Source of the DNA: an uncultured Candidatus Competibacteraceae bacterium
GTDB taxonomy: Bacteria > Pseudomonadota > Gammaproteobacteria > Competibacterales > Competibacteraceae
Length of the DNA stretch: 64,000 nucleotides
NCBI GenBank assembly: GCA_903879705.1
Contig: CAIRMO010000109.1
Location: 1-64,000 of the forward strand
Reading direction: 5' to 3'
In this document: in pieces, positions 1-64,000 of the stretch
How positions within the stretch are numbered: position 1 is the stretch's first letter
How the letters are laid out: the number at the start of each line of letters is the position of its first letter
Notes under the pieces: model-generated
What the model saw: only the letters and a program-made list of their open reading frames with translations
Databases searched by the model: none
Told to the model about the DNA's origin: nothing
Program-made: the position numbers and the translations under genes

Positions 1-216
1 CAGCCCCGTCGCGCCACCCCATGGCGGATTTGGCGTGTGTTACAACGGGAGCTGACCACCGCTATCCATGGTGCCCGACACTGGAATTTGACGCGTTGGC
101 CGGAAGCCCTCGTCGTTCTCCAAGAACGCCCCCGCCGCCGAACCTTGCAAACCGTACCGGAACGAATCCGCCAACTGATCATGGAATGCCAAGCTCAGGG
201 ACTCAGCAATATCTGA
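1..216 (+). pseudogene. C-terminal fragment of an unidentified protein, possibly a transposase
   Basis: Frame 1 is open from the window edge to a TGA at 214-216 and gives 71 residues with no start codon inside the window. The peptide is rich in Arg and Trp and ends in a tidy hydrophilic tail (ERIRQLIMECQAQGLSNI). The overlapping frame that begins at 21 is proline-rich and looks like a shadow. The style resembles the C-terminus of an insertion-sequence transposase, but no catalytic motif is visible and the family cannot be named. It may be intact and simply cut by the window edge. Confidence 0.35.
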
Positions 217-261
217 GAGTTAGCGCTTAAGTTGGCGCGTATGGGGTGGGGGGCATGGGCT

Positions 262-1578
<1,317 letters not shown>

Positions 1579-3129
1579 TCACTGCCAAGCGATATGCGCT
1601 GAATTGGGTTCGGCGATTCCCAGTGATAACTGACCTTCGCCAGATGTTGAGAGTGCCTGAATCCAGTAAAAATACTGTTCTTCAAGAGCCAGTTCTTTTG
1701 CTAAAGCTTTAAGAGACATCCTGCGCAAAATTTCAGCGGTAATAGGTCTTTTTTCATCCCAGAAAATCATGGACTCAAGAAACTCGCGGGCTGGATCAGA
1801 AGAGATGAGTTTATAGATAAATTCCGCTTCTTCCTTGCTGTCAAAGGATAGAAAATAGATTGTATCGTCAAATATAACTGGGCGGTTGTTGATTGGACCA
1901 ACCACCATAAATTTCAGTTTTTTATACAGCCCTGAAATGGCGATTTTCCATTCTTTAAAGGTATAATAACCAATACCAAATATTGAGAAAAGTGGTTTAT
2001 TTTTATAGATGGAACTCGCTCTTTTTTCCAAATAACCAAGATGTTCAGACAAATATCGCCAGGTTTTTGGCGCATTTTCAGCAATGGCGCTAGTTTCTTC
2101 TCCTACAAAGTGCTGAGTGATCAAAACCAGCCTTCGATTCAATTTAACTCGCCCGTTGCCAATATCAGAGCTTTTCAACAGTGGATAAAGATAGTCGTTT
2201 TCCAAATCAACCTGTTCACCTAGCCCATTTTTCAGGTAATGACCTACTGGTTCCAGCTCCATGACGTTTGAACAATCATGCTTTGCGCCTGACCGCCAAA
2301 TGTAATTCATATCCTGCCCTGCAAGATGTAGCCATCGTTCGTAGGCAGCAACGTCTTTAACCATAAAGCCATTTCTTTCAGTGATAACGGAAGAAGCTTG
2401 ATAAGAGTCAAGCCCTTCATAAACCTTGCACACCGAATGCTGATCATCAACCGTTATGACGAAAAGACAGGCATCAACCGCAGCGTTAAAATGAGTCTTG
2501 GCATCAATCGGATAGATATGACCTGAAAAAGGGTGAATACGGTTTAGCATGATTTGGCGCATCACTTTCCTGGCCACCGAGTATTTGCATAATACGGCTA
2601 CCGCGCCTTGTCGGTTTGATAGCCAGTCAACGTATCTAAGCAACATCCATTCTGAAATATCAAAGTTGCTTGAGCCCGTGATCGCAGCAATTCCTCGCTG
2701 ATTCTGAAAGTTGGATTTCAAAGGAAGATTAGTGCTGTTTAGCAATCCTAATTCACTACTGGTTACCCAAGGCGGGTTGCCAATAATCAGAATATAACCC
2801 GGCAGGTTCTTGATGATCGTTTCCCAGTCCATATCAAAAAAATCTGATTGGCTGATTTGAACTTGATTTTTAATTAAACCATACTCTCCAGTGAGTGAAG
2901 CGTTGGCTTCAGCTACATAATCAGCATTGATATCAAATCCAAATAGCCTTGCTTTAATAAAAAAAGCCGCCGCTGCGCGGATAAAAGCACCTTTTCCGCA
3001 ACTGGGTTCAATGATGACATCCGGTTGAATAGCATGATTTCTATTCAGTGTTTTAACCACGGCTTTAGCGAGATTGTCAGGGGTTTGAAAATCGCCAAAT
3101 TGCCATTGATCCATCGCTTTCTTTGCCAT
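1579..3129 (-). CDS. N6-adenine-specific DNA methyltransferase of a type II restriction-modification system
   Basis: This 516-residue protein has the order of a gamma-type amino-methyltransferase. FQTPD is at residues 14-18, the AdoMet-binding motif I EPSCGKG at 41-47, an acidic FGFDI strand end near 63-67, and catalytic motif IV NPPW at 118-121. The long C-terminal part would hold the target-recognition region. It should protect the host by methylating adenine in the recognition site of the nuclease encoded just upstream (two-base gap, same strand). Base composition is visibly more AT-rich than in the flanking hisZ and purA, which suggests acquisition. The target sequence cannot be read from the protein. 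A BREX or type I subunit is unlikely, given the pairing with a small nuclease. Confidence 0.85.
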   Translation of the reverse strand: MAKKAMDQWQFGDFQTPDNLAKAVVKTLNRNHAIQPDVIIEPSCGKGAFIRAAAAFFIKARLFGFDINADYVAEANASLTGEYGLIKNQVQISQSDFFDMDWETIIKNLPGYILIIGNPPWVTSSELGLLNSTNLPLKSNFQNQRGIAAITGSSNFDISEWMLLRYVDWLSNRQGAVAVLCKYSVARKVMRQIMLNRIHPFSGHIYPIDAKTHFNAAVDACLFVITVDDQHSVCKVYEGLDSYQASSVITERNGFMVKDVAAYERWLHLAGQDMNYIWRSGAKHDCSNVMELEPVGHYLKNGLGEQVDLENDYLYPLLKSSDIGNGRVKLNRRLVLITQHFVGEETSAIAENAPKTWRYLSEHLGYLEKRASSIYKNKPLFSIFGIGYYTFKEWKIAISGLYKKLKFMVVGPINNRPVIFDDTIYFLSFDSKEEAEFIYKLISSDPAREFLESMIFWDEKRPITAEILRRMSLKALAKELALEEQYFYWIQALSTSGEGQLSLGIAEPNSAHIAWQ

Positions 3130-3131
3130 GA

Positions 3132-3785
3132 TTATCTAATCCTGGTGATGCCTGAAATAAGATCCGCTTGCTGGATAACACGGCTATATTGAAGTCGCCA
3201 CTGTAGCGCATTGGAAATTGTTAAGTAACCTTGACGTGGTGGTGATTCCAGAATACGTTCCGCAAGCAGATCAGCCCCTATTTCATCGACCGGAAGGTTT
3301 CGTTCAGCGATAAACGCGATAAGGTCGTCTTTATTGGCATTTCTTTCCAGAATATCCAACAAACCTTTAGTTGTTTGGAAATCAGCAGTACGTTCTTTTT
3401 CAACAAATATTGTGTATCTTATATTTAATTTCCCGGTTTTACTTTCATGGTCATCAAATTTTTCATAGACGAAGACTAACAAGTGATAGCCTAATCCAAA
3501 TATTTTTTGAGCAGCCGATTTGAAAGGACAGGAAGACTGCGGTTGTTTGATGCTGGTCGTTTTTATATCGATTTCAAGCTCCGGCACATCAATTCCAGAA
3601 GCAGAATTCCCCTGCTGGTAATGGTAATTTTCGGATAAATAATCAAGAAAATGACGCTCAAGATAGGTACCGATGGCCTTCCCATCAGTGACGCCATACA
3701 GAGCTGGCTCATCGTGTGAATCTTCCATCCCGGCGAATTTTGCCGCTTCATTCTTGATGGATTCAATGGTCAATTCTGATTTCAT
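3132..3785 (-). CDS. Probable type II restriction endonuclease
   Basis: The 217-residue product is immediately followed by the methylase and shares its AT-rich composition. Residues 64-77 read GIDVPELEIDIKTT. This fits a PD-(D/E)xK nuclease core, with Asp66 as the first acidic residue and Asp73-x-Lys75 as the second half. A basic and aromatic region follows, which could form the rest of the fold. I do not recognise a named restriction family, so the assignment rests on the catalytic pattern plus position next to a methylase. The gene begins four bases from the hisZ stop, so the pair is probably read from the hfl-hisZ operon as well as from any promoter of its own. Confidence 0.72.
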   Translation of the reverse strand: MKSELTIESIKNEAAKFAGMEDSHDEPALYGVTDGKAIGTYLERHFLDYLSENYHYQQGNSASGIDVPELEIDIKTTSIKQPQSSCPFKSAAQKIFGLGYHLLVFVYEKFDDHESKTGKLNIRYTIFVEKERTADFQTTKGLLDILERNANKDDLIAFIAERNLPVDEIGADLLAERILESPPRQGYLTISNALQWRLQYSRVIQQADLISGITRIR

Positions 3786-3788
3786 TGA

Positions 3789-4994
3789 TCAATCACGTTC
3801 AGGAGAAGATTTTAATGGCTGCGGGATGACCATCCACTCCCCTTCCCGTTGCGCCAACACCCGATCGCAGCCCAAATCAAGCGGTTCCACCGCCGCGCCC
3901 GGCAGGGCCCGGATCACCCGTTCACCCTGGTTCCGCAACGCCACGACCTGTTGTTCCAAGGCCGGCTCATCGGCCAGCGGTGGGGCATAAATCCCAGCGT
4001 TCACCGGTTCCGGTGTTGAACCGAGCAGCAGCAAGGTCGCCAGATCAACGCTGAAGCCGGTCGCCGGGCGGGCGCGGCCAAACACCTGGCCGATCTCGTC
4101 ATAGCGCCCACCTTGCGCCACTGCCTGCCCCTGCCCCGGCACATAGGCCGCAAACAGCACCCCTGTGTGGTAGTGATAGCCGCGCAATTCTGCCAGATCG
4201 ACATGAATCGGCAAGTCCGGCCACTGCTGTTGCAACGCTGCGGTCAGTCGCCGCAAGGTTGCCAGCGCCTCGTGAACCCCAGCGCCAGTCGCCGCTAACC
4301 GGGATTCCGCTTCATCCAGCACCTCCTGCCCGCCATTCAGTTCGGCCAGCGCCAGCAACGGTTCACGGCAGGCTGGATTCCACGCCGCCAAATAGCCGCG
4401 AATCTCCGGCAACGCCTTGCGTTGCAGCGCCTCAAACAGCAGCGCTTCCCGCTCCTGATCCAACCCGGCCTGGCGCACCAATTCGCGGAAAATAGCGACG
4501 TGACCTAAATCCAGATGCGCGTCGCCGATGCCTGCTATCCGCAAGGTGGTCAGCATCAAGGTCAGCACCTCCAGATCGCTCTCATGGCCGCGATGCCCGT
4601 ACAACTCGACCCCGGCTTGATACGGGCTGCGCGAGCCGCCAAAGCCGTCAGCGCGCGTCCGCAGCACCGGCCCCAGGTAGCACAGCCGCACCGGCCCGGC
4701 CCGTTTGAGCAGATGGGCGTCAATTCGCGCCACTTGTGGCGTCATGTCGGCCCGCACCCCCATCATGCGCCCGCTGAGCTGGTCGGTGAGTTTGAAGGTT
4801 TGCAACTCCAGATCGTCACCTGCCCCGGTCAGCAGCGAGTCGAGAAACTCGATCAGTGGCGGGATCACCAGTTCGTAACCCCAGCTTTGATAAAGGTCCA
4901 GCAGAGCGCGGCGCAACCGTTCCAGCCGCCCGGCAGCAGGAGGGAGGATTTCTTCAATTCCTTCGGGCAGCAACCAGCGATCTTCGGGAATCAT
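3789..4994 (-). CDS. hisZ: ATP phosphoribosyltransferase regulatory subunit
   Basis: HisZ is a catalytically inactive histidyl-tRNA synthetase paralogue that binds the short form of HisG and confers histidine feedback on the first step of histidine synthesis. The 401 residues contain the class II core, with RADMTPQVARI (motif 2 region) and the GGRYDEI segment near the end of the catalytic fold. There is no anticodon-binding domain, as expected for HisZ and unlike HisS. The start ATG at 4994 opens with IPEDRWLLPEGIEE, the family's usual N-terminus. The gene follows DUF2065 and hflC on the same strand. hisG itself is not in the window. Confidence 0.93.
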   Translation of the reverse strand: MIPEDRWLLPEGIEEILPPAAGRLERLRRALLDLYQSWGYELVIPPLIEFLDSLLTGAGDDLELQTFKLTDQLSGRMMGVRADMTPQVARIDAHLLKRAGPVRLCYLGPVLRTRADGFGGSRSPYQAGVELYGHRGHESDLEVLTLMLTTLRIAGIGDAHLDLGHVAIFRELVRQAGLDQEREALLFEALQRKALPEIRGYLAAWNPACREPLLALAELNGGQEVLDEAESRLAATGAGVHEALATLRRLTAALQQQWPDLPIHVDLAELRGYHYHTGVLFAAYVPGQGQAVAQGGRYDEIGQVFGRARPATGFSVDLATLLLLGSTPEPVNAGIYAPPLADEPALEQQVVALRNQGERVIRALPGAAVEPLDLGCDRVLAQREGEWMVIPQPLKSSPERD

Positions 4995-5059
4995 GGGCGC
5001 GGCAATCCTGGTGGTGGAGCAGGGCTGATATGGGTCAGGCTTCCGACTGACAGCGGGCG

Positions 5060-5281
5060 TCAGCGCAACAAATACAGCACCAGCAACCCGCCGGCCATGC
5101 TGGCCAACCCGGCGATCCGCAGGACGCGATCTTCGAGTTGGGCCAGCCGCAACAGAGTCTGGCGCAGGGCACCGGGATTGAGAAACGGGATGATGCCTTC
5201 CAGCACCAGCATCAACCCGAACGCCGCCAAGAGTTCATCCCACATGGCGGCGTCCAGCAACCGGTGCAGCAGCAATGGCAA
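5060..5281 (-). CDS. DUF2065 family small inner-membrane protein
   Basis: This 73-residue protein has two hydrophobic stretches, near residues 14-32 (LAAFGLMLVLEGIIPFLNP) and 55-72, either side of a short polar loop. This is the usual form of the YjeT/DUF2065 family. The family has no assigned biochemical role but sits between hflC and hisZ in many gammaproteobacteria, exactly as here. It starts 18 bases after the hflC stop on the same strand, so co-transcription with hflKC is likely. Confidence 0.85.
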   Translation of the reverse strand: MPLLLHRLLDAAMWDELLAAFGLMLVLEGIIPFLNPGALRQTLLRLAQLEDRVLRIAGLASMAGGLLVLYLLR

Positions 5282-5299
5282 ACCGGCGATCCGGGATCA

Positions 5300-6193
5300 T
5301 CATTGCGCCTGGTTGAAATAGCGGAAAAACTGGAAATCCTGCGGTTGCAGGATCAGCACATCATCCTTGGAATTGAAACTCTGCCGATAGGCTGACAGGC
5401 TGCGACTGAAGTTGTAGAAATCCTGATCCTGGCTGTACGCCTGCGCGTAGATGTCCGCCGCCTGGGCATCACCATCGCCGCGTTGCCGTTCAGCATCGCG
5501 GTACGCCTCGGCCAGAATCACCGTGCCTTGCCGATCGGCATCAGCGCGAATCCGTTCCGCCGCCTCGCCGCCTCGCGAGCGGAAGTCCTTGGCGACCCGC
5601 AACCGTTCAGCCTTCATCCGGCTAAATACTGAATTGCTCACATCCGCCGGCAGGTCAATCCGCTTGATCCGCACATCGACTGCCGCGATCCCCAGTTGGG
5701 TCGCCTGTTCCTTCAGCAGCCGGCTCAAGGTTTCCATGATCTGATCGCGGTCGCCCGACACGACTTCCTGAATGCTGCGTTTGCTGAATTCACTCCGCAG
5801 GCTGTCCTTGACGATCTGATCCAGCCGAACATTGGCTTGCGCCGCATCGCCGCCGACCGTGGTGTAAAACTTGCGCACATCCTCGATCCGCCACATCGCG
5901 AAGGAATCGACAATCACGTTTTTCTTCTCGGCGGTCAGAAACCGCTCCGGCTCGGTATCCAGCGTTTGCAAGCGGCGATCAAACTTGCGGATGTTGTTAA
6001 TCAGCGGCCATTTCCAGTGCAGTCCCGGCTTATAGTTGTCCTGGACGATTTCGCCCAACTGGAACCGGATCGCGGTCTGGGTTTCGTCCACCGTGAACAG
6101 CGCCATCACCGCCAGCGCGATCAGGGCGGCGATTCCGCCCAACATCGATTTACCGGAGAGAGGCGAGGGTAAGGGTAATTGCGGCAGAGCCAT
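5300..6193 (-). CDS. hflC: HflC, subunit of the FtsH-modulating SPFH complex
   Basis: HflC and HflK form a large periplasm-facing SPFH/prohibitin-like cage around the FtsH protease and limit its access to membrane substrates. The 297 residues have one N-terminal membrane segment (about 16-34), the band-7 domain (ETQTAIRFQLGEI onwards), and a charged coiled-coil rich in Ala, Glu and Arg before a hydrophobic C-terminal tail. Its ATG overlaps the last base of the hflK stop codon, which points to translational coupling and a fixed ratio of the two subunits. Confidence 0.95.
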   Translation of the reverse strand: MALPQLPLPSPLSGKSMLGGIAALIALAVMALFTVDETQTAIRFQLGEIVQDNYKPGLHWKWPLINNIRKFDRRLQTLDTEPERFLTAEKKNVIVDSFAMWRIEDVRKFYTTVGGDAAQANVRLDQIVKDSLRSEFSKRSIQEVVSGDRDQIMETLSRLLKEQATQLGIAAVDVRIKRIDLPADVSNSVFSRMKAERLRVAKDFRSRGGEAAERIRADADRQGTVILAEAYRDAERQRGDGDAQAADIYAQAYSQDQDFYNFSRSLSAYRQSFNSKDDVLILQPQDFQFFRYFNQAQ

Positions 6194-7461
6194 TAGCGCA
6201 CCTCCCGGCTGCGACTGAGATCACGCAGGCGAGTCGCCGCTGCGCTGCCGTCCACCGACGGCGTGGAACCGGACGGCAACGCCTCGGATAACGGCGTTCC
6301 TGCCGTGCTACTCGGAGCCGGCCCCTCATGGGGCTTGAGCAGCCGATCCAGCGGCAAATACAACAGATTATTGGTTCCCTTCATGTCCACTAGCACCTTG
6401 CTCGCTTGCGATAACACCGATTCCATGGTTTCCAGATACAGCCGTTCGCGGGTCACTGTCGGCGCTTTCTGGTAGGCCGCCAACAACTGGTTGAAACGGC
6501 TGGTCTCGCCTTGGGCTTGGGCGATGACCTGTTCCTTGTAGGCCGACGCTTCCTGCAACCGTCGCGCTGCCTGGCCCCGCGCCCGGGGAATGACTTCATT
6601 GGAATAGGCCTCGGCCTCGTTTTTCAGCCGTTGCTCATCTTCGCGGGCCTTGATGGCGTCGGCGAAGGCGTCCTGGACTTCTTCCGGCGGCTGGGCATCC
6701 TGCAACACCACGGTAATGATCTGCAATCCGGCGGCATACTGATCGAGGATGCGCTGACTGAGCTTCTGAATATCGCTGACAATCGCGCTGCGGCCCTCGG
6801 TCAGCACGAAATCCATGGTGCTTTTACCGATGGTCTCACGGGTGGCGCTTTCCACCACCTGCACCAGCACGGCTTCCGGGTCCAGTACGCTGAACAGATA
6901 GGCGCGGGGATCATGAATCTGGTATTGCACCGCCAGTCGCATGTCCACAATGTTCTCGTCCTGGGTCAGCATTAACGCCTCTTTCGGCACCGAGCGGATC
7001 GCCGGTTGCCGAGCGCCGCTGCTGCCGGAGCGATAGCCGATCTCGCGAAACCGGCGCTGTTCCAGATTGACGATTTCAACACGGTCAATCGGAAACAGGC
7101 GCAGATGGGGACCGGGCATCGTGGTCTCCAGATAGCGCCCGAACCGCAGCACCACCCCGCGCTCGCCTTCATTGACGATGTAGATGCTGGCGATCAACCA
7201 GCCGATCAGGGCAATAATCCCGACGATCAGCCCGATCCCGGCGATCCCGGAACCCGAAATGCCGCCGCCACCACTGCCAGCACTGCCACTGCTACCACCG
7301 CTATTGTTGTCGTTATTGTTACCGCCGCGCCGGTTGCCCAGCAGAGCGTTGAATTTGTCCGATAGTTTGCGGACCACTTCGTCCAGATCAGGCGGCCCCT
7401 GATCGCGACCGCCGCTATTCCAGGGATCGCGGTTGCCGCCTCCCGGTTCATTCCAGGCCAT
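6193..7461 (-). CDS. hflK: HflK, subunit of the FtsH-modulating SPFH complex
   Basis: This is the partner of HflC in the FtsH-associated membrane cage. I start it at 7461 (MAWNEPGGGNRDPW), the family's standard N-terminus, rather than at the upstream in-frame Met at 7476. The 422 residues open with a Gly/Asn/Asp-rich cytoplasmic tail, including a run of Asn, Asp, Ser and Gly about 25 residues long just before the single membrane helix. The band-7 domain and coiled-coil follow. The low-complexity linker is longer than I would expect but lies in a region that varies between species. Confidence 0.94.
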   Translation of the reverse strand: MAWNEPGGGNRDPWNSGGRDQGPPDLDEVVRKLSDKFNALLGNRRGGNNNDNNSGGSSGSAGSGGGGISGSGIAGIGLIVGIIALIGWLIASIYIVNEGERGVVLRFGRYLETTMPGPHLRLFPIDRVEIVNLEQRRFREIGYRSGSSGARQPAIRSVPKEALMLTQDENIVDMRLAVQYQIHDPRAYLFSVLDPEAVLVQVVESATRETIGKSTMDFVLTEGRSAIVSDIQKLSQRILDQYAAGLQIITVVLQDAQPPEEVQDAFADAIKAREDEQRLKNEAEAYSNEVIPRARGQAARRLQEASAYKEQVIAQAQGETSRFNQLLAAYQKAPTVTRERLYLETMESVLSQASKVLVDMKGTNNLLYLPLDRLLKPHEGPAPSSTAGTPLSEALPSGSTPSVDGSAAATRLRDLSRSREVR

Positions 7462-7491
7462 TTCACACCCCAACATTGGTCTTGGCGCTGC

Positions 7492-8793
7492 TCATAGCGC
7501 CGGGCTTACAAAGCCCGAACGCACCCATTCTTCCCGCAGGCCTTCCTTACGGCGCAGCAGGTCCAGATTGCCGAGTGAAGTGCGGACTTCAATCAGCCAT
7601 TCGCCCGAGGGTTCATGCTGTTCAGCGACCACTGCGCCCAAGCTAAATAGCCGGGAGCGTAGCCGGGCCGCCGCCGCGGGCAGGCACAACCAGCCATGCA
7701 GGGCTACACCGCGCAGCCGCTCGGTTAAAGCGGTCATCAACTCATCAATTCCTGCGCCGGTCGCCGCCGACAGCCACACCGCCCGCGCCTGACCTTCGGC
7801 GTCTCGCTCCAGGCGAGGCGGCTCGTCAGTCAAATCAATCTTGTTGAACACATGCAGGCGCGGAATCTCCGCTGCGCCGATTTCGGCCAGGACCGCCTCA
7901 ACCTCGGCGATGACCGCGTTCCGGTCAGGATGACTGGCATCGATGACGTGCAGCAATAGCCGAGCTTCGCAGGTTTCCCGCAGGGTCGCCCTGAACGCCG
8001 CCACCAGTTCATGCGGGAGCCGGCTGATGAAACCGACGGTATCGGCCAGAATGACCGGCTCGGCCCCCGGCAAATCCAGCCGGCGCAAGGTTGGGTCCAA
8101 GGTAGCGAACAGTTGATCCGCCACATAAACCCCGGACGTGGTCAAGGCATTGAACAAGGTGGATTTTCCGGCATTGGTATAGCCGACCACCGACACCGTG
8201 GGTAAACCCGCCTTGCGCCGCGCCCGCCGTCCCTGTTCGCGTTGCTTTTCTACCCGATCCAGCCGCAGGCGGATTTGCCGAATCCGGTCCGCCAGCAAGC
8301 GCCGGTCAGTTTCCAACTGGGTTTCGCCGGGGCCACGCAGACCGATGCCGCCGCGCTGCCGCTCCAGATGGGTCCAGCCGCGCACCAGCCGGGTGGACAA
8401 ATGCCGTAGTTGCGCCAGTTCCACTTGCAGTTTGCCTTCAAAACTCCGCGCCCGCTGGGCGAAGATGTCGAGGATCAAGCCAGTGCGGTCGATGACCCGG
8501 CATTGCAGGAAGGCTTCCAGATTGCGCTCCTGACTGGGCGACAGGGCATGGTCGAAGATGACCAGTTTGGCGTCGCCCTGCTGTGCCGCTGCGCTGATTT
8601 CCGCTGCCTTGCCACTGCCGGCGAACAGCCGCGAGTCTGGTGCAGAACGGCGACCGGTAATGAACGCGATGCATTCTGCGCCAGCCGCTGCCGCTAGTTG
8701 CTGAAATTCGGCGGATTCCTGGGGGTCTTCGGCTCCATCGAAGAGCAGCCGCACCAGAACCGCGCGTTCACCGCCGTGCGGACGCTCGAACAA
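7492..8793 (-). CDS. hflX: Ribosome-associated GTPase HflX
   Basis: HflX is a P-loop GTPase that binds the 50S subunit and rescues stalled or heat-damaged ribosomes. In the 433 residues, the N-terminal HflX domain is followed by the glycine-rich linker RQRGGIGLRGPGETQLETDRR (about 146-165). The G domain then shows G1 GYTNAGKST at 204-212, the G3 segment DTVGFISRLPH and G4 NKIDL. It lies between hfq and hflK on the same strand, the conserved arrangement. Confidence 0.96.
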   Translation of the reverse strand: MFERPHGGERAVLVRLLFDGAEDPQESAEFQQLAAAAGAECIAFITGRRSAPDSRLFAGSGKAAEISAAAQQGDAKLVIFDHALSPSQERNLEAFLQCRVIDRTGLILDIFAQRARSFEGKLQVELAQLRHLSTRLVRGWTHLERQRGGIGLRGPGETQLETDRRLLADRIRQIRLRLDRVEKQREQGRRARRKAGLPTVSVVGYTNAGKSTLFNALTTSGVYVADQLFATLDPTLRRLDLPGAEPVILADTVGFISRLPHELVAAFRATLRETCEARLLLHVIDASHPDRNAVIAEVEAVLAEIGAAEIPRLHVFNKIDLTDEPPRLERDAEGQARAVWLSAATGAGIDELMTALTERLRGVALHGWLCLPAAAARLRSRLFSLGAVVAEQHEPSGEWLIEVRTSLGNLDLLRRKEGLREEWVRSGFVSPAL

Positions 8794-8822
8794 ACCGCCT
8801 CCCGCGTTCCAGGCTAAACCGG

Positions 8823-9077
8823 TCAGGAAAGATCGTCATCGCCGTCGTCGTCATCGGTCGCCAGATTAAGCCGCACATTGCGAACCGGCACGACGGTGGA
8901 AATGGCGTGTTTGTAGATCATCTGGCTGACGCTGTTCTTGAGCAGGACCACAAATTGATCGAACGACTCGATCTGGCCCTGCAATTTGATGCCGTTCACC
9001 AGATACACCGAGACCGGAATCCGCTCCTTGCGCAACGCGTTGAGAAACGGTTCCTGGAGAGAATGACCTTTGGTCAT
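8823..9077 (-). CDS. hfq: RNA chaperone Hfq
   Basis: Hfq is a hexameric Sm-like protein that binds U-rich and A-rich RNA and pairs small RNAs with mRNA targets. The 84 residues have the N-terminal [20 protein letters not shown] segment, the Sm1 core ([20 protein letters not shown]) and the Sm2 signature [10 protein letters not shown]. The tail is short and strongly acidic (DDDDGDDD), the usual disordered C-terminus. It sits between miaA and hflX on the minus strand. The 208-base gap upstream could hold its own promoter. Confidence 0.98.
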
Positions 9078-9285
9078 GACAACGCTCCCTTGCTGTTATA
9101 GGCTGAAAAGATGCAGCAATCAGCTTCAAAATGAAAGGCGAAAAGTTCAAGCGGTTTGCAACTAAAGCAGAGCAACATTAGCGCAAAATGCGTGCCTGCT
9201 ATCCGGGACCCGCCGCCGAGCGGTCGATTCACCACGTTCCCATGATGTGTTATCCACGGAATTGCGAAACAAAACAGGACTAATA
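9078..9285 (-). promoter_or_regulatory. miaA-hfq intergenic region, likely hfq promoter
   Basis: These 208 bases contain no convincing reading frame and are richer in A and T near hfq. In related bacteria hfq has promoters in and after miaA. I could not fix specific -35 and -10 boxes here. Confidence 0.3.
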
Positions 9286-10230
9286 CTAGCACAGGCGTTC
9301 TGGTGTTTTCGGAAAAAACCGGTGTTCATGCAGGTCAGCCAGCGCACGCTCCAGCAAGCGATCATCGCGGTTATCCAGCCAGAGCGCCCCGGATTCGGCC
9401 CGTAGCCAGGTCAATTGCCGCTTGGCGAACTGACGAGTGGCGATGATGGCGCGTTCGACCATCGTGACCTCATCCAGCTTGCCGTCGAGATAGGCCCAAA
9501 CCTGCCGGTAGCCGACCGCCCGCATCGCCGGCAGGTCCGGGTGTACATCGCCCCGCGCCCGCAACGTCTCGACTTCGGCGATCAAACCCTGGTCCAGCAT
9601 GGCCCGGAACCGTTGGGCAATCCGCGCATGCAGCGCTTGCCGATCCATTGGAGCGACGATCCACTTGACGATCCGGAAAGGCAACGGTTCGTTATGCGGA
9701 CGGGCGCAAAGTTCCGTCAAGGTGTGTCCAGTCAGTTCCCAGACTTCCAGCGCCCGTTGAATCCGTTGCGGATCGTGGGGATGAATCCGGGCTGCTGCGA
9801 CCGGATCAAGTTGCGCCAGCCGGGCGTGCAAGGCAGGGCTGCCTTGTGCCGCAAATTCCGTCGCCAGCCGGGCGCGCAACGCCGGATCAGCCGTCGGCAA
9901 TTCAGCCAGGCCCCGTTCCAGGGCGCGAAAATAGAGCAGGGTGCCCCCCACCAGCAGCGGAACCTGGCCGGTGGCCTGAATGGCAGCCATCTCGTGCAGG
10001 GCATCGCTGCGAAACTGGCCGGCGGAATAGGTTTCGGCAGGATCGAGAATATCGATCAATCGGTGCGGGGCGATCCGCAACGTCGCGGCATCCGGTTTCG
10101 CGGTACCGATATCCATGCCCCGGTAGATCAGCGCGGAATCGACGCTGATGATCGCAAATGGCAGGCGTTTGACCAATTCCACCGCCAGTGCGGTCTTACC
10201 AGAAGCGGTCGGCCCCATCAGAAACAGCAT
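9286..10230 (-). CDS. miaA: tRNA dimethylallyltransferase
   Basis: MiaA adds a dimethylallyl group to A37 of tRNAs that read codons starting with U. I start at 10230 ([13 protein letters not shown]), which gives 314 residues and puts the P-loop GPTASGKT at residues 6-13, as in the family. The longer open frame up to 10389 reads into unrelated sequence. [18 protein letters not shown] (substrate-binding and catalytic Asp region), the [10 protein letters not shown] segment and [11 protein letters not shown] are all present. mutL, the usual upstream neighbour, is absent. A transposase relic is there instead. Confidence 0.95.
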
Positions 10231-10264
10231 GGGTGGGCGGGTATCGGTGGCAGGCCTGTCCCAC

Positions 10265-10444
10265 GGCCTGGAGTCCGGCCCGGTTGGGTTTAGCATTGAG
10301 CCAGTCGAGTTGGGTGCTGAGGGCGTAGCGCTGAATCTCAATGCCGCCATGATCTTTCTCGAGGGTTTCCGGGACCGGCAGGCGGCCACGGGTCAGTTGG
10401 GTATCCAGCCAGAGCTGGCGCTCACTGCCATTCGGTGGTGGCGG
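10265..10444 (-). pseudogene. ISAs1-family transposase fragment
   Basis: On the minus strand, a frame with no start codon runs from a stop at 10445-10447 into the miaA 5' end. It contains [19 protein letters not shown] followed by a DWL motif and AGLQAVG. This matches the conserved region of ISAs1-type DDE transposases (E-K-x-H-G-R-I-E-x-R ... DWL ... W-x-G-L). About 60 residues survive, with neither end of the gene. The relic lies exactly where the hfq block and the rpoN block meet. Confidence 0.6.
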
Positions 10445-10711
10445 CTAAGTTAAGCCCAATCGTCCCCATACGGGTAGCGCCCTCAAGGTTTTTGGAGTCA
10501 GCGATGAACCCTGTCGAGTACACGATCGAAACCGATCGAAACCCGCCTTGCGGTCAGCGCGCTATCCTCCCCGGCTTCAACGCCGGGGACTCGCACGGAA
10601 AATTTGATGAACCTGAGCGCCGCCGTCAATTTCTCCACCCAGTCAGCGGAAAACCGGCTAGGATTAGCAGTAATTCCCGCTACCACGATGCGCCGCACCC
10701 CTTGATCGCTT
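10445..10711. other. Non-coding gap before rpoN with a strong hairpin
   Basis: I see no convincing gene in these 267 bases. A perfect 8-bp stem (10568-10575 with 10582-10589, loop TTCAAC) is the main structure. No T-run follows it, so an intrinsic terminator is unlikely. It could be the end of a mobile element or a structured leader. rpoN is normally preceded by lptA-lptB, which are missing. Confidence 0.4.
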
Positions 10712-12169
10712 ATGAAACAGTCCTTGCAGCTCCGCATGGGTCAGCAATTGGCTATGACCCCCCAATTGCAGCAGGCGATCCGCCTCTTGCAACTATCCAG
10801 CCTTGAGTTGCAGATCGAAGTGCAAACCCTTCTTGATTCCAATCTGATGCTGGAGCGGGCTGACGATTTACAGGATCTACCGGTGCAGCCGGAAACGCAG
10901 GCCGCGCAGATCGCCGTGGATACCAGCTCTGCGACTGAACTCAACACCGCAACGACGGACACGCTGCCCGATCAACTACCGGTGGATAGCGTCTGGGAAG
11001 ATATCTACGAATCTTCCGATGGCGCGACCAGTTTCTCGCGGGGCGAGGACGACGACTGGGATCCCGGCGAACGCTATGCCGGCGTTGGCGAGTCGCTGCG
11101 TGATCACCTGTACTGGCAAATGCGGTTGACCCCATTTAATGAGCGGGAAATGGCGGTCGCTACCGCGATCATTGACGCTATTGACGATTCCGGTTACCTG
11201 ACCCTGACCTTGGAAGACCTCTGCGAGGATTTACCTGCCGACTCCAAGGTTACGCCAGAAGAAGCCGAAGCCGTGCTGAAGCTGGTACAGCACTTCGATC
11301 CGCAAGGCGTCGGCGCACGCAACCCGGCTGAATGCCTGCTGCTGCAACTGGAAGCGTTTACGGAAGGCACCCCGTGGCTGACCGAGGCCCGCCAACTGGT
11401 CGAGCAGCATCTGGACCTGCTGGCCGAGCATGACTTCAACAGTCTGATGCGCCAGCTCAAAGTGACCCGTGAGCAATTGCAGCAGATCGTCGGCCTGATT
11501 CAATCGCTCAACCCGCATCCAGGGGCCCAATTATCCACCACCGCGCCGCAATACATCGTTCCGGATGTGCTGGTCCACCGGCAGCGCCACGCCTGGCTGG
11601 TTGAACTCAACACTGAAAGCTCACCCAAATTGCGGATCAATGCCCGCTATGCGGCGCTGGCCCGGCGCAGCAGTGAAAACAGCGAAAACAGCGATACGGC
11701 CTGTCTCAAAAACCATTTGCAGGAAGCCCGCTGGTTCCTGAAAAGTCTGCAAAACCGCAATCAGACCCTGCTCAGGGTGGCAACCAGCATCGTCGAACGG
11801 CAGCGGGATTTCCTGGAGTACGGTGATGAATGGATGAAGCCGCTGATTCTGCGCGACATCGCCGAAGAACTGGGCCTGCACGAATCAACCATCTCGCGGG
11901 TGACCACCCAGAAGTATCTGCACACCCCGCGAGGCATCTACGAACTGAAATACTTTTTTTCCAGCCACGTCGGCAAATGCTCTTCCACCGCCATTCGCGC
12001 CATGATCCGTAAGTTGATTCAGGCGGAAAATCCCGGCAAGCCGCTCAGCGACGACAAGATTACCAACCTGTTGGGCGCGGAAGGGATTCAGGTTGCACGG
12101 CGAACGGTGGCAAAATACCGGGAAGCGATGGCAATTCCGTCCTCTTCGGATCGTAAACGCCTCGTCTGA
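10712..12169 (+). CDS. rpoN: RNA polymerase sigma-54 factor
   Basis: Sigma-54 directs polymerase to -24/-12 promoters and needs an AAA+ activator to open them. The 485 residues begin with the Gln-rich region I (SLQLRMGQQLAMTPQLQQAI), which activators contact. An acidic region II, the core-binding domain, a helix-turn-helix (AEELGLHESTISRV) and the C-terminal RpoN box (VARRTVAKYRE) follow. It heads the hpf-ptsN-hprK-rapZ-npr-EI series. The genes typical of its upstream side (lptA, lptB) have been replaced by insertion-sequence debris. Confidence 0.97.
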   Translation: MKQSLQLRMGQQLAMTPQLQQAIRLLQLSSLELQIEVQTLLDSNLMLERADDLQDLPVQPETQAAQIAVDTSSATELNTATTDTLPDQLPVDSVWEDIYESSDGATSFSRGEDDDWDPGERYAGVGESLRDHLYWQMRLTPFNEREMAVATAIIDAIDDSGYLTLTLEDLCEDLPADSKVTPEEAEAVLKLVQHFDPQGVGARNPAECLLLQLEAFTEGTPWLTEARQLVEQHLDLLAEHDFNSLMRQLKVTREQLQQIVGLIQSLNPHPGAQLSTTAPQYIVPDVLVHRQRHAWLVELNTESSPKLRINARYAALARRSSENSENSDTACLKNHLQEARWFLKSLQNRNQTLLRVATSIVERQRDFLEYGDEWMKPLILRDIAEELGLHESTISRVTTQKYLHTPRGIYELKYFFSSHVGKCSSTAIRAMIRKLIQAENPGKPLSDDKITNLLGAEGIQVARRTVAKYREAMAIPSSSDRKRLV

Positions 12170-12327
12170 ACGGACGGGGATCTTCGCCCTGCGGGGCATT
12201 GCGGGAGCCGGAACGCAGCAAGGGGGCGGCGCAAAACAACCTGATCCCACCCACCACCGCCGCCACGCCGAAATCAACCGGTTCCGGCCCCGTCCAAACC
12301 AAGACCTGTCAACCAGGAGTCCATGCC

Positions 12328-12651
12328 ATGCAAATCAAGTTGAGCGGACACCATCTGGAAATTACCCCGGCGCTGCACGACTATGTGTACGACAAGCTGG
12401 AGCGTATCGAGCGGCATTTCGATAACGTCACCAGCGCCCAAGTGATCCTCAGCGTGGATAAACTGATCCAGAAGGCCGAGGCCACTATCCATGTCGCCGG
12501 CAACGAGATTTTTGCCGATGCCGCGGATGAGGACCTGTATGCGGCGATTGATGCGTTAAGCGACAAGATCGACCGCCAAATCAAGAAGCACAAGGAAAAG
12601 CTGACCGATAAGCATCGCGGCGAAAAAGCTCGCGATTATCCCCAACCGTGA
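12328..12651 (+). CDS. hpf: Ribosome hibernation-promoting factor, short form
   Basis: HPF binds the decoding region of the 30S subunit and stabilises inactive 100S ribosome dimers. I start at ATG 12328 because AGGAG lies 10 bases upstream and the product then opens MQIKLSGHHLEITPALHDYV, the family N-terminus. The in-frame sequence from 12199 lacks family character. The 107 residues are the short form, without the dimerisation domain of long HPF. It follows rpoN and precedes ptsN, the conserved order. Confidence 0.93.
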   Translation: MQIKLSGHHLEITPALHDYVYDKLERIERHFDNVTSAQVILSVDKLIQKAEATIHVAGNEIFADAADEDLYAAIDALSDKIDRQIKKHKEKLTDKHRGEKARDYPQP

Positions 12652-12661
12652 CCGGATCAGC

Positions 12662-13141
12662 GTGGCGATGGACATCATCGACCTGATTGCACCCGGACGG
12701 ATCGTCTGCAACAGCCCGGTCGCCAGCAAAAAGCGGGTGATCGAAACTTTGAGCGAGCTGCTGGCCACCGGGCAAACCGATCTGAACGCCCGGCTGATTT
12801 TCGACAGTCTGATCGGTCGGGAGCGGCTGGGCAGTACCGGGCTCGGTCACGGCGTCGCCTTGCCGCATGGCCGTTTCAATCAGAGCCGGACAGCCATCGG
12901 CGCGTTCATCAAACTGGAAAAGGGTGTCGATTTCGATGCCATCGACCGGCGCCCGGTGGACCTGATCTTCGGGCTACTGGTGCCGGATCACTACACCGAC
13001 GAACATCTCAAGATTTTGCAACTGCTCGCGGAGATGTTCAGCGACAAGACCCTTTGTCAACGGTTGCGTGACGCCGATTCCGATCCGGCGCTGTTTGAAC
13101 AGCTCCGCGACTGGCAACCCGCTACTGCGCCTCTGCCATGA
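12662..13141 (+). CDS. ptsN: Nitrogen-regulatory PTS enzyme EIIA-Ntr
   Basis: EIIA-Ntr is the terminal phosphate acceptor of the PTS-Ntr relay. In other species it controls potassium transport, stress and nitrogen responses by binding targets rather than by moving sugar. The 159 residues have the PTS EIIA-2 fold with the phosphorylation site in LGSTGLGHGVALPHGR, where the His of ALPHGR is the usual acceptor. A GTG at 12662 or ATG at 12668 could be the start, and the choice changes only two residues. The stop overlaps the hprK start by four bases. Confidence 0.95.
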   Translation: MAMDIIDLIAPGRIVCNSPVASKKRVIETLSELLATGQTDLNARLIFDSLIGRERLGSTGLGHGVALPHGRFNQSRTAIGAFIKLEKGVDFDAIDRRPVDLIFGLLVPDHYTDEHLKILQLLAEMFSDKTLCQRLRDADSDPALFEQLRDWQPATAPLP

Positions 13142-14079
13142 AACCGGTCAGCGCCCAAACCGTGTTCGCCGATCTGGAAGCTGTGTTGGAATGGCGATGG
13201 ATCGGCGGAGCCGCTGGCGCGGAGCGGATTTTGTGGTTGCCGGTTGAGACGGACACCGCGTTTTTTGGACGGCTAAACTGGGTCCAGCCGCCCCGCCTGC
13301 AACTACTCGGTCCCGAAGAGATCGCCTTTCTGAACGGGCTCGAACCGGCGGGCCGGGAGGCCCTGATAGGTTGCCTGTTTGGGCCGACGACTGGCGCGGC
13401 GCTGGTGTGCGGCGATGGGACCCAGGCCGAGCTGCTACAACCCGGCGCCGATGCCGCTGGCATTCCGCTTTGGCATACCCCCTTTACCCCGGCGGTCACG
13501 CTGGAGCGGCTGTATACCTACCGGCACAGCCTGGACACCTCGACCGTGGTTCATGGCGAGCTGCTGGAAGTGTTCGGCATGGGGGTACTCATCACCGGCG
13601 GCAGCGGCATTGGCAAGAGCGAGCTGGCACTGGAGCTGATCAGTCGCGGCCACCGTCTGATCGCGGACGACACCCCGAATCTGACCCGGGTAACGCCCGA
13701 TGTCCTGGTAGGAACCTGCCCGCCGACCCTGAGCGATCTGCTGGAAGTGCGCGGCTTGGGTATTCTCAATATCCGCCGGATGTTTGGCGACAGCGCGATC
13801 AAGCGCAACAAGCGGATTCGCCTGATCCTGCATCTGGCCCGACTGGAGGACATTAATCCCCCGGCTGAATCCCGCTTGCAGGGCTTGCGCGATATCCGGG
13901 TGATTTTGGGCGTCGGCATTCCAGTGATTACCTTGCCGATTGCGCCAGGCCGCAATCTGGCAGTGCTGGTCGAATGTGCGGTGCGCGACCATATCCTGCG
14001 CCTGAGCGGCTATCGGGCCGAGCAGGACATGATGGAACGGATGGAGAAAATTATGGCGAGGGCCGTTCCATGCGAATAA
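13138..14079 (+). CDS. hprK: HPr kinase/phosphorylase
   Basis: HprK phosphorylates and dephosphorylates a serine of HPr in response to energy state. The 313 residues contain the catalytic-His segment STVVHGELLEVFGMGVLI, the Walker A GGSGIGKS at residues 154-161, and the family signature LEVRGLGILNIRRMFG. In proteobacteria HprK usually goes with an incomplete PTS in a regulatory role. It overlaps ptsN by four bases and rapZ by ten, so the three are probably coupled. Its target serine is present in the HPr encoded at 14972. Confidence 0.96.
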   Translation: MKPVSAQTVFADLEAVLEWRWIGGAAGAERILWLPVETDTAFFGRLNWVQPPRLQLLGPEEIAFLNGLEPAGREALIGCLFGPTTGAALVCGDGTQAELLQPGADAAGIPLWHTPFTPAVTLERLYTYRHSLDTSTVVHGELLEVFGMGVLITGGSGIGKSELALELISRGHRLIADDTPNLTRVTPDVLVGTCPPTLSDLLEVRGLGILNIRRMFGDSAIKRNKRIRLILHLARLEDINPPAESRLQGLRDIRVILGVGIPVITLPIAPGRNLAVLVECAVRDHILRLSGYRAEQDMMERMEKIMARAVPCE

Positions 14080-14930
14080 TCATCGTCAGCGGCTTGTCAG
14101 GATCGGGCAAAACCATTGCCCTGCAAACCCTGGAAGACCTCGACTGCTACTGCGTCGACAACCTGCCGTTCAAGCTGATTCGACCGCTGGTTCAGGAGAT
14201 TCTGGTCGCCGGTGCGACCCTGCCAACTACGATGGCGGTCGGGATCGATGCCCGCAACAGCTTCGACGAACTGGCCCGGTTTCCCACCACCTTGGCCGAG
14301 TTGCGCGCCGATGGCCTTCAGGTCGAAGTGTTGTTCCTGCAGGCCGACGAGGCGGCGCTGCTCAAACGCTACGGCGAAACCCGCCGCCGTCATCCGCTCG
14401 GATTGGGCAATGTGCCGTTGCAGGAAGCGATCCGTCAGGAACGGCGCTTGCTGGAACCCATTGTCGCCGGAGCCGATTTGATCATCGACACCAGTGAAAC
14501 CAACCTGTATCAATTGCGCGATATGATCCGCGTCCGGGTACTCGAGACGCCGGGCGAGGCGATGTCGCTGTTGTTTGAATCGTTCGGTTTCAAAAATGGG
14601 GTACCGGCCGATGCCGATTTTGTTTTTGACGTGCGCTGCTTGCCCAATCCGCATTGGGAGCCGGTCTTACGACCCTTGACCGGGCTGGATCCGGCGGTCA
14701 TCGAGTTTCTCGGTCAACAACCGGAGGTGACCGCAATGATCGCCGATGTGCGCCACTTTCTGGAGATATGGCTGCCGCAGTTCGAGGCCAGCAACCGCAG
14801 TTATTTGACGGTTGCTATTGGCTGCACCGGTGGCCAACACCGTTCGGTGTTCATCGCCGCAACGCTGGCGCGGCATTTCAACGCGACTCGCCGGCATGTT
14901 ATGGCCCGGCATCGGGAGCTGAAGCCTTGA
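14070..14930 (+). CDS. rapZ: RNase adapter and nucleotide-binding protein RapZ
   Basis: In enteric bacteria RapZ binds small RNAs and directs RNase E to GlmZ, tying envelope precursor levels to GlmS expression. Its role in this lineage is inferred from homology only. I start at ATG 14070, which places the P-loop GLSGSGKT at residues 8-15. The earlier in-frame sequence lies inside hprK. The 286 residues end with the conserved GCTGGQHRSVF segment of the C-terminal RNA-binding domain. The stop TGA overlaps a TTG that is in frame with the HPr gene downstream. Confidence 0.94.
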   Translation: MRIIIVSGLSGSGKTIALQTLEDLDCYCVDNLPFKLIRPLVQEILVAGATLPTTMAVGIDARNSFDELARFPTTLAELRADGLQVEVLFLQADEAALLKRYGETRRRHPLGLGNVPLQEAIRQERRLLEPIVAGADLIIDTSETNLYQLRDMIRVRVLETPGEAMSLLFESFGFKNGVPADADFVFDVRCLPNPHWEPVLRPLTGLDPAVIEFLGQQPEVTAMIADVRHFLEIWLPQFEASNRSYLTVAIGCTGGQHRSVFIAATLARHFNATRRHVMARHRELKP

Positions 14931-14971
14931 ACCGCCAACTGCCTGCCGATGATGATCAGGGGAGCGCCGGG

Positions 14972-15241
14972 TTGCTGAAACGCGAGATCGTCATTATCAA
15001 CCGATTGGGATTGCACGCCCGCGCCGCCGCCAAGTTTGTGACCCTGGCCTCCGGCTTTGATGCCGAGGTTCGCCTGATTCGCAGCGGGCGCGAGGTCAAT
15101 GGCAAAAGCATCATGGGGGTGATGATGCTGGCGGCGGCCTGCGGGGCGAAGCTGGAACTGCACGCCAGTGGTCCTGAAGCCAAACCGGCGCTGGAACACC
15201 TCGAAAGCTTGATTCTCCGCCGGTTTGACGAGGACGAATAG
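14972..15241 (+). CDS. HPr-like phosphocarrier protein (NPr)
   Basis: HPr relays phosphate from enzyme I to EIIA. I choose TTG at 14972 as start. GGGGAG lies about 7 bases upstream, and this start puts the active histidine (NRLGLHARAAAKF) at exactly position 15 and the regulatory serine (NGKSIMG) at exactly position 46, the canonical numbering. A TTG at 14927 overlapping the rapZ stop is the alternative and would add 15 residues. The 89-residue product has both the enzyme-I and the HprK phosphorylation sites. A mannose-type EIIA often lies just before this gene in related clusters but is absent here. Confidence 0.9.
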   Translation: MLKREIVIINRLGLHARAAAKFVTLASGFDAEVRLIRSGREVNGKSIMGVMMLAAACGAKLELHASGPEAKPALEHLESLILRRFDEDE

Positions 15242-15253
15242 GAGGGTTGTGCC

Positions 15254-17008
15254 ATGACCTTTTCCTTACATGGTATCGGCGTTTCACGGGGCTATGCGAT
15301 TGGCAAGACCTATCTGCTCCAGCGCAACCAGTTGGAAATTGCCGAATACTCTATTCCCGACACGATCATCGAGGATGAAATCCGGCGGTTTTTGAACGGC
15401 CTGGATATCGCCCGGCAACAGTTGCAGGCGATCCGAATGCAGATTTCACCCACGGCGCCCGGCGATTTGACCGCGTTTATCGACACTCACCTGCTGATGT
15501 TGCAAGACGTGACCTTCACCGAAGCGCCGGTTCACTTGATCCGATCCCGCAAGTGCAACGCCGAATGGGCGCTCAAGATCCAGCGCGATGCGCTGGTTCA
15601 GGTCTTCGAGCAGATGGATGATCCGTACCTGCGCACCCGCAAAGACGACGTCGATCATGTGGTGAAACGGGTGCAGCAGATTTTGGTGACTGAAGATGCC
15701 GCTGCTGCGGGCAATCCCGATTACGCTGAACCATCGCCGAGCCGGCTGGAAGGACGAGTGATTGTCGCCGATGATCTGACCCCGGCAGATACGATTCTGA
15801 TGCAGCATCAGGGCGTGCAGGCCTTCGTTACTGAGTACGGCGGGCCACTGTCCCATACCGCGATTCTGGCCCGTAGTCTGGGGATTCCGGCGGTGGTCGG
15901 TGTACGAAACGCCCGGGCCTGGCTGGGCCATAACGAACCGGTGATCGTCGATGGTCGGCAGGGCGCAATTATGGTCGGGCTGGACGAGCGCATCCTGCGC
16001 TATTACCGGCAAAAGCAGCAGCAGGAACGCCACGAGCAACATGAGTTGAGCAAGCTCAAGGGCAAGCCGGCAATCACCCGCGACGGCGTGATGATTGGGC
16101 TGTACGCCAATATCGAACAGCCCGAAGACGCAACCGCGGTGCAAGACGTCGCGGCTGATGGTGTTGGTTTGTATCGCACCGAGTTCCTGTTTATGAATCG
16201 CGCCGAGACCCCGGACGAGGAAGAGCATCTCGCCTCCTACCTGCATGTGATTAAGGTGCTGGACGGCAGCCCGGTGACGATCCGCACCGCCGATCTGGGC
16301 GCGGACAAGCAGGTGGATGGCGGGCGCGGCGGGGTAGTCAGCACCAATCCGGCGCTGGGCTTACGGGCGATCCGGATGTGTTTGAAAGACTTGGCGATGT
16401 TCCGTCCGCAACTGCGGGCGATCCTGCGGGCCTCGGCTTACGGGCCGGTGCGGATGATGATTCCGATGTTGTCTGCCATCCAGGAAGTGTTTCAAGTGCT
16501 GCGTTTGGTCGCGGAGACCCGCCAGGAGTTGCGGGATCGCGGGCTGGCTTTCAATGAGAAATTGCCCATTGGCGGGATGATCGAAGTGCCGGCGGCAGCG
16601 GTGTGCGCACCGCAATTCGCCCGCTATCTCGATTTCCTGTCCATCGGCACCAATGACCTGATTCAGTACACACTGGCGATTGATCGGGTCGACGATGAGA
16701 TCAATTATCTGTACGACCCGCTGCATCCGGCGGTGCTGATGTTGATTCACAACACCATTCGCGCCGGCCACAAAGCCGGGATTCCGGTCAGCCTGTGCGG
16801 CGAAATGGCCGGCGATCCCCGCTATACCCGGCTCCTGCTGGGGCTGGGCCTGACCGAGTTCAGCATGCACCCCACCGGCCTGCTGGAAATCAAGCGGGCG
16901 GTTCAGGATAGCCATGTGGGCGAATTGAGCAAGGCGGTCCGGCATCTGCTCCGCACCACTGATGCCGAGAAGTACGCCGAGGCGCTCAAGGGCATTGCCC
17001 AAAATTAA
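15254..17008 (+). CDS. ptsI: Phosphoenolpyruvate-protein phosphotransferase (PTS enzyme I)
   Basis: Enzyme I takes phosphate from phosphoenolpyruvate and passes it to HPr. At 584 residues it lacks the N-terminal GAF domain of PtsP (EI-Ntr), although it sits in a nitrogen-PTS cluster. The phosphoryl-acceptor His201 lies in GGPLSHTAIL, and the PEP-site Cys515 in SLCGEMAGDPRY. The linker, the HPr-binding helices and the TIM-barrel domain (RTEFLFMNR, IGTNDLIQYTLAIDR) are all present. It starts 12 bases after the HPr stop with a GGAGG site. No sugar-specific EIIBC is visible, so the relay probably serves regulation. Confidence 0.94.
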   Translation: MTFSLHGIGVSRGYAIGKTYLLQRNQLEIAEYSIPDTIIEDEIRRFLNGLDIARQQLQAIRMQISPTAPGDLTAFIDTHLLMLQDVTFTEAPVHLIRSRKCNAEWALKIQRDALVQVFEQMDDPYLRTRKDDVDHVVKRVQQILVTEDAAAAGNPDYAEPSPSRLEGRVIVADDLTPADTILMQHQGVQAFVTEYGGPLSHTAILARSLGIPAVVGVRNARAWLGHNEPVIVDGRQGAIMVGLDERILRYYRQKQQQERHEQHELSKLKGKPAITRDGVMIGLYANIEQPEDATAVQDVAADGVGLYRTEFLFMNRAETPDEEEHLASYLHVIKVLDGSPVTIRTADLGADKQVDGGRGGVVSTNPALGLRAIRMCLKDLAMFRPQLRAILRASAYGPVRMMIPMLSAIQEVFQVLRLVAETRQELRDRGLAFNEKLPIGGMIEVPAAAVCAPQFARYLDFLSIGTNDLIQYTLAIDRVDDEINYLYDPLHPAVLMLIHNTIRAGHKAGIPVSLCGEMAGDPRYTRLLLGLGLTEFSMHPTGLLEIKRAVQDSHVGELSKAVRHLLRTTDAEKYAEALKGIAQN

Positions 17009-17021
17009 TCGGAGGAACCCA

Positions 17022-17078
17022 ATGGCAAACCCCCTAGCGTTCCACGCTCTGGCCGTGGACTTCGGAGGTTCACCTTGA
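17022..17078 (+). CDS. Possible 18-residue leader peptide coupled to thiD
   Basis: GGAGGA at 17011-17016 precedes an ATG at 17022 that opens an 18-codon frame (MANPLAFHALAVDFGGSP). Its TGA at 17076-17078 overlaps the TTG start of thiD. The frame also holds a short inverted repeat (CCACG/CGTGG, about 17042-17058). The spacing and overlap suggest translational coupling. A chance frame is possible, since 57 bases are easily open. Confidence 0.4.
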   Translation: MANPLAFHALAVDFGGSP

Positions 17079-17881
17079 CCGCTTGTGCTTCACCTCCAGT
17101 CGTGATGATCCTGGCCGGCAATGATCCTACCGGCGGGGCTGGCATCGCCGCCGACATTGAAACCCTGATCAGTCTCGGTTGCCGTCCTGCCCCGGTGATC
17201 ACCGCCCTGACCGTGCAGGACACTCACAATGTGCAGGAGTTACTGCCGGTCGAACCAGAGTGGGTGCTAGCCCAAGCGCGGGCGGTGCTGGCGGATTTGC
17301 CGGTGGCGGCGTTCAAGATTGGGGTGATGGGCAGCGCCGACAACGCGGTTGCCCTGCATGAACTGCTGATCGCCTGGCCCGACATCCCGGTGGTGCTGGA
17401 TCCGGTGCTGGCAGCCGGTGGAGGAACTCGATTGGCCGACGGGGAATTGATCGAAGCCATCCGTGATTTGCTGCTGCCGCTGACCACGGTATTGACTCCT
17501 AACAGCCACGAGGCCCGCCGGTTGGCTCCGGAGGCGGATACGCTGGAGGCGTGCGGAATGGCGTTGTTGGCGCGGGGCTGCCGCTATGTGCTACTGACCG
17601 GCGGACATGAGCCGGGTACTGAAGTGATCAATACCGTATATGGCAACAACCGGCGGCTGGAAAGCGGGCGCTGGCCGCGTCTGCCTGGCAACTATCACGG
17701 TTCTGGTTGCACCTTGGCCGCAGCCATCGCCGCCCTGCTCGCCCAAATCCAACCCCCCGGCTCCGAACCCTCCCTGCTGTCCGCCCTCTACCAGGCGCAA
17801 CAATATGTTTGGCGCTCGCTGCAAGCCAGTCACCCGGTCGGCGGCGGGCAATTGCTTCCCAACCGATTGTTCTGGATATGA
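17075..17881 (+). CDS. thiD: Hydroxymethylpyrimidine/phosphomethylpyrimidine kinase
   Basis: ThiD phosphorylates HMP twice to give HMP-pyrophosphate for thiamine synthesis. The 268 residues have the ribokinase-like fold. The substrate-binding GNDPTGGAGIAADIET is near residue 15, LDPVLAAGGG follows, and the GNYHGSGCTLAAAIAA anion hole and catalytic Asp-type region lies near residue 210. TTG at 17075 is preferred as start because GGAGG lies 7 bases upstream. A downstream ATG at 17105 would cut the first strand. thiD is normally followed at once by thiE and hemL. Here they are 17 kb away, and the stop codon overlaps the ATG of an Rpn relic. Confidence 0.93.
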   Translation: MTACASPPVVMILAGNDPTGGAGIAADIETLISLGCRPAPVITALTVQDTHNVQELLPVEPEWVLAQARAVLADLPVAAFKIGVMGSADNAVALHELLIAWPDIPVVLDPVLAAGGGTRLADGELIEAIRDLLLPLTTVLTPNSHEARRLAPEADTLEACGMALLARGCRYVLLTGGHEPGTEVINTVYGNNRRLESGRWPRLPGNYHGSGCTLAAAIAALLAQIQPPGSEPSLLSALYQAQQYVWRSLQASHPVGGGQLLPNRLFWI

Positions 17882-18070
17882 AACATTTTGTCGGATGAAC
17901 AAGTGCGGAATCTGCTTGATCACAGCGGGATTTGGCTGCTGGAATTGAGCAAATGCGCGGTCGAAGCCGTCGAAACCGAGCAAAAGCAGGCGCGGGCCGC
18001 CGAAGAACGGGAGCGGATGGAGAAAGAAGCGGCCTTGGCCGAAATTGAGCATCTCAAAGCCTTGCTCTAG
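17878..18070 (+). pseudogene. Rpn-family (PD-(D/E)xK) recombination-promoting nuclease, doubly deleted relic
   Basis: The ATG at 17878 begins MKHF, the standard N-terminus of this family, and then runs out of frame. From 17888 the other frame gives a C-terminal portion. LLDHSGIWLLELSK belongs to the middle of the family, then VETEQ joins directly to the charged tail KQARAAEERERMEKEAALAEIEHLKALL. Two internal deletions are therefore likely. The same tail closes the copy at 25195-25532. The product cannot be an active nuclease. Confidence 0.65.
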
Positions 18071-18104
18071 AATTGGAATCAGGACGTTCGCTTACCTGTC
18101 TTTT

Positions 18105-18172
18105 CCGTCATACCCACGAATGCGGGTATCTTTTGAGTTCGTCATACCCGCTTTCGTGGGTATGGCGAATAG
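18105..18172. repeat. Two copies of a GTCATACCCG palindromic repeat
   Basis: Two short inverted repeats (TACCCACGAATGCGGGTA type) follow one another in the same orientation, each led by GTCAT. The same motif recurs at 22620, 25542, 30330, 30390 and 50156, always at a border of accessory DNA. It behaves like a REP-type or non-autonomous mobile palindrome. Confidence 0.75.
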
Positions 18173-18271
18173 TAACTATTCAGGTCATCTCAAGTGGCTA
18201 AAAAATCAATAGAAATTACCTGAATCTTTGGTACTTGAGTGACTGTCCTAAAAGGGTAAGCCTTTTATAAA

Positions 18272-18745
18272 TCAAAGGGTTGCTAAGGAACTGCGCAAAA
18301 ATAACTTGGTTATTTTCCCGATGCTCTCGGAACGATGGGTGTAATTCCATTCACCGTGAAAGGCGTCCCGCTCGATCTGTACCGCAGCCCACTCCTCATC
18401 GGTGACCTTTATTCCCGTCGCATAGGGGCGAGTATCGAGTTCGGCATGGATAGCGAGACCTGTCTGTGTGCTGGTATTGCCGATGAGATTGACGATGACC
18501 GCATCGCTCGTCAAGGGTCGTCCACGCCAATTCTGCGTAATGTAAGCAAACATTTGATGCTCGATCTTATTCCACTTGCGGGTGCCGGGTGGAAAATGAC
18601 AGACCGAGATCCACAACTGCGTCTCGTTCGCTAGTTGTTGCAACTGTGTTTCCACCGCCGGAGGCGCGAGCCGTTACTCTCGCCCCCGTCGGCAATGATG
18701 AACAACTCAGTAGCGCCCGGATAAGTCCTCATCCCCCGGTTATCC
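18272..18745 (-). pseudogene. ISAzo13-family transposase, C-terminal fragment with a frameshift
   Basis: On the minus strand, ELFIIADGGESNGSRLRRWK (from about 18710 downwards) is followed, one base out of frame, by VETQLQQLANETQLWISVCH. The second part then continues FPPGTRKWNKIEHQMFAYITQ and, later, FHGEWNY near its C-terminus. This is the order of ISAzo13 DDE transposases (IADGGGSNG, HFPPGTSKWNKIEHRLF). The Glu of NKIEH is the last catalytic acid. The N-terminal half and the first Asp are missing. The frameshift at about 18655 makes the copy inactive. Confidence 0.8.
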
Positions 18746-18803
18746 AGGAGCTACTCATCATGTGATTACTATTGTGAGGTCGGTTTTAACCGGACCTTGG
18801 CGA

Positions 18804-18832
18804 GGCAAGCCTGAAGCTTGGCTTTTTTCTTT
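18804..18832 (+). terminator. Probable intrinsic terminator
   Basis: CAAGC-CTGAA-GCTTG forms a short stem followed by GCTTTTTTCTTT. It lies between the ISAzo13 relic and the kinase gene. An imperfect palindrome at 18778-18796 (GGTCGGTT/AACCGGACC) lies just before it. Confidence 0.55.
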
Positions 18833-18873
18833 ATTAATCAGTATTTTTATATAAAACCTTGGTCAGAAACCTG

Positions 18874-21800
18874 ATGAGTTTTCAACTGGTGCCCCCAGAT
18901 AGTTCCCCGCCCGTGAGCCAAGGCCGTGAAGGCTTCCGCCGGCGTGGATTTCCACAAATTGAAGGTTATGTGATCGATCGCGAAATCGGGCGTGGTGGGA
19001 TGGCTACCGTATATCGGGCCACTCAGCAGTCTTTGCAGCGCCAAGTCGCTATCAAAATTATGATGCAGGAACTGGATGACGCCAGTGAAATGGCGCAGCG
19101 ATTCAAAAAAGAAGGCCACATTCTTGCGCAGTTGCTGCACCAAAATATCGTCACTATCTATGATGTAGGGATTACCGAAAACGATCAGCTTTATTTATCG
19201 ATCGAATACCTTTCCGGGGGTACGCTCAGAGAACGAATTCGACAAGGTTTATCCATTGAGTCAATAACTTATATTGTCCGATGCATCGCCAAAGCACTGG
19301 GTTGTGCTCATGAAAAAGGCGTCATTCACCGGGATATAAAACCTTCCAATATCATGTTCCGCCATGATGATACACCGGTATTGACTGATTTTGGAGTTGC
19401 GCGAATTTCCGGATCGAATACGGTTTACACCGCAGTGGGGTCGATGGTAGGCAGTCCTGGTTACATGAGTCCTGAACAGGCTAGAGGAGAAAGTGCCACC
19501 ATTCAATCCGATTTGTACGGGTTGGGTGTCATTTTCTACGAAATGCTGACTGGACATTCTCTCTATCAGGCTGATAATCCACTCGCTGTTATGCTTAAGC
19601 ATTTGCATGACCCAGTGCCAAATCTACCTGAAGAACACGCTTATTTACAACCCATTTTGCATAAACTGCTAGCGAAAAAAAGCGCGGATCGCTACCAGAA
19701 TGTCAATCAATTTCTTAATGCACTCGATTTAATTATCCCTAGCGATACTGGATTACAGTCAAGAGTTAATCCTAGTCTTAATAACCAAGGAATTGTAGAA
19801 TTTATCAGCGGCCAATGGCAAACTTTGATCAAGGAAAAACCGCATTTTCAAATTTTTATTGGAGTCATTGGTGCGGCGATTTTGGCGATGGCTGTCGGGT
19901 ATGTTCTCAAGCCAAGAACTATGGCAGAACATGCTCAAACCCAACTGGAATCGATGAAAATGGTCAAACAGCCGCCGCCACTATCGCGTGAAGCTGAAAT
20001 TGCAGCATTGCTAAAACAGGCCGATGTGCAACTAAAAACGGGGCTATTAACAGATGAAGCCGAACAAAATGCGGAAACCACTTACCGACGGGTTTTGAAG
20101 CTGGATCGAGGCAATGCTAACGCACTGGCAGGGCTAGAAAACATTGCCAATGAATATGAACGGTTAGCGCAACAGCACCTCGATGCCGGTGTCCCGCAAG
20201 ACAGTCTTGATCAAATCAGAAGAGGACTCGCGGTCGCGCCAGGTCGCGATGGATTAATCCGCTTACGCCACATGACCGAGCAACAAATTGCTGAACTAAG
20301 AATAAAAAAAATGGAGAAAAATAGAGAACAGGAACAACAATTGCAAGCTCAAGAATTTTTGATGCAAGCGCAGGTCAGTTTTAAGGAAGGATTGCTTGAA
20401 ATCAGTCTGGTGCATATTGAACAGGGCTTGTTGGCAGTTCCTAATCATCGGGAACTCTTGGTATTGCAGGAACAAGTGAACGCGAAGATAAACGAACTAC
20501 AGCGTCAAGCCGAAGCCCGGCAAAAAACGGAGGAGGATGAACAGCAAAAACTAGAGGTGGCACGGCAAAAAGCTGAGCAGTTGGAACGACAAAAAGCTGA
20601 AACTGCACGACGGCAAGCCGAGGAAGTAGAACGACAAAAAGCCGAAGCTACACAACGCCGGCAGGAGGCGGATCAATATTTGGCGCTGGCGGTTAATTAT
20701 CAGCGCAGTAGTCAATATACCAATAGTTTGCAACAGATTGAAAAAGGGTTGGTACTGATTCCGGATCACCCAGAGTTAATAAAGCTGCGGGATGAAATAC
20801 GCACTCAGCAGATGACAGAACAAAAACGGCAGGTGGAACACACCCAGCGTGATCAGGAAATCAAAATTTTGCTAAAGCAGGCTGAAACGCAGTGGAAGGC
20901 AAAGCATTTGACTGAACCGGTGGGGAATAATACCGAAGCGACTTATCGGCAAATACTGAAGCTGGATGCCGATAATAGTCAGGCGAAGGCTGGATTGGAA
21001 CGAATTGCCCAGGATTATCTGCAACAGGCTCGGCAGCGGCGCAATACTGGAGCCTTGCCGGACAGTCTGGCGTTGATCGATAAAGGACTGGCGGTCATTT
21101 TAAATCAGGCGGAATTAACGCAGTTGCGTCAGGACGTATCACAGGGGATTGCAGAGGTAAAGGCGCGGCAACAGCGGGACAAAGAGCAACAAGTGCAAGC
21201 TGAGCAACTGCTGATGCAGGCCCAGAGCAGTGTCCAGGAAGGTCAGTGGGAGGTGAGCCTCGCCCATATTGAACAGGGCCTGTTAGCCATTCCTAATCAT
21301 CGGGAGCTATTGGCGTTGCGGGAACAAGTGAAGACCAAGAGAGCTGAACAACAGCGGCAGGTGGAAGTACAGCAGAAAGCGGAGGCGGCGGAACGTCAGA
21401 AGGTCGAGCAGGCGCAGCAGCAGGCGGAAGCGGCTCAAAAGAAGGCAGTTGAGGAGGAACGGTTGAAGGTTGAACAGGCCCGTCAGCAAGCCGAAGTCGC
21501 ACGCAAGAAAACGGAGGAGGAAGAACGGCTGAAGGCTGAACAGGCACAGCAGCAGGCGGAAGTTGCCCAGCGCCGACAGGAAGCTGACCAGTCTCTGGGG
21601 CAGGCGATGGAAGCCCAGAAAAAAGGTGACTATGCGACCGGTTTGCAACAGCTTGATCGGGGGTTGACCTTGGTTCCGGATCATGCCGAGTTATTGAGGT
21701 TGCGTGAGGCAATGCGCGCCCAGCAGGCTGCGGAACAAAAACAGCAGGCCGAACAAGCCAAGCGGGAACAGGAGATCAAGAGCTTGCTGGAGAAGGCTGA

Positions 21801-22557
21801 GGTGCATTTCAAGGCCAAGCGGCTGACGACGCCGGCGGGAAATAATGCGGCGGAAGCCTATCGACAAGCGATCAAGCTGGATGCTGGCAATGAGCAGGCC
21901 CAAGCCGGGTTGGCGCGGATCGCCCAGGATTATCTGCAGCAGGCAAAACTGCGACAATCCGCCGGAGCGTTTCAGGAGAGTTTGGGCTTGATTGAAAAAG
22001 GATTGACGGTCGTTCCGAATCAGGCCGAATTAACGCAGTTGCAGGAAGAAGTGCGCGGCCAGTTGGCGGCGGAGCAGCAACGGCAGGAGCAACAGCGCCT
22101 TGAACGGCAACAGCAGGAGCAACAACGCAAGGAACGGCAGCAGTTGGAACAACAGCAACAGGACGTTAAGCCGCAGAAAGATGAGCAAAAGAAACTTGAA
22201 CAGCAGCGGCAGGAGCAACAGCGCAAAGAGCAGCGGCTAGAACAAAAACGGCTGGAAGAACAACGGCAACAGGAGCAACAGCGCAAAGAGCAACAGCGTT
22301 CGCAACAACAGCAAGATCAACAGCAGAAAGAGCAGCGGCAGCAAGAAAAACAGCAGCAAGAGCAGCAAAAGAAACTTGAACAACAGCAGCAGTTGGAACA
22401 ACAGCGCAAAGAGCAACAGCGTCTCGAACAGCAACGGCAGCAGGATCAGCAACGAAAACTTGAACAGCAGCGGCAAGACCAGCAGCCCAAAGAGCAGAAA
22501 CCGACCCCGACTCCGCCGCCGGAAACAACTAAGCCCCGCGTGTTCGGGACATTCTGA
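18874..22557 (+). CDS. Membrane Ser/Thr protein kinase with a long repetitive extracytoplasmic region
   Basis: The 1227-residue protein has a PknB-like kinase domain (about 30-285): Gly loop GRGGMATV near 39-46, Lys61, Glu80, HRDIKPSN with Asp154, DFG at 172-174 and SPGYMSPEQ. One membrane helix follows at about 324-346. The outer part carries three kinds of about 45-90-residue TPR-like repeat in the order A-B-C-A-B-C-A (about 19990-22050). The last 150 residues are almost entirely Gln, Glu, Arg and Lys, a predicted coiled-coil, ending in a Pro-rich tip. ATG 18874 is chosen over TTG 18859, but neither has a clear ribosome site. Substrates are unknown. The beta-barrel and PEGA genes downstream are likely partners. 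Confidence 0.88.
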   Translation: MSFQLVPPDSSPPVSQGREGFRRRGFPQIEGYVIDREIGRGGMATVYRATQQSLQRQVAIKIMMQELDDASEMAQRFKKEGHILAQLLHQNIVTIYDVGITENDQLYLSIEYLSGGTLRERIRQGLSIESITYIVRCIAKALGCAHEKGVIHRDIKPSNIMFRHDDTPVLTDFGVARISGSNTVYTAVGSMVGSPGYMSPEQARGESATIQSDLYGLGVIFYEMLTGHSLYQADNPLAVMLKHLHDPVPNLPEEHAYLQPILHKLLAKKSADRYQNVNQFLNALDLIIPSDTGLQSRVNPSLNNQGIVEFISGQWQTLIKEKPHFQIFIGVIGAAILAMAVGYVLKPRTMAEHAQTQLESMKMVKQPPPLSREAEIAALLKQADVQLKTGLLTDEAEQNAETTYRRVLKLDRGNANALAGLENIANEYERLAQQHLDAGVPQDSLDQIRRGLAVAPGRDGLIRLRHMTEQQIAELRIKKMEKNREQEQQLQAQEFLMQAQVSFKEGLLEISLVHIEQGLLAVPNHRELLVLQEQVNAKINELQRQAEARQKTEEDEQQKLEVARQKAEQLERQKAETARRQAEEVERQKAEATQRRQEADQYLALAVNYQRSSQYTNSLQQIEKGLVLIPDHPELIKLRDEIRTQQMTEQKRQVEHTQRDQEIKILLKQAETQWKAKHLTEPVGNNTEATYRQILKLDADNSQAKAGLERIAQDYLQQARQRRNTGALPDSLALIDKGLAVILNQAELTQLRQDVSQGIAEVKARQQRDKEQQVQAEQLLMQAQSSVQEGQWEVSLAHIEQGLLAIPNHRELLALREQVKTKRAEQQRQVEVQQKAEAAERQKVEQAQQQAEAAQKKAVEEERLKVEQARQQAEVARKKTEEEERLKAEQAQQQAEVAQRRQEADQSLGQAMEAQKKGDYATGLQQLDRGLTLVPDHAELLRLREAMRAQQAAEQKQQAEQAKREQEIKSLLEKAEVHFKAKRLTTPAGNNAAEAYRQAIKLDAGNEQAQAGLARIAQDYLQQAKLRQSAGAFQESLGLIEKGLTVVPNQAELTQLQEEVRGQLAAEQQRQEQQRLERQQQEQQRKERQQLEQQQQDVKPQKDEQKKLEQQRQEQQRKEQRLEQKRLEEQRQQEQQRKEQQRSQQQQDQQQKEQRQQEKQQQEQQKKLEQQQQLEQQRKEQQRLEQQRQQDQQRKLEQQRQDQQPKEQKPTPTPPPETTKPRVFGTF

Positions 22558-22643
22558 TACCGTTTACCGATAGATTTTGTCTTTATTCGTCATACCCAAG
22601 TTTTTCAGCGGCTGACTGGATTCCCGCATTCGCGGGAATGACG
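22555..22643 (+). repeat. Composite palindromic repeat (half of the MITE-like element)
   Basis: ATACCGTTTACCGATAG at 22557, then ATTTTGTCTTTATTCGTCAT, matches one arm of the element at 30297-30438. The GTCAT palindrome with core TTCCCGCATTCGCGGGAA follows at 22620-22643. The repeat starts within the last codon of the kinase gene. Confidence 0.7.
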
Positions 22644-22749
22644 GAAACCGGGAATTTGGTGGATCTGAAAATGATCAGGTTCTTTTCAATGTCGAAAAAT
22701 GAGTCCGTTTTGGACCATTTCAATGGTGCAACGAGGGGAGTAAGAAAAA

Positions 22750-23703
22750 ATGAAAACCGGTTTGGTAGGTTCAATGATTGTGTTAGGCGCTGCGTCGCTG
22801 ACGGCCTCTGCGGAAGAGTTTTCCTGGGGTAATGTGGTTGTGCAGCCACGGGCCTATGTGGGGTATGCTGACTATTCGTTGGAGTCAGGTGATATGACTT
22901 ATGTTCGCCAAAATGCCCCACCCCAGACTAGACCCTTGCAGTTTGATGCGTACAATAATAGCAAGATCGACTTCAACGGTCCGATTTTTGGATTGGGGGC
23001 TACTGTGGCGGTCGACCGCTTTTTTGGTGATGTCTATTATCAGTCTACGCTGAACGAAACGGCTTATTCCGGTAGTGAGCGGTTAGATGGCTCAAGACCT
23101 CCGCCTGTTATTTTTAATCTGGGTGATGTTAATGCACAACACTCGGATTGGGCGCTTTCCCTCGGTTACAGAATGACCGATCAGTGGTCAGTGTTTGCCG
23201 GTTATAAATCGGGTAAAACTGACTGGGATCAGTCGATGCGTGTAAATGTTGTTCCTCCAATTTCAATGCTGATACAGGATGGTAAATTTGCAGTCAATTT
23301 TGATCAAGATGGGCCTTTTGTAGGAACATCCTATTCTTTCCTGATGGGGCCGGGGGCATTGACGGTCAAAGCCGCTTATGCCTATCTGGATGGTTCATAT
23401 AAATCCAGTTTTGATTCACGGGTTCTCGGAGCGGGCGGAAATTACATACCCCTGGTGCAACAGTTTGACTGGGATGGTACCTCTAATGCCTTCTCCTTTG
23501 GGGTATCCTGGACCCAATCGGTCACTAACAATTTAGGATATTCGGTTGGGGCTAATTATCACCATTACCAGTTCGATGCGTCTGGTTCCAAGCAGTTTAC
23601 TACAACCTTTGGAAATCAGATCGCTGACCAGGGAATACTGGAGGGTGGTAATCTCACCGAGGATCTATTCACCCTGACGGCTTCCCTGCTCTATACTTTT
23701 TAG
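22750..23703 (+). CDS. Exported outer-membrane beta-barrel protein
   Basis: The 317-residue product starts with a signal peptide (cut expected after ASA, residue 21). It continues with alternating polar and hydrophobic strands rich in Gly, Tyr and Asp (VQPRAYVGYADYSLE, LSLGYRMTDQWSVFAGYKSG) and ends FTLTASLLYTF. A terminal Phe preceded by alternating hydrophobic residues is the usual signal for barrel assembly. GAGGGGAG lies about 11 bases before the ATG. I cannot name a porin family. It follows the kinase gene by 190 bases and precedes the PEGA gene, so a shared role in sensing or envelope function is plausible but inferred. Confidence 0.75.
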   Translation: MKTGLVGSMIVLGAASLTASAEEFSWGNVVVQPRAYVGYADYSLESGDMTYVRQNAPPQTRPLQFDAYNNSKIDFNGPIFGLGATVAVDRFFGDVYYQSTLNETAYSGSERLDGSRPPPVIFNLGDVNAQHSDWALSLGYRMTDQWSVFAGYKSGKTDWDQSMRVNVVPPISMLIQDGKFAVNFDQDGPFVGTSYSFLMGPGALTVKAAYAYLDGSYKSSFDSRVLGAGGNYIPLVQQFDWDGTSNAFSFGVSWTQSVTNNLGYSVGANYHHYQFDASGSKQFTTTFGNQIADQGILEGGNLTEDLFTLTASLLYTF

Positions 23704-23740
23704 CGGGAATCAGATCTAACTCTCATAAGGGATTGATTTT

Positions 23741-23766
23741 CACCCGCCTTTTCCGGCAGGTTTTTT
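23741..23766 (+). terminator. Intrinsic terminator after the barrel gene
   Basis: ACCCGCC-TTTTCC-GGCAGGT forms a stem followed by TTTTTT. The next gene's ribosome site starts immediately after, so some read-through is likely. Confidence 0.65.
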
Positions 23767-23778
23767 GGAGGATATTCA

Positions 23779-24195
23779 ATGCGTAGTCGTCAGTGGAAGG
23801 CTCTGATTTTGATGGTTATGGCGTTCGGCATTCAGCAAGCCTTCGCTGGGGAAGTCTGGTTGATGATTTCCTCGGATGCGCCGGGAGCCGTGGTTTCGGT
23901 GGATAATGTTTATTGCGGCGCAACGCCACAGCATTCTGGGGATGTTCTGCGTATCCGGGTTCCTGAAGGCGTTCGAGAGATCAATGCTCGGGTGAAGATC
24001 GACGGCAAGAAATATACCGCGAGGCAAACTGCACAGGTTGTTCAGGATAAGGAGAATCTTGTGAAATTCAATTGGTCGCGGGAATCGGCTTTGGTTGCGG
24101 GTTCTCCGGTGACTTCTCCCGTTCATGCCGTCCAATCAGGACTTCAATCGACTCTGCCTCCTAATGGCTTGGAGGTTCCAGGGAAAAATTTCTAA
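23779..24195 (+). CDS. Exported PEGA-domain protein
   Basis: The 138 residues have a signal peptide (cut expected after AFA, residue 23). A single PEGA-like domain follows: VWLMISSDAPGAVVSVDNVYCGATPQ, then LRIRVPEGVREINARVKIDGKKYTARQTAQVV. PEGA domains are short beta units common on the outside of membrane Ser/Thr kinases and surface proteins. The C-terminal 40 residues are polar and probably unstructured. GGAGG lies 9 bases before the ATG. The context (kinase, barrel, PEGA) suggests a periplasmic accessory of the kinase, which is inference. Confidence 0.75.
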   Translation: MRSRQWKALILMVMAFGIQQAFAGEVWLMISSDAPGAVVSVDNVYCGATPQHSGDVLRIRVPEGVREINARVKIDGKKYTARQTAQVVQDKENLVKFNWSRESALVAGSPVTSPVHAVQSGLQSTLPPNGLEVPGKNF

Positions 24196-24365
24196 GCGGT
24201 CATAAAGCATTTTTTGTAATCTAACCCAATCAACCCAACCCCACGGAATCACTTCCATGCCGATTCTGTTTTTAGCCCTCTGGAAAACCGCTGAACGCGG
24301 ATGGCCACTGGTTGGAGCGGCTGCACCCCGAAGGTCGGCTTGGCGCTGTCCACTGGATTGTTGAT

Positions 24366-24515
24366 ATGAAACATTTTATTGATTCAAAAATTGACTGCGT
24401 GTTCAAAGCCCTGTTGGGCACCGAACGCAACCGCCGGCTGTTGATCCATTTCCTCAACGCCATTCTGGCCGGTGAACGCACCGTGCCATGTTGCCGCTGG
24501 TGTTGCTCCTACTGA
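24366..24515 (+). pseudogene. Rpn-family nuclease, N-terminal fragment
   Basis: The ATG at 24366 opens MKHFIDSKIDCVFKALLG and continues RRLLIHFLNAILAGE, the conserved N-terminus of Rpn/PD-(D/E)xK transposase-like nucleases. The frame then degenerates to a stop at 24515. The matching C-terminal part is at 25195-25532, with the HicAB pair between them in the opposite orientation. The sequence just before the ATG (24318-24340) is nearly identical to the 3' part of the secreted repeat genes (30103, 34977), a sign of past recombination. Confidence 0.7.
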
Positions 24516-24540
24516 CCAAGGCCAAGAGATACGGCGGTAG

Positions 24541-24930
24541 TCAGTCGGTCATCACCCGCTCGGCGGCCAGCGCCAGAAACCCGCTGCGGGACAAATGATG
24601 GGCGGCGGCATAGCGGTCAATACGCACCACTAACGGTGCGGGCAATGAGATATTGAGCCGCATCCGGCGCGGCTGGATTCGCGTCAGATCGAGATCGGCC
24701 AGCACCCAAACGCCGCCGGTATACGCCGGATTGTGGGCCAGTGCCTCCAGCGGTGTGGGCGGCGGAATCTCTCCCGCTTCGTTCTCGAAATAAAGTTCGA
24801 CCGCGTCCTGCATCTGGCGCGGCAGATCGTCCCACTGGTCAGCAGCGGAAAAACACCCCGGAAAATCAGGAAACGTGACGCCATGTGCATGATCGTCATC
24901 GCCTGGATGTACATATACTGGATAGAACAT
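24541..24930 (-). CDS. hicB: HicB-family antitoxin
   Basis: The ATG at 24930 gives 129 residues. The N-terminal half is the partial RNase-H-like HicB fold (FYPVYVHPGDDDHAHGVTFPDFPGCFSAADQWDD). The C-terminal part, RMRLNISLPAPLVVRIDRYA and onwards, is a ribbon-helix-helix DNA-binding domain. It should bind and neutralise HicA and repress the operon. It starts two bases after the hicA stop on the same strand. The longer open frame upstream overlaps hicA in another frame and is not used. Confidence 0.9.
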   Translation of the reverse strand: MFYPVYVHPGDDDHAHGVTFPDFPGCFSAADQWDDLPRQMQDAVELYFENEAGEIPPPTPLEALAHNPAYTGGVWVLADLDLTRIQPRRMRLNISLPAPLVVRIDRYAAAHHLSRSGFLALAAERVMTD

Positions 24931-24932
24931 AC

Positions 24933-25118
24933 TCACCACTCCCAACCGGCTTGCAGATAGATGTTGCGCAGCGTCCCGATGGCGATGTCCTTGCACGGGT
25001 GCGGCACCACTACATGACCGGGCTTGGCTGGATGACGGAATTTGGCATGGTCGCCTTTGCCACCTACCCGCACCCAGCCGTCCTGTTCCAATCGTTTGAT
25101 GATCATTGCGCTGTTCAT
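24933..25118 (-). CDS. hicA: HicA-family mRNA interferase toxin
   Basis: The 61 residues have the double-stranded-RNA-binding-like HicA fold: MIIKRLEQDGW, then GDHAKFRHPAKPGHVVVPHP with the catalytic His of the G-x-H motif, and the closing IGTLRNIYLQAGW. HicA cleaves mRNA in translating cells. Start is at 25118 or at a Met four codons in; no ribosome site is obvious for either. The pair lies inside an interrupted Rpn gene. Confidence 0.9.
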   Translation of the reverse strand: MNSAMIIKRLEQDGWVRVGGKGDHAKFRHPAKPGHVVVPHPCKDIAIGTLRNIYLQAGWEW

Positions 25119-25166
25119 ATTGTGTAGTTTTACGCAATACCAAAAGTGTGTCTAGTTTATCCAGAC

Positions 25167-25188
25167 TCGCCCTTGAGGGCGATTTTTT
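25167..25188 (+). terminator. Intrinsic terminator
   Basis: TCGCCC-TTGA-GGGCGA forms a perfect 6-bp stem followed by TTTTTT. It points right, away from hicAB, and may shield the Rpn fragment from transcription entering from the left. Confidence 0.65.
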
Positions 25189-25194
25189 ATTGCC

Positions 25195-25532
25195 TACGAC
25201 TCGACGATGAAAACCTGCCCGAGTGGATGCAAACCGAGGAGATGCGCCAAGCCATGAGTACCTTGAAAGCGTTTTCCGAAAAAGCGCGCGCCTATCACCG
25301 GTATCAGGCGCGGCAAAACTACCTGCGTCAGCAGCAGAGCATTCAGACCCACATGGACGCCTTGCGCGTTGAGGCGGGACGGGCGCGAGCCGCCGAAGAA
25401 CAGGCGCGAGCCGCCGAAGAACGGGAGCGGCTGGAGAAAGAAGCAGCCTTGGCCGCCGAAGAACAGGAGCGGCTGGAGAAAGAAGCGGCCTTGGCCGAAA
25501 TTGAGCGTCTCAAAGCCTTGCTTCAGAATTAG
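25195..25532 (+). pseudogene. Rpn-family nuclease, C-terminal fragment
   Basis: This frame holds LPEWMQTEEMRQAMSTLKAF, then YHRYQARQNYLRQQQSIQ, the conserved C-terminal region of the Rpn family. A tail of repeated AAEERERLEKEAALA units ends IERLKALLQN. It lacks the nuclease core. The frame is open from 25146, but the first residues are unrelated. It is the missing half of the fragment at 24366. Confidence 0.7.
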
Positions 25533-25541
25533 AATCTCTTG

Positions 25542-25574
25542 AGTTCGTCATTCCCGCGAATGCGGGAATGACGA
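25542..25574. repeat. GTCATTCCCGCG palindromic repeat
   Basis: TCGTCATTCCCGC-GAAT-GCGGGAATGACGA is a perfect palindrome of 13-bp arms, directly after the Rpn C-terminal fragment. Confidence 0.8.
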
Positions 25575-25607
25575 AAAGTGAAAGTCCTGCAAAAATTATG
25601 GGCACCG

Positions 25608-25684
25608 TTGCCCTCCTCGATGCCCACAAATGCAATAATAAGCGCACTCGTACTTAGTATTTTTCACCCCTCCACTCAGGAAAA
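25608..25684 (+). promoter_or_regulatory. Upstream element shared by the two secreted repeat genes
   Basis: TCGATGCCCACAAATGCAAT and the following 45 bases are nearly identical to 31277-31350 before the paralogue. Both end in CACTCAGGAAAAATGGCGATG. The conserved stretch should contain the promoter and ribosome site. AGGA is 3 bases from the first ATG and 9 from the second, which favours the second as start. Confidence 0.5.
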
Positions 25685-25690
25685 ATGGCG

Positions 25691-28600
25691 ATGCCGCGTT
25701 ACCAGCTACACTCTATTCCATTCATGCTATTGATTTTATTATTTTTTAGCCTTCCCGCCGGAGCGGCCACTTTCACCGTCACCAGTCTCAATGACAGCGG
25801 CGCCGGTTCGTTGCGCCAGGCGGTTCTCGACGCCAACGCGGCCATCACCAGCGCTAATACCATTGGATTTCAGGCGGGCTTGACCGGAACCATTATCCTG
25901 ACCAGCGGGACAATCGAGATCAGCGGCCGACTGACCATCACCGGCCCGGGAGCCGATGTTTTGGCAGTCAGCGGTAATAAGGTTTCGCGGGTTTTCACAG
26001 TCGCCGGCCCAGGACCTACGACCATCCAAGGGTTGACCATTAAGGAAGGTAGAGAAGAACTGGGTGGCGGAATTTACAGCGCGCGGGGCTTTCTGACGCT
26101 GAACCATCTTACCTTCTCAAACAATTTAGCAATGAATGCAGTTAATGGAGCATCGAGCGGTTTGGGTGGCGGGCTGTATAATGAAGTATCCACACTGACC
26201 GTGATGAACAGCACCCTATCTGACAATGCCGCGGGCGGTGCCGGTGGCGGCATTGGCAATTGGAAGGGTACCCTGACTGTCAGCAACAGCACCCTATCCG
26301 GCAATATAGCCGGCAGCGGAGGCGGAATTACTTGCGAGTCGGCAGGTGCCACACTGACTGTGATCAACAGCACCCTATCGGGCAATGTAGCCGGCGGCTA
26401 CTCTAGCAGTGGTGGCGGGATTAAAACTTATGACTCCAAACTAACCGTGATCAACAGTACGCTGACAAGCAATACCGCTAACCAATACGGTGGCGGAATT
26501 TCCAGTTTTGGCACCACTACCGTAAATAATAGCTTGATCGTGGGTAACACTGCGCCCACTGGCAAAGAAGCCTATCAGGCCTATGGGACAGGATCATTCA
26601 TATCAGGCTATAACCTGTTCGGTGAAAATGGCCTTGCCGGAGTCGAGAACGTGACTCTGCTGGCAACCGATCAGATTTTAGCGGGTTTGGTAGATAGCGC
26701 TATTGGTCCCCTCGCCAACAATAGCGGCCCCACCCAAACCTACCTTCTGGTTGCGGGCAGCCCGGCGATTAACAAAGGCAACAACAGCCTGATTCCCGCC
26801 GGCATCACCACTGATCAGCGCGGCGCGGGCTTTCCGCGCATCGTGGACACTACAGTCGATATCGGGGCTGTCGAAGGCACGACCACTGGCCCGATCACCT
26901 ACGCCCTAACCACCAGTAAGACCGGCGGCAATGGCACGGTGACCAGCAACCCGGCGGGCATTGACTGCGGCACGACCTGCACCGCGAATTTCAACAGCGG
27001 AACCTCGGTCACGCTGACCGCCACCCCGGACAGCGGCTACAACTTCACCGGCTGGAGTGGGGCCTGCAACAACATCAGTGGAACCTGCACGGTGACGATG
27101 GACACGGCCAAAAGCGTGACCGCGTTGTTTGCCAATGCGCCGCCCCCGACTTACCCCCTCACCGTCAGCAAGGCGGGCACGGGTGCCGGAACTGTCACCA
27201 GCAACCCAGCGGGGATCGATTGCGGCGCAACCTGTAGTGCCCAATTCAGCGGCAGCGTCACCCTGATTGCGACCCCGACCGGCGGCTCGACGTTTGCCGG
27301 CTGGAGTGGAGCCTGCACCACCAGCAGCGAACCCTGCGCAGTCACGATGACCGCCGCGCAGAATGTAACCGCTACTTTCACCGCGCCGCCCCCCGCCTAC
27401 CTCCTGATCGTCACCCTCGCCGGCGCCGGGAATGGAATCGTCACCAGCAACCCGGTAGGGATTGAGTGCGGCGCGACCTGCAACGCCCAATTCAGCGGCA
27501 GTGTCACCCTGACCGCCAGCCCGGTGAGCGGCTCGGTGTTCGGCGGCTGGAGCGGTGCCTGTTCCAACCTCAGCGGCCCCTGCACGATCAGCATGACCGC
27601 CGCCAAAACCGTGACCGCCACCTTCAAGCCCGCGCCGCCCAGCGCCTACCTGCTAACCATCACCCCGGCGGGTGCCGGCAGCGGCGTGGTCACCAGCACC
27701 CCGGTCGGAATTGAATGCGGCTCCGCCTGTAGCGCCAACTTCACCGGCAGCGTCACCCTGACCGCCACCCCGGCCAGCGGCTCCACCTTTGCCAAATGGG
27801 GCGGTGCCTGCACCAACCTCAGCGGCCCCTGCACGGTCACGATGACCGCCGCCCAGAAGGTGACCGCCACCTTCAACCCCATCGCCGCCAATACCTATCC
27901 GCTGACGGTGTCCACCACCGGCGTCGGGACTGGGACCATCACCAGCGCCCCGGCCGGGATTGACTGCGGATTGAGCTGCATCGCCAACTTCGGCGGCACC
28001 GTCACCCTGACCGCCACCCCGGCCAGCGGCTCGACCTTTGGCGGCTGGCTCGGCGCGTGTGCCAACAGCAGCGGTCCCTGCACGGTCAGCATGACCGCCG
28101 CCCAGGCCGTGATCGCCACCTTCAACCCCGCGGTCGCCAACCCCTACCGGCTGACCATCGCTAAAAACGGGGCCGGGACGGGCACGATCACCAGCACCCC
28201 GCTGGGGATTGCCTGCGGCGCGACCTGCAGCGCCACCTTCACCGGCAGCGTCAGCCTGATCGCCACTCCGAGCATCGGATCGAGCTTTGCCGGCTGGACC
28301 CCGGCCAATTGCGGCTCGCCGTTCACCTTGGTCGCCGACACCACCTGCACCGCCACCTTCACCGCCGTGACTGGCCCGCTGGGCACCACCGGCGGCAGTT
28401 CGTTCTCGGTGATGAACCACGCCGCCGGCACTGCGGCCTATGCCACCGGGATCAACACCCTGGGGCAATTGGGTGCGGGGCCGACCGGTGCCGCGACCGG
28501 TGCCCAGCCGCAGTCGGCGGATTACTACTACTTCCCGACCTGGGTCTGGTGGCCCTACCAGTGGAGCAGCCCGACGGCGGACCCGGCGGATGCGGCGGAC

Positions 28601-30187
28601 GTCGCGCTGGCGGCCAGCGGCTCGCCGGATTTTGCCAGCGTCGCCAGCGGCCTCAACCACACCATCGCCCTGCGGCGTGATGGCACGGTCTGGGCCTGGG
28701 GCGCGAACCCCGCCGGCCAGTTGGGTGACGGCACCACGCTGACCCGTTATCAACCGGTTCAGGTGGTCACCGGCAGCACCCGGGTGCCGTTGACCGGGGT
28801 GACCGCCATTGCGGTCGGCGCGCAGCACAGCGTCGCGGTGAAGAAAGATGGCACGGTCTGGGCCTGGGGATCCAACCAGTACGGCCAGTTGGGCGACAAC
28901 AGCCCGCCGGAGGTCAAACGGCTCTACCCGGTTCAGGTCCGCAGCGGCAACTACCCGAACCTGGCCCCGCTGCGCAATATCAAAGCGGTGGCCGCCAGCG
29001 ACTTGCACACCATCGCCCTGACCAACGCCGGCACGGTCTGGGCCTGGGGTGCGAACACCCGTGGGCAACTCGGGCTGGGCACCACCCAGACCCGCCGCAC
29101 CGCCACGCTGATTCCCGGCCTGACCCAAGTCCAGACCATCACCGCGCGCGGCAAAGAAGCTGATCTGAGCCAGGAATTGGGAATCTCGGCCCGCAACATC
29201 GTCCAACGCCGCGATGGCGCACTGTGGGGCTGGGGCGACAACCGCTACTGCCAACTGGGCGATCGCGGCCAACTGGGTGCCTGGATCAGCAAACCGGTGC
29301 TGTTGCCCAGCCTGAGCCAGCTCGGGGTGGGGTTAGGCAACCTCGCCAGCGGCGCGTACCACGGGGTCGCCTGGCGGCCCGACGGCACCGCCTGGACCTG
29401 GGGCAATAACAGCCAGGGCCAACTGGGCGATAACACCACCACCGAACGCTGTAGCCCGATTCGGGTGGCCGGTCTAACCGGGGTCAGCACCGTCGGTGCC
29501 GGCCAAGATCACACCCTGATCACCACCGGCGACGGCGCGGTGTGGGGCTGGGGCAACAACGACCGCGGCCAATTAGGGGTGGGCGACGCCAATCCCCGCC
29601 TGATCCCAACCCGGATGCGCGGCGAGGGCGGGGTGGGCTTCCTGAACCTGAAAGCGGCCGTCACCACGCCGCTGACGCTCACCAAGATCGGCACCGGCGC
29701 GGGCACGATCACCGGCCCCAACATCGCCTGTGGACTGACCTGCGGCCAGGCCAAACAGCTCTACGCGCTGAATGCCAAAGTCACCCTTACCGCCGCCCCG
29801 GCGGTCGGCTCGACCTTTGGTGGCTGGACCGGTTGCGCCCCGCTGGCGGCCAACCCCCGGCAATGCACCGTGATCCTCAGCCAAGCCCGCAGCGTCGTCG
29901 CCCGGTTCACCACCCCCGCCGGAACCGCCGCCTTGGCGGTCAGCAAAACCGGTGTGGGAACGGGCACGGTGAAGAACACCAGTCCCCTCCCGGCGGGTAA
30001 AATCACCTGCGGGACTGCCTGTGTCGCCAACTTCCTCACCAGCCAGACGGTCACGCTGCTGGCCACTCCGGACGCCGGCTCCCGGTTCGGCAGTTGGCAG
30101 GGCTGCACCCCGAAGGTCGGTGTGCCGCTGCAATGCACGGTGCCGATGAATCAGGCCCGGAGGGTGATCGCGACCTTCAATAAATGA
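25691..30187 (+). CDS. Large secreted beta-helix, InlB-like repeat and RCC1 propeller protein
   Basis: The 1498 residues start with a signal peptide (cut after AGA, residue 25). A CSLREA-like opening (FTVTSLNDSGAGSLRQAVLDAN) leads into a right-handed beta-helix with repeated GGGI..NSTLSGN turns. Six repeats of about 82 residues follow (26900-28370), each of the form KAGTGAGTVTSNPAGIDCG...F.GWSG.C...C.VTMTAA..VTATF, resembling divergent InlB B-repeats, with paired cysteines. Seven RCC1-type units (DGTVWAWGANPAGQLGDG) form a probable propeller at 28430-29640. Two more B-like repeats close it. No sorting tail or membrane anchor is visible. Its role is probably adhesive or surface-exposed; that is inference. 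Confidence 0.85.
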   Translation: MPRYQLHSIPFMLLILLFFSLPAGAATFTVTSLNDSGAGSLRQAVLDANAAITSANTIGFQAGLTGTIILTSGTIEISGRLTITGPGADVLAVSGNKVSRVFTVAGPGPTTIQGLTIKEGREELGGGIYSARGFLTLNHLTFSNNLAMNAVNGASSGLGGGLYNEVSTLTVMNSTLSDNAAGGAGGGIGNWKGTLTVSNSTLSGNIAGSGGGITCESAGATLTVINSTLSGNVAGGYSSSGGGIKTYDSKLTVINSTLTSNTANQYGGGISSFGTTTVNNSLIVGNTAPTGKEAYQAYGTGSFISGYNLFGENGLAGVENVTLLATDQILAGLVDSAIGPLANNSGPTQTYLLVAGSPAINKGNNSLIPAGITTDQRGAGFPRIVDTTVDIGAVEGTTTGPITYALTTSKTGGNGTVTSNPAGIDCGTTCTANFNSGTSVTLTATPDSGYNFTGWSGACNNISGTCTVTMDTAKSVTALFANAPPPTYPLTVSKAGTGAGTVTSNPAGIDCGATCSAQFSGSVTLIATPTGGSTFAGWSGACTTSSEPCAVTMTAAQNVTATFTAPPPAYLLIVTLAGAGNGIVTSNPVGIECGATCNAQFSGSVTLTASPVSGSVFGGWSGACSNLSGPCTISMTAAKTVTATFKPAPPSAYLLTITPAGAGSGVVTSTPVGIECGSACSANFTGSVTLTATPASGSTFAKWGGACTNLSGPCTVTMTAAQKVTATFNPIAANTYPLTVSTTGVGTGTITSAPAGIDCGLSCIANFGGTVTLTATPASGSTFGGWLGACANSSGPCTVSMTAAQAVIATFNPAVANPYRLTIAKNGAGTGTITSTPLGIACGATCSATFTGSVSLIATPSIGSSFAGWTPANCGSPFTLVADTTCTATFTAVTGPLGTTGGSSFSVMNHAAGTAAYATGINTLGQLGAGPTGAATGAQPQSADYYYFPTWVWWPYQWSSPTADPADAADVALAASGSPDFASVASGLNHTIALRRDGTVWAWGANPAGQLGDGTTLTRYQPVQVVTGSTRVPLTGVTAIAVGAQHSVAVKKDGTVWAWGSNQYGQLGDNSPPEVKRLYPVQVRSGNYPNLAPLRNIKAVAASDLHTIALTNAGTVWAWGANTRGQLGLGTTQTRRTATLIPGLTQVQTITARGKEADLSQELGISARNIVQRRDGALWGWGDNRYCQLGDRGQLGAWISKPVLLPSLSQLGVGLGNLASGAYHGVAWRPDGTAWTWGNNSQGQLGDNTTTERCSPIRVAGLTGVSTVGAGQDHTLITTGDGAVWGWGNNDRGQLGVGDANPRLIPTRMRGEGGVGFLNLKAAVTTPLTLTKIGTGAGTITGPNIACGLTCGQAKQLYALNAKVTLTAAPAVGSTFGGWTGCAPLAANPRQCTVILSQARSVVARFTTPAGTAALAVSKTGVGTGTVKNTSPLPAGKITCGTACVANFLTSQTVTLLATPDAGSRFGSWQGCTPKVGVPLQCTVPMNQARRVIATFNK

Positions 30188-30206
30188 CCGGACGGGTAAC
30201 GACAAA

Positions 30207-30281
30207 GCGCCGGGGCCGATGCCCCGGCGCATCAACCCAGCGCCACTTCAAAGCGAGCCGAGTCTGGCTTTGAGTGGCGCT
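30207..30281. other. Two strong hairpins after the repeat-protein gene
   Basis: The first is a perfect 10-bp stem (30207-30216 with 30221-30230, loop CGAT). The second has arms AGCGCCACTTCAAAG and CTTTGAGTGGCGCT (30239-30281) with one bulge. Neither has a long T-run, though TCTCTATT follows the second. They probably stabilise or end the transcript. Confidence 0.6.
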
Positions 30282-30296
30282 CTCTATTGGACTTTT

Positions 30297-30438
30297 GATA
30301 CCAATTCTCGGTAGGTTTTCGTATTTATGGTCGTCATTCCCGCGAATGCGGGAATCCAGGGATCCGCTGCAATGCTAACTGGATACCCGCTTTCGCGGGT
30401 ATGACGAATAAAGATAAAATCTATCGGTAACCGGTATG
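30297..30438. repeat. MITE-like element with about 46-bp imperfect terminal inverted repeats
   Basis: The left arm (ATACCAATTCTCGGTAGG, then a TTTAT..TCGTCATTCCCGCG end) and the inverted right arm (ATACCGGTTACCGATAGATT, then TTTATTCGTCATACCCGCG) match over almost their whole length. The central 45 bases hold an inner palindrome. There is no coding capacity. Single arms of the same element are at 22557 and 50104. Confidence 0.7.
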
Positions 30439-30440
30439 AG

Positions 30441-30552
30441 ATGAAACATTTTATTGATCCAAAAAATTGACTGTGTATTCAAAGCGTCGCCGGGTGCCGA
30501 CCGTAGTCACAGGTTGTTGATCCATTTTCTTAACCCATTCGGCGGTAATGAG
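30441..30552 (+). pseudogene. Rpn-family nuclease, decayed N-terminal relic
   Basis: ATGAAACATTTTATTGATCC begins the same MKHFIDPK N-terminus as the other copies. An extra A in the following A-run shifts the frame. After correction the text resumes IDCVFKA and later RLLIHFLN. Only about 35 codons can be traced. It abuts the MITE-like element on its left. Confidence 0.6.
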
Positions 30553-30563
30553 GAAATTACACC

Positions 30564-30788
30564 ATGCAAGTAATTGAGTTTGAGACAATCCCACGGAATC
30601 ACACCATTCAGGTGCCAGAGGTCATCCCTGATGGAGTCTGCTTGCGAGTTGCTCTTTCATGGGAAACAACTATCCCGACTGTCGATCATTTCAAATCGCT
30701 TTTCGCAAGCGTGACTGAGGGATTGACCGATGAAGACCTAAAACGCCCTAATGACTCTGGCAGGGAGGGAGTGGAATGGGATATTTGA
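30564..30788 (+). CDS. Probable antitoxin paired with a PIN-domain toxin
   Basis: The 74-residue acidic protein (MQVIEFETIPRNHTIQVPEV) has an N-terminal beta-rich stretch and a polar C-terminal half. It overlaps the toxin gene by 13 bases, the usual arrangement of type II antitoxins. No Phd, AbrB or RHH signature is clear, although the beta-rich N-terminus could be a small swapped-hairpin DNA-binding domain. GAGG lies about 12 bases before the ATG. Confidence 0.65.
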   Translation: MQVIEFETIPRNHTIQVPEVIPDGVCLRVALSWETTIPTVDHFKSLFASVTEGLTDEDLKRPNDSGREGVEWDI

Positions 30789-31201
30789 TCGATACGAATG
30801 TTTGGTCGGAATTGCAAAAGCGCGAGAGAATCCATCTTGGCGTACAACATTGGTATGAAGGTGTTGCTAAAGAAGATCTTTATTTGTCGGTATTAGTGGT
30901 AGGCGAAGTACGGCGTGGCATTGAACCTCTGAGGCGTCGTGATTCTCGGCAGGCGGAGCGACTCGAACAACGGCTCGAACAATTGCAGGCAGCTATGATG
31001 GGACGCATTTTGCCCGTGTCTTTGTCCATTGCCGAGTGTTGGGGTCGTATCAATGTCCCCGATCCCTTACCCGTTATTGATGGGCTATTAGCCGCTACCG
31101 CACTGGAACATGATCTCATTCTCGTCACCCGCAATGTGGCGGATGTGAAACGAAGCGGCGCACGGCTGTTTAATCCATTCGTCGATGTAATAATCTCATG
31201 A
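30776..31201 (+). CDS. VapC-like PIN-domain ribonuclease toxin
   Basis: The 141 residues open MGYLIDTNVWSEL, where Asp6 of LIDTN is the first PIN acid. SVLVVGEVRRGIE supplies the Glu, and the late acids lie in VIDGLLAATALEHDLILVTRN. PIN toxins cut tRNA or rRNA using Mg2+. The order antitoxin then toxin, with overlap, is typical. The next gene, the second repeat protein, is 150 bases downstream. Confidence 0.9.
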   Translation: MGYLIDTNVWSELQKRERIHLGVQHWYEGVAKEDLYLSVLVVGEVRRGIEPLRRRDSRQAERLEQRLEQLQAAMMGRILPVSLSIAECWGRINVPDPLPVIDGLLAATALEHDLILVTRNVADVKRSGARLFNPFVDVIIS

Positions 31202-31276
31202 GCTTCCCGCGTTATCCGAAATACAAGGCGAGTAGGGTGGAATGAGTAGGAGAGATGCCGGAGGGGATTTTTTATT

Positions 31277-31356
31277 GCCTTCGATGCCCACAAATGCAAT
31301 AATAATCACACTCGTGCTAAGTATTCCCCACCCACTCCCACTCAGGAAAAATGGCG
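31277..31356 (+). promoter_or_regulatory. Second copy of the shared upstream element
   Basis: This is the near-identical counterpart of 25608-25684, starting TCGATGCCCACAAATGCAAT and ending in the same CAGGAAAAATGGCGATG start region. Divergence is concentrated in the middle (TAAGCGCACTCGT against TAATCACACTCGT). Confidence 0.5.
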
Positions 31357-34349
31357 ATGCCGCGTTACCCGCTACACCCTGTTCCATTCATGTTATTGAT
31401 TTTATTATTTTTTAGCCTCCCTGCCGGTGCGGCCACCTTCACCGTCACCAACATCAACGACAGCGGCTCCGGTTCGCTGCGCCAGGCGGTTCTCGACGCC
31501 AACGCAAATTTGGCGGCTATCCATGAGATCAATTTTCAAGCCGGCTTGACCGGAACCATTATCCTGACCAACGGGACAATCGAGATCAGCGGCCAGCTGA
31601 CTATCACTGGCCCGGGAGCCGATGTTTTGGCAGTCAGCGGTAATAAGGTTTCGCGGGTTTTCACAGTCGCTGGCCCAGGACCTACGACCATCCAAGGGTT
31701 GACCATTAAGGAGGGTAGAGCAGAACAGGGTGGCGGCATTTACAGCGCGGAAGGCTTTCTGACGCTGAACCATCTCACCTTCTCGAACAATTTAGCAATG
31801 AATGCAGCCAATGCAGCAACCAGCGGTGAGGGCGGCGGGCTTTACAATAAAGGTTCCACACTGACCGTGATGAACAGCACCCTGTCTGACAATACCACGG
31901 GCGGCGCTGGTGGCGGCATTCACAATTTTAACGGTCCCCTGACTGTTAGCAATAGCACTCTATCCGGCAATATAGCCGGCAGCAACGGCGGAGGCGGGAT
32001 TAATAGCTACGGGTCCACACTGACCGTAATCAACAGCACCCTATCCGGCAATGTAGCCGGCGACATCGATGGTATGGGTGGTGGGATTCGTATGAATTAC
32101 GGCGCATTAACCGTGCGCAACAGTACGCTGACAGGTAATACCGCTACCCGAGTCGGTGGCGGAATTTACAGTATGAATATTGCCACTGTAAATAATAGCT
32201 TGATCGTAGGTAACACTGCGTCTAGGGCCAAAGAAGTCTATCAGGCCTATTGGGCTGGATCATTCACATCGGGCTATAACCTGTTCGGTCAACAGAGCCT
32301 TGCCGGAGTCGAGAGCGTGACTCTGCTGGAAACCGATCAGATTTTAGCGGGTTTGGCAGATAGCGCTATTGGCCCCCTCGCCAACAATGGTGGCCCGACC
32401 CAAACCCACCTTCTGGTTGCGGGCAGCCCGGCGATTAACAAAGGCAACAACAGCCTGATTCCCATCGGCGTCACCACTGATCAGCGCGGTACCGGCTTCC
32501 CGCGCATCCTCGATGGCACGGTCGACATCGGCGCGGTCGAAGGCACGACCACTGGCCCGATCACCTACATCCTGACCGTCAGCAAGAGCAGCGGCGGCAA
32601 CGGCACCGTGACCAGCAATCCCGCGGGGATTAATTGCGGCGCGACCTGCACCGCGAATTTCACCAGCGGAACCTCGGTCACGCTGACCGCGACCCCGGAC
32701 AGCGGCTACAGCTTCAGCGGCTGGAGTGGCGATTGCACCGGCCCCAGTTGCACGGTGCTGATGGATGCGGCCAAAAACGTCACCGCGCTGTTTGCCAGTA
32801 TCCCGCCCCCCGCCTACCTGCTGAGCGTCACCCTGGCCGGCACCGGAACCGGAGTCGTCACCAGCGCCCCGGGCGGGATTGAGTGCGGCGCGGCCTGTCG
32901 GGCCAACTTCAGCGGTGAGGTCACCCTGACCGCCGTCCCGGCCAGTGACTCGGTGTTTGCCGGCTGGAGCGGAGCCTGCACCAACAGTAGCGGATCCTGT
33001 GCGGTGACAATGACTGCCGCTCAGAATGTGACTGCTACTTTCAATCCCGCGCCGCCTGCCACCTATTCCCTGACTGTCAGCAAGGCGGGAACGGGCACCG
33101 GAGCCGTGACCAGCAACCCGGTGGGGATTGACTGCGGCGCAACCTGTAGCGCCAATTTCAGCGGCAGAGTCACTCTGACCACCGCCCCGGCCAGTGGCTC
33201 GGTGTTTGCCGGCTGGAGTGGAGCCTGTACCAACAGTAGCGGATCCTGCACGGTGACGATGACTGCCGCTCAGAAGGTCACTGCCACCTTCAATGCCCGG
33301 TTCCCCTTGACCGTCGTCAAGGATGGACTTGGCTTGGGAACGGTGAACAGTACCCCAGCGGGCATCGCCTGCGGCCCCGCTTGCGGAACTCAGACCGCCC
33401 TGTTCTCTGGCAGCGTCACCTTGACGGCGATCCCGGTCGCCGGCTCCATCTACGTCGGCTGGACGGGCTGTAACTCGGTCAATGCCGCCACCCGGCAATG
33501 TACGGTCGCTATGACCGCTGCACTCACCGTGAAAGCCAATTTCGCCAGCGTACCGCCAGTTTCCCGCCTGAAAAACGGCAGTTTCGAGCAGTACAACGGC
33601 CGCAATCCGGGGGCGTCTTATCGAGCGATTCCCGCCGGATCGACCGATTTGCTGAACTGGACGGTCAGCGGCAAGGGCGTTGATTTGCTGGGAACCTACT
33701 GGAGCGCGGCTCATGGCAAGCTCAGTCTTGATCTCAATAACCTGGCATCAGGGGGAGTGGCCCAAGCCTTCGCGACCACGACCGGCAAGGTGTATACGGT
33801 CCTGTTCAATCTGGCCGGCAATCCCGATGGCTATAACCACGGGGCAGACCCGATTCCCGTGAAACGTGTGCGGGTCAGGGTGGCGGCTCAGCAGGTGGAC
33901 ATGCCCTTCGATGTCCGGGGTAAAACCGTCGGCAACATGGGCTGGCAAGTCAAGGCGTTGTCATTCACCGCCGCCAGGAACACCACGTTGCAATTCACCA
34001 GTCTGACCGCCGGCATGTTTGGCCCAGCCATTGATAATGTGCAGGTGTTTGAAGGGCGCTATGTCCCGCTGATCGTGACCAAAACGGGTAGGGGGCGGGA
34101 GTGGTGAAAAGCAGTCCAGCCGGGATTAGCTGCGGCACTGCCTGCGCCGGACCCTTCGTGCTGAACAGCATGGTGACGCTGGCGGCGGCCTCAGCCAACG
34201 GCGCGAAGTTCACCGGCTGGAGCGGAGCCTGCACCGGCACTGCGCCAACTTGCACGGTGAGTATGACCGCTGCGAAAACCGTCACGGCAACTTTTAATCC
34301 TGCTACCGGATCGTCTGACGCTACCACTGAGTCGTCGCCAGAACTCTAA
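31357..34349 (+). pseudogene. Paralogous secreted repeat protein, frameshifted near the 3' end
   Basis: The first 500 or so residues (signal peptide, SLRQAVLDAN opening, beta-helix) are close copies of the 25691 gene. Four B-like repeats follow (32560-33550). A roughly 170-residue domain then opens RLKNGSFEQYNG and ends FGPAIDNVQVFEG, resembling DUF642/choice-of-anchor beta-sandwiches, where the first gene has its RCC1 propeller. At 34090 one base is missing (KTGTGAG expected, KTGRG read), giving a TGA at 34105-34107. The remaining repeat continues in another frame to a TAA at 34347-34349. Without the deletion it would be about 999 residues. The truncated product might still be secreted. Confidence 0.75.
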
Positions 34350-34371
34350 TCGGGTAACAACCGCATCCAGA

Positions 34372-34407
34372 AAAGAGGCCGTCTTGATTCGTCAAGACGG
34401 CCTCTTT
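34372..34407 (+). terminator. Strong hairpin, probable terminator of the paralogue gene
   Basis: A perfect 15-bp stem (34372-34386 with 34393-34407, loop ATTCGT) begins 23 bases after the restored stop. Its right arm ends CTCTTT, followed by GTCTCTTCCCC, so the T-run is weak. It should work in both directions. Confidence 0.65.
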
Positions 34408-34492
34408 GTCTCTTCCCCTCCGCAACAGCAAAACCAGACCGCTCATATCGGCAAATGGACGAAGTCCCAGCCCGTGCGCTGCCAGCTTCATC

Positions 34493-35062
34493 ATGCCAGC
34501 CAATGATCTGACCTGCACCGAGACCTTCACCTTCAACAACTACACCCTGACCGTCGCCAAGACCGGCACTGGCGCGGGCACAATCACCGGCCCCAACATC
34601 GCCTGCGGACTGACCTGCGGCTAGGCCAAACAGCTCTACGCGCTGAATGCCAAAGTCACCCTCACCGCCGCCCCGGCGGTCGGCTCGACCTTTGGTGGCT
34701 GGACCGGCTGCGCCCCGCTGGCGGCCAACCCCCGGCAATGCACCGTGATCCTCAGCCAAGCCCGCAGCGTCGTCGCCCGGTTCACCACCCCCGCCGGCAC
34801 CGCCGCTCTGGTGGTCAGCAAAACCGGTGTGGGAACGGGCATGGTGAAGAACACCAGTCCACTCCCGGCGGGCAAGATCACCTGCAGGACTGCCTGTGTC
34901 GCCAACTTCCTGACCAGCCAGACAGTGACGTTGGTGGCTACCCCGGCGACCGGTTCCCGGTTCGGCAGTTGGCAGGGCTGCACCCCGAAAGTCGGCTTGC
35001 CGCTGCAATGCACGGTGCCGATGAACCAGGCCCGGAGAGTGATCGCGACCTTCAATCAATGA
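34493..35062 (+). pseudogene. Third, truncated copy of the repeat-protein 3' end with a nonsense codon
   Basis: From 34547 to beyond the stop at 35062 the DNA is nearly identical to 29671-30187 and its first trailing bases. In the codon for Gln (CAG at 29743), this copy has TAG at 34622-34624, which ends any product after 43 residues from the ATG at 34493. Other changes are few (G-to-A in GGGACT/AGGACT at 34883). This is a segmental duplication of about 520 bases that lost its beta-helix and propeller parts. Confidence 0.8.
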
Positions 35063-35096
35063 CCGGATGGGTAACGCTTTATACTTCTCACCCCGG

Positions 35097-35124
35097 CCCT
35101 CCTCCGCAAGGGGGAGGGTTTTTT
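35097..35124 (+). terminator. Intrinsic terminator before thiE
   Basis: CCCTCCTCC-GCAA-GGGGGAGGG forms a 9-bp stem with one wobble, followed by TTTTTT. It separates the repeat-protein relic from thiE, so thiE needs its own promoter in 35125-35194. Confidence 0.8.
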
Positions 35125-35194
35125 GTGGGCAAAGACCCATTTCGATTTGATCGAACGCGAAGTTTGAGAAGCCATTGAGTGACGGTGCTGCCAA

Positions 35195-35824
35195 ATGATA
35201 AACAAACCGCCTTGCCGCGGCTTATACGCGATCACCGACGCCGGACTGATTCCTGACCATCTTCTGACGCATGCGGTCGAACAGGCCATTCTGGGCGGCG
35301 CTCGGTTAATTCAGTACCGCGACAAAAATCCTGATGCGGCGCGGCGACTGGCGCAAGCGCAAGCCTTGAATACGCTCTGTCGGCGGCACGCGATTCCGCT
35401 GATCATCAATGACGATGTGGAACTGGCTTTTCAAGTGGGCGCGGCGGGAGTGCATGTCGGTCAGGATGACCCGGCGTTCGCTGTCGCCCGCGCCCGTCTG
35501 GGTGACCAAGCTCTGATCGGCGTGTCCTGCTACGACCGGTTGGATTTGGCGCTGGAAGCCGAGCGGGCCGGGGCCGATCATGTGGCGTTCGGCGCGATGT
35601 TCCCGTCGCCGACCAAGCCCGATGAAGTCCGCGCTTCGTTGGAACTGCTCCGTGAAGCCCGCGCCGTCCTGACCGTGCCCATCGTTGCCATCGGCGGCAT
35701 CACCCCGGAAAATGCCCCGCTGCTGCTGGACGCCGGAGCCGATGCGCTGGCGGTCATCAGCGGCGTATTTGGCCGGCCCGACCCGCAAGCCGCCGCCCGG
35801 CGCTATGCCGCCCTGTTTGCCTGA
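35195..35824 (+). CDS. thiE: Thiamine phosphate synthase
   Basis: ThiE joins HMP-pyrophosphate (from ThiD) and HET-phosphate to thiamine phosphate. The 209 residues have the TIM-barrel motifs: QYRDKN in strand 2, [18 protein letters not shown] (diphosphate and Mg2+ site), [11 protein letters not shown] and [10 protein letters not shown] near the C-terminus. The start ATG at 35195 gives the usual RGLYAITD opening. hemL follows after 10 bases, the conserved order. thiD, which normally precedes it, lies 17 kb upstream across the island. Confidence 0.96.
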
Positions 35825-35834
35825 GGAATTTGTC

Positions 35835-37115
35835 ATGACTACTCGTTCCGAAACGCTGTTCGCCGAAGCGCAACATTACATTCCCGGCGGCGTCAACTCG
35901 CCGGTGCGCGCCTTTCGCGGGGTCGGTGGAACGCCGATCTTCTTTAAACGTGGCGCAGGTGCCTACCTGTATGACGAGGATGACCGCCGCTATCTTGACT
36001 ATGTTGGTTCCTGGGGACCGATGATCGCCGGCCACGCCCATCCGGTGGTCGTCCAGGCGGTACAGGCGGCGGCGGCCAACGGCCTGAGTTTTGGTGCGCC
36101 CACCGAAATCGAGACGCTGATGGCTCGGCGGATTCGGGAACTGATGCCGTCCATGGAACTGGTGCGGATGTGCAATTCCGGCACTGAAGCGACCATGAGC
36201 GCGATCCGCCTGGCGCGGGGTTTCACTGGCCGCAACAAAATCATCAAATTCGAGGGTTGTTACCACGGTCATTCCGACTCGCTGCTGGTCAAGGCCGGCT
36301 CCGGCGCGCTGACCTTGGGCATTCCGACCTCGCCGGGCGTTCCAGCGGCGCTGGCGGCCTACACCGTCACCTTGACCTATAACGATTTGCTGCAAGTCCG
36401 GCAGGCGTTTTCAGCCATGGGCGAGGAAATTGCCGCCGTCATCGTCGAGCCAGTGGCCGGCAATATGAATTGCATCCCGCCAGCCCCAGGATTTCTGGCG
36501 GGCCTCCGCCAGCTTTGCGATCAGTACGGCTGTATCCTGATTTTCGACGAGGTGATGACTGGTTTCCGGGTGGCGCTGGGCGGGGCGCAGGCGTTGTACA
36601 ACGTCAAGCCGGATCTGACCACCCTGGGCAAGATCATTGGCGGCGGAATGCCGGTCGGGGCGTTTGGCGGGCAGCGGACGATCATGGAAAAGCTGGCACC
36701 GCTGGGACCGATCTATCAAGCCGGGACCTTATCGGGCAATCCAGTGGCGATGGCGGCCGGGTTGGCGACGCTGGATTTGATCGCCGTGCCCCGCTTCTAT
36801 CCTGAACTCGCTGCCAAGACCGAGTATTTATGCGATGGACTGGTCACCGCCGCCCGCGATGCCGGCGTATCGCTGACCGCTAACTCTATCGGCGGCATGT
36901 TCGGGATTTTCTTTTCGGCGGAGTCGGTGACCAGTTATGCGCAAGCGATTGCCTGTGATGTGGAACGGTTCAAGGTGTTCTTTCATGCGATGCTGGCGGA
37001 GGGGGTCTATCTTGCGCCGTCTGCCTTCGAGGCCGGATTCATGTCGGCAGCGCATACCGAGGCCGATCTGGATGCGACGATTACCGCTGCCCGCTGGGTG
37101 TTCGCCCGAATTTAA
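35835..37115 (+). CDS. hemL: Glutamate-1-semialdehyde 2,1-aminomutase
   Basis: HemL is a PLP enzyme that moves the amino group of glutamate-1-semialdehyde to form 5-aminolevulinate for tetrapyrroles. ATG 35835 has GAGGA 12 bases upstream and gives 426 residues opening [23 protein letters not shown]. The PLP-binding Lys266 lies in [16 protein letters not shown], and the cofactor Asp is in [11 protein letters not shown]. The frame is open upstream into thiE but has no family character there. It is probably co-transcribed with thiE. Confidence 0.97.
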
Positions 37116-37204
37116 GGTGGATGCCCCAGCCGTCGTTGTCGTACCGAACCTTCACGTCTTTGTGACCCGATTCCGACAGCGTCGGGTAAGGAAGCGGCGT
37201 TGCT

Positions 37205-37375
37205 GCTGCTCACTCTCCTAAGAGCTGTACTTGAAAGTTTCCCTTCATATAGCTCAAGCCTCATCGAAGCCCCCTGTCACGGGGGCAGGTTCCGCAATAT
37301 TCAATTTCTGGGCTATGTACCTGCGGCCTTCCTGCGTTGCCTTCACGGGAGGTGGTATCGGTAGATCATGCGGTA
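37205..37375 (-). pseudogene. Possible group II intron relic
   Basis: On the minus strand, GAGCTATATGAAGGGAAACT, then TTCAAGTACAGCTCTTAGGA, folds as a hairpin (37222-37255). It matches the common intron element GAGCCGTATGAAGGGAAACT...TACGGTTCT. A second hairpin (GCCCCC-TGTCAC-GGGGGC, 37269-37286) and CTACCGATACC lie before it. No reverse-transcriptase frame or domain V was found, so at most a fragment remains. Confidence 0.4.
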
Positions 37376-37589
37376 TTATGGGGGCTGCATCATTTTGAAT
37401 CACACCTGTTCTATCCATTATCAGACCCTATCGTTTCCGCAGTGGCCGGGATATTCGCGTCCTGTTGAACCCGTTCTTACCGCGGCGGGATACGACTTGA
37501 AGGAGGTCATCCGTCAGATAGAAGTTCGCCATAGCAAACGTCAGGCCGCGATCGATTCGGCCCATCGTCAACAAAAAATTAACAAATAG
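37368..37589 (+). CDS. Small open frame of unknown nature
   Basis: The 73-residue frame ends in a charged stretch (VIRQIEVRHSKRQAAIDSAH) that looks more protein-like than its first 25 residues. No ribosome site is clear. It may be the 3' remnant of a longer gene, given the mobile-DNA relics on either side. Not recognised. Confidence 0.25.
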   Translation: MRYYGGCIILNHTCSIHYQTLSFPQWPGYSRPVEPVLTAAGYDLKEVIRQIEVRHSKRQAAIDSAHRQQKINK

Positions 37590-37592
37590 TGA

Positions 37593-37629
37593 CAGATGTC
37601 CTGAAAAAAGTTACATATGTTCTAAAAAA
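37593..37629 (+). repeat. Two direct repeats of about 18 bp
   Basis: ACAGATGTCCTGAAAAAAG is followed at once by ACATATGTTCTAAAAAAG. Short adjacent repeats like these occur at the ends of IS21-type elements; no transposase remains next to them, so the link is a guess. Confidence 0.4.
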
Positions 37630-37718
37630 GCAGAAATACCTATAAATTCAATTTCTTACAAAAAATAAGCGCAATTACCGCGATCATATCGGAAAGTGTT
37701 TATCTTTTATGGTAAGCT

Positions 37719-37750
37719 CGGTCCCTTCGACCGCTTGGGTAATTCCCAAG
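37719..37750 (+). promoter_or_regulatory. Two adjacent perfect hairpins in the leader of the caspase cluster
   Basis: CGGTC-CCTTC-GACCG (37719-37733) is followed with no gap by CTTGGG-TAATT-CCCAAG (37734-37750), then GATTTT. They lie 177 bases before the lipoprotein ATG. They could be a terminator-like attenuator or a pair of operators. Confidence 0.45.
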
Positions 37751-37926
37751 GATTTTGGAGACTGCAATTAAGTATAGATTTCCCAATTCAAAACCGAACA
37801 GGCCTCAATAAATAAGTTATTATTTAGAATAACTAAATTCTGAATAATATTAGCGACGCATTGATCAGTATTTGGGAAACTATAAGTGACGCGAAAAAAT
37901 TTCTTTAATAATAAGGAGATGCATTT

Positions 37927-39000
37927 ATGCGGTATTGTGATATAGCTCCCCGTGTTATCGATCTCAAGATAATCGCCGTCGTGGCAGGCAGTGTGATGCT
38001 CATCAGCTGTGCTACGCCCCTGACTCGCGAGGATCGCATTGGCCCCGATGATGGTTCCGATAGTTGTCGCCGCAATGTGGTGGCGCTCGACTCCACTGGT
38101 AATTTCTTTGCCGAGGATATGCTCAAGGGCGCGGTTGTTGGGGCAACGACTGGGGCATTAGCCGGTGGAATGCTCGCCATATTATCAGGGAAGTCCGGTC
38201 AAGACGTCGCCAAAAGCGCTTTGATTGGCGGTGCCGTAGGCGGGATGGCTGGAGCCATTGGCGGCTATTACAAGAGCCGAATGGAGCAAGGTCGTGATCA
38301 GGCCGTTTTAGCGATTAACAAAGATCTGACCCGTGAAGCCAGCGAACTCGATAAGGCTGATACCGCAGTTAGAGCCTTGATTACTTGTCGTGTGGATGAA
38401 CGTGACCAGATTCGCGCCGATTACGCTGCTAAACGGATATCCAAGAGTGAAGCGCAACGCCGCTGGAACCTACTCCAGGAACAGGTCCGCCGCGATAACA
38501 ACCTGATGCAGATGGTGGCCGAGAATATCGGCAAGCGCCAGGAAGAATACAAATACGCCAGCGACCAAGTGGCGGCTGAATTCGATATCTCCAAGTTGCC
38601 GCCGGCGGAACAACGAGCAGCGAAAAAACGCATCGCCGCCAACGATAAACGTATCGATGGAGAATACACGCAAGAGGTGGCCAAAATTGATCGGGATATT
38701 GCTAATCAGCGGAAAACCAAAAAGATGACGGCTGATCTTGATCAGGAGAAGAAGAGACGCCAAATCGCTGCTCAACAGGCACGCGATACCAAGAAGCAGG
38801 TCAATCAGAAGACCGGTGGTTCACAGGAGGCTGTGAAAACAGCCTCTAACTACTCCTCCACTCGAAATAAAGCGGAGAATACCGCTAAGACTGCTAAGAA
38901 TTATCAATCCGAGGTGGCTGTAGCGAATGACGGCTTCGAGAAGACCAGCCAGTGGGAGAATCTCCATAGGCCCGTCTATGCACTGCACATCGTAGGATAA
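37927..39000 (+). CDS. Lipoprotein with a glycine-zipper segment and coiled-coil
   Basis: The 357-residue product has an N-terminal hydrophobic segment ending in the lipobox LISC, with Cys28 as the lipid-bearing residue. Residues about 66-120 alternate Gly and Ala (GAVVGATTGALAGGMLA ... GGAVGGMAGAIGGYY), a glycine zipper that could insert in or lie on the outer membrane. The rest is charged and helical, rich in Lys, Gln and Arg. AAGGAGA lies 8 bases before the ATG. It heads the co-directional series with the two caspase-like genes, 100 bases upstream of the first. The function is unknown; anchoring of the proteases is a possibility. Confidence 0.8.
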   Translation: MRYCDIAPRVIDLKIIAVVAGSVMLISCATPLTREDRIGPDDGSDSCRRNVVALDSTGNFFAEDMLKGAVVGATTGALAGGMLAILSGKSGQDVAKSALIGGAVGGMAGAIGGYYKSRMEQGRDQAVLAINKDLTREASELDKADTAVRALITCRVDERDQIRADYAAKRISKSEAQRRWNLLQEQVRRDNNLMQMVAENIGKRQEEYKYASDQVAAEFDISKLPPAEQRAAKKRIAANDKRIDGEYTQEVAKIDRDIANQRKTKKMTADLDQEKKRRQIAAQQARDTKKQVNQKTGGSQEAVKTASNYSSTRNKAENTAKTAKNYQSEVAVANDGFEKTSQWENLHRPVYALHIVG

Positions 39001-39100
39001 AATCAAAGGGGAGGAGTGCCAAAATCGCTCCTTCCCTGTCAACCCGAAGTTATATCAGTAGTATTTTTAGAGTTTTCTCGAACTGATTAGGACGGTACTT

Positions 39101-42100
39101 ATGAAAACTTGCAATAATAAAAAAACCGGTTGTTGCCAGAAAAATTCAATTTTCATTAGCCAGTATTGGCTTATCACTCTGGTCATCGCGGTACTGACAA
39201 CATCTTTCCAAGTTTCAGCCGAACCCATCCCAGCGGTAGCAGAGTCGCCTTATTTGCGCATTGAAGCGTTTGATCACACGGCTATCATCAATCGAATGGC
39301 TTTGGACCAAGAAAAAACATTGCTGCTCACCGTCTCCGACGATAAAACCGCTCGCCTATGGAATTTGCCCGGAGGGGAACTTCGCGGTGTTTTGCGCGTC
39401 CCCATTGACAATGGACTTGAAGGCGCTATTTATGCAGGCGCTCTTTCTCCGGATGGTAAAACCGCGATTCTTGCCGGTTCCATTACGAATAATGAAAACA
39501 GTTTCTCTATATATCTTTATGACACCGCTAACCTGCGCATGAAGAGCCGTCTTTCCAAATTACCTTCGGAGATCCTTCACGTCGCTTATACTCCCGATGG
39601 GACACGTTTTGCTGCGGCTTTTGGTAGCGCGGGGGGTGTTATAGTGTGGGATAGCTCCTCTGGCAAAAAAGTGGCTGAGGATTTAAAATATGGCGCTGCT
39701 TGCAATTGGATTGTTTTTGCCGGCGATGGCCGCATGGCTACCAGCAGCGATGACGGTTTTATTCGTATCTACGACCCCAAAATGCAGCTTCTTCATCAAA
39801 TAAAAAGTAGCAATGGAAAGGAACCTTATAGCCTTTCCTTTTCCGAAGATGGTCACCTTCTCGCAGTGGGCTACAAGGATAAAATTAAGGTCGAAATTAT
39901 TGATACCACGCTTGGCAAAGTGGTCAAAACTCCTAGCGTTGACGGCTTGGCGGGAGAAGAACTCTCCTCAGTCGCTTGGTCAGGCGGAGACTTACTGGCG
40001 GCAGGTGCCGCTGCTAAGGGCGATAAACGAATGATTCGGCGCTGGCCACAAAGCGGTGGCAAGCCAATAGATGTGCCGATAGCGGAAAATGCGATTACTA
40101 GTTTGTCCACGCTACCAAATGGCGCATGGTTATATGCGACAGCGGAACCTTCTTGGGGGATTGTTACGCCGGATGGTCGCTTTCTAATGCGACACGACTC
40201 ACCCATCGCCGATTTTCGCAACATATTCCGCCATCGCTTTGCCCTTTCCGGTGATGGTCTAGCAGTAGAGTGGCGGCTCAATTCTAAACAAACAGCTCGC
40301 TTCCGCTTTAACTTGACCCAGCCCGATCAGGAGTTGACGATTAATCCCCCTCCCGATGCGGAATTGACCTCACCGATCACTAATGACGCCGTTTTGCCGG
40401 TTGATAAATGGCAAAATACTATGACGCCTGTCTTCAAAAAATCTCCGATTACTTTGGGTCGTAACGAGACATCCCGTAGCTTGGCGATTGCAGCAGATCA
40501 TAGCGGTTTTGTCTTAGGGACTGATCATTATATTCGTTGGTTTGATGCCCAGGGTGCCGAGTTGGTGAAAATGGATGTGCCGGCGTCGGCTGCTGGGGTG
40601 AATCTTTCCCGGGATGGCCGCTATTTGGTGGCCGCATTGGCCGATGGCGCTCTGCATTGGTATCGACTGCACTCGGCTCAACCGGGCCGTCAAGCCAGCA
40701 TTGAGGAATATGCTGGTTTGTTCCTCAGCGTTGATGGGGTGCGCTGGATCGCGTGGACTAAGGAAGGTTTCTTTGCCCACTCCATGAATGGCGGAAAAAA
40801 TTTGGCGGGTTATCACCTGAACCGTGGCAGTAATAAGACCCCCGAATGGATCGATTTCGGTCAACTCTATCAGAGCTTCTATTCGCCATCGCTGTTGAGC
40901 CGTAAAATGATTGGTGGACAAGAAGCGACTTTGCAAGCCCAATTTGCCCAAGCACAAGAAGTGGTCAAAAGACTTTTTGCTGAACCAGTCCCTGAGGTGG
41001 AATGGGTCGAATATTGTCTACTGGAAAAAACTGACACGGTCACCCGCGCTTTCCGTCGAGTGGAACCTGCGCCGGTTGCGACCTCCGCGACACCTGTTGT
41101 CACGCCTACAACAACATCAACGGGTACGGGTTCCTGTTCTCCCATCGGAAAAAGTACTACCCGCGCCTTTTCTCGGGCGCAGCAACCTATCCCCACGACT
41201 GCTGCTCCAGTAACAACCGCTACCGCTGCTAGTGAAGTCAAGCCAGAGGAGCCGGTGTTGCAAACGAATGACCTGCCTGCCGGTAAAAGACTGGTACGCT
41301 TGCGCTTCAAACTCAAGGAACGGAATGGCGGTGTGAGCGAGATTCAACTGTTGCGCAACGGCGTTGTCGTAGAAAATGCTAATGCCAAAACGCGGGGCTT
41401 TTCACGAGCGACTACGTCACCAGTTGCGAATAGCGCAGCCACTCCTGCCAAAGAAAATACGACAAAAGAAGGCGAAGTCATTCTCGAACGGGATTTAGAA
41501 CTGGACGAGGGAACTAACCGACTTCAAGTGCGGGCTTACGATGGCCGCTATAGCGCGAATGGTAAAAGTAGCATCGTTTCACTTGTAGTACCGGCGGTGG
41601 CGGCTCCTGTTGAGACAGCGACACGAGGTGAAAAACCTACCCCCCCAAAACTGTATGTCCTGTCAGTAGGGGTTAATAACTACCCGGGAAGTAATAGATT
41701 GACATATGCGGTGCCAGATGCCCGGTCTGTTGCTAAATTACTGGAGAACGATTTTAGTAAAAAGGACTACGAGAAAGTCTTTATCTCGCGCCTGTATGAT
41801 GAACAAGCCACTCGAGATAACATCGAAATGGCACTCAAAGCAATCGCCGAAAATCTCTCTGAGAATCGAAATCAACATATCTCTGAGGGGAAGAAGGATG
41901 TTGTGGTAGTTTACTTAGCTGGGCATGGAGCAAATTATAAAGGTACCTATTATTTTATCCCGATGTACAAGGAGGAGAAGCAGAATACAGATGATGACGA
42001 TCAGACGTTTTACGAAAAGATAGGTATTTCCCAGCAATGGTTGAGTGAGAAATTGGGAAAAATTTCCGAACACGCCAAGGGCGTTCTTCTTTTTCTTGAT

Positions 42101-42475
42101 TCTTGCCATGCAGGAGCCTACGATCCGAGCCAATCAGAATCTATCACTAAGGCAAAGGACAGTTTCGGAGAGTTGCTCATGATCGCTGCTGCGAGCTCCC
42201 AAGAAAGCGCCCAAGACCAGTACAAAACGCCAGATGGGATAAGCACTGAACACGGTGTTTTTGGTTATGTTGTATTCACTGGACTTGAGAAAGGGGCAGC
42301 AGGTGCAGATAAAAGAGTTACTGCGCTCCGACTTATCGAATTTGTTGGGGACGAAATGGAAAGAATTAGCAAACAAAAACAATATGCAAACCAACACCCG
42401 GCGGCGACTTCTCGTAATACAGATGTGAGCCGACTAAGGATTGGTTTGACTGCCGTCAAAGATGACAAAAAGTGA
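39101..42475 (+). CDS. Exported beta-propeller protein with a C-terminal caspase-like protease domain
   Basis: The 1124 residues begin with a signal peptide (cut expected after VSA, residue 40). WD40-like blades follow (DDKTARLWNLPGGELRGVL, LSPDGKTAILAGS, SDDGFIRIYDPKMQLL) over about 60-560. A Pro/Thr-rich linker region (645-860) holds a beta-sandwich-like stretch. The peptidase C14 fold runs from about 868 (KLYVLSVGVNNYPG). The catalytic dyad is His942 (YLAGHGANYKG) and Cys1002 (FLDSCHAGAYD). Caspase-like bacterial enzymes usually cleave after Arg or Lys, and the linker contains three TRAFSRA-type motifs. Location outside the cytoplasm is expected from the signal peptide. Confidence 0.88.
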   Translation: MKTCNNKKTGCCQKNSIFISQYWLITLVIAVLTTSFQVSAEPIPAVAESPYLRIEAFDHTAIINRMALDQEKTLLLTVSDDKTARLWNLPGGELRGVLRVPIDNGLEGAIYAGALSPDGKTAILAGSITNNENSFSIYLYDTANLRMKSRLSKLPSEILHVAYTPDGTRFAAAFGSAGGVIVWDSSSGKKVAEDLKYGAACNWIVFAGDGRMATSSDDGFIRIYDPKMQLLHQIKSSNGKEPYSLSFSEDGHLLAVGYKDKIKVEIIDTTLGKVVKTPSVDGLAGEELSSVAWSGGDLLAAGAAAKGDKRMIRRWPQSGGKPIDVPIAENAITSLSTLPNGAWLYATAEPSWGIVTPDGRFLMRHDSPIADFRNIFRHRFALSGDGLAVEWRLNSKQTARFRFNLTQPDQELTINPPPDAELTSPITNDAVLPVDKWQNTMTPVFKKSPITLGRNETSRSLAIAADHSGFVLGTDHYIRWFDAQGAELVKMDVPASAAGVNLSRDGRYLVAALADGALHWYRLHSAQPGRQASIEEYAGLFLSVDGVRWIAWTKEGFFAHSMNGGKNLAGYHLNRGSNKTPEWIDFGQLYQSFYSPSLLSRKMIGGQEATLQAQFAQAQEVVKRLFAEPVPEVEWVEYCLLEKTDTVTRAFRRVEPAPVATSATPVVTPTTTSTGTGSCSPIGKSTTRAFSRAQQPIPTTAAPVTTATAASEVKPEEPVLQTNDLPAGKRLVRLRFKLKERNGGVSEIQLLRNGVVVENANAKTRGFSRATTSPVANSAATPAKENTTKEGEVILERDLELDEGTNRLQVRAYDGRYSANGKSSIVSLVVPAVAAPVETATRGEKPTPPKLYVLSVGVNNYPGSNRLTYAVPDARSVAKLLENDFSKKDYEKVFISRLYDEQATRDNIEMALKAIAENLSENRNQHISEGKKDVVVVYLAGHGANYKGTYYFIPMYKEEKQNTDDDDQTFYEKIGISQQWLSEKLGKISEHAKGVLLFLDSCHAGAYDPSQSESITKAKDSFGELLMIAAASSQESAQDQYKTPDGISTEHGVFGYVVFTGLEKGAAGADKRVTALRLIEFVGDEMERISKQKQYANQHPAATSRNTDVSRLRIGLTAVKDDKK

Positions 42476-42524
42476 ATCCATCGTGCGATAACGCACCGCT
42501 AATACCTTCGAGGAAGATAGCCTC

Positions 42525-44282
42525 ATGAAAAAACACCATTTCTTTCGCTTTTTGAGCAATTATCCCCTGTCCAGATTGGGAAAAGCGTGTCTCTTTGGGC
42601 TGTGCGTCCTGAGCCTGTCAATCCCAGCCAGCGCCGCTGATATCTATGGCTTAGTCATCGGTATTAATGATTACCAAACATTCGACACGTTAGACGGGGC
42701 AGTGAACGATGCTCAAGGTGTTTTCGATGCACTAAATAGAATCGGTGCCAAGCAAGTCATCCTGCTGCTAGACAAAAAAGCAGACCGGGATACCATTTTC
42801 AGTAAATGGAAATCTCTCACCAGTCAAGCTAAAAAGGACGATATCCTTGTCTTCGCTTATGCCGGTCATGGTTCTCAAGAACCGGAACATGTAGCCAATT
42901 CGGAACTCGATGGCCGAGATGAAAATTTTATTCTGGCGGATTTCGCTCCACAGGGTCGATCCAGTTACCAGCGCATTGTTGACGATGAAATAGATGCTTT
43001 ATTTCGGGAAACTCCAGATTTGAAGATTTTATTCGTCGCTGATTCGTGCCATTCCGGAACGATGACCCGCGCCTTTGCTACACCGAAAAAATTTAAAAAG
43101 CGTTCGGTTCCCCCGCCTAATATCCAAGATGATGCTCTTATTGTGCTTTATGGCAAAAGTCGCGGAGAAAAAAACGTTAGTGCCAACCCTAGCAAGGAAG
43201 GTGGTACAGACAGCGAGGTTGCCACCAATGTTTTCAGTTTCAGCGGCGTTTCCGATGATGAAGAAGTCACTGAGTACCCGGACCCCGATACCAAAAAATC
43301 CGGTGGCGCCCTGAGTATGGCTTTCGCCAAGGTCTTGCGTTTCGTTGCTACCAACAACGAGCAAGGGGTTTCTAAGGAAAGGCTTCAGCACCTCATCACG
43401 GAAAACGTTCGAATGATCACCGAAGGACGGCAGGCATTACAGGTCGCTGGAAGTATCGATTTTTCCATCCCGATTAATGCCAAGCTATCGCCTACTAACA
43501 CAACGGATACAAAACCGTCAACTGATGACAAAGTAGCGCCAGTTGTACCCACCCAACAGTCAATAAACTTTACGGTATTCGTCGACAACGTCCCCGAAGC
43601 CGTTGCTGAAAATCAATGGCGACCCATTCTCGGTCAGGCGAAAACCACCAATGATAGGCAAACCGCTAACGCTATTTGGGACATAGGTAGAGAGAAGATA
43701 TTCTCTCTACTGGGCGATTTAGTTTATGATGGTCGTCAACCGAAGGTTCAAGAAACCAGAGCATTCTCTCGGGCGCAGAGCAAAACACCTGCTCCGGCGG
43801 GTAGCGTTGAAATCGCTTACGCCACTAAAGTATTCAATAAATTGATTGCGGTCGAGCGCATCAAAAAACGCAGTGAGACCGTAAGTCCGACTATGGTCTT
43901 GAAACCGAATGATCGCCTCCATCGTGCCGGTGAGCAGGTGACCTTGGAAACCAGTAATCAGCAATATCCTTATTTAACCCTCTTCAATATCGCATCCGAT
44001 GGGACTATCAATAACCTCTATCCCCTAAAGGAGGGAAACATCAACGATCCATTGGAAGTTCCAGTTGATAAGCCCTACGGATTACTCTTGAACGTAGAAC
44101 CACCGTATGGCAGTGATCATTTCGTAGTCATTTTCAGCGAGAAGCCCCTAACTGGATTGCATAAGGATCTTCAGGGCATGAACGGCGGTCAAAATGCCAA
44201 TCAAATTGAAGTCGCATTAGATCGTCATCTACAAGGAATCAAACACCAAATTGGCATTCATGGCGTTTTTACTGGATCATGA
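42525..44282 (+). CDS. Exported caspase-family protease
   Basis: The 585 residues have a signal peptide (cut after ASA, residue 37). The caspase domain starts directly: DIYGLVIGINDYQTFDTLDG, catalytic His115 in AYAGHGSQEPEH, and catalytic Cys175 in FVADSCHSGTMTRAF. The region after about 300 is not a recognised domain. It includes FTVFVDNVPEAVAENQWRPI and a C-terminal part (TMVLKPNDRLHRAGEQVTLE) resembling DUF4384, a domain often found with caspases. A TRAFSRAQ motif lies at 411-418. GAGGA is 13 bases before the ATG. The gene is 49 bases after the first caspase gene, with a hairpin (GTGCG-ATAA-CGCAC, 42483-42496) between. Confidence 0.88.
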   Translation: MKKHHFFRFLSNYPLSRLGKACLFGLCVLSLSIPASAADIYGLVIGINDYQTFDTLDGAVNDAQGVFDALNRIGAKQVILLLDKKADRDTIFSKWKSLTSQAKKDDILVFAYAGHGSQEPEHVANSELDGRDENFILADFAPQGRSSYQRIVDDEIDALFRETPDLKILFVADSCHSGTMTRAFATPKKFKKRSVPPPNIQDDALIVLYGKSRGEKNVSANPSKEGGTDSEVATNVFSFSGVSDDEEVTEYPDPDTKKSGGALSMAFAKVLRFVATNNEQGVSKERLQHLITENVRMITEGRQALQVAGSIDFSIPINAKLSPTNTTDTKPSTDDKVAPVVPTQQSINFTVFVDNVPEAVAENQWRPILGQAKTTNDRQTANAIWDIGREKIFSLLGDLVYDGRQPKVQETRAFSRAQSKTPAPAGSVEIAYATKVFNKLIAVERIKKRSETVSPTMVLKPNDRLHRAGEQVTLETSNQQYPYLTLFNIASDGTINNLYPLKEGNINDPLEVPVDKPYGLLLNVEPPYGSDHFVVIFSEKPLTGLHKDLQGMNGGQNANQIEVALDRHLQGIKHQIGIHGVFTGS

Positions 44283-44515
44283 TGCCAACTCACGATGATA
44301 TGCACTGGCATATCCCATGACTCAATTTCACTATCGTTATCAAAAATCAGGGCCATGTTTCTAACCGTTATGTCCTGTTGACAAACCAATCCTCGCTCCC
44401 GAAAACTGCAGAGAATGTGCAGGGTTGGGAGCAGGTTGTGTGCCACATAGACTCTGTCTATGTACCATGTTCGACTTGGATTTTATCCAGTCATTCCGAA
44501 TGAGAGGAGTAGACT
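44283..44515. other. Gap with a perfect 8-bp hairpin
   Basis: ACATAGAC-TCT-GTCTATGT at 44445-44463 is the only clear structure in these 233 bases. No T-run follows, so it could be an operator for the small gene downstream. No coding frame is convincing. Confidence 0.4.
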
Positions 44516-44995
44516 ATGAAAGCCATAATCAGGCCGTTTTTTGTGCTTGTTGCCACCATCCTTATTTTGCCGGCTGCTGTTAATTTGGCTGTCGCTGGTG
44601 AAAATAACCCCAACGATAATGCGAAGACCGAAATCGATACTGATCAGGCAGCAGGGTGGGCAAAATTCGCGAATGAAATCGCACAGTATGGTAAAGCCCA
44701 GCAAGATCCCATCGCTTTGATCTCTGCTGCCCGCATACTGAAGGAAAGCCGCATTAAGGAAGTCATTTCCGACAAGGCGTCCGACAAGGTGTCTGACAAG
44801 GCGTCTACAGCACCCACTTCGACTCAGCCAGCCGCCGAAGCTATAAAGGAATGGCTGGACGAAGCGCGCAAGATCGCCGAGGCATCGGATAAAAACAAAA
44901 CCGAGATCCTGGCTCTCGCTGATGAAGTGGGTAAAAAGACTAGGGGCTACTATACCCGGCATTATTACTACCGTTATCACCCAACTTGCCACTAG
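44516..44995 (+). CDS. Small exported protein of unknown function
   Basis: The 159 residues start with a signal peptide (cut expected after AVA, residue 27). The mature part is charged and mostly helical, with a three-fold SDKxSDK repeat near residues 84-95 and a Tyr/His-rich end (YYTRHYYYRYHPTCH). GAGAGGAG lies about 8 bases before the ATG. It follows the caspase pair on the same strand but after 233 bases, so it may have its own control. The His/Tyr/Cys tail could bind metal; that is a guess. Confidence 0.65.
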   Translation: MKAIIRPFFVLVATILILPAAVNLAVAGENNPNDNAKTEIDTDQAAGWAKFANEIAQYGKAQQDPIALISAARILKESRIKEVISDKASDKVSDKASTAPTSTQPAAEAIKEWLDEARKIAEASDKNKTEILALADEVGKKTRGYYTRHYYYRYHPTCH

Positions 44996-45159
44996 GTGGC
45001 AGGCTTCCATGCTGTTCCGCCTAACGCTGTCCTAGTGGTTAGGTAAGCAGCGCACCGACACGGGGCGATCTACCGAAATCCTGCTGGAAATCGGAGATCG
45101 CTGCCCGGACGGGTCTAGTCAAGGTACGAGTAGCGATTCCCCTGTTTTATGGGAGTTTC

Positions 45160-45177
45160 AACTCATTGAAATGAGTT
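45160..45177. repeat. Perfect 7-bp palindrome
   Basis: AACTCAT-TGAA-ATGAGTT stands alone between the small exported gene and the next frame. It could be an operator or part of a lost element. Confidence 0.3.
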
Positions 45178-45202
45178 TAATGAATCCCCGAAGACGACCC
45201 CT

Positions 45203-45514
45203 TCACTTGTTCCCCTTTCCGTGAGTTCGTTCTTTATAGTCAATTCTTAGGCGGTACTGTTGACCAAAATTGGGTAGGTTCCGAAAAACCCGGTTTTCAA
45301 ACAAACGTGTAATTGGTTCGGGGGCAGTATCAATCCCATGTAAAAAGCGACGGCGCAAAGACTCCAAACTTTCTCCTAAACGGCGCAGTCTCACATCGAT
45401 AAATCCCCCTACCCAAGATTCCCAGAAAAAGGTCTGCCATTCATTGACTAAAAGTTCTTGATTGTTCACATCGTAGCCGAAATTAGTAAACTCCTCTTCA
45501 AAAATTTTTCGCAC
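45203..45514 (-). CDS. Uncharacterised small protein, possibly a gene fragment
   Basis: The 103-residue frame has natural-looking composition (LLVNEWQTFFWESWVGGFI, LRRLGESLESLRRRF) and the frame stays open upstream to about 45548, suggesting the 5' end was lost. No ribosome site fits the ATG at 45514. No family is recognised. It ends in a basic tail. Confidence 0.4.
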   Translation of the reverse strand: MRKIFEEEFTNFGYDVNNQELLVNEWQTFFWESWVGGFIDVRLRRLGESLESLRRRFLHGIDTAPEPITRLFENRVFRNLPNFGQQYRLRIDYKERTHGKGNK

Positions 45515-45622
45515 TTTATCATCTAAATTAGCCCATTCTTGTTCGCACTAATCGCGATAACGAGTATTGGTAAAAAACTCGCCGTGGCTAAGGCAACTCG
45601 CAAAAAATATCCCCAACGGGAC

Positions 45623-45737
45623 CTGGCTCCCACGCTCCAGCGTGGGAGCCAGTCCAGACGCTCCAGCGTCCCGGATGATCCCGAAAGGCGGACCGCTGGA
45701 GCGGTAAGACCGCATTCCCACGCTGGAACGTGGGAAC
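45623..45737. repeat. Cluster of four palindromes with a GCTCCAGC core
   Basis: A perfect 14-bp-arm palindrome (45623-45652, two-base loop) is followed by GACGCTCCAGCGTC (45657-45670), ACCGCTGGAGCGGT (45692-45705) and TTCCCACGCTGGAACGTGGGAA (45716-45737). All share GCTCCAGC or its complement. This is a repeat family in an otherwise empty region, probably a non-coding mobile or structural element. Confidence 0.75.
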
Positions 45738-45842
45738 GAGAATGGGAGGGTATTTATTGCGCCTTGCCTAAGTTCATGGCGTAAACAAGAGGCCGGGAAT
45801 GGCTGCCAAATGTCTGCATATTCCCTTGATTAACGGAAGGAG

Positions 45843-45929
45843 TCGCCATATCTCGACCTCCCGAACAGTTTATAACTGCCGTTGACTACTTGGTGCTGGA
45901 ACGTCAGGCGGAAACCAAAAATAAATAAA
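45843..45929 (+). pseudogene. N-terminal relic of a Uma2-family nuclease
   Basis: After GGAAGGAG at 45836, the frame reads AISRPPEQFITAVDYLVLER followed by QAETKNK and a TAA. DYLxLERQAETK is the characteristic N-terminus of Uma2/DUF820 proteins. The ATG is lost and the rest of the gene is absent. Confidence 0.45.
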
Positions 45930-46043
45930 GTCCCCATTGGCCTCCAGACCTTCCGGGAAATTCACGAGGAAGATGCAGAATAGCGGTGGCGCGGGCATCA
46001 TGATCCTTACTGAATAACCCGCCAAGAATCCGCTGATTGTTTC

Positions 46044-46049
46044 TATAAT
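46044..46049 (+). promoter_or_regulatory. Consensus -10 box before ribF
   Basis: TATAAT matches the sigma-70 -10 consensus and lies 44 bases before the ribF ATG. A -35 box is not clear at the right spacing. Confidence 0.35.
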
Positions 46050-46092
46050 GGCGCTTCCCGCCCGCTACTGGCCCCAACCCCCGACAACACGC

Positions 46093-47073
46093 ATGGAATT
46101 GATTCGTGGTCAGCACAATCTTCGGCCCCGCCACCGGGGCTGCGTCGCCACCATCGGCAACTTCGATGGGGTTCATCTCGGTCATCAGGCGATTTTTGCC
46201 CAACTGGCCGATCAGGCGGTGCGGTTTCGCTTGCCCCGGCTGATCGTGACCTTCGAGCCGCAGCCGATGGAATTTTTTGCCGGTCCCAAGTCTCCGCCCG
46301 CCCGGTTGATGCGGCTGCGCGAAAAATTGTTGGCGCTGGATGGACTGGGTATCGAGCGGGTGCTGTGTCTGGAGTTTGATCATCGGTTGGCGGCCTTGTC
46401 GGCGGCGGCGTTTATCAACGATCTACTGGTGAATCGGTTAGGCGTTCGCTATCTGGTGATTGGCGATGATTTCCGCTTTGGCTACCGCCGCACCGGCGAT
46501 TTTGCCTTGTTGCGCGAGGCGGGCCAGCAACACGATTTCGAGGTCGTCGATAACCGCAGTTACCTGGTAGACGGCGAACGGGTCAGCAGTACCCGCATTC
46601 GCCAGGCGCTGGCGGAAGGCGATCTGGAACAGGCGGCGCAGTTGCTGGGCCGACCCTACGACATGAACGGGCGGGTCGCGCATGGCGACCGGCGTGGCCG
46701 CACCATCGGGTTCCCGACCGCTAACATTCACCTGCACCGCCGTGCTACTCCGGTTTACGGCGTCTATGCGGTACTGATGAGCGGCCCTGATTTACAACTC
46801 TGGCCGGGTGTCGCCAATATTGGCCGCCGGCCCACCGTGCGGGAAACCCGGGAACAGCTCGAAGTGCATCTGCTGGATTTTCAGGGCGATCTGTATGGTC
46901 GGCACGTCAAGATTGATTTTTTGCATTATCTTCGCCCGGAGCAGCGGTTTGCATCACTGGAGACGCTGCGACGGCAAATTCAACACGATGTGCGCCAAGC
47001 CCGCAGTTACTTCGCCACTCAAGGCATTCGCCATTCCCCACCACAGCATTGGGAGCCGGAGGGTTTAAACTGA
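46093..47073 (+). CDS. ribF: Bifunctional riboflavin kinase/FMN adenylyltransferase
   Basis: RibF makes FMN from riboflavin and then FAD from FMN. The 326-residue form starts at ATG 46093 (MELIRG). The N-terminal adenylyltransferase domain has the nucleotide-binding GNFDGVHLGHQ and ends near VSSTRIRQAL. The C-terminal flavokinase domain starts at RPYDMNGRVAHGDRRGRTIGFPTANI. The longer frame from 46048 adds unrelated sequence. It precedes ileS as in most gammaproteobacteria. The usual upstream gene, murJ, is missing. Confidence 0.96.
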   Translation: MELIRGQHNLRPRHRGCVATIGNFDGVHLGHQAIFAQLADQAVRFRLPRLIVTFEPQPMEFFAGPKSPPARLMRLREKLLALDGLGIERVLCLEFDHRLAALSAAAFINDLLVNRLGVRYLVIGDDFRFGYRRTGDFALLREAGQQHDFEVVDNRSYLVDGERVSSTRIRQALAEGDLEQAAQLLGRPYDMNGRVAHGDRRGRTIGFPTANIHLHRRATPVYGVYAVLMSGPDLQLWPGVANIGRRPTVRETREQLEVHLLDFQGDLYGRHVKIDFLHYLRPEQRFASLETLRRQIQHDVRQARSYFATQGIRHSPPQHWEPEGLN

Positions 47074-47106
47074 CTGGGGGAGTCCCTTTACTGTCTATTT
47101 TTCAAA

Positions 47107-47127
47107 CCCGCGCTCACGATGAGCGGG
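47107..47127 (+). promoter_or_regulatory. Hairpin in the ribF-ileS gap
   Basis: CCCGCGCTCA-CGA-TGAGCGGG folds with one bulge and is followed by AATTTT. It could attenuate or partly terminate the ribF transcript before ileS. Confidence 0.35.
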
Positions 47128-47159
47128 GAATTTTCGCACCGGTTTTTTAGAGGTTTGCC

Positions 47160-49994
47160 GTGACTGATTACAAAGACACCCTTAATCTCCCCCAGACTGC
47201 TTTCCCGATGAAGGCTGATCTTGCCAAACGCGAGCCGGAGTTATTGCGTTATTGGCGGGAACTGGATTTGTATCACCGGCAACGCGCCGAATTCGCCGGA
47301 AAGCCTAAATTTGTGCTGCATGACGGCCCGCCTTATGCCAATGGCATGATTCACATTGGCCACGCGGTGAATAAGGTGTTGAAGGACATCATTGTTAAAT
47401 CGCGGACTCTCAGTGGGTTTGACGCGCCTTATGTGCCAGGCTGGGATTGCCACGGCTTGCCGATTGAGCAGATGGTGGAAAAGAAGCTGGGCAAGGTGGG
47501 AGTCAAGGTGGATGCCGCCGAGTTTCGCAATGTCTGCCGGACGTTTGCGGCAGAACAGGTCGCCAGTCAGAGTGCCGATTTTCAGCGGTTAGCGGTGCTG
47601 GGTGACTGGGCGAATCCGTATTTGACGATGGATTTCCGGGCTGAGGCCGACATCGTGCGGTCACTGGCGAAGATCATCGCTAATGGTCATTTACAGCGCG
47701 GGTCCAAGCCGGTGCATTGGTGTATTGACTGCGGGTCGGCGCTGGCTGAGGCTGAAGTGGAATATGAAGACCGTGAATCGCTGGCGATTGACGTGCGCTT
47801 TCCCGTCGCCAATCCTGAAGCCTTGCTGGCCCGGTTGCATCATGTCGATGGTCATGACGGCAAAGGCGCTTGTTCAGTCGTGATCTGGACGACCACCCCG
47901 TGGACTTTGCCGGCTAACCGGGCGGTAGCGGTTAATCCCGGCTTTGAATATGTGCTGGCGCAAGTCGAAACCGACCGGGGCAGGGAACGGCTACTGGTTG
48001 CCGAACCGCTGTTGCAAGAGTCGCTGGCTCGCTGGCGGGTCGAGAATTATCAAATTATCGCTTACGGGCCGGGGACTGATCTGGAAGGATTGGCATTACG
48101 CCATCCGTTCTATGACCGGGAAGTGCCCATCATTCTCGGCGGTCACGTCACCACCGAGGCTGGCACCGGTGCCGTGCATACGGCTCCCGCCCACGGTCAG
48201 GAAGATTATGCAGTGGGTTCCCGCTATGGCTTGCCGGTAGACAATCCAGTCGGGCCGGATGGCAAGTTTCTGGCCGATACCCCGCTGTTTGCCGGATTAC
48301 ACGTTTTCGCCGCTAATGAACGGGTCATCGATACGCTGAAAGCCCACGGGATGTTATTGCGGGTGGCCCGGATTAAACACAGTTACCCGCATTGCTGGCG
48401 GCATAAAACCCCGGTCATTTTTCGCGCCACTCCGCAATGGTTTATCAGCATGGAGCAGCAGGGTCTTCGTGCCCGCGCTTTGGAAGAGATTAAAAAGGTG
48501 CGGTTTACCCCGGACTGGGGCGAGGCCCGAATTCAGGGCATGGTTGTTAATCGCCCGGACTGGTGCATTTCCCGGCAACGCTATTGGGGCGTGCCAATTA
48601 CCCTGTTTATTCACAACCAGAGCGGCGAGTTGCATCCGAACACCTTGGAACTCATGGAGCAGGTCGCGCAACGAATTGAACAGGGCGGAATCAATGCCTG
48701 GTTTGAACTTGATCCGGCGGAATTACTGGGTGCGGGTGCGGCAAATTACACCAAGATGCCCGACACGCTCGATGTGTGGTTTGATTCCGGCACGACTCAT
48801 TTTTCGGTGCTGGATCGTCGCCCGGAATTGCATTTTCCGGCAGATTTATATCTGGAAGGCTCGGATCAACATCGCGGCTGGTTTCAGTCCTCGCTACTGG
48901 CGTCGGTGGCGATGCGCGGCATTGCGCCCTATAAAGGATTGTTGACTCACGGCTTCACCGTCGATGCTCAAGGCCGCAAGATGTCCAAATCGATGGGCAA
49001 TGTGGTTGCGCCGCAAAAAGTGGTCAATTCGCTGGGTGCCGACGTATTGCGGCTATGGGTCGCGGCGACTGACTATCGCGCCGAAATGGGGGTGTCCGAC
49101 GAAATTCTCAAGCGGATGGCCGATTCCTACCGGCGGATGCGGAACACCGCCCGCTTTCTGCTGGGCAATCTCAACGGCTTTGATCCCGCGCAGCATTTAT
49201 TGCCGCCGGAGCAAATGTTGGCCCTGGATCGCTGGGCAGTAGATCGGACCCGCCGCGTGCAGGAGGAGATTCTGGAGGCGTATGACCAGTACCAGTTCCA
49301 TCTGATTTACCAGAAAATTCACAATTTCTGTTCGATCGATCTGGGCAGCCTGTATCTGGACATCATCAAGGATCGCCAATACACCACCGGCCGCGACAGC
49401 ATCGCCCGCCGCTCGGCGCAGACCGCGATGCAGCACATTCTGGAAGCGATGACCCGCTGGCTGGCTCCGATTCTGAGCTTCACCGCTGAGGAGCTGTGGC
49501 GGAACCTGCCCGGTCAACGCGGCCCGTCGGTGTTCCTGACCACGTGGTATGAAGGGCTGTTTGCGGTCAGCGACGGTGAGGCCTTGAATGCGGCGTATTG
49601 GGATCGCTTGATTGCGGTGCGCGAAGCGGTTGGCAAGGAGCTGGAGAAAGTGCGAGTCACCGGCGGAATCGGCTCCGGGCTGGATGCGGCAGTGGATTTG
49701 TACAGCGATGGCGAATTGGCCGCGAATTTGGGCCAGATCGGTGATGAATTGCGCTTCTTCCTGATTACGTCTTATGCCCGAGTTCAACTCTTGGCCGTTA
49801 AGCCGGACGATGCAGTTGAAATCCAGATCAACGGACAAGCACTGGCGATTCGGGTAACGCCCAGCGCCCATGTCAAATGTGTCCGCTGCTGGCATCACCG
49901 CGAAGACGTGGGCCAGAACGCCGAGCATCCTGAACTGTGCGGGCGGTGCGTGGAGAATGCGTTCGGGTTTGGGGAAGAAAGAAGGTTTGCGTAG
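47160..49994 (+). CDS. ileS: Isoleucyl-tRNA synthetase
   Basis: IleRS charges tRNA-Ile and edits valine. The 944 residues show the class I HIGH motif at 65-68 (MIHIGHAV), the CP1 editing domain ([30 protein letters not shown]), KMSKS at 607-611, and a C-terminal zinc site with four Cys ([11 protein letters not shown] ... LCGRCV). The start is GTG at 47160, giving [20 protein letters not shown], the family N-terminus. lspA normally follows ileS but is not present here. Confidence 0.97.
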
Positions 49995-50103
49995 TAGAGT
50001 ACGGCTAGATTTCCTCTTTTTGGAGAGGGAATCCAGCTTCCGTTTTATTCTTGGCAACTGAATTCTCTGTACACTTAAAAATTTTAAGTCATTGATTTTA
50101 AAT

Positions 50104-50180
50104 TATACCGTTTCCCGATAGATTTTATCTTTTTCAGGTTAAAAACCACCCCGTTCGTCATACCCGCATTCGCGGGCATG
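50104..50180 (+). repeat. Composite palindromic repeat, third location
   Basis: ATACCGTTTCCCGATAG, then ATTTTATCTTT, matches the arm of the element at 30297-30438. A spacer and CGTCATACCCGCATTCGCGG follow. It fills the gap between ileS and serA. Confidence 0.7.
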
Positions 50181-50204
50181 ATGTCCAGTGAAAGTCCCGG
50201 GGTT

Positions 50205-51443
50205 TCAATACAGCGCCCGAGTGCGAATCGTGCCGGGAACCTGATCCAGCCGTTTTTTCAGTTGCAAGGTCTCAGCCCGCGCGTCGCCGTCTATATCAAT
50301 CACTACATAGCCGATCCGGGGGTTGGTTTGTAGATACTGGCCGGCGATATTGATCTGCTGTTCGGAAAACACGGCGTTGATGGCCGACAGGACGCCGGGC
50401 TGGTTGCGGTGAATATGCAGCAGCCGATGCTTGCCGGGATGTTCCGGCAATGACACTTCCGGGAAGTTGACTGAACCGAGCGTCGAGCCGTTGTTGCTGT
50501 ATTTCAGCAGCTTGCCGGCGACTTCCAGTCCGATGTTCTGTTGCGCTTCTTCCGTGCTGCCGCCGACGTGCGGGGTTAGCAGCACGTTGTCAAACCGCCG
50601 CAATGGCGACACGAACTCATCCTCATTGGCCTTTGGTTCCTCGGGAAACACGTCAATCGCCGCGCCCGTCAGATGCTGCGATTCCAGCGCATGGATCAGC
50701 GCCGCTACATCTACCACCGTGCCGCGTGCGGCGTTGATCAGGGCCGCGCCTGGCTTCATCCGCGCCAGTTGCTTCGCACCAATCATTTTGAAGGTCTGCG
50801 GAGTTTCCGGGACATGCAAGGTCACCACATCGGCACATTCCAGCAGGGCGTCCAAAGTGGGCAACGGTTGAGCATTGCCCAGCGCCAGCTTGGTTTCGAT
50901 GTCGTAAAACACCACCCGCATTCCTAACGCCTCGGCCAGCACTCCAACCTGAGTGCCGATATGGCCATAACCGACGATGCCCAGATATTTACCCCGCGCT
51001 TCATGGGAACCGGTGGCGGTCTTGATCCAGCCGCCGCGATGCGCCGCGGCATTGCGCTGCGGAATGCCGCGCAACAGGAAAATAATCTCGGCCAGTGCCA
51101 GTTCGGCCACGCTGCGGGTGTTGGAAAACGGCGCGTTGAACACCGGGACGCCCCGCAGTTGGGCTACATCCAGATCGACCTGGTTGGTGCCGATGCAAAA
51201 ACAGCCGATTCCAATCAGCCGGGGGGCGTGTTCCAGCACCGGTGCAGTCAGTTGGGTTACGGAGCGAATGCCGATGAAATAAGCATCGCTGACCGCTTCC
51301 AGTAATTGCGGTTCTGACAACGCCTTGGCGTAAGTAACGATGTTGGGATAGCCATCCGCCTGGAATGCGGCGACTGCGCTGGCATGAACACCTTCCAGCA
51401 GGAGGATTTTGATTCGGCTTTTGTCGAGGGAATTTTTGCACAT
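50205..51443 (-). CDS. serA: D-3-phosphoglycerate dehydrogenase
   Basis: SerA oxidises 3-phosphoglycerate, the first step of serine synthesis. The 412 residues contain the NAD-binding GYGHIGTQVG, catalytic Arg in NAARGTVVD, Glu in FPEEP and His in TPHVGGST. A C-terminal ACT domain (LLHIHRNQPGVLSAINAVFSE) usually binds serine for feedback. The length is that of the Escherichia coli type. It is convergent with ileS, across a repeat-filled gap. Confidence 0.96.
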   Translation of the reverse strand: MCKNSLDKSRIKILLLEGVHASAVAAFQADGYPNIVTYAKALSEPQLLEAVSDAYFIGIRSVTQLTAPVLEHAPRLIGIGCFCIGTNQVDLDVAQLRGVPVFNAPFSNTRSVAELALAEIIFLLRGIPQRNAAAHRGGWIKTATGSHEARGKYLGIVGYGHIGTQVGVLAEALGMRVVFYDIETKLALGNAQPLPTLDALLECADVVTLHVPETPQTFKMIGAKQLARMKPGAALINAARGTVVDVAALIHALESQHLTGAAIDVFPEEPKANEDEFVSPLRRFDNVLLTPHVGGSTEEAQQNIGLEVAGKLLKYSNNGSTLGSVNFPEVSLPEHPGKHRLLHIHRNQPGVLSAINAVFSEQQINIAGQYLQTNPRIGYVVIDIDGDARAETLQLKKRLDQVPGTIRTRALY

Positions 51444-51445
51444 AA

Positions 51446-53443
<1,998 letters not shown>

Positions 53444-53467
53444 ACGGGCAAGTCCAGGATGATCTAC

Positions 53468-53492
53468 AAGCCCGCGTCACAGCGGGCTTTTT
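53468..53492 (+). terminator. Intrinsic terminator after pgm
   Basis: AAGCCCGC-GTCACA-GCGGGCTT forms a perfect 8-bp stem, followed by a short T-run. Confidence 0.85.
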
Positions 53493-53673
53493 GGTGAACG
53501 GAAGAGCCGATTTCTACGATGCAACCGTTCAGACCCCATCTCCCCAGTGAAGCCAAAATGAGAATGGCTGATGGCACCAGCGACGGGATGGATCATGGAT
53601 AACTTTTGCTATGCTTTGCGCCATTCCTGCTCATGGCTGACCCGCCGACTCACTCTGCCTGCTCCGAGGTCCG

Positions 53674-55491
53674 ATGAATATCCCGCAACACAGTCTGGCG
53701 CTGTACAAGAATGGTCCGGCCCGGGTCGTCGCGCTCGGCGATAAACTGGAAATTGAACTGGAGGATGGTCGGGTGCTGCGGGTTCGGCCCAAGGACATTG
53801 CGCTGCTGCATCCCGGCCCGGTGCGGACCCTGCGCGAAGTGGCGAATGCTCCGGTCGGTGAGGCCGAGGCGGCCTGCGAGTTGCTGGATAGTGGCCAGAC
53901 AACCTTGGCCGACCTGGCGGAGCTGGTGTATGGCACCTATACGCCGGCTACCGCCTGGGCGGCCTGGCGACTGGTGGACGAAGGGTTGTATTTCTACGGA
54001 AGGCCCGAGGCGATCACCGCCCGATCCTTGGCCGATGCGGCCCGGGAACGGGCGGTGCGCGAGGTCAAAGCGGCGGAGCGGGAGACCTGGAATGGCTTTC
54101 TGCAACGGGCGCGAGCTGGGTGCTGCGCCCCGCAGGATGCGCACTGGCTGCGGGAAATCGAGGAAGTGGCCTGGGGTGAACGCGAGCAGAGTCGGGTGTT
54201 GCAGGCGCTGGAGGTCCATCAAACCCCGGACAGCGCCCACGCCCTGCTCTTGCGGCTCAAACACTGGGACGGGGCGATCAATCCCTGGCCGCGCCGGGCC
54301 GGGGCGACCTTGACGCCACCGATGATGGATTTGCCCAACCTGCCTGATGAGCCGCGCCGGGATTTGACCGGCTTGCCCGCCTTCGCCATTGATGACGAAG
54401 GTAATCTCGATCCCGACGACGCGCTCAGCCTGGACAGCGACCGGTTATGGGTGCATATCGCCGACGCCGCCGCTCTCATTACGCCGGACAGTCTGGCTGA
54501 TCAGGAAGCGCGGGCGCGGGGCGCAACCCTGTATCTGCCCGAAACGACCATCCCGATGCTGCCGGCGGCAGTCATTCCCCGGCTGGGACTGGGCTTGCTC
54601 GAAGTGTCGCCGGCGCTGTCGTTTGGTCTGAGCCTGGACGCGGAGGGCGCGGTCATCGATGTCGAAATCACCCCGAGCTGGGTGAGGGTGCAACGGTTGA
54701 GCTATGAGGACGTCGAGACCCGGTTGGAGCAAGAACCATTCCGCCGCTTGTATGAACTGGCTGAACGCCATCAGGCCCGCCGCCGCGCCAACGGGGCGAT
54801 CTTCATTGACCTGCCGGAAGTGAGAATGCAGGTGAGTGATGGCCAGGTGAGCATCAAACCGGTGTCCCGGTTGCGAAGCCGGATGCTGGTGGCTGAGGCG
54901 ATGGTGATGGCCGGCGAGGCGGCAGCCCGGTTCGCGTTGGCGCAGGAACTGCCGTTTCCATTCACCACACAGGAGGTCGCGGCGAACATCCCCGACCGGG
55001 CACCCGCCACTTTGGCGGGGATGTATGCCCTGCGCCGCAGTCTGCGGCCACGTCAGTACCGCAGTCTGGCCGGGCCGCACCGTGGACTGGGGTTGGAAGT
55101 GTATGCCCAGATCACTAGCCCGCTGCGCCGCTATCTCGATCTGGTGGCCCATCAGCAATTGCGAACCCTGCTGCGCGGTGGCGATCCGCTCGATGCCCAG
55201 GCGATCATTGAGCGGATCGGGGCGGCGGAAACAGCGGCCGCCGGGATACGGCGGGCCGAGCGGTTTTCGCGTGAACACTGGACCCTGGTTTATCTCCAGC
55301 AGCATCCGCACTGGCAAGGCGAGGGCATTCTGGTGGAGAAACGGCAGCCGCGCAGCGTGGCGCTGATTCCTGAACTGGCGATGGAAACGCGGATCAAGGC
55401 GGGTGACAGCGCACCACTGGATGGTGGGTTACCGTTGCGGCTGACTGGGGTGGAACTGCCGGAGCGCGAAGCCTATTTCCGAGTCGAGTAG
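53674..55491 (+). CDS. RNB-domain ribonuclease (RNase II/R family)
   Basis: The 605 residues carry a small N-terminal beta domain, a helical stretch, and the RNB 3'-5' exonuclease domain from about 225. The metal-binding motif is IDDEGNLDPDDALSLD (Asp240-Asp249 region), followed by VHIADAAALI and LPETTIPMLP. The C-terminal part includes YAQITSPLRRYLDLVAHQQL, the usual conserved RNB end. The protein is shorter than RNase R and lacks a basic tail and a clear S1 domain, so it belongs to the compact RNase II-like group. It is preceded by a 230-base gap with a terminator. Confidence 0.9.
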   Translation: MNIPQHSLALYKNGPARVVALGDKLEIELEDGRVLRVRPKDIALLHPGPVRTLREVANAPVGEAEAACELLDSGQTTLADLAELVYGTYTPATAWAAWRLVDEGLYFYGRPEAITARSLADAARERAVREVKAAERETWNGFLQRARAGCCAPQDAHWLREIEEVAWGEREQSRVLQALEVHQTPDSAHALLLRLKHWDGAINPWPRRAGATLTPPMMDLPNLPDEPRRDLTGLPAFAIDDEGNLDPDDALSLDSDRLWVHIADAAALITPDSLADQEARARGATLYLPETTIPMLPAAVIPRLGLGLLEVSPALSFGLSLDAEGAVIDVEITPSWVRVQRLSYEDVETRLEQEPFRRLYELAERHQARRRANGAIFIDLPEVRMQVSDGQVSIKPVSRLRSRMLVAEAMVMAGEAAARFALAQELPFPFTTQEVAANIPDRAPATLAGMYALRRSLRPRQYRSLAGPHRGLGLEVYAQITSPLRRYLDLVAHQQLRTLLRGGDPLDAQAIIERIGAAETAAAGIRRAERFSREHWTLVYLQQHPHWQGEGILVEKRQPRSVALIPELAMETRIKAGDSAPLDGGLPLRLTGVELPEREAYFRVE

Positions 55492-55816
55492 CAATGATTC
55501 TGCGCTGGACATACCGGCGACCGGCGACATGATAATCCGTCCCTATTCATTTCAATTCGATCTTGAAGGGTTAACAGCTACTGAAAATTTTGTTGACTTT
55601 CCTGGAATTTCATCAAAAATCTCCTCCGTTCTCAGGAACCTACCGCCAGTTGGGCGGGAAGTAACGCCTGTGGAGAGGAAGGCGCTGGCCAGGATTTAAC
55701 AACCTCGGTGAAACCGGCCTCATTGAAGCAGGAAGTCAGCCATAAAATAAAACGCTATGGTTGATGCAACGGTAAATCTTTTAACCCTGGCTGTACGCAA
55801 ACGGGTTGCCAGTTCA
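55492..55816. other. Gap between the RNB gene and recN with a transposon relic
   Basis: The 325 bases hold the TnpB relic at 55634-55764. The first 140 bases are AT-rich and show no gene. The last 50 bases before recN are unremarkable. Confidence 0.4.
55634..55764 (+). pseudogene. C-terminal relic of a TnpB/OrfB-type protein
   Basis: The peptide RNLPPVGREVTPVERKALAR, then one frame over TTSVKPASLKQEVSHKIK before a stop, fits the variable C-terminus of IS200/IS605-IS607 TnpB proteins (TPVERKAL ... SVKPxSxKQE). One frameshift, at about 55697, separates the two. The RuvC-like core is absent. Confidence 0.5.
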
Positions 55817-57508
55817 TCATTTTCCTCCCACGGTCGTTGATAATGTAGCGCTTTCCAGCATCTCCCGCGCATGAGCCAGCGTGTTGGCAGTCAACTCGAT
55901 CCCGCCCAGCATCCGGGCGATTTCCGTCACTCGCTCATCAGCATCCAGCGCCAACACTTGGGTGTGGGTACTTTCGCCATCGGTCTGTTTTTCAACCTTG
56001 AACTGCTGATGTGCTTGAGCGGCGACTTGCGGCAAATGAGTCACGCACAGCACTTGCCGGTTACTGCCGAGTTCCCGCAGTTCCCGGCCCACCACTTCCG
56101 CCACTCCGCCGCCAATTCCGGTATCCACTTCGTCGAAAATCAGGGTTGGAATCCGGGCGGCATGGGCGGTAATCACCTGAATCGCCAGACTGATCCGCGA
56201 CAGTTCGCCACCGGATACCACTTTCGACAGGGGCCGCAACGGCTGGCCGGGATTGGCGCTGACCTGAAATTCCACCGTTTCCAGCCCGCCGGGGGTTGGC
56301 TTGTCCAGCGGTTCCAGAGCGATGCCGAATCGTCCGCCCGGCATGCCCAGCCCGGCCAGCGCCTGGGTAATGCGCTCGGTCAGGTCTCGCGCCGCCACCC
56401 CCCGCTGTTCGCTTAACTGCCCGGCGTTAGCCCGATACCCGGCCAGCGCCTCCTGCACCGCCTGCTGCACACTCTCCAGCCAGGTTTCACTGTGTTCAAG
56501 CGTGTCCAGTTCTGCCTCGAACCGGGTCCGCAAGCCTGGCAGTTCTTCCGCCGCCAACCGGTGCTTGCGGGCCAGATGATGGGCGGCAGTCATCCGCTGC
56601 TCGACCCGCGCCAGATGAGCCGGATCGAGATCGAGGGATTGCACATAGTCGCGCAGTTCGCTACCCGCTTCCTGAAGCTGAATCAGCGCGGCATTGAGCA
56701 GTTCACTGACCGGCGTCAGGCGGGGATCGAGCCGAATCAAGCCATCCAGTTCGCGCAGACTGTGGGTGATCCGATCCGCGATAGTGCCTTCATCGCCTTC
56801 GGTCAGGCCGTTGAGCAATTGTTGCCCGGTGTCCAGCAATTGACTGGCGTGGGCCAACCGCCGCTGCTCGGATTCCAGTTCCGTGATCTCGCCCTCGGCC
56901 AGATTGAGCGCCGCCAGTTCGCGCAGGTGATGACGCAGAATGTCCAGCCGGGCATCGCGTTCGCTGCTGATCTGCTGCAATTGGCGCAACTCCTGGCGCA
57001 GTCGGCTCCAGGTCCGATACTGCTCGGCGACGGTCACCGCCAGCGCCTGATGACCGGCGTAATCGTCCAGCAGTTGCCGCTGGGCATCGCGCCGCAACAG
57101 CGATTGATGTTCATGCTGGCCGTGAATATCCACCAGCAACTCGCCCAGTTCCCGCAGCGCCTGAGCCGGTTGCGGTACGCCATTGATGTAGTTGCGCGAG
57201 CGGCCATTACCGGCGACAACCACCCGCCGCACATGGCATTCCCGGTCCCGATCCAGATCACGCTCGACCAGCCAGGCCCGTGCCGCCGGCAACTGATCCA
57301 GATCAAAGGCAGCGCTGAGATCGGCCCGTTCGGCCCCGTGGCGAATGACTCCGCTATCGGCCCGGTCGCCGAGCAGCAGGCCAATGGCATCGACCAGAAT
57401 CGACTTGCCAGCGCCGGTTTCACCGGTGACCGCGGTCATTCCGGCCGCCAGTTCCAGTTCCAGCATCTCGACAATGGCGAAATCACGAATCCGCAGATGG
57501 ATCAGCAT
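55817..57508 (-). CDS. recN: DNA repair protein RecN
   Basis: RecN is an SMC-like ATPase that acts early in double-strand break repair. The 563 residues have the Walker A GETGAGKS at 29-36, a long central coiled-coil of Arg, Glu and Leu-rich helices, the ABC signature VSGGELSRISLA and the Walker B TLIFDEVDTGIGGG. nadK precedes it with a 22-base gap on the same strand, the conserved pair. Confidence 0.96.
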   Translation of the reverse strand: MLIHLRIRDFAIVEMLELELAAGMTAVTGETGAGKSILVDAIGLLLGDRADSGVIRHGAERADLSAAFDLDQLPAARAWLVERDLDRDRECHVRRVVVAGNGRSRNYINGVPQPAQALRELGELLVDIHGQHEHQSLLRRDAQRQLLDDYAGHQALAVTVAEQYRTWSRLRQELRQLQQISSERDARLDILRHHLRELAALNLAEGEITELESEQRRLAHASQLLDTGQQLLNGLTEGDEGTIADRITHSLRELDGLIRLDPRLTPVSELLNAALIQLQEAGSELRDYVQSLDLDPAHLARVEQRMTAAHHLARKHRLAAEELPGLRTRFEAELDTLEHSETWLESVQQAVQEALAGYRANAGQLSEQRGVAARDLTERITQALAGLGMPGGRFGIALEPLDKPTPGGLETVEFQVSANPGQPLRPLSKVVSGGELSRISLAIQVITAHAARIPTLIFDEVDTGIGGGVAEVVGRELRELGSNRQVLCVTHLPQVAAQAHQQFKVEKQTDGESTHTQVLALDADERVTEIARMLGGIELTANTLAHAREMLESATLSTTVGGK

Positions 57509-57530
57509 GGGCAGCAGGTCGGCGCGGCGG

Positions 57531-58430
57531 TCAGGTGAACGGCGAGGCTTCCGGGCCGAGGCCCCAGCGCAGCTTGGCCCGCAACAGTTTGAAATAGTCG
57601 TGATTGATGGGATGGATCAACCGCATCATGATCTCTTTCTTGCGAATGACAATCCGATCGCCCGGTTCAATCGCCAGACTGACCTGGCCGTCGCAGGTAA
57701 CCAGGATGTCAGTGGTGTTGGCGGCGTTCAGCACCACTTCGATGACGCTGTCGGCCTTGACCACGATGGGCCGATTGGTCAGGGTATGCGGGCAGATCGG
57801 CACCAGCACCACCGCTTCCAGTCCCGGATGAATGATCGGTCCACCCCCGGCCAGGGCGTAGGCGGTCGAACCGGTCGGAGTCGAAATGATCAGGCCATCT
57901 GCCCGGTAAGCATTAAGAAAGCGCCCGTCGACGAATGCTTCGACTTCGATGATGCGGGCGACTTCCCGCTTGTGGACCACCACATCGTTGAGGGCGTCGG
58001 CCTCGCTGGCGACCTCGCCGCCGTGAATCACCTGAGCGTGCAACAGCGAGCGGCGCGCCTCACGGAATTGCCCGGCCAGCACCTCGTCGAGGCTGTGGGG
58101 AATTTCGCTGGGCGAAACGTCGGCCAGAAAGCCGAGCCGTCCCAGGTTGACCCCTAGAATCGGCACTTCGTAATTAACCAGCGAGCGGGCGGCGTTAAGC
58201 ATGGTGCCATCGCCGCCAAGAACGATCACCAGATCGCACTGCTGGCCCATGATGGCGCGGCTGACCACTTCCAGACCGCTGTCGGAAATCTGCCGGGCTG
58301 AACTTTCATCAATCAGCACCCGCAACTGGCGTTGCCGCAGATGATCGGCGATCTGGCTCAGGGTGCTGGAGAAATGGGGATCGCCAAATTTGCCGATCAG
58401 GCCGATAGTATGAAAAACCGGGTTGGACAT
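57531..58430 (-). CDS. nadK: NAD kinase
   Basis: NadK phosphorylates NAD to NADP. I start at ATG 58430 (MSNPVFHTIGLIGKFGDP), which gives the family length of 299 residues. The upstream in-frame part to 58532 reads through a simple repeat. The catalytic and ATP motif GGDGTML is at 72-78, and the NAD-site TPTGSTAYALAGGGPI is intact. hrcA is divergent upstream, with an IS607-type recombinase gene inserted between. Confidence 0.95.
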   Translation of the reverse strand: MSNPVFHTIGLIGKFGDPHFSSTLSQIADHLRQRQLRVLIDESSARQISDSGLEVVSRAIMGQQCDLVIVLGGDGTMLNAARSLVNYEVPILGVNLGRLGFLADVSPSEIPHSLDEVLAGQFREARRSLLHAQVIHGGEVASEADALNDVVVHKREVARIIEVEAFVDGRFLNAYRADGLIISTPTGSTAYALAGGGPIIHPGLEAVVLVPICPHTLTNRPIVVKADSVIEVVLNAANTTDILVTCDGQVSLAIEPGDRIVIRKKEIMMRLIHPINHDYFKLLRAKLRWGLGPEASPFT

Positions 58431-58462
58431 CGTTTTGTACTGGGTGGGCGCAGGAAAGGTGG

Positions 58463-58486
58463 AAGGGTAAAGGGTAAAGGGTAAAG
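58463..58486. repeat. Heptanucleotide tandem repeat upstream of nadK
   Basis: AAGGGTA is repeated about 3.4 times with no mismatch. It lies 33-56 bases before the nadK ATG (minus strand), in or near the promoter or leader. The array is in the in-frame upstream extension. Confidence 0.8.
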
Positions 58487-58643
58487 AGGGCAACGCCGCC
58501 ACAGGACCGATCGTGTAACATGCAGCAGTCAACGGTCGGTCACCATGTCGATGCCAGTAGATCTACGCGACAATCCAACCGACTAAATCGAGAGCGAAAA
58601 TTGATGTTTGATTCTTTATTATAGGTGTGCAAAAATGCTCGCC

Positions 58644-59270
58644 ATGAATAAGAACTATCGAATCAGTGAATTTGCCCAACGTATCGGACGGTCGGTTTCG
58701 ACGGTGCGCCGTTGGGAAGCTGAAGGAAAGTTGACCAGCAAACGCTATCCCTCCGGCCAGCGTTATTTCGACGAATCCGATGTTCGGCAGTTAATGAGAG
58801 GGGGCGTTGAAAAACGCCTGACCGTGGTGTATTGCCGCGTGTCCAGCACCGGCCAGAAAGATGAGCTGGCCTCTCAAATCACCGCTATGGAACTCTACTG
58901 TCGGGGCGCAGGCATTGCGGTCGATGAGTGGATACAGGAAGTCAGCAGTGGCATGAATTTTAAACGAAAGAAATTCACCGCCCTGTTGGAAAAGATCATG
59001 CGTGGTGAAATCGCCCGTCTAATTATCGCCCACAAAGATCGCCTGATGCGATTCGGCTTTGGCCTGTTTGAACAGATCGCCCAGGAAAATGGCTGTCAGC
59101 TTGAAGTGGTCAATCAGGAATCGTTGTCCCCTCAGCAGGAAATGGTAGAAGACCTGACCTCCATCGTCCACACCTTCTCCTGCCGGTTGCACGGTATCCG
59201 GAAATACCAAAATCAAATCAAAGACGATTTCCCTGAATACCCACTTAACCAGCCGGAATCGTGCGAATGA
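58644..59270 (+). CDS. IS607-family serine recombinase (TnpA)
   Basis: The 208-residue protein has an N-terminal MerR-like helix-turn-helix (YRISEFAQRIGRSVSTVRRW ... RYPSGQRYFDESDV). A small serine-recombinase domain follows, with the catalytic Ser67 in VVYCRVSSTGQ and the Arg pair in the AHKDRLMRFGF segment. IS607 elements normally carry tnpB after tnpA. Here the stop is followed within 120 bases by hrcA, so tnpB has been lost or the copy inserted alone. ATG 58644 or 58635 could be the start. Confidence 0.88.
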   Translation: MNKNYRISEFAQRIGRSVSTVRRWEAEGKLTSKRYPSGQRYFDESDVRQLMRGGVEKRLTVVYCRVSSTGQKDELASQITAMELYCRGAGIAVDEWIQEVSSGMNFKRKKFTALLEKIMRGEIARLIIAHKDRLMRFGFGLFEQIAQENGCQLEVVNQESLSPQQEMVEDLTSIVHTFSCRLHGIRKYQNQIKDDFPEYPLNQPESCE

Positions 59271-59390
59271 AAGCGACCCGGATCGCCTTTGGCAACACGC
59301 CAACGGGAGCGATCCTGTCAACGAAGAGCGAAATGCTGAAAACCCTGACCAAGCAATTTTGCATAGGGTTTTAGGATCGGAAGCCGCGCG

Positions 59391-60458
59391 ATGTCCAGCA
59401 CAGAAGCGACCCCCGCCAGTCATCCCACCCTGAATGAACGGACTCAGCACTTGTTGAAAGCGCTGGTGGAGCGCTATATCCGCGACGGCCAACCGGTCGG
59501 GTCGCGGACCTTGGCGCGAGACACCGGGCTGGATTTGAGTCCGGCCACAGTGCGTAACGTAATGGCGGATCTGGAGGAATTTGGCTATCTCCGCGCCCCG
59601 CATACTTCGGCTGGCCGGGTGCCGACCGTGCGCGGCTACCGGTTTTTCGTCGACGCCTTGCTGAATTTGCAGCCGCTGGACGAACAGGCCATTGAAAGCC
59701 TGCGGCGCCGGATTGATCAGCCCGTGCAAAACAGCACCGAACTGGCCCGGTCAGTTTCCGATCTGCTGTCCGGCGTCACCCATCTGGCGGGCGTGGTCAT
59801 GCTGCCACGGCGCAAGGTGATTACTTTGCGGCATGTCGAATTTCTCCCGCTGTCTGAAAATCGGGTGCTGGTGATCCTGGTGCTGAACAATCAGGAGGTG
59901 CAGAACCGGATTATCCAGACCCGCCGGCCCTATAACGCCACTGAATTGCAACAGGCCGCCAATTATCTGAATGCTCAGTTTACCGGCAAGAATCTCCAGC
60001 AAGTGCGGGAAGCCTTGCTCTGCGATTTGCGCGAGACCCGCGACAGCCTCGACCGGTTAATGCAGACCGTGGTCGATATGGCGGAACAGACCTTTGAACT
60101 TGAGACGGAAGGTCAAGATTATGTAGTGGCGGGTCAGACCCATTTGATGCAATGCACTGACTTGTCCGATCTCGATAAACTCCGGCAATTATTCAACGCC
60201 TTCAACCATAAGCGTGATTTACTGCACTTGTTCGATCAATCTCTGCACGCTGATGGGGTGCAAATTTTTATCGGCGAGGAATCCGGCTTTGAGGCGCTGA
60301 AAGGCTGTAGCGTAGTGACTGCGCCCTATACCGTTGAAGGGCAGGTTTTAGGGGTACTGGGCGTGATCGGCCCTACCCGGATGGCTTATGACCGGGTGAT
60401 TCCAGTGGTAGATGTAACTGCCCGGTTGTTGGCCGCGGCGCTAAACAATCGGGAATAA
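59391..60458 (+). CDS. hrcA: Heat-inducible transcription repressor HrcA
   Basis: HrcA represses chaperone operons by binding CIRCE elements. The 355 residues start with a winged helix (LNERTQHLLKALVERYIRDG, SPATVRNVMADLEEFGYL), followed by TSAGRVPTVRGYRFFVD and the GAF-like effector half. hrcA is normally followed by grpE-dnaK-dnaJ; none is here. Instead its last 73 bases overlap the end of the PurA-like gene on the other strand. No CIRCE motif (TTAGCACTC-N9-GAGTGCTAA) was seen nearby. Confidence 0.94.
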   Translation: MSSTEATPASHPTLNERTQHLLKALVERYIRDGQPVGSRTLARDTGLDLSPATVRNVMADLEEFGYLRAPHTSAGRVPTVRGYRFFVDALLNLQPLDEQAIESLRRRIDQPVQNSTELARSVSDLLSGVTHLAGVVMLPRRKVITLRHVEFLPLSENRVLVILVLNNQEVQNRIIQTRRPYNATELQQAANYLNAQFTGKNLQQVREALLCDLRETRDSLDRLMQTVVDMAEQTFELETEGQDYVVAGQTHLMQCTDLSDLDKLRQLFNAFNHKRDLLHLFDQSLHADGVQIFIGEESGFEALKGCSVVTAPYTVEGQVLGVLGVIGPTRMAYDRVIPVVDVTARLLAAALNNRE

Positions 60459-61624
60459 CCGCAAGGCAAGCCCGTTACTTTCGTCGCCATCGCCAGAAAT
60501 GGCTCCGGCCAATCCTGGCGACGACTGCCTTGACGGTAATAAATCACCGGCGCATCGCCGAGTTGATCCAGACAGGTCACTCGCAGTTGGGCACTGACCG
60601 CCAGCGCCGGGAACCGCCGGACCTCAGCCAGATCACCCGCCATCGCCTGTCCAAGCCCATCCAGATCGAGCCAGCCGAACCGCAGTGTGCCCTGATAGGC
60701 GTTAGGCCGATTGGTGGCATCGTCGATGCCGGGATAGGGTTGATCCGGCAGTTCGTGCGGCAGCGGCCCAACGCCGTGGCGAGTCAAATAGGCCCGGGTC
60801 ACATAGCTCACCTCCAGCCGTTCCAGACCCAGTTCATCCGCCAGTTCCAGGACGTTGCACAGTCCGGTATTCGACCGGGTCACATACGGGAAGAAGCCGC
60901 GATCCTGATCCAGCAGTAAACCCTGTGCGCCCTCGAACAACATGACTCGCCCCTGCGTCGCGATCCGGGCATCGCTGAGGGTCACCGCATCCAGAAAGCG
61001 ACCGACATCCTCGACGAAATGGGCCAGCACCGCCTCGGACTGGAACAAATCGCCATTCTCAAGGTAAGCCTCGCCGTATCCCAGTCGGGCTAAGCGGGCC
61101 GGCGCGTAATCGAAGCGAATCGCGTCCAGACGGTCGGTTAGCGCCGGATCGCGCAGATCGCGGACGGTCAGGGCATAGCGGGGCATGAGGTTACGCTCGA
61201 GGGTCTCGCCGAACCCGATGCCGCAGCTGCCATGCCGACCGTGGCCCCGCGCCCGCTCGACGATCTGGTTGATCAACATGTCGTAGGGGGTCGTGACCGG
61301 ACTGGCGGGATCGACCAACACCACCGGCTTGATCCCCAGCGCCGCCAGCACCGTCTGCTCTTTCAGAAACAGGATAGGGTGAGCAACGAACCAGCGTGAC
61401 AGAAAGGTGGCGGCTCCGGCGAACGCGCCACTGCCGACATGGCTGAATACATGGCGGCGACCGTCCGGGGCGATCACCGTATGCCCGGCCTGCGCCCCGC
61501 CATTAAAGCGGATCACGATCCCGTCGCCACCGGTGGCCGCCGCATAACCGGCGACCACTTGGCCCTTGCCCTCATCGCCAAACTGGGCACCGATCACGAC
61601 CCTGGCGGTTGACGGTGATCCCAT
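60386..61624 (-). CDS. Divergent adenylosuccinate-synthetase-like protein
   Basis: The 412 residues share the PurA fold: GDEGKG with Asp17, and AGHT with His48, the two catalytic residues. Several motifs differ. GGHN is GGAQ here. The IMP-contacting [13 protein letters not shown] is replaced by RGHGRHGSCGIGFGETLERN (about 126-145), and the C-terminal STGPDR motif is missing. It probably makes a bond with a purine-like nucleotide other than IMP, or acts on a modified substrate. The last 24 or so residues are read from the antisense of hrcA, suggesting a replaced C-terminus. The start overlaps the VWA stop by one base. The true PurA of the cell is at 262-1557. Confidence 0.8.
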   Translation of the reverse strand: MGSPSTARVVIGAQFGDEGKGQVVAGYAAATGGDGIVIRFNGGAQAGHTVIAPDGRRHVFSHVGSGAFAGAATFLSRWFVAHPILFLKEQTVLAALGIKPVVLVDPASPVTTPYDMLINQIVERARGHGRHGSCGIGFGETLERNLMPRYALTVRDLRDPALTDRLDAIRFDYAPARLARLGYGEAYLENGDLFQSEAVLAHFVEDVGRFLDAVTLSDARIATQGRVMLFEGAQGLLLDQDRGFFPYVTRSNTGLCNVLELADELGLERLEVSYVTRAYLTRHGVGPLPHELPDQPYPGIDDATNRPNAYQGTLRFGWLDLDGLGQAMAGDLAEVRRFPALAVSAQLRVTCLDQLGDAPVIYYRQGSRRQDWPEPFLAMATKVTGLPCGYSRLFSAAANNRAVTSTTGITRS

Positions 61625-62538
61625 CAGAATCGCACCACGCCGGGGCTGGGTTTGGGAGCCGGTGTCAACGCCCCGACCGCCCGCCGCACCACCGCCGCCG
61701 TATCCTTGCCCCAGCTTTTCGCCACTGCGTCCCGGTCGCGCCCTTCGTTGACCTCAATCGCTGACACGATCACCTCGGCCAGCCGGGTGTGATCGGCCAG
61801 ACCAATCACCCGCTGCCCCAGCAAATCGGTCCAGCGGTCGCGCACCCCAGTCGGATCGCTGCGGGCGTGCGATCCCTCCTCGACGATGACGTGAAAGACG
61901 TGATAACGACGACTGACCAGCGTTAATAACTCACTGGACTCGAAATCCCGCGCTTCACGGTCGCCCAGCACCCGGGCGATGCCATCCGCCGGTAAATCCA
62001 ACGGCGGCTCTTCATCGCCGACCGTGAACAAATAGCCCTTTTTGCCGCGTTTCTCGAAACAGTCGGTCGCGGTGTGCTGGGCGGCGAAGTACCACGGCAG
62101 GTTGTAAGACTCGCAGGAGTTACCGCCGCCGCCCTTTTCCAGCCACAGCTTTTCCAGTTGCCGGGCAATGCGGATGTCGGCTTCAAACTGGGTAGCTTGC
62201 AGCGGGGCCTGGTCAAACAGCACATCGCCAATCCCCAGGCACATGATGTGCGGATCGGAAACCGGCTTGCGGGCCAGAATTTCCTCGACCATCGTGCCCA
62301 GTCCTTTGCGGGCCAGGGCATCCGCGATCATGCCCATCGAGCCCGTCACGTCCAGCCCAACGATGATTGCGGTCGATTGCGGGTTCAGGTCTGAATCCCG
62401 CGATTCACGCATGGCCACTCCAAACGGATTCAACTCCGGATCGATGGTGCGTGCGGCAAACACCGCCGCTGTCGATTTGCGGGCGGTCGAAGCCGCGTAG
62501 GCGCTCCAATCCGCCGGATCCCAACGTGCAGTACCCAT
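61624..62538 (-). CDS. von Willebrand factor A-domain protein
   Basis: The 304 residues contain a VWA fold from about 56. AIIVGLDVTGSMG holds the metal-ion-dependent adhesion site (Asp63, Thr65, Ser67). YLFTVGDEEPPLDL is a later acidic strand end, and YHVFHVIVEEGSHARSD follows. No signal peptide or membrane helix is present, so it should be cytoplasmic. It starts 17 bases after the J-domain gene stop and overlaps the PurA-like gene, so the three are one operon. VWA proteins of this kind often act as scaffolds in nucleotide-driven stress or conflict systems. Confidence 0.82.
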   Translation of the reverse strand: MGTARWDPADWSAYAASTARKSTAAVFAARTIDPELNPFGVAMRESRDSDLNPQSTAIIVGLDVTGSMGMIADALARKGLGTMVEEILARKPVSDPHIMCLGIGDVLFDQAPLQATQFEADIRIARQLEKLWLEKGGGGNSCESYNLPWYFAAQHTATDCFEKRGKKGYLFTVGDEEPPLDLPADGIARVLGDREARDFESSELLTLVSRRYHVFHVIVEEGSHARSDPTGVRDRWTDLLGQRVIGLADHTRLAEVIVSAIEVNEGRDRDAVAKSWGKDTAAVVRRAVGALTPAPKPSPGVVRF

Positions 62539-62555
62539 AAGATTCTCCTTCCTGA

Positions 62556-63599
62556 TCAGTAAAGGTCATTGACCGACACATCCAGTTTGACGAACCGGGG
62601 TTCGCCAAAGCTGGCCTTCAACACCCGGCGTTGCCAGGTTTGATAGTCCTGCACCGGCGATTCGCTGGCGGGCAACCGCAACCAGTCCAGCATCGCGGGC
62701 GGTGCCGCTTTATCCCGCGCCAACCGCGCCCCGCTGACATCGCCCAGCAGCGCCCGACCTACCGCGCGCACCAGTTCCAGATCGGTGCGGATGTCGCCAC
62801 GTTTGCGGTTCATTACCTCGAACGGCGCGTATTGCACGGTCATGGCCGGGGCGGCCCGCATCGGTTGCCCGTGCCGGACCGTGTACCACCAACCACCGAG
62901 CAGAGCGCTGCTATGGCGCGGCGGCGAGATAAAGACGGTATCCGTCAGGATCGCGTTGTGGGCGAGCTTTGCGTAGTCCAGATAGCACACCAGGTTCAGC
63001 AGCGAACTGATGATCCAGGCGACATGACGGGCCTCCATCGTGCCGTTGCCATGCTCTAGCACGTCGGCCAGCAGCAGTAAATCCGGGGCTTTCCGCATCA
63101 CCAGCGCCAAGCGATCGGCAGTCTCGAAGCGGGCGGCGCTGTCCGGCAAGCCAGGCTGGAGTTGCGTTGCCATCCGCCCATTGGCGAACCGCAGCCCGGC
63201 CATGGCGTCCAGCCCGTTCTGAAACAGGTCGGCATGGTGCTTTTCCACCAGCCAGGTGACGGTCGCGGGACCGATGAACAGTTGACCCAGCTCAAACGTG
63301 CGCTCCCGCAGGTAACGAATCTCATAACGGGTTCCGTCGCTGCCGCGCAAGGTCAGTAACCCCGGGGTCTGCCACACGCCATTGCGCAGTTTCCGCTCCG
63401 CCGCTTCATACAGCCGGCTCAGGTGCTGAAACACGACTGTGGCGTCGGGGTGCGAACAGCGATCCGGGTGCCAAAGTGCAACCAGGGTCCGAAATTCGCG
63501 CTGGGCCTGCTCCGCAACGCCGCTAAACAGGCGCTCCGGGATCGATAGTGGAATGGCGAGCAGGGTTTCTGCCGATAACATAGCGATGTCGTGGTTCAT
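62556..63599 (-). CDS. J-domain protein with a C-terminal degenerate kinase-like region
   Basis: I start at ATG 63599, with GGAGG 5 bases upstream, which gives 347 residues. The N-terminal 75 residues form a J-like domain with the HPD tripeptide at 44-46 (ALWHPDRCSHPD). From about 95 the pattern suggests a protein-kinase fold: a beta-rich N-lobe (FELGQLFIGPATVTWLVEKH), then helical ARHVAWIISSLLNLVCYLDY followed by KLAHNAILTDTVFI where an active kinase would have HxDxxxxN, and SALLGGWWY in place of DFG. The catalytic Asp residues are missing, so it is probably a pseudokinase. It would bind Hsp70 and a partner. Confidence 0.68.
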   Translation of the reverse strand: MNHDIAMLSAETLLAIPLSIPERLFSGVAEQAQREFRTLVALWHPDRCSHPDATVVFQHLSRLYEAAERKLRNGVWQTPGLLTLRGSDGTRYEIRYLRERTFELGQLFIGPATVTWLVEKHHADLFQNGLDAMAGLRFANGRMATQLQPGLPDSAARFETADRLALVMRKAPDLLLLADVLEHGNGTMEARHVAWIISSLLNLVCYLDYAKLAHNAILTDTVFISPPRHSSALLGGWWYTVRHGQPMRAAPAMTVQYAPFEVMNRKRGDIRTDLELVRAVGRALLGDVSGARLARDKAAPPAMLDWLRLPASESPVQDYQTWQRRVLKASFGEPRFVKLDVSVNDLY

Positions 63600-63744
63600 G
63601 GCAACCTCCATGAGCAGCGAGTCTAACCTAGTTAATTGTTTATTGCAAGTAACATTTAAATTATTTTTTCGTAGACCTGACAAAGTGATTTCGCTACTAT
63701 GCCAACAAGTTATTTGTTAGTCGCATCAAAGCGGAGCGCGGCGG
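63600..63744. promoter_or_regulatory. Divergent promoter region with two palindromes
   Basis: GTTAATTG...CAAGTAAC (63631-63653) is an imperfect palindrome, and AACAA-GTTAT-TTGTT (63704-63718) a perfect 5-bp-arm one. The region is AT-rich (ATTTAAATTATTTTTTC) and separates the J-VWA-PurA operon from the Nudix regulator. Binding by that regulator is a reasonable guess. Confidence 0.5.
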
Positions 63745-64000
63745 ATGGAGCAGACTGATCAGCAACCGTGGGTCATGGTGGATACAGCGTTATTCACCAT
63801 TCTGGAGGAACGCCTGTGTCTGCTGCTGGCGCGGCGGCAAGAACCGCCATTCGAGGGCGTTCCGGCCCTGCCCGGCGGGTTTGTCCATGTTGAAGAAGAT
63901 ATGGATACGACTATGGCGGCGCGGCGGGTGATTCGCGGCAAGCTGGGGATCGATGCCCCCTATCTGGAGCAGTTATTTACCTTTTCCGGCCCCGCCCGCG
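63745..64000 (+). CDS. NrtR-like Nudix-domain protein, cut by the window edge
   Basis: The 85 residues present open MEQTDQQPWVMVDTALFTIL. They reach the Nudix region PFEGVPALPGGFVHVEEDMD followed by AARRVIRGKLGI and YLEQLFTFSGPAR. In active hydrolases the box ends REUxEExGU; here it is RRVIRGKLGI, lacking the metal-binding Glu pair. This fits NrtR-type regulators, where the Nudix domain senses ADP-ribose and a winged helix follows. The C-terminal part is outside the window, so the DNA-binding half is unproven. Confidence 0.75.
   Translation, partial: MEQTDQQPWVMVDTALFTILEERLCLLLARRQEPPFEGVPALPGGFVHVEEDMDTTMAARRVIRGKLGIDAPYLEQLFTFSGPAR

Follow-up and report, generated by a model that had tools for sequence, protein, structure and literature searches.

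A conserved gene set of Competibacteraceae with two predicted exported caspases, a TagQ-like lipoprotein and a covarying linker motif

Introduction

Orthocaspases and other prokaryotic metacaspase-like proteases (PF00656, for example MaOC1) combine a caspase p20-type domain and its His/Cys dyad with acidic S1 residues that are expected to favour Arg or Lys, and their known companion domains include WD40 and DUF4384. To our knowledge the substrates of bacterial caspases are mostly unknown, and we know of no caspase-based signalling relay described from the Gram-negative envelope. TagQ-TagR, the envelope sensor of the Pseudomonas aeruginosa H1-T6SS, employs the outer-membrane lipoprotein TagQ, which recruits a periplasmic partner. 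Export of bacterial caspases is not a new idea: among metacaspase-domain-only sequences a 2012 survey listed 46 whose single N-terminal helix is possibly a signal peptide, and it discussed action outside the cell (PMC3501461).

Here we analyse a four-gene cassette in a window of 64,000 nucleotides, which is the whole stretch of contig CAIRMO010000109.1 under study, from an uncultured Candidatus Competibacteraceae bacterium. The cassette shares with these proteases all of the features listed above, but differs in that both of its caspases are predicted to be exported, that the pair has a covarying linker motif, and that one protease carries a propeller at its N terminus and the caspase at its C terminus. 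It resembles TagQ-TagR in pairing a TagQ-homologous lipoprotein with exported partners, and Azospirillum relatives of the cassette adjoin tss/tag genes. However, the partners in the cassette are caspases, the lipoproteins score far below the TagQ family cut-off, and T6SS genes are not adjacent to the cassette in this window. A preliminary description of the four genes contained neither the linker motif of the proteases nor the T6SS-cluster setting of relatives.

Results

Four co-directional genes form a conserved set

The cassette occupies positions 37927-44995 of the window:

37927..39000, + strand: lipoprotein ORF, TagQ-like, 357 aa
39101..42475, + strand: propeller-caspase ORF, predicted to be exported, with WD40-propeller, linker and caspase, 1124 aa
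42525..44282, + strand: caspB ORF, caspase predicted to be exported, with C-terminal DUF4384, 585 aa
44516..44995, + strand: ORF of a small protein predicted to be exported, 159 aa

The four genes reported in the preliminary description are confirmed, with their strand and coordinates, while its interpretation of them is partly supported. Export signals had been assigned to all four products, and these predictions agree with hydropathy, the LISC lipobox and AxA-type sites (VSA/ASA/AVA) that orthologues retain, all calls being rule-based. The set had been considered notable for being directed outside the cytoplasm; all four products do look exported, but caspase export is in itself not novel because candidate signal-peptide metacaspases were already present in the 2012 survey (PMC3501461).

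Of 39 Competibacteraceae genomes, five from four genera have all four genes in an identical order, each time with different flanks, and hence the genes are not found apart in all other genomes. The set is also present in G366, a member of a distant gammaproteobacterial family, at about 34% identity; the propeller-caspase and caspB occur together in at least six lineages, and two or three cassette genes stand together in further ones. As dN/dS is 0.06-0.24 for those cassette genes where it is computable and five genomes share the gene order, the genes constitute a conserved set and not a chance grouping. Promoter-like matches at the cassette do not exceed chance expectation, so operon structure is based solely on gene spacing and order. 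No empty insertion site could be made out: the genes upstream of ribF are arranged differently even in the two same-genus relatives that were read. An association with group II introns was dropped, none being present at the relative loci L024-L027 and L096, and one scan of viral contigs returned no relatives.

A lipoprotein distantly homologous to TagQ

38008-38010, + strand: lipobox Cys28 of the lipoprotein, in LISC, kept in relatives
about 38122-38271, + strand: glycine-zipper region of the lipoprotein, Gly-zipper Pfam match below cut-off

The first product had been described as a lipoprotein with a glycine zipper. Its LISC lipobox, with Ala at +2, and the retained Cys28 are in line with the former, but the zipper has only a Pfam match under the cut-off. 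Orthologues are 65-76% identical. Against TagQ (NF041250) the window protein scores 56 bits (E 3.7e-15) and does not reach the cut-off of 300 bits; cassette lipoproteins overall score 44-66 bits (E 1e-11 to 1e-18), with matches that span much of the TagQ length. Other Competibacteraceae carry true TagQ proteins at 334-347 bits. By these profile matches the lipoprotein is a distant TagQ homologue below the family cut-off, and because TagQ, a lipoprotein of the outer membrane, recruits a partner in the periplasm, the earlier suggestion that the lipoprotein could anchor the set to the outer membrane is plausible. Neither the window set nor the annotated Azospirillum clusters contain tagR, tagS or tagT, and hence neither represents a TagQRST module.

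Two predicted basic-specific caspases and a small protein

39101..39220, + strand: putative signal peptide of the propeller-caspase, QVSA followed by EP, from hydropathy, AxA site kept in orthologues
39251..40990, + strand: WD40-type beta-propeller part (Pfam residues 58-353; homologous region to about residue 630)
41660..42388, + strand: caspase domain of the propeller-caspase, with His942 at 41924-41926 and Cys1002 at 42104-42106
42525-42635, + strand: putative signal peptide of caspB, rule-based, AxA-type site
42651..43349, + strand: caspase domain of caspB, with His115 at 42867-42869 and Cys175 at 43047-43049
43923..44147, + strand: DUF4384 domain of caspB, Pfam
44516-44596, + strand: putative signal peptide of the small protein, rule-based
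44939-44959, + strand: TRGYYTR, C-terminal in the small protein

With Peptidase_C14 matches of 43.3 bits for the propeller-caspase and 63.2 bits for caspB (Pfam cut-off 21.4) and a His/Cys dyad in each, both proteases belong to the Peptidase C14 family; the matches cover 195/233 and 221/233 of the PF00656 profile, respectively. The dyads, H942/C1002 and H115/C175, are intact as first reported and are invariant in relatives (caspB was aligned to the Mca1 and TbMCA2 chains). Also conserved are Asp873/Asp1000 of the propeller-caspase and Asp62/Asp173 of caspB, the positional counterparts of the TbMCA2 S1 residues Asp95/Asp211. Both proteases thus appear to have the acidic S1 residues that go with the basic P1 preference of orthocaspases and metacaspases, and both are predicted to be active enzymes with specificity for a basic residue.

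Fusion of a beta-propeller to one of the caspases is upheld by WD40 Pfam matches and a caspase in the same chain, in which the propeller is followed by a linker/Ig-like region (called Ig-like solely from its appearance, without a Pfam match) and then by the C-terminal caspase. The caspase domain of the window protein is 52-54% identical to those of its orthologues, compared with 73-80% among the orthologue domains themselves, and has therefore probably been swapped. AlphaFold2 models of the two proteases, made from two-sequence alignments, have pLDDT values of 37 and 32, too low to be informative. The small protein is restricted to cassette-bearing genomes among the 39 of the family, and no plasmid relatives of it were found.

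A shared linker motif varies by lineage in both proteases

41042..41059, + strand: linker motif 1, TRAFRR, propeller-caspase residues 648-653
41159..41176, + strand: linker motif 2, TRAFSR, propeller-caspase residues 687-692
41390..41407, + strand: linker motif 3, TRGFSR, propeller-caspase residues 764-769, in a loop of the Ig-like region
43755..43772, + strand: linker motif 4, TRAFSR, caspB residues 411-416, between caspase domain and DUF4384
43065..43076, + strand: post-cysteine loop TRAF, caspB residues 181-184, resembling the linker motif

The linkers of both proteases have in common the short motif [ST]-R-x-Phi-x-R, which appears as TRAFSR in the window and as TRGLSR, TRGRGR or SRDYRR in other lineages. 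Within Competibacteraceae linkers all 18 motif positions are invariant, as opposed to 11 of 79 other positions (Fisher P = 2e-12), and synonymous codon changes are present within the conserved motifs. The motif is dense in cassette proteases (1.89 per 1000 aa versus a background of 0.048), and a DNA pattern of the TR[AG]F[ST]R type has only three matches in the genome that carries the window, all within the two caspases. The fourth motif residue is matched across both proteins by lineage (F/F/F, F/F/F, Y/Y/Y, L/L/L, R/R/R); permutation of full-motif covariation gave 2/14400 with five or six lineages and kinship uncorrected. Such a motif, which hardly occurs outside two partner proteases, does not vary within fast-changing linkers and covaries by lineage, provides a concrete and cheaply testable candidate cleavage site. 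We found no paper in the open-access literature searched that links Competibacter with caspases or reports such a motif.

The motif largely follows the company of the propeller-caspase. It is missing from 9 of 10 propeller-caspases without lipoprotein or caspB, the exception being L097 with two stray matches; the further propeller-caspase loci L178-L181 have no lipoprotein, caspB or motif, and the Pseudoroseomonas propeller-caspase, with no caspB beside it, has none either. On the other hand, G406 keeps the motif although no caspB is adjacent, and caspB of Azospirillum has no linker motif, yet the propeller-caspase there has two copies. Because the caspase domain of the window propeller-caspase was probably swapped and the motifs nevertheless remained unchanged, these sequences point to caspB as the main reader of the linker motifs.

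Discussion

We propose, with a chance of being right that we put at about even, that the cassette encodes an outer-membrane-tethered, arginine-specific relay of two caspases that cut at the linker motifs, mainly by way of caspB. The TagQ-like lipoprotein, a periplasmic propeller-caspase, a periplasmic caspB and the small protein, as helper or substrate, would form one envelope module. An envelope trigger would switch on caspB, which would then cut its own linker and those of the propeller-caspase, probably after the second Arg of the motif, and these cuts would detach the second protease domain from both propeller and membrane tether in a two-step relay. In favour are the conserved gene set, the lineage-matched motifs in both proteins and the retained S1 acids; the Azospirillum caspB that lacks the motif and G406, with the motif but no adjacent caspB, speak against it. 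We infer this localisation, cleavage, motif reader, trigger and downstream effect. If so, the cassette would place apparently active caspases in the envelope.

The same motif could instead serve as a docking or assembly tag: bound by the caspase domains or by some other protein of the envelope, it would hold a complex together or block the active site as a pseudosubstrate. Its conservation and covariation would fit any shared recognition pocket, and TR-x-Phi also stands just after the catalytic Cys of caspB, with a fourth residue that tracks the linker motif (exact in 4/6 lineages). However, processing is the simpler explanation for several copies in long Ala/Thr/Pro inter-domain linkers and for the retained basic-specific S1 acids, and we consider a tag rather unlikely. 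Compatible with the protease relay, as its downstream effect, is a T6SS envelope sensor, an equivalent of TagQ-TagR built on caspases, through which attack or contact would be signalled to the PpkA/Fha phosphorylation pathway. Such a role is suggested by the TagQ matches, by T6SS loci in the cassette's own genome and by gene neighbourhoods: on three Azospirillum plasmids the lipoprotein and propeller-caspase genes lie directly 5' of tssL-tssM-tagF-vgrG with tagH downstream (the A. lipoferum cluster also has a Ser/Thr kinase and a PP2C phosphatase), and in Pseudoroseomonas they adjoin vgrG-tagH-tssK-tssL-tssM. Yet the TagQ score is far under the family cut-off, the DNA read for Competibacteraceae, G366, G437, G491, G406 and G450 has no T6SS genes beside the cassette, and co-occurrence within the family is uninformative because 37 of 39 genomes have T6SS (VipB) and 5 the cassette. 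A sensor role is a tentative possibility that we tend to doubt, and a T6SS link in this organism is at most a conjecture; were the link true in Azospirillum, proteolysis would be added to the known envelope sensing of attack.

It is quite improbable that the caspases are an exported death or fratricide module that digests envelope proteins of the own cell or of neighbours. Extracellular programmed cell death or fratricide has been proposed for metacaspases (PMC3501461), the distribution is patchy and relocated, and the PADLOC 'caspase' model matches; among the PADLOC anti-phage caspase systems only this generic model, PDLC02987, does so convincingly, other hits being at most 16.5 bits. But the set has no caspase with the named partners of any described system, no viral relative appeared in the one scan, and the TagQ-like lipoprotein suggests tethering and not release. 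Still less do we favour ordinary secreted digestion, in which the caspases, periplasmic or extracellular, would serve in feeding or in the turnover of proteins, with the motif as no more than their self-activation site; extracellular protein degradation has been suggested for bacterial metacaspases (PMC4933709), but a digestive protease would not need a beta-propeller, a tethering lipoprotein and a strict set of four genes, and we regard this reading as very improbable.

An extended form of the relay, which we think unlikely as a whole, would be a periplasmic cascade of two exported caspases and several cleavage motifs co-evolving by lineage, held by the TagQ-like tether and acting as a proteolytic sensor of envelope damage or contact that in some lineages controls T6SS and may also cut OmpA-type envelope proteins with a related motif, TR[GS][LI]. 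Caspase, OmpA-family and DUF4384 neighbourhoods in Rhizobiales and on Azospirillum plasmids differ from the cassette in that neither a propeller-caspase nor a TagQ-like lipoprotein is annotated there, but they likewise hold exported caspases, some with DUF4384 proteins, beside OmpA-like envelope proteins, among which several have TR[GS][LI] as a linker motif.

Organization and conservation of the predicted exported caspase cassette

The preliminary description recognized an exported caspase pair accompanied by a lipoprotein and a small secreted protein, and our analysis confirms both the coordinates of the four genes (37927-44995, + strand) and the intact His/Cys dyads of the two proteases. 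The products are, in gene order:

Gene 1: lipoprotein with a LISC lipobox, Cys28
Gene 2: propeller-caspase, predicted exported, 1124 residues, N-terminal WD40 propeller and C-terminal caspase domain, H942/C1002
Gene 3: caspB, predicted exported caspase, 585 residues, DUF4384 at the C terminus, H115/C175
Gene 4: small predicted exported protein without a Pfam match

Gaps between consecutive genes are 100, 49 and 233 bases. The caspase domains of both proteases exceed the Pfam cut-off and retain two aspartates that are positional counterparts of Asp95 and Asp211 in trypanosome metacaspase MCA2, residues with a reported role in substrate binding or activity. Where dN/dS could be calculated for the cassette genes (0.06-0.24), it clearly indicates purifying selection. 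Exported caspases and WD40-caspase fusions have been described previously in prokaryotes (PMC3501461, PMC8283722), while an incomplete search of the open literature found no description of the four-gene set or of the motif reported below.

These genes form a conserved set, as all four occur together in the same order in 5 of 39 Competibacteraceae genomes (the window genome G000, G010, G015, G020 and G047), which span four genera and have differing cassette flanks. The small protein was not found without the cassette in any of the 39. Frameshifts or a stop interrupt both protease genes in G047 (contig 271), where the genes for the lipoprotein and the small protein are undamaged; coverage of this contig is low, and the breaks may therefore reflect misassembly. 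The same four-gene order is present at about 34% identity in G366, from another gammaproteobacterial family. Partial versions include lipoprotein, propeller-caspase and caspB together (genomes G437 and G491), propeller-caspase and caspB next to a contig end (G450 and G446), and lipoprotein plus propeller-caspase (G406, and Pseudoroseomonas, where an adjacent caspB is absent). In three Azospirillum species these three genes are plasmid-borne, with caspB oriented divergently from lipoprotein and propeller-caspase. Additionally, one 120 kb contig of the Competibacteraceae genome G022 (contig 26) has at least five caspase-like matches, two of which are tandem relatives of caspB.

A linker motif that varies by lineage

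The otherwise variable linkers of the two proteases share a motif, [ST]-R-x-Phi-x-R, present as TRAFRR, TRAFSR and TRGFSR in the propeller-caspase and as TRAFSR in caspB. Its DNA pattern has three matches genome-wide, all within the two cassette protease genes; since a reversed control pattern also gave three matches, it is the placement and not the count that is remarkable. Among four complete Competibacteraceae orthologues, motif positions of the propeller-caspase are invariant at 18/18 versus 11/79 other linker positions (Fisher P = 2e-12), with synonymous variation in the codons of these invariant positions, and those of caspB at 6/6 versus 5/18 (P = 0.003). Density of [ST]R[AGD][FYLR]xR per 1000 residues is 1.89 in cassette proteases versus 0.048 in the remaining ORFs of the examined loci, a descriptive ratio as the pattern was chosen after viewing the cassette sequences. 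The C-terminal part of the small protein contains a variant, TRGYYTR. The only other caspase of the genome (G000:C38:7891-8544, 446 aa, exported by appearance) contains the motif-like SRGLAR.

Motif copies by lineage (propeller site A; propeller site B; caspB linker; fourth residue)
Competibacteraceae: TRAFSR; TRGFSR; TRAFSR; F/F/F
G437: TRGFSR; TRGFAR; TRAFKR; F/F/F
G450: TRGLSR; TRGLSR; TRALKR; L/L/L
G446: TRGRGR; TRGRSR; TRGRGR (twice in caspB); R/R/R
G366: SRDYRR; TRDYRR; SRDYRR; Y/Y/Y

The motif changes in step by lineage across the propeller-caspase and caspB. When sites were shuffled among lineages, the observed within-lineage similarity was reached in 2 of 14,400 arrangements, a figure from few lineages and uncorrected for phylogeny. 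The segment just after the catalytic Cys of caspB (SGTMTRAF in the window) tracks the same residue in 4 of 6 lineages, with the same limits. Common ancestry could account for the F lineages, but not for Y, L and R changing jointly at every site.

Candidate reader and proposed mechanism

Two observations point to caspB as the candidate reader of the motif. The motif was not found in the Pseudoroseomonas propeller-caspase, which lacks an adjacent caspB, nor in 9 of 10 propeller-caspases whose loci have neither lipoprotein nor caspB (L097, the remaining one, has two stray matches), nor in further such loci. Moreover, the caspase domain of the window propeller protein (41660-42388) has probably been swapped: its identity to the orthologous domains is only 52-54%, compared with 73-80% among the orthologues in this region and 73-79% for its propeller part. 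The motifs are unchanged despite this probable swap. Against caspB as reader, however, the motif is retained in G406, where no caspB adjoins, and two SRAFAR copies are present in the propeller-caspase of Azospirillum but no motif in its caspB linker.

In the proposed mechanism, a lipoprotein-anchored, propeller-based complex would sit in the periplasm, where activated caspB would cut its own linker and those of the propeller-caspase after an Arg of the motif, setting free the second protease domain. Taking the motif as P6-P1, with cleavage after the second Arg, would fit clan CD proteases, for which mainly the residues ahead of the cut matter, although the precise position is a guess. A role as substrate or regulator is conceivable for the small protein.

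OmpA-type proteins and type VI secretion

Related motifs are also carried by envelope proteins of the OmpA type encoded close to exported caspase or T6SS genes. These proteins are candidate substrates. In loci L093 (74-694), L146 (9156-10025), L170, L171, L172, L173, L175 and L177, the OmpA-family proteins near caspase, CHAT or T6SS genes often have TR[GS][LIV] in the linker that precedes the OmpA domain. Caspase-adjoining OmpA proteins of Neorhizobium and Bradyrhizobium have TRSL, and a Paracoccus OmpA protein near T6SS genes has TRGL. Nine residues (RGLALGTGA) are common to an OmpA-family protein and the propeller-caspase in Azospirillum, with RTRGLALGTG in the former and SRGLALGTG in the latter in A. 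ramasamyi and A. lipoferum. However, the OmpA motif may be independent, since OmpA proteins adjoining caspases in Azospirillum sp. TSA2s are without it and, in Pseudoroseomonas, the cassette relative and an OmpA with TRGI are separated by about 85 kb. Plasmid p2 of TSA2s, which is mobilizable, clusters three caspases, three OmpA-family genes and two DUF4384 genes adjoining VirB type IV secretion genes. Plasmid p2 of Rhizobium sp. NZLR1 has consecutive genes for a DUF4384 (OmpA-like) protein, caspase, trypsin-like protease, serpin and Ser/Thr kinase.

In A. lipoferum, lipoprotein and propeller-caspase lie directly upstream of tssL, tssM, tagF, vgrG, DUF4123, PAAR and tagH. A Ser/Thr kinase gene comes next, and a PP2C phosphatase gene lies beyond it. 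Cassette lipoproteins match the TagQ model at E 1e-11 to 1e-18, but their 44-66 bits fall far short of the 300 set as cut-off, which makes them relatives and not members of the family; true TagQ proteins are present in other Competibacteraceae genomes. A T6SS link in the window genome is no more than a hypothesis, since no T6SS gene adjoins the cassette in the window, the T6SS loci of this genome are elsewhere, and 37 of the 39 family genomes have T6SS.

Other features of the window

Between hemL and the cassette, an Rfam group II intron domain V/VI match (37181-37257, - strand; 45.9 bits, above the gathering score) is likely an intron remnant; no intron match was found in relative loci L024-L027 and L096. 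A large predicted exported protein with GWSG..C-type repeats (31351-35062) has its repeat continuing in another frame beyond the stop (34745-35062), which suggests frameshift or decay. The intergenic region 45620-45750 is rich in inverted repeats of the CCCACGCTCCAGCGTGGGAGCC type.
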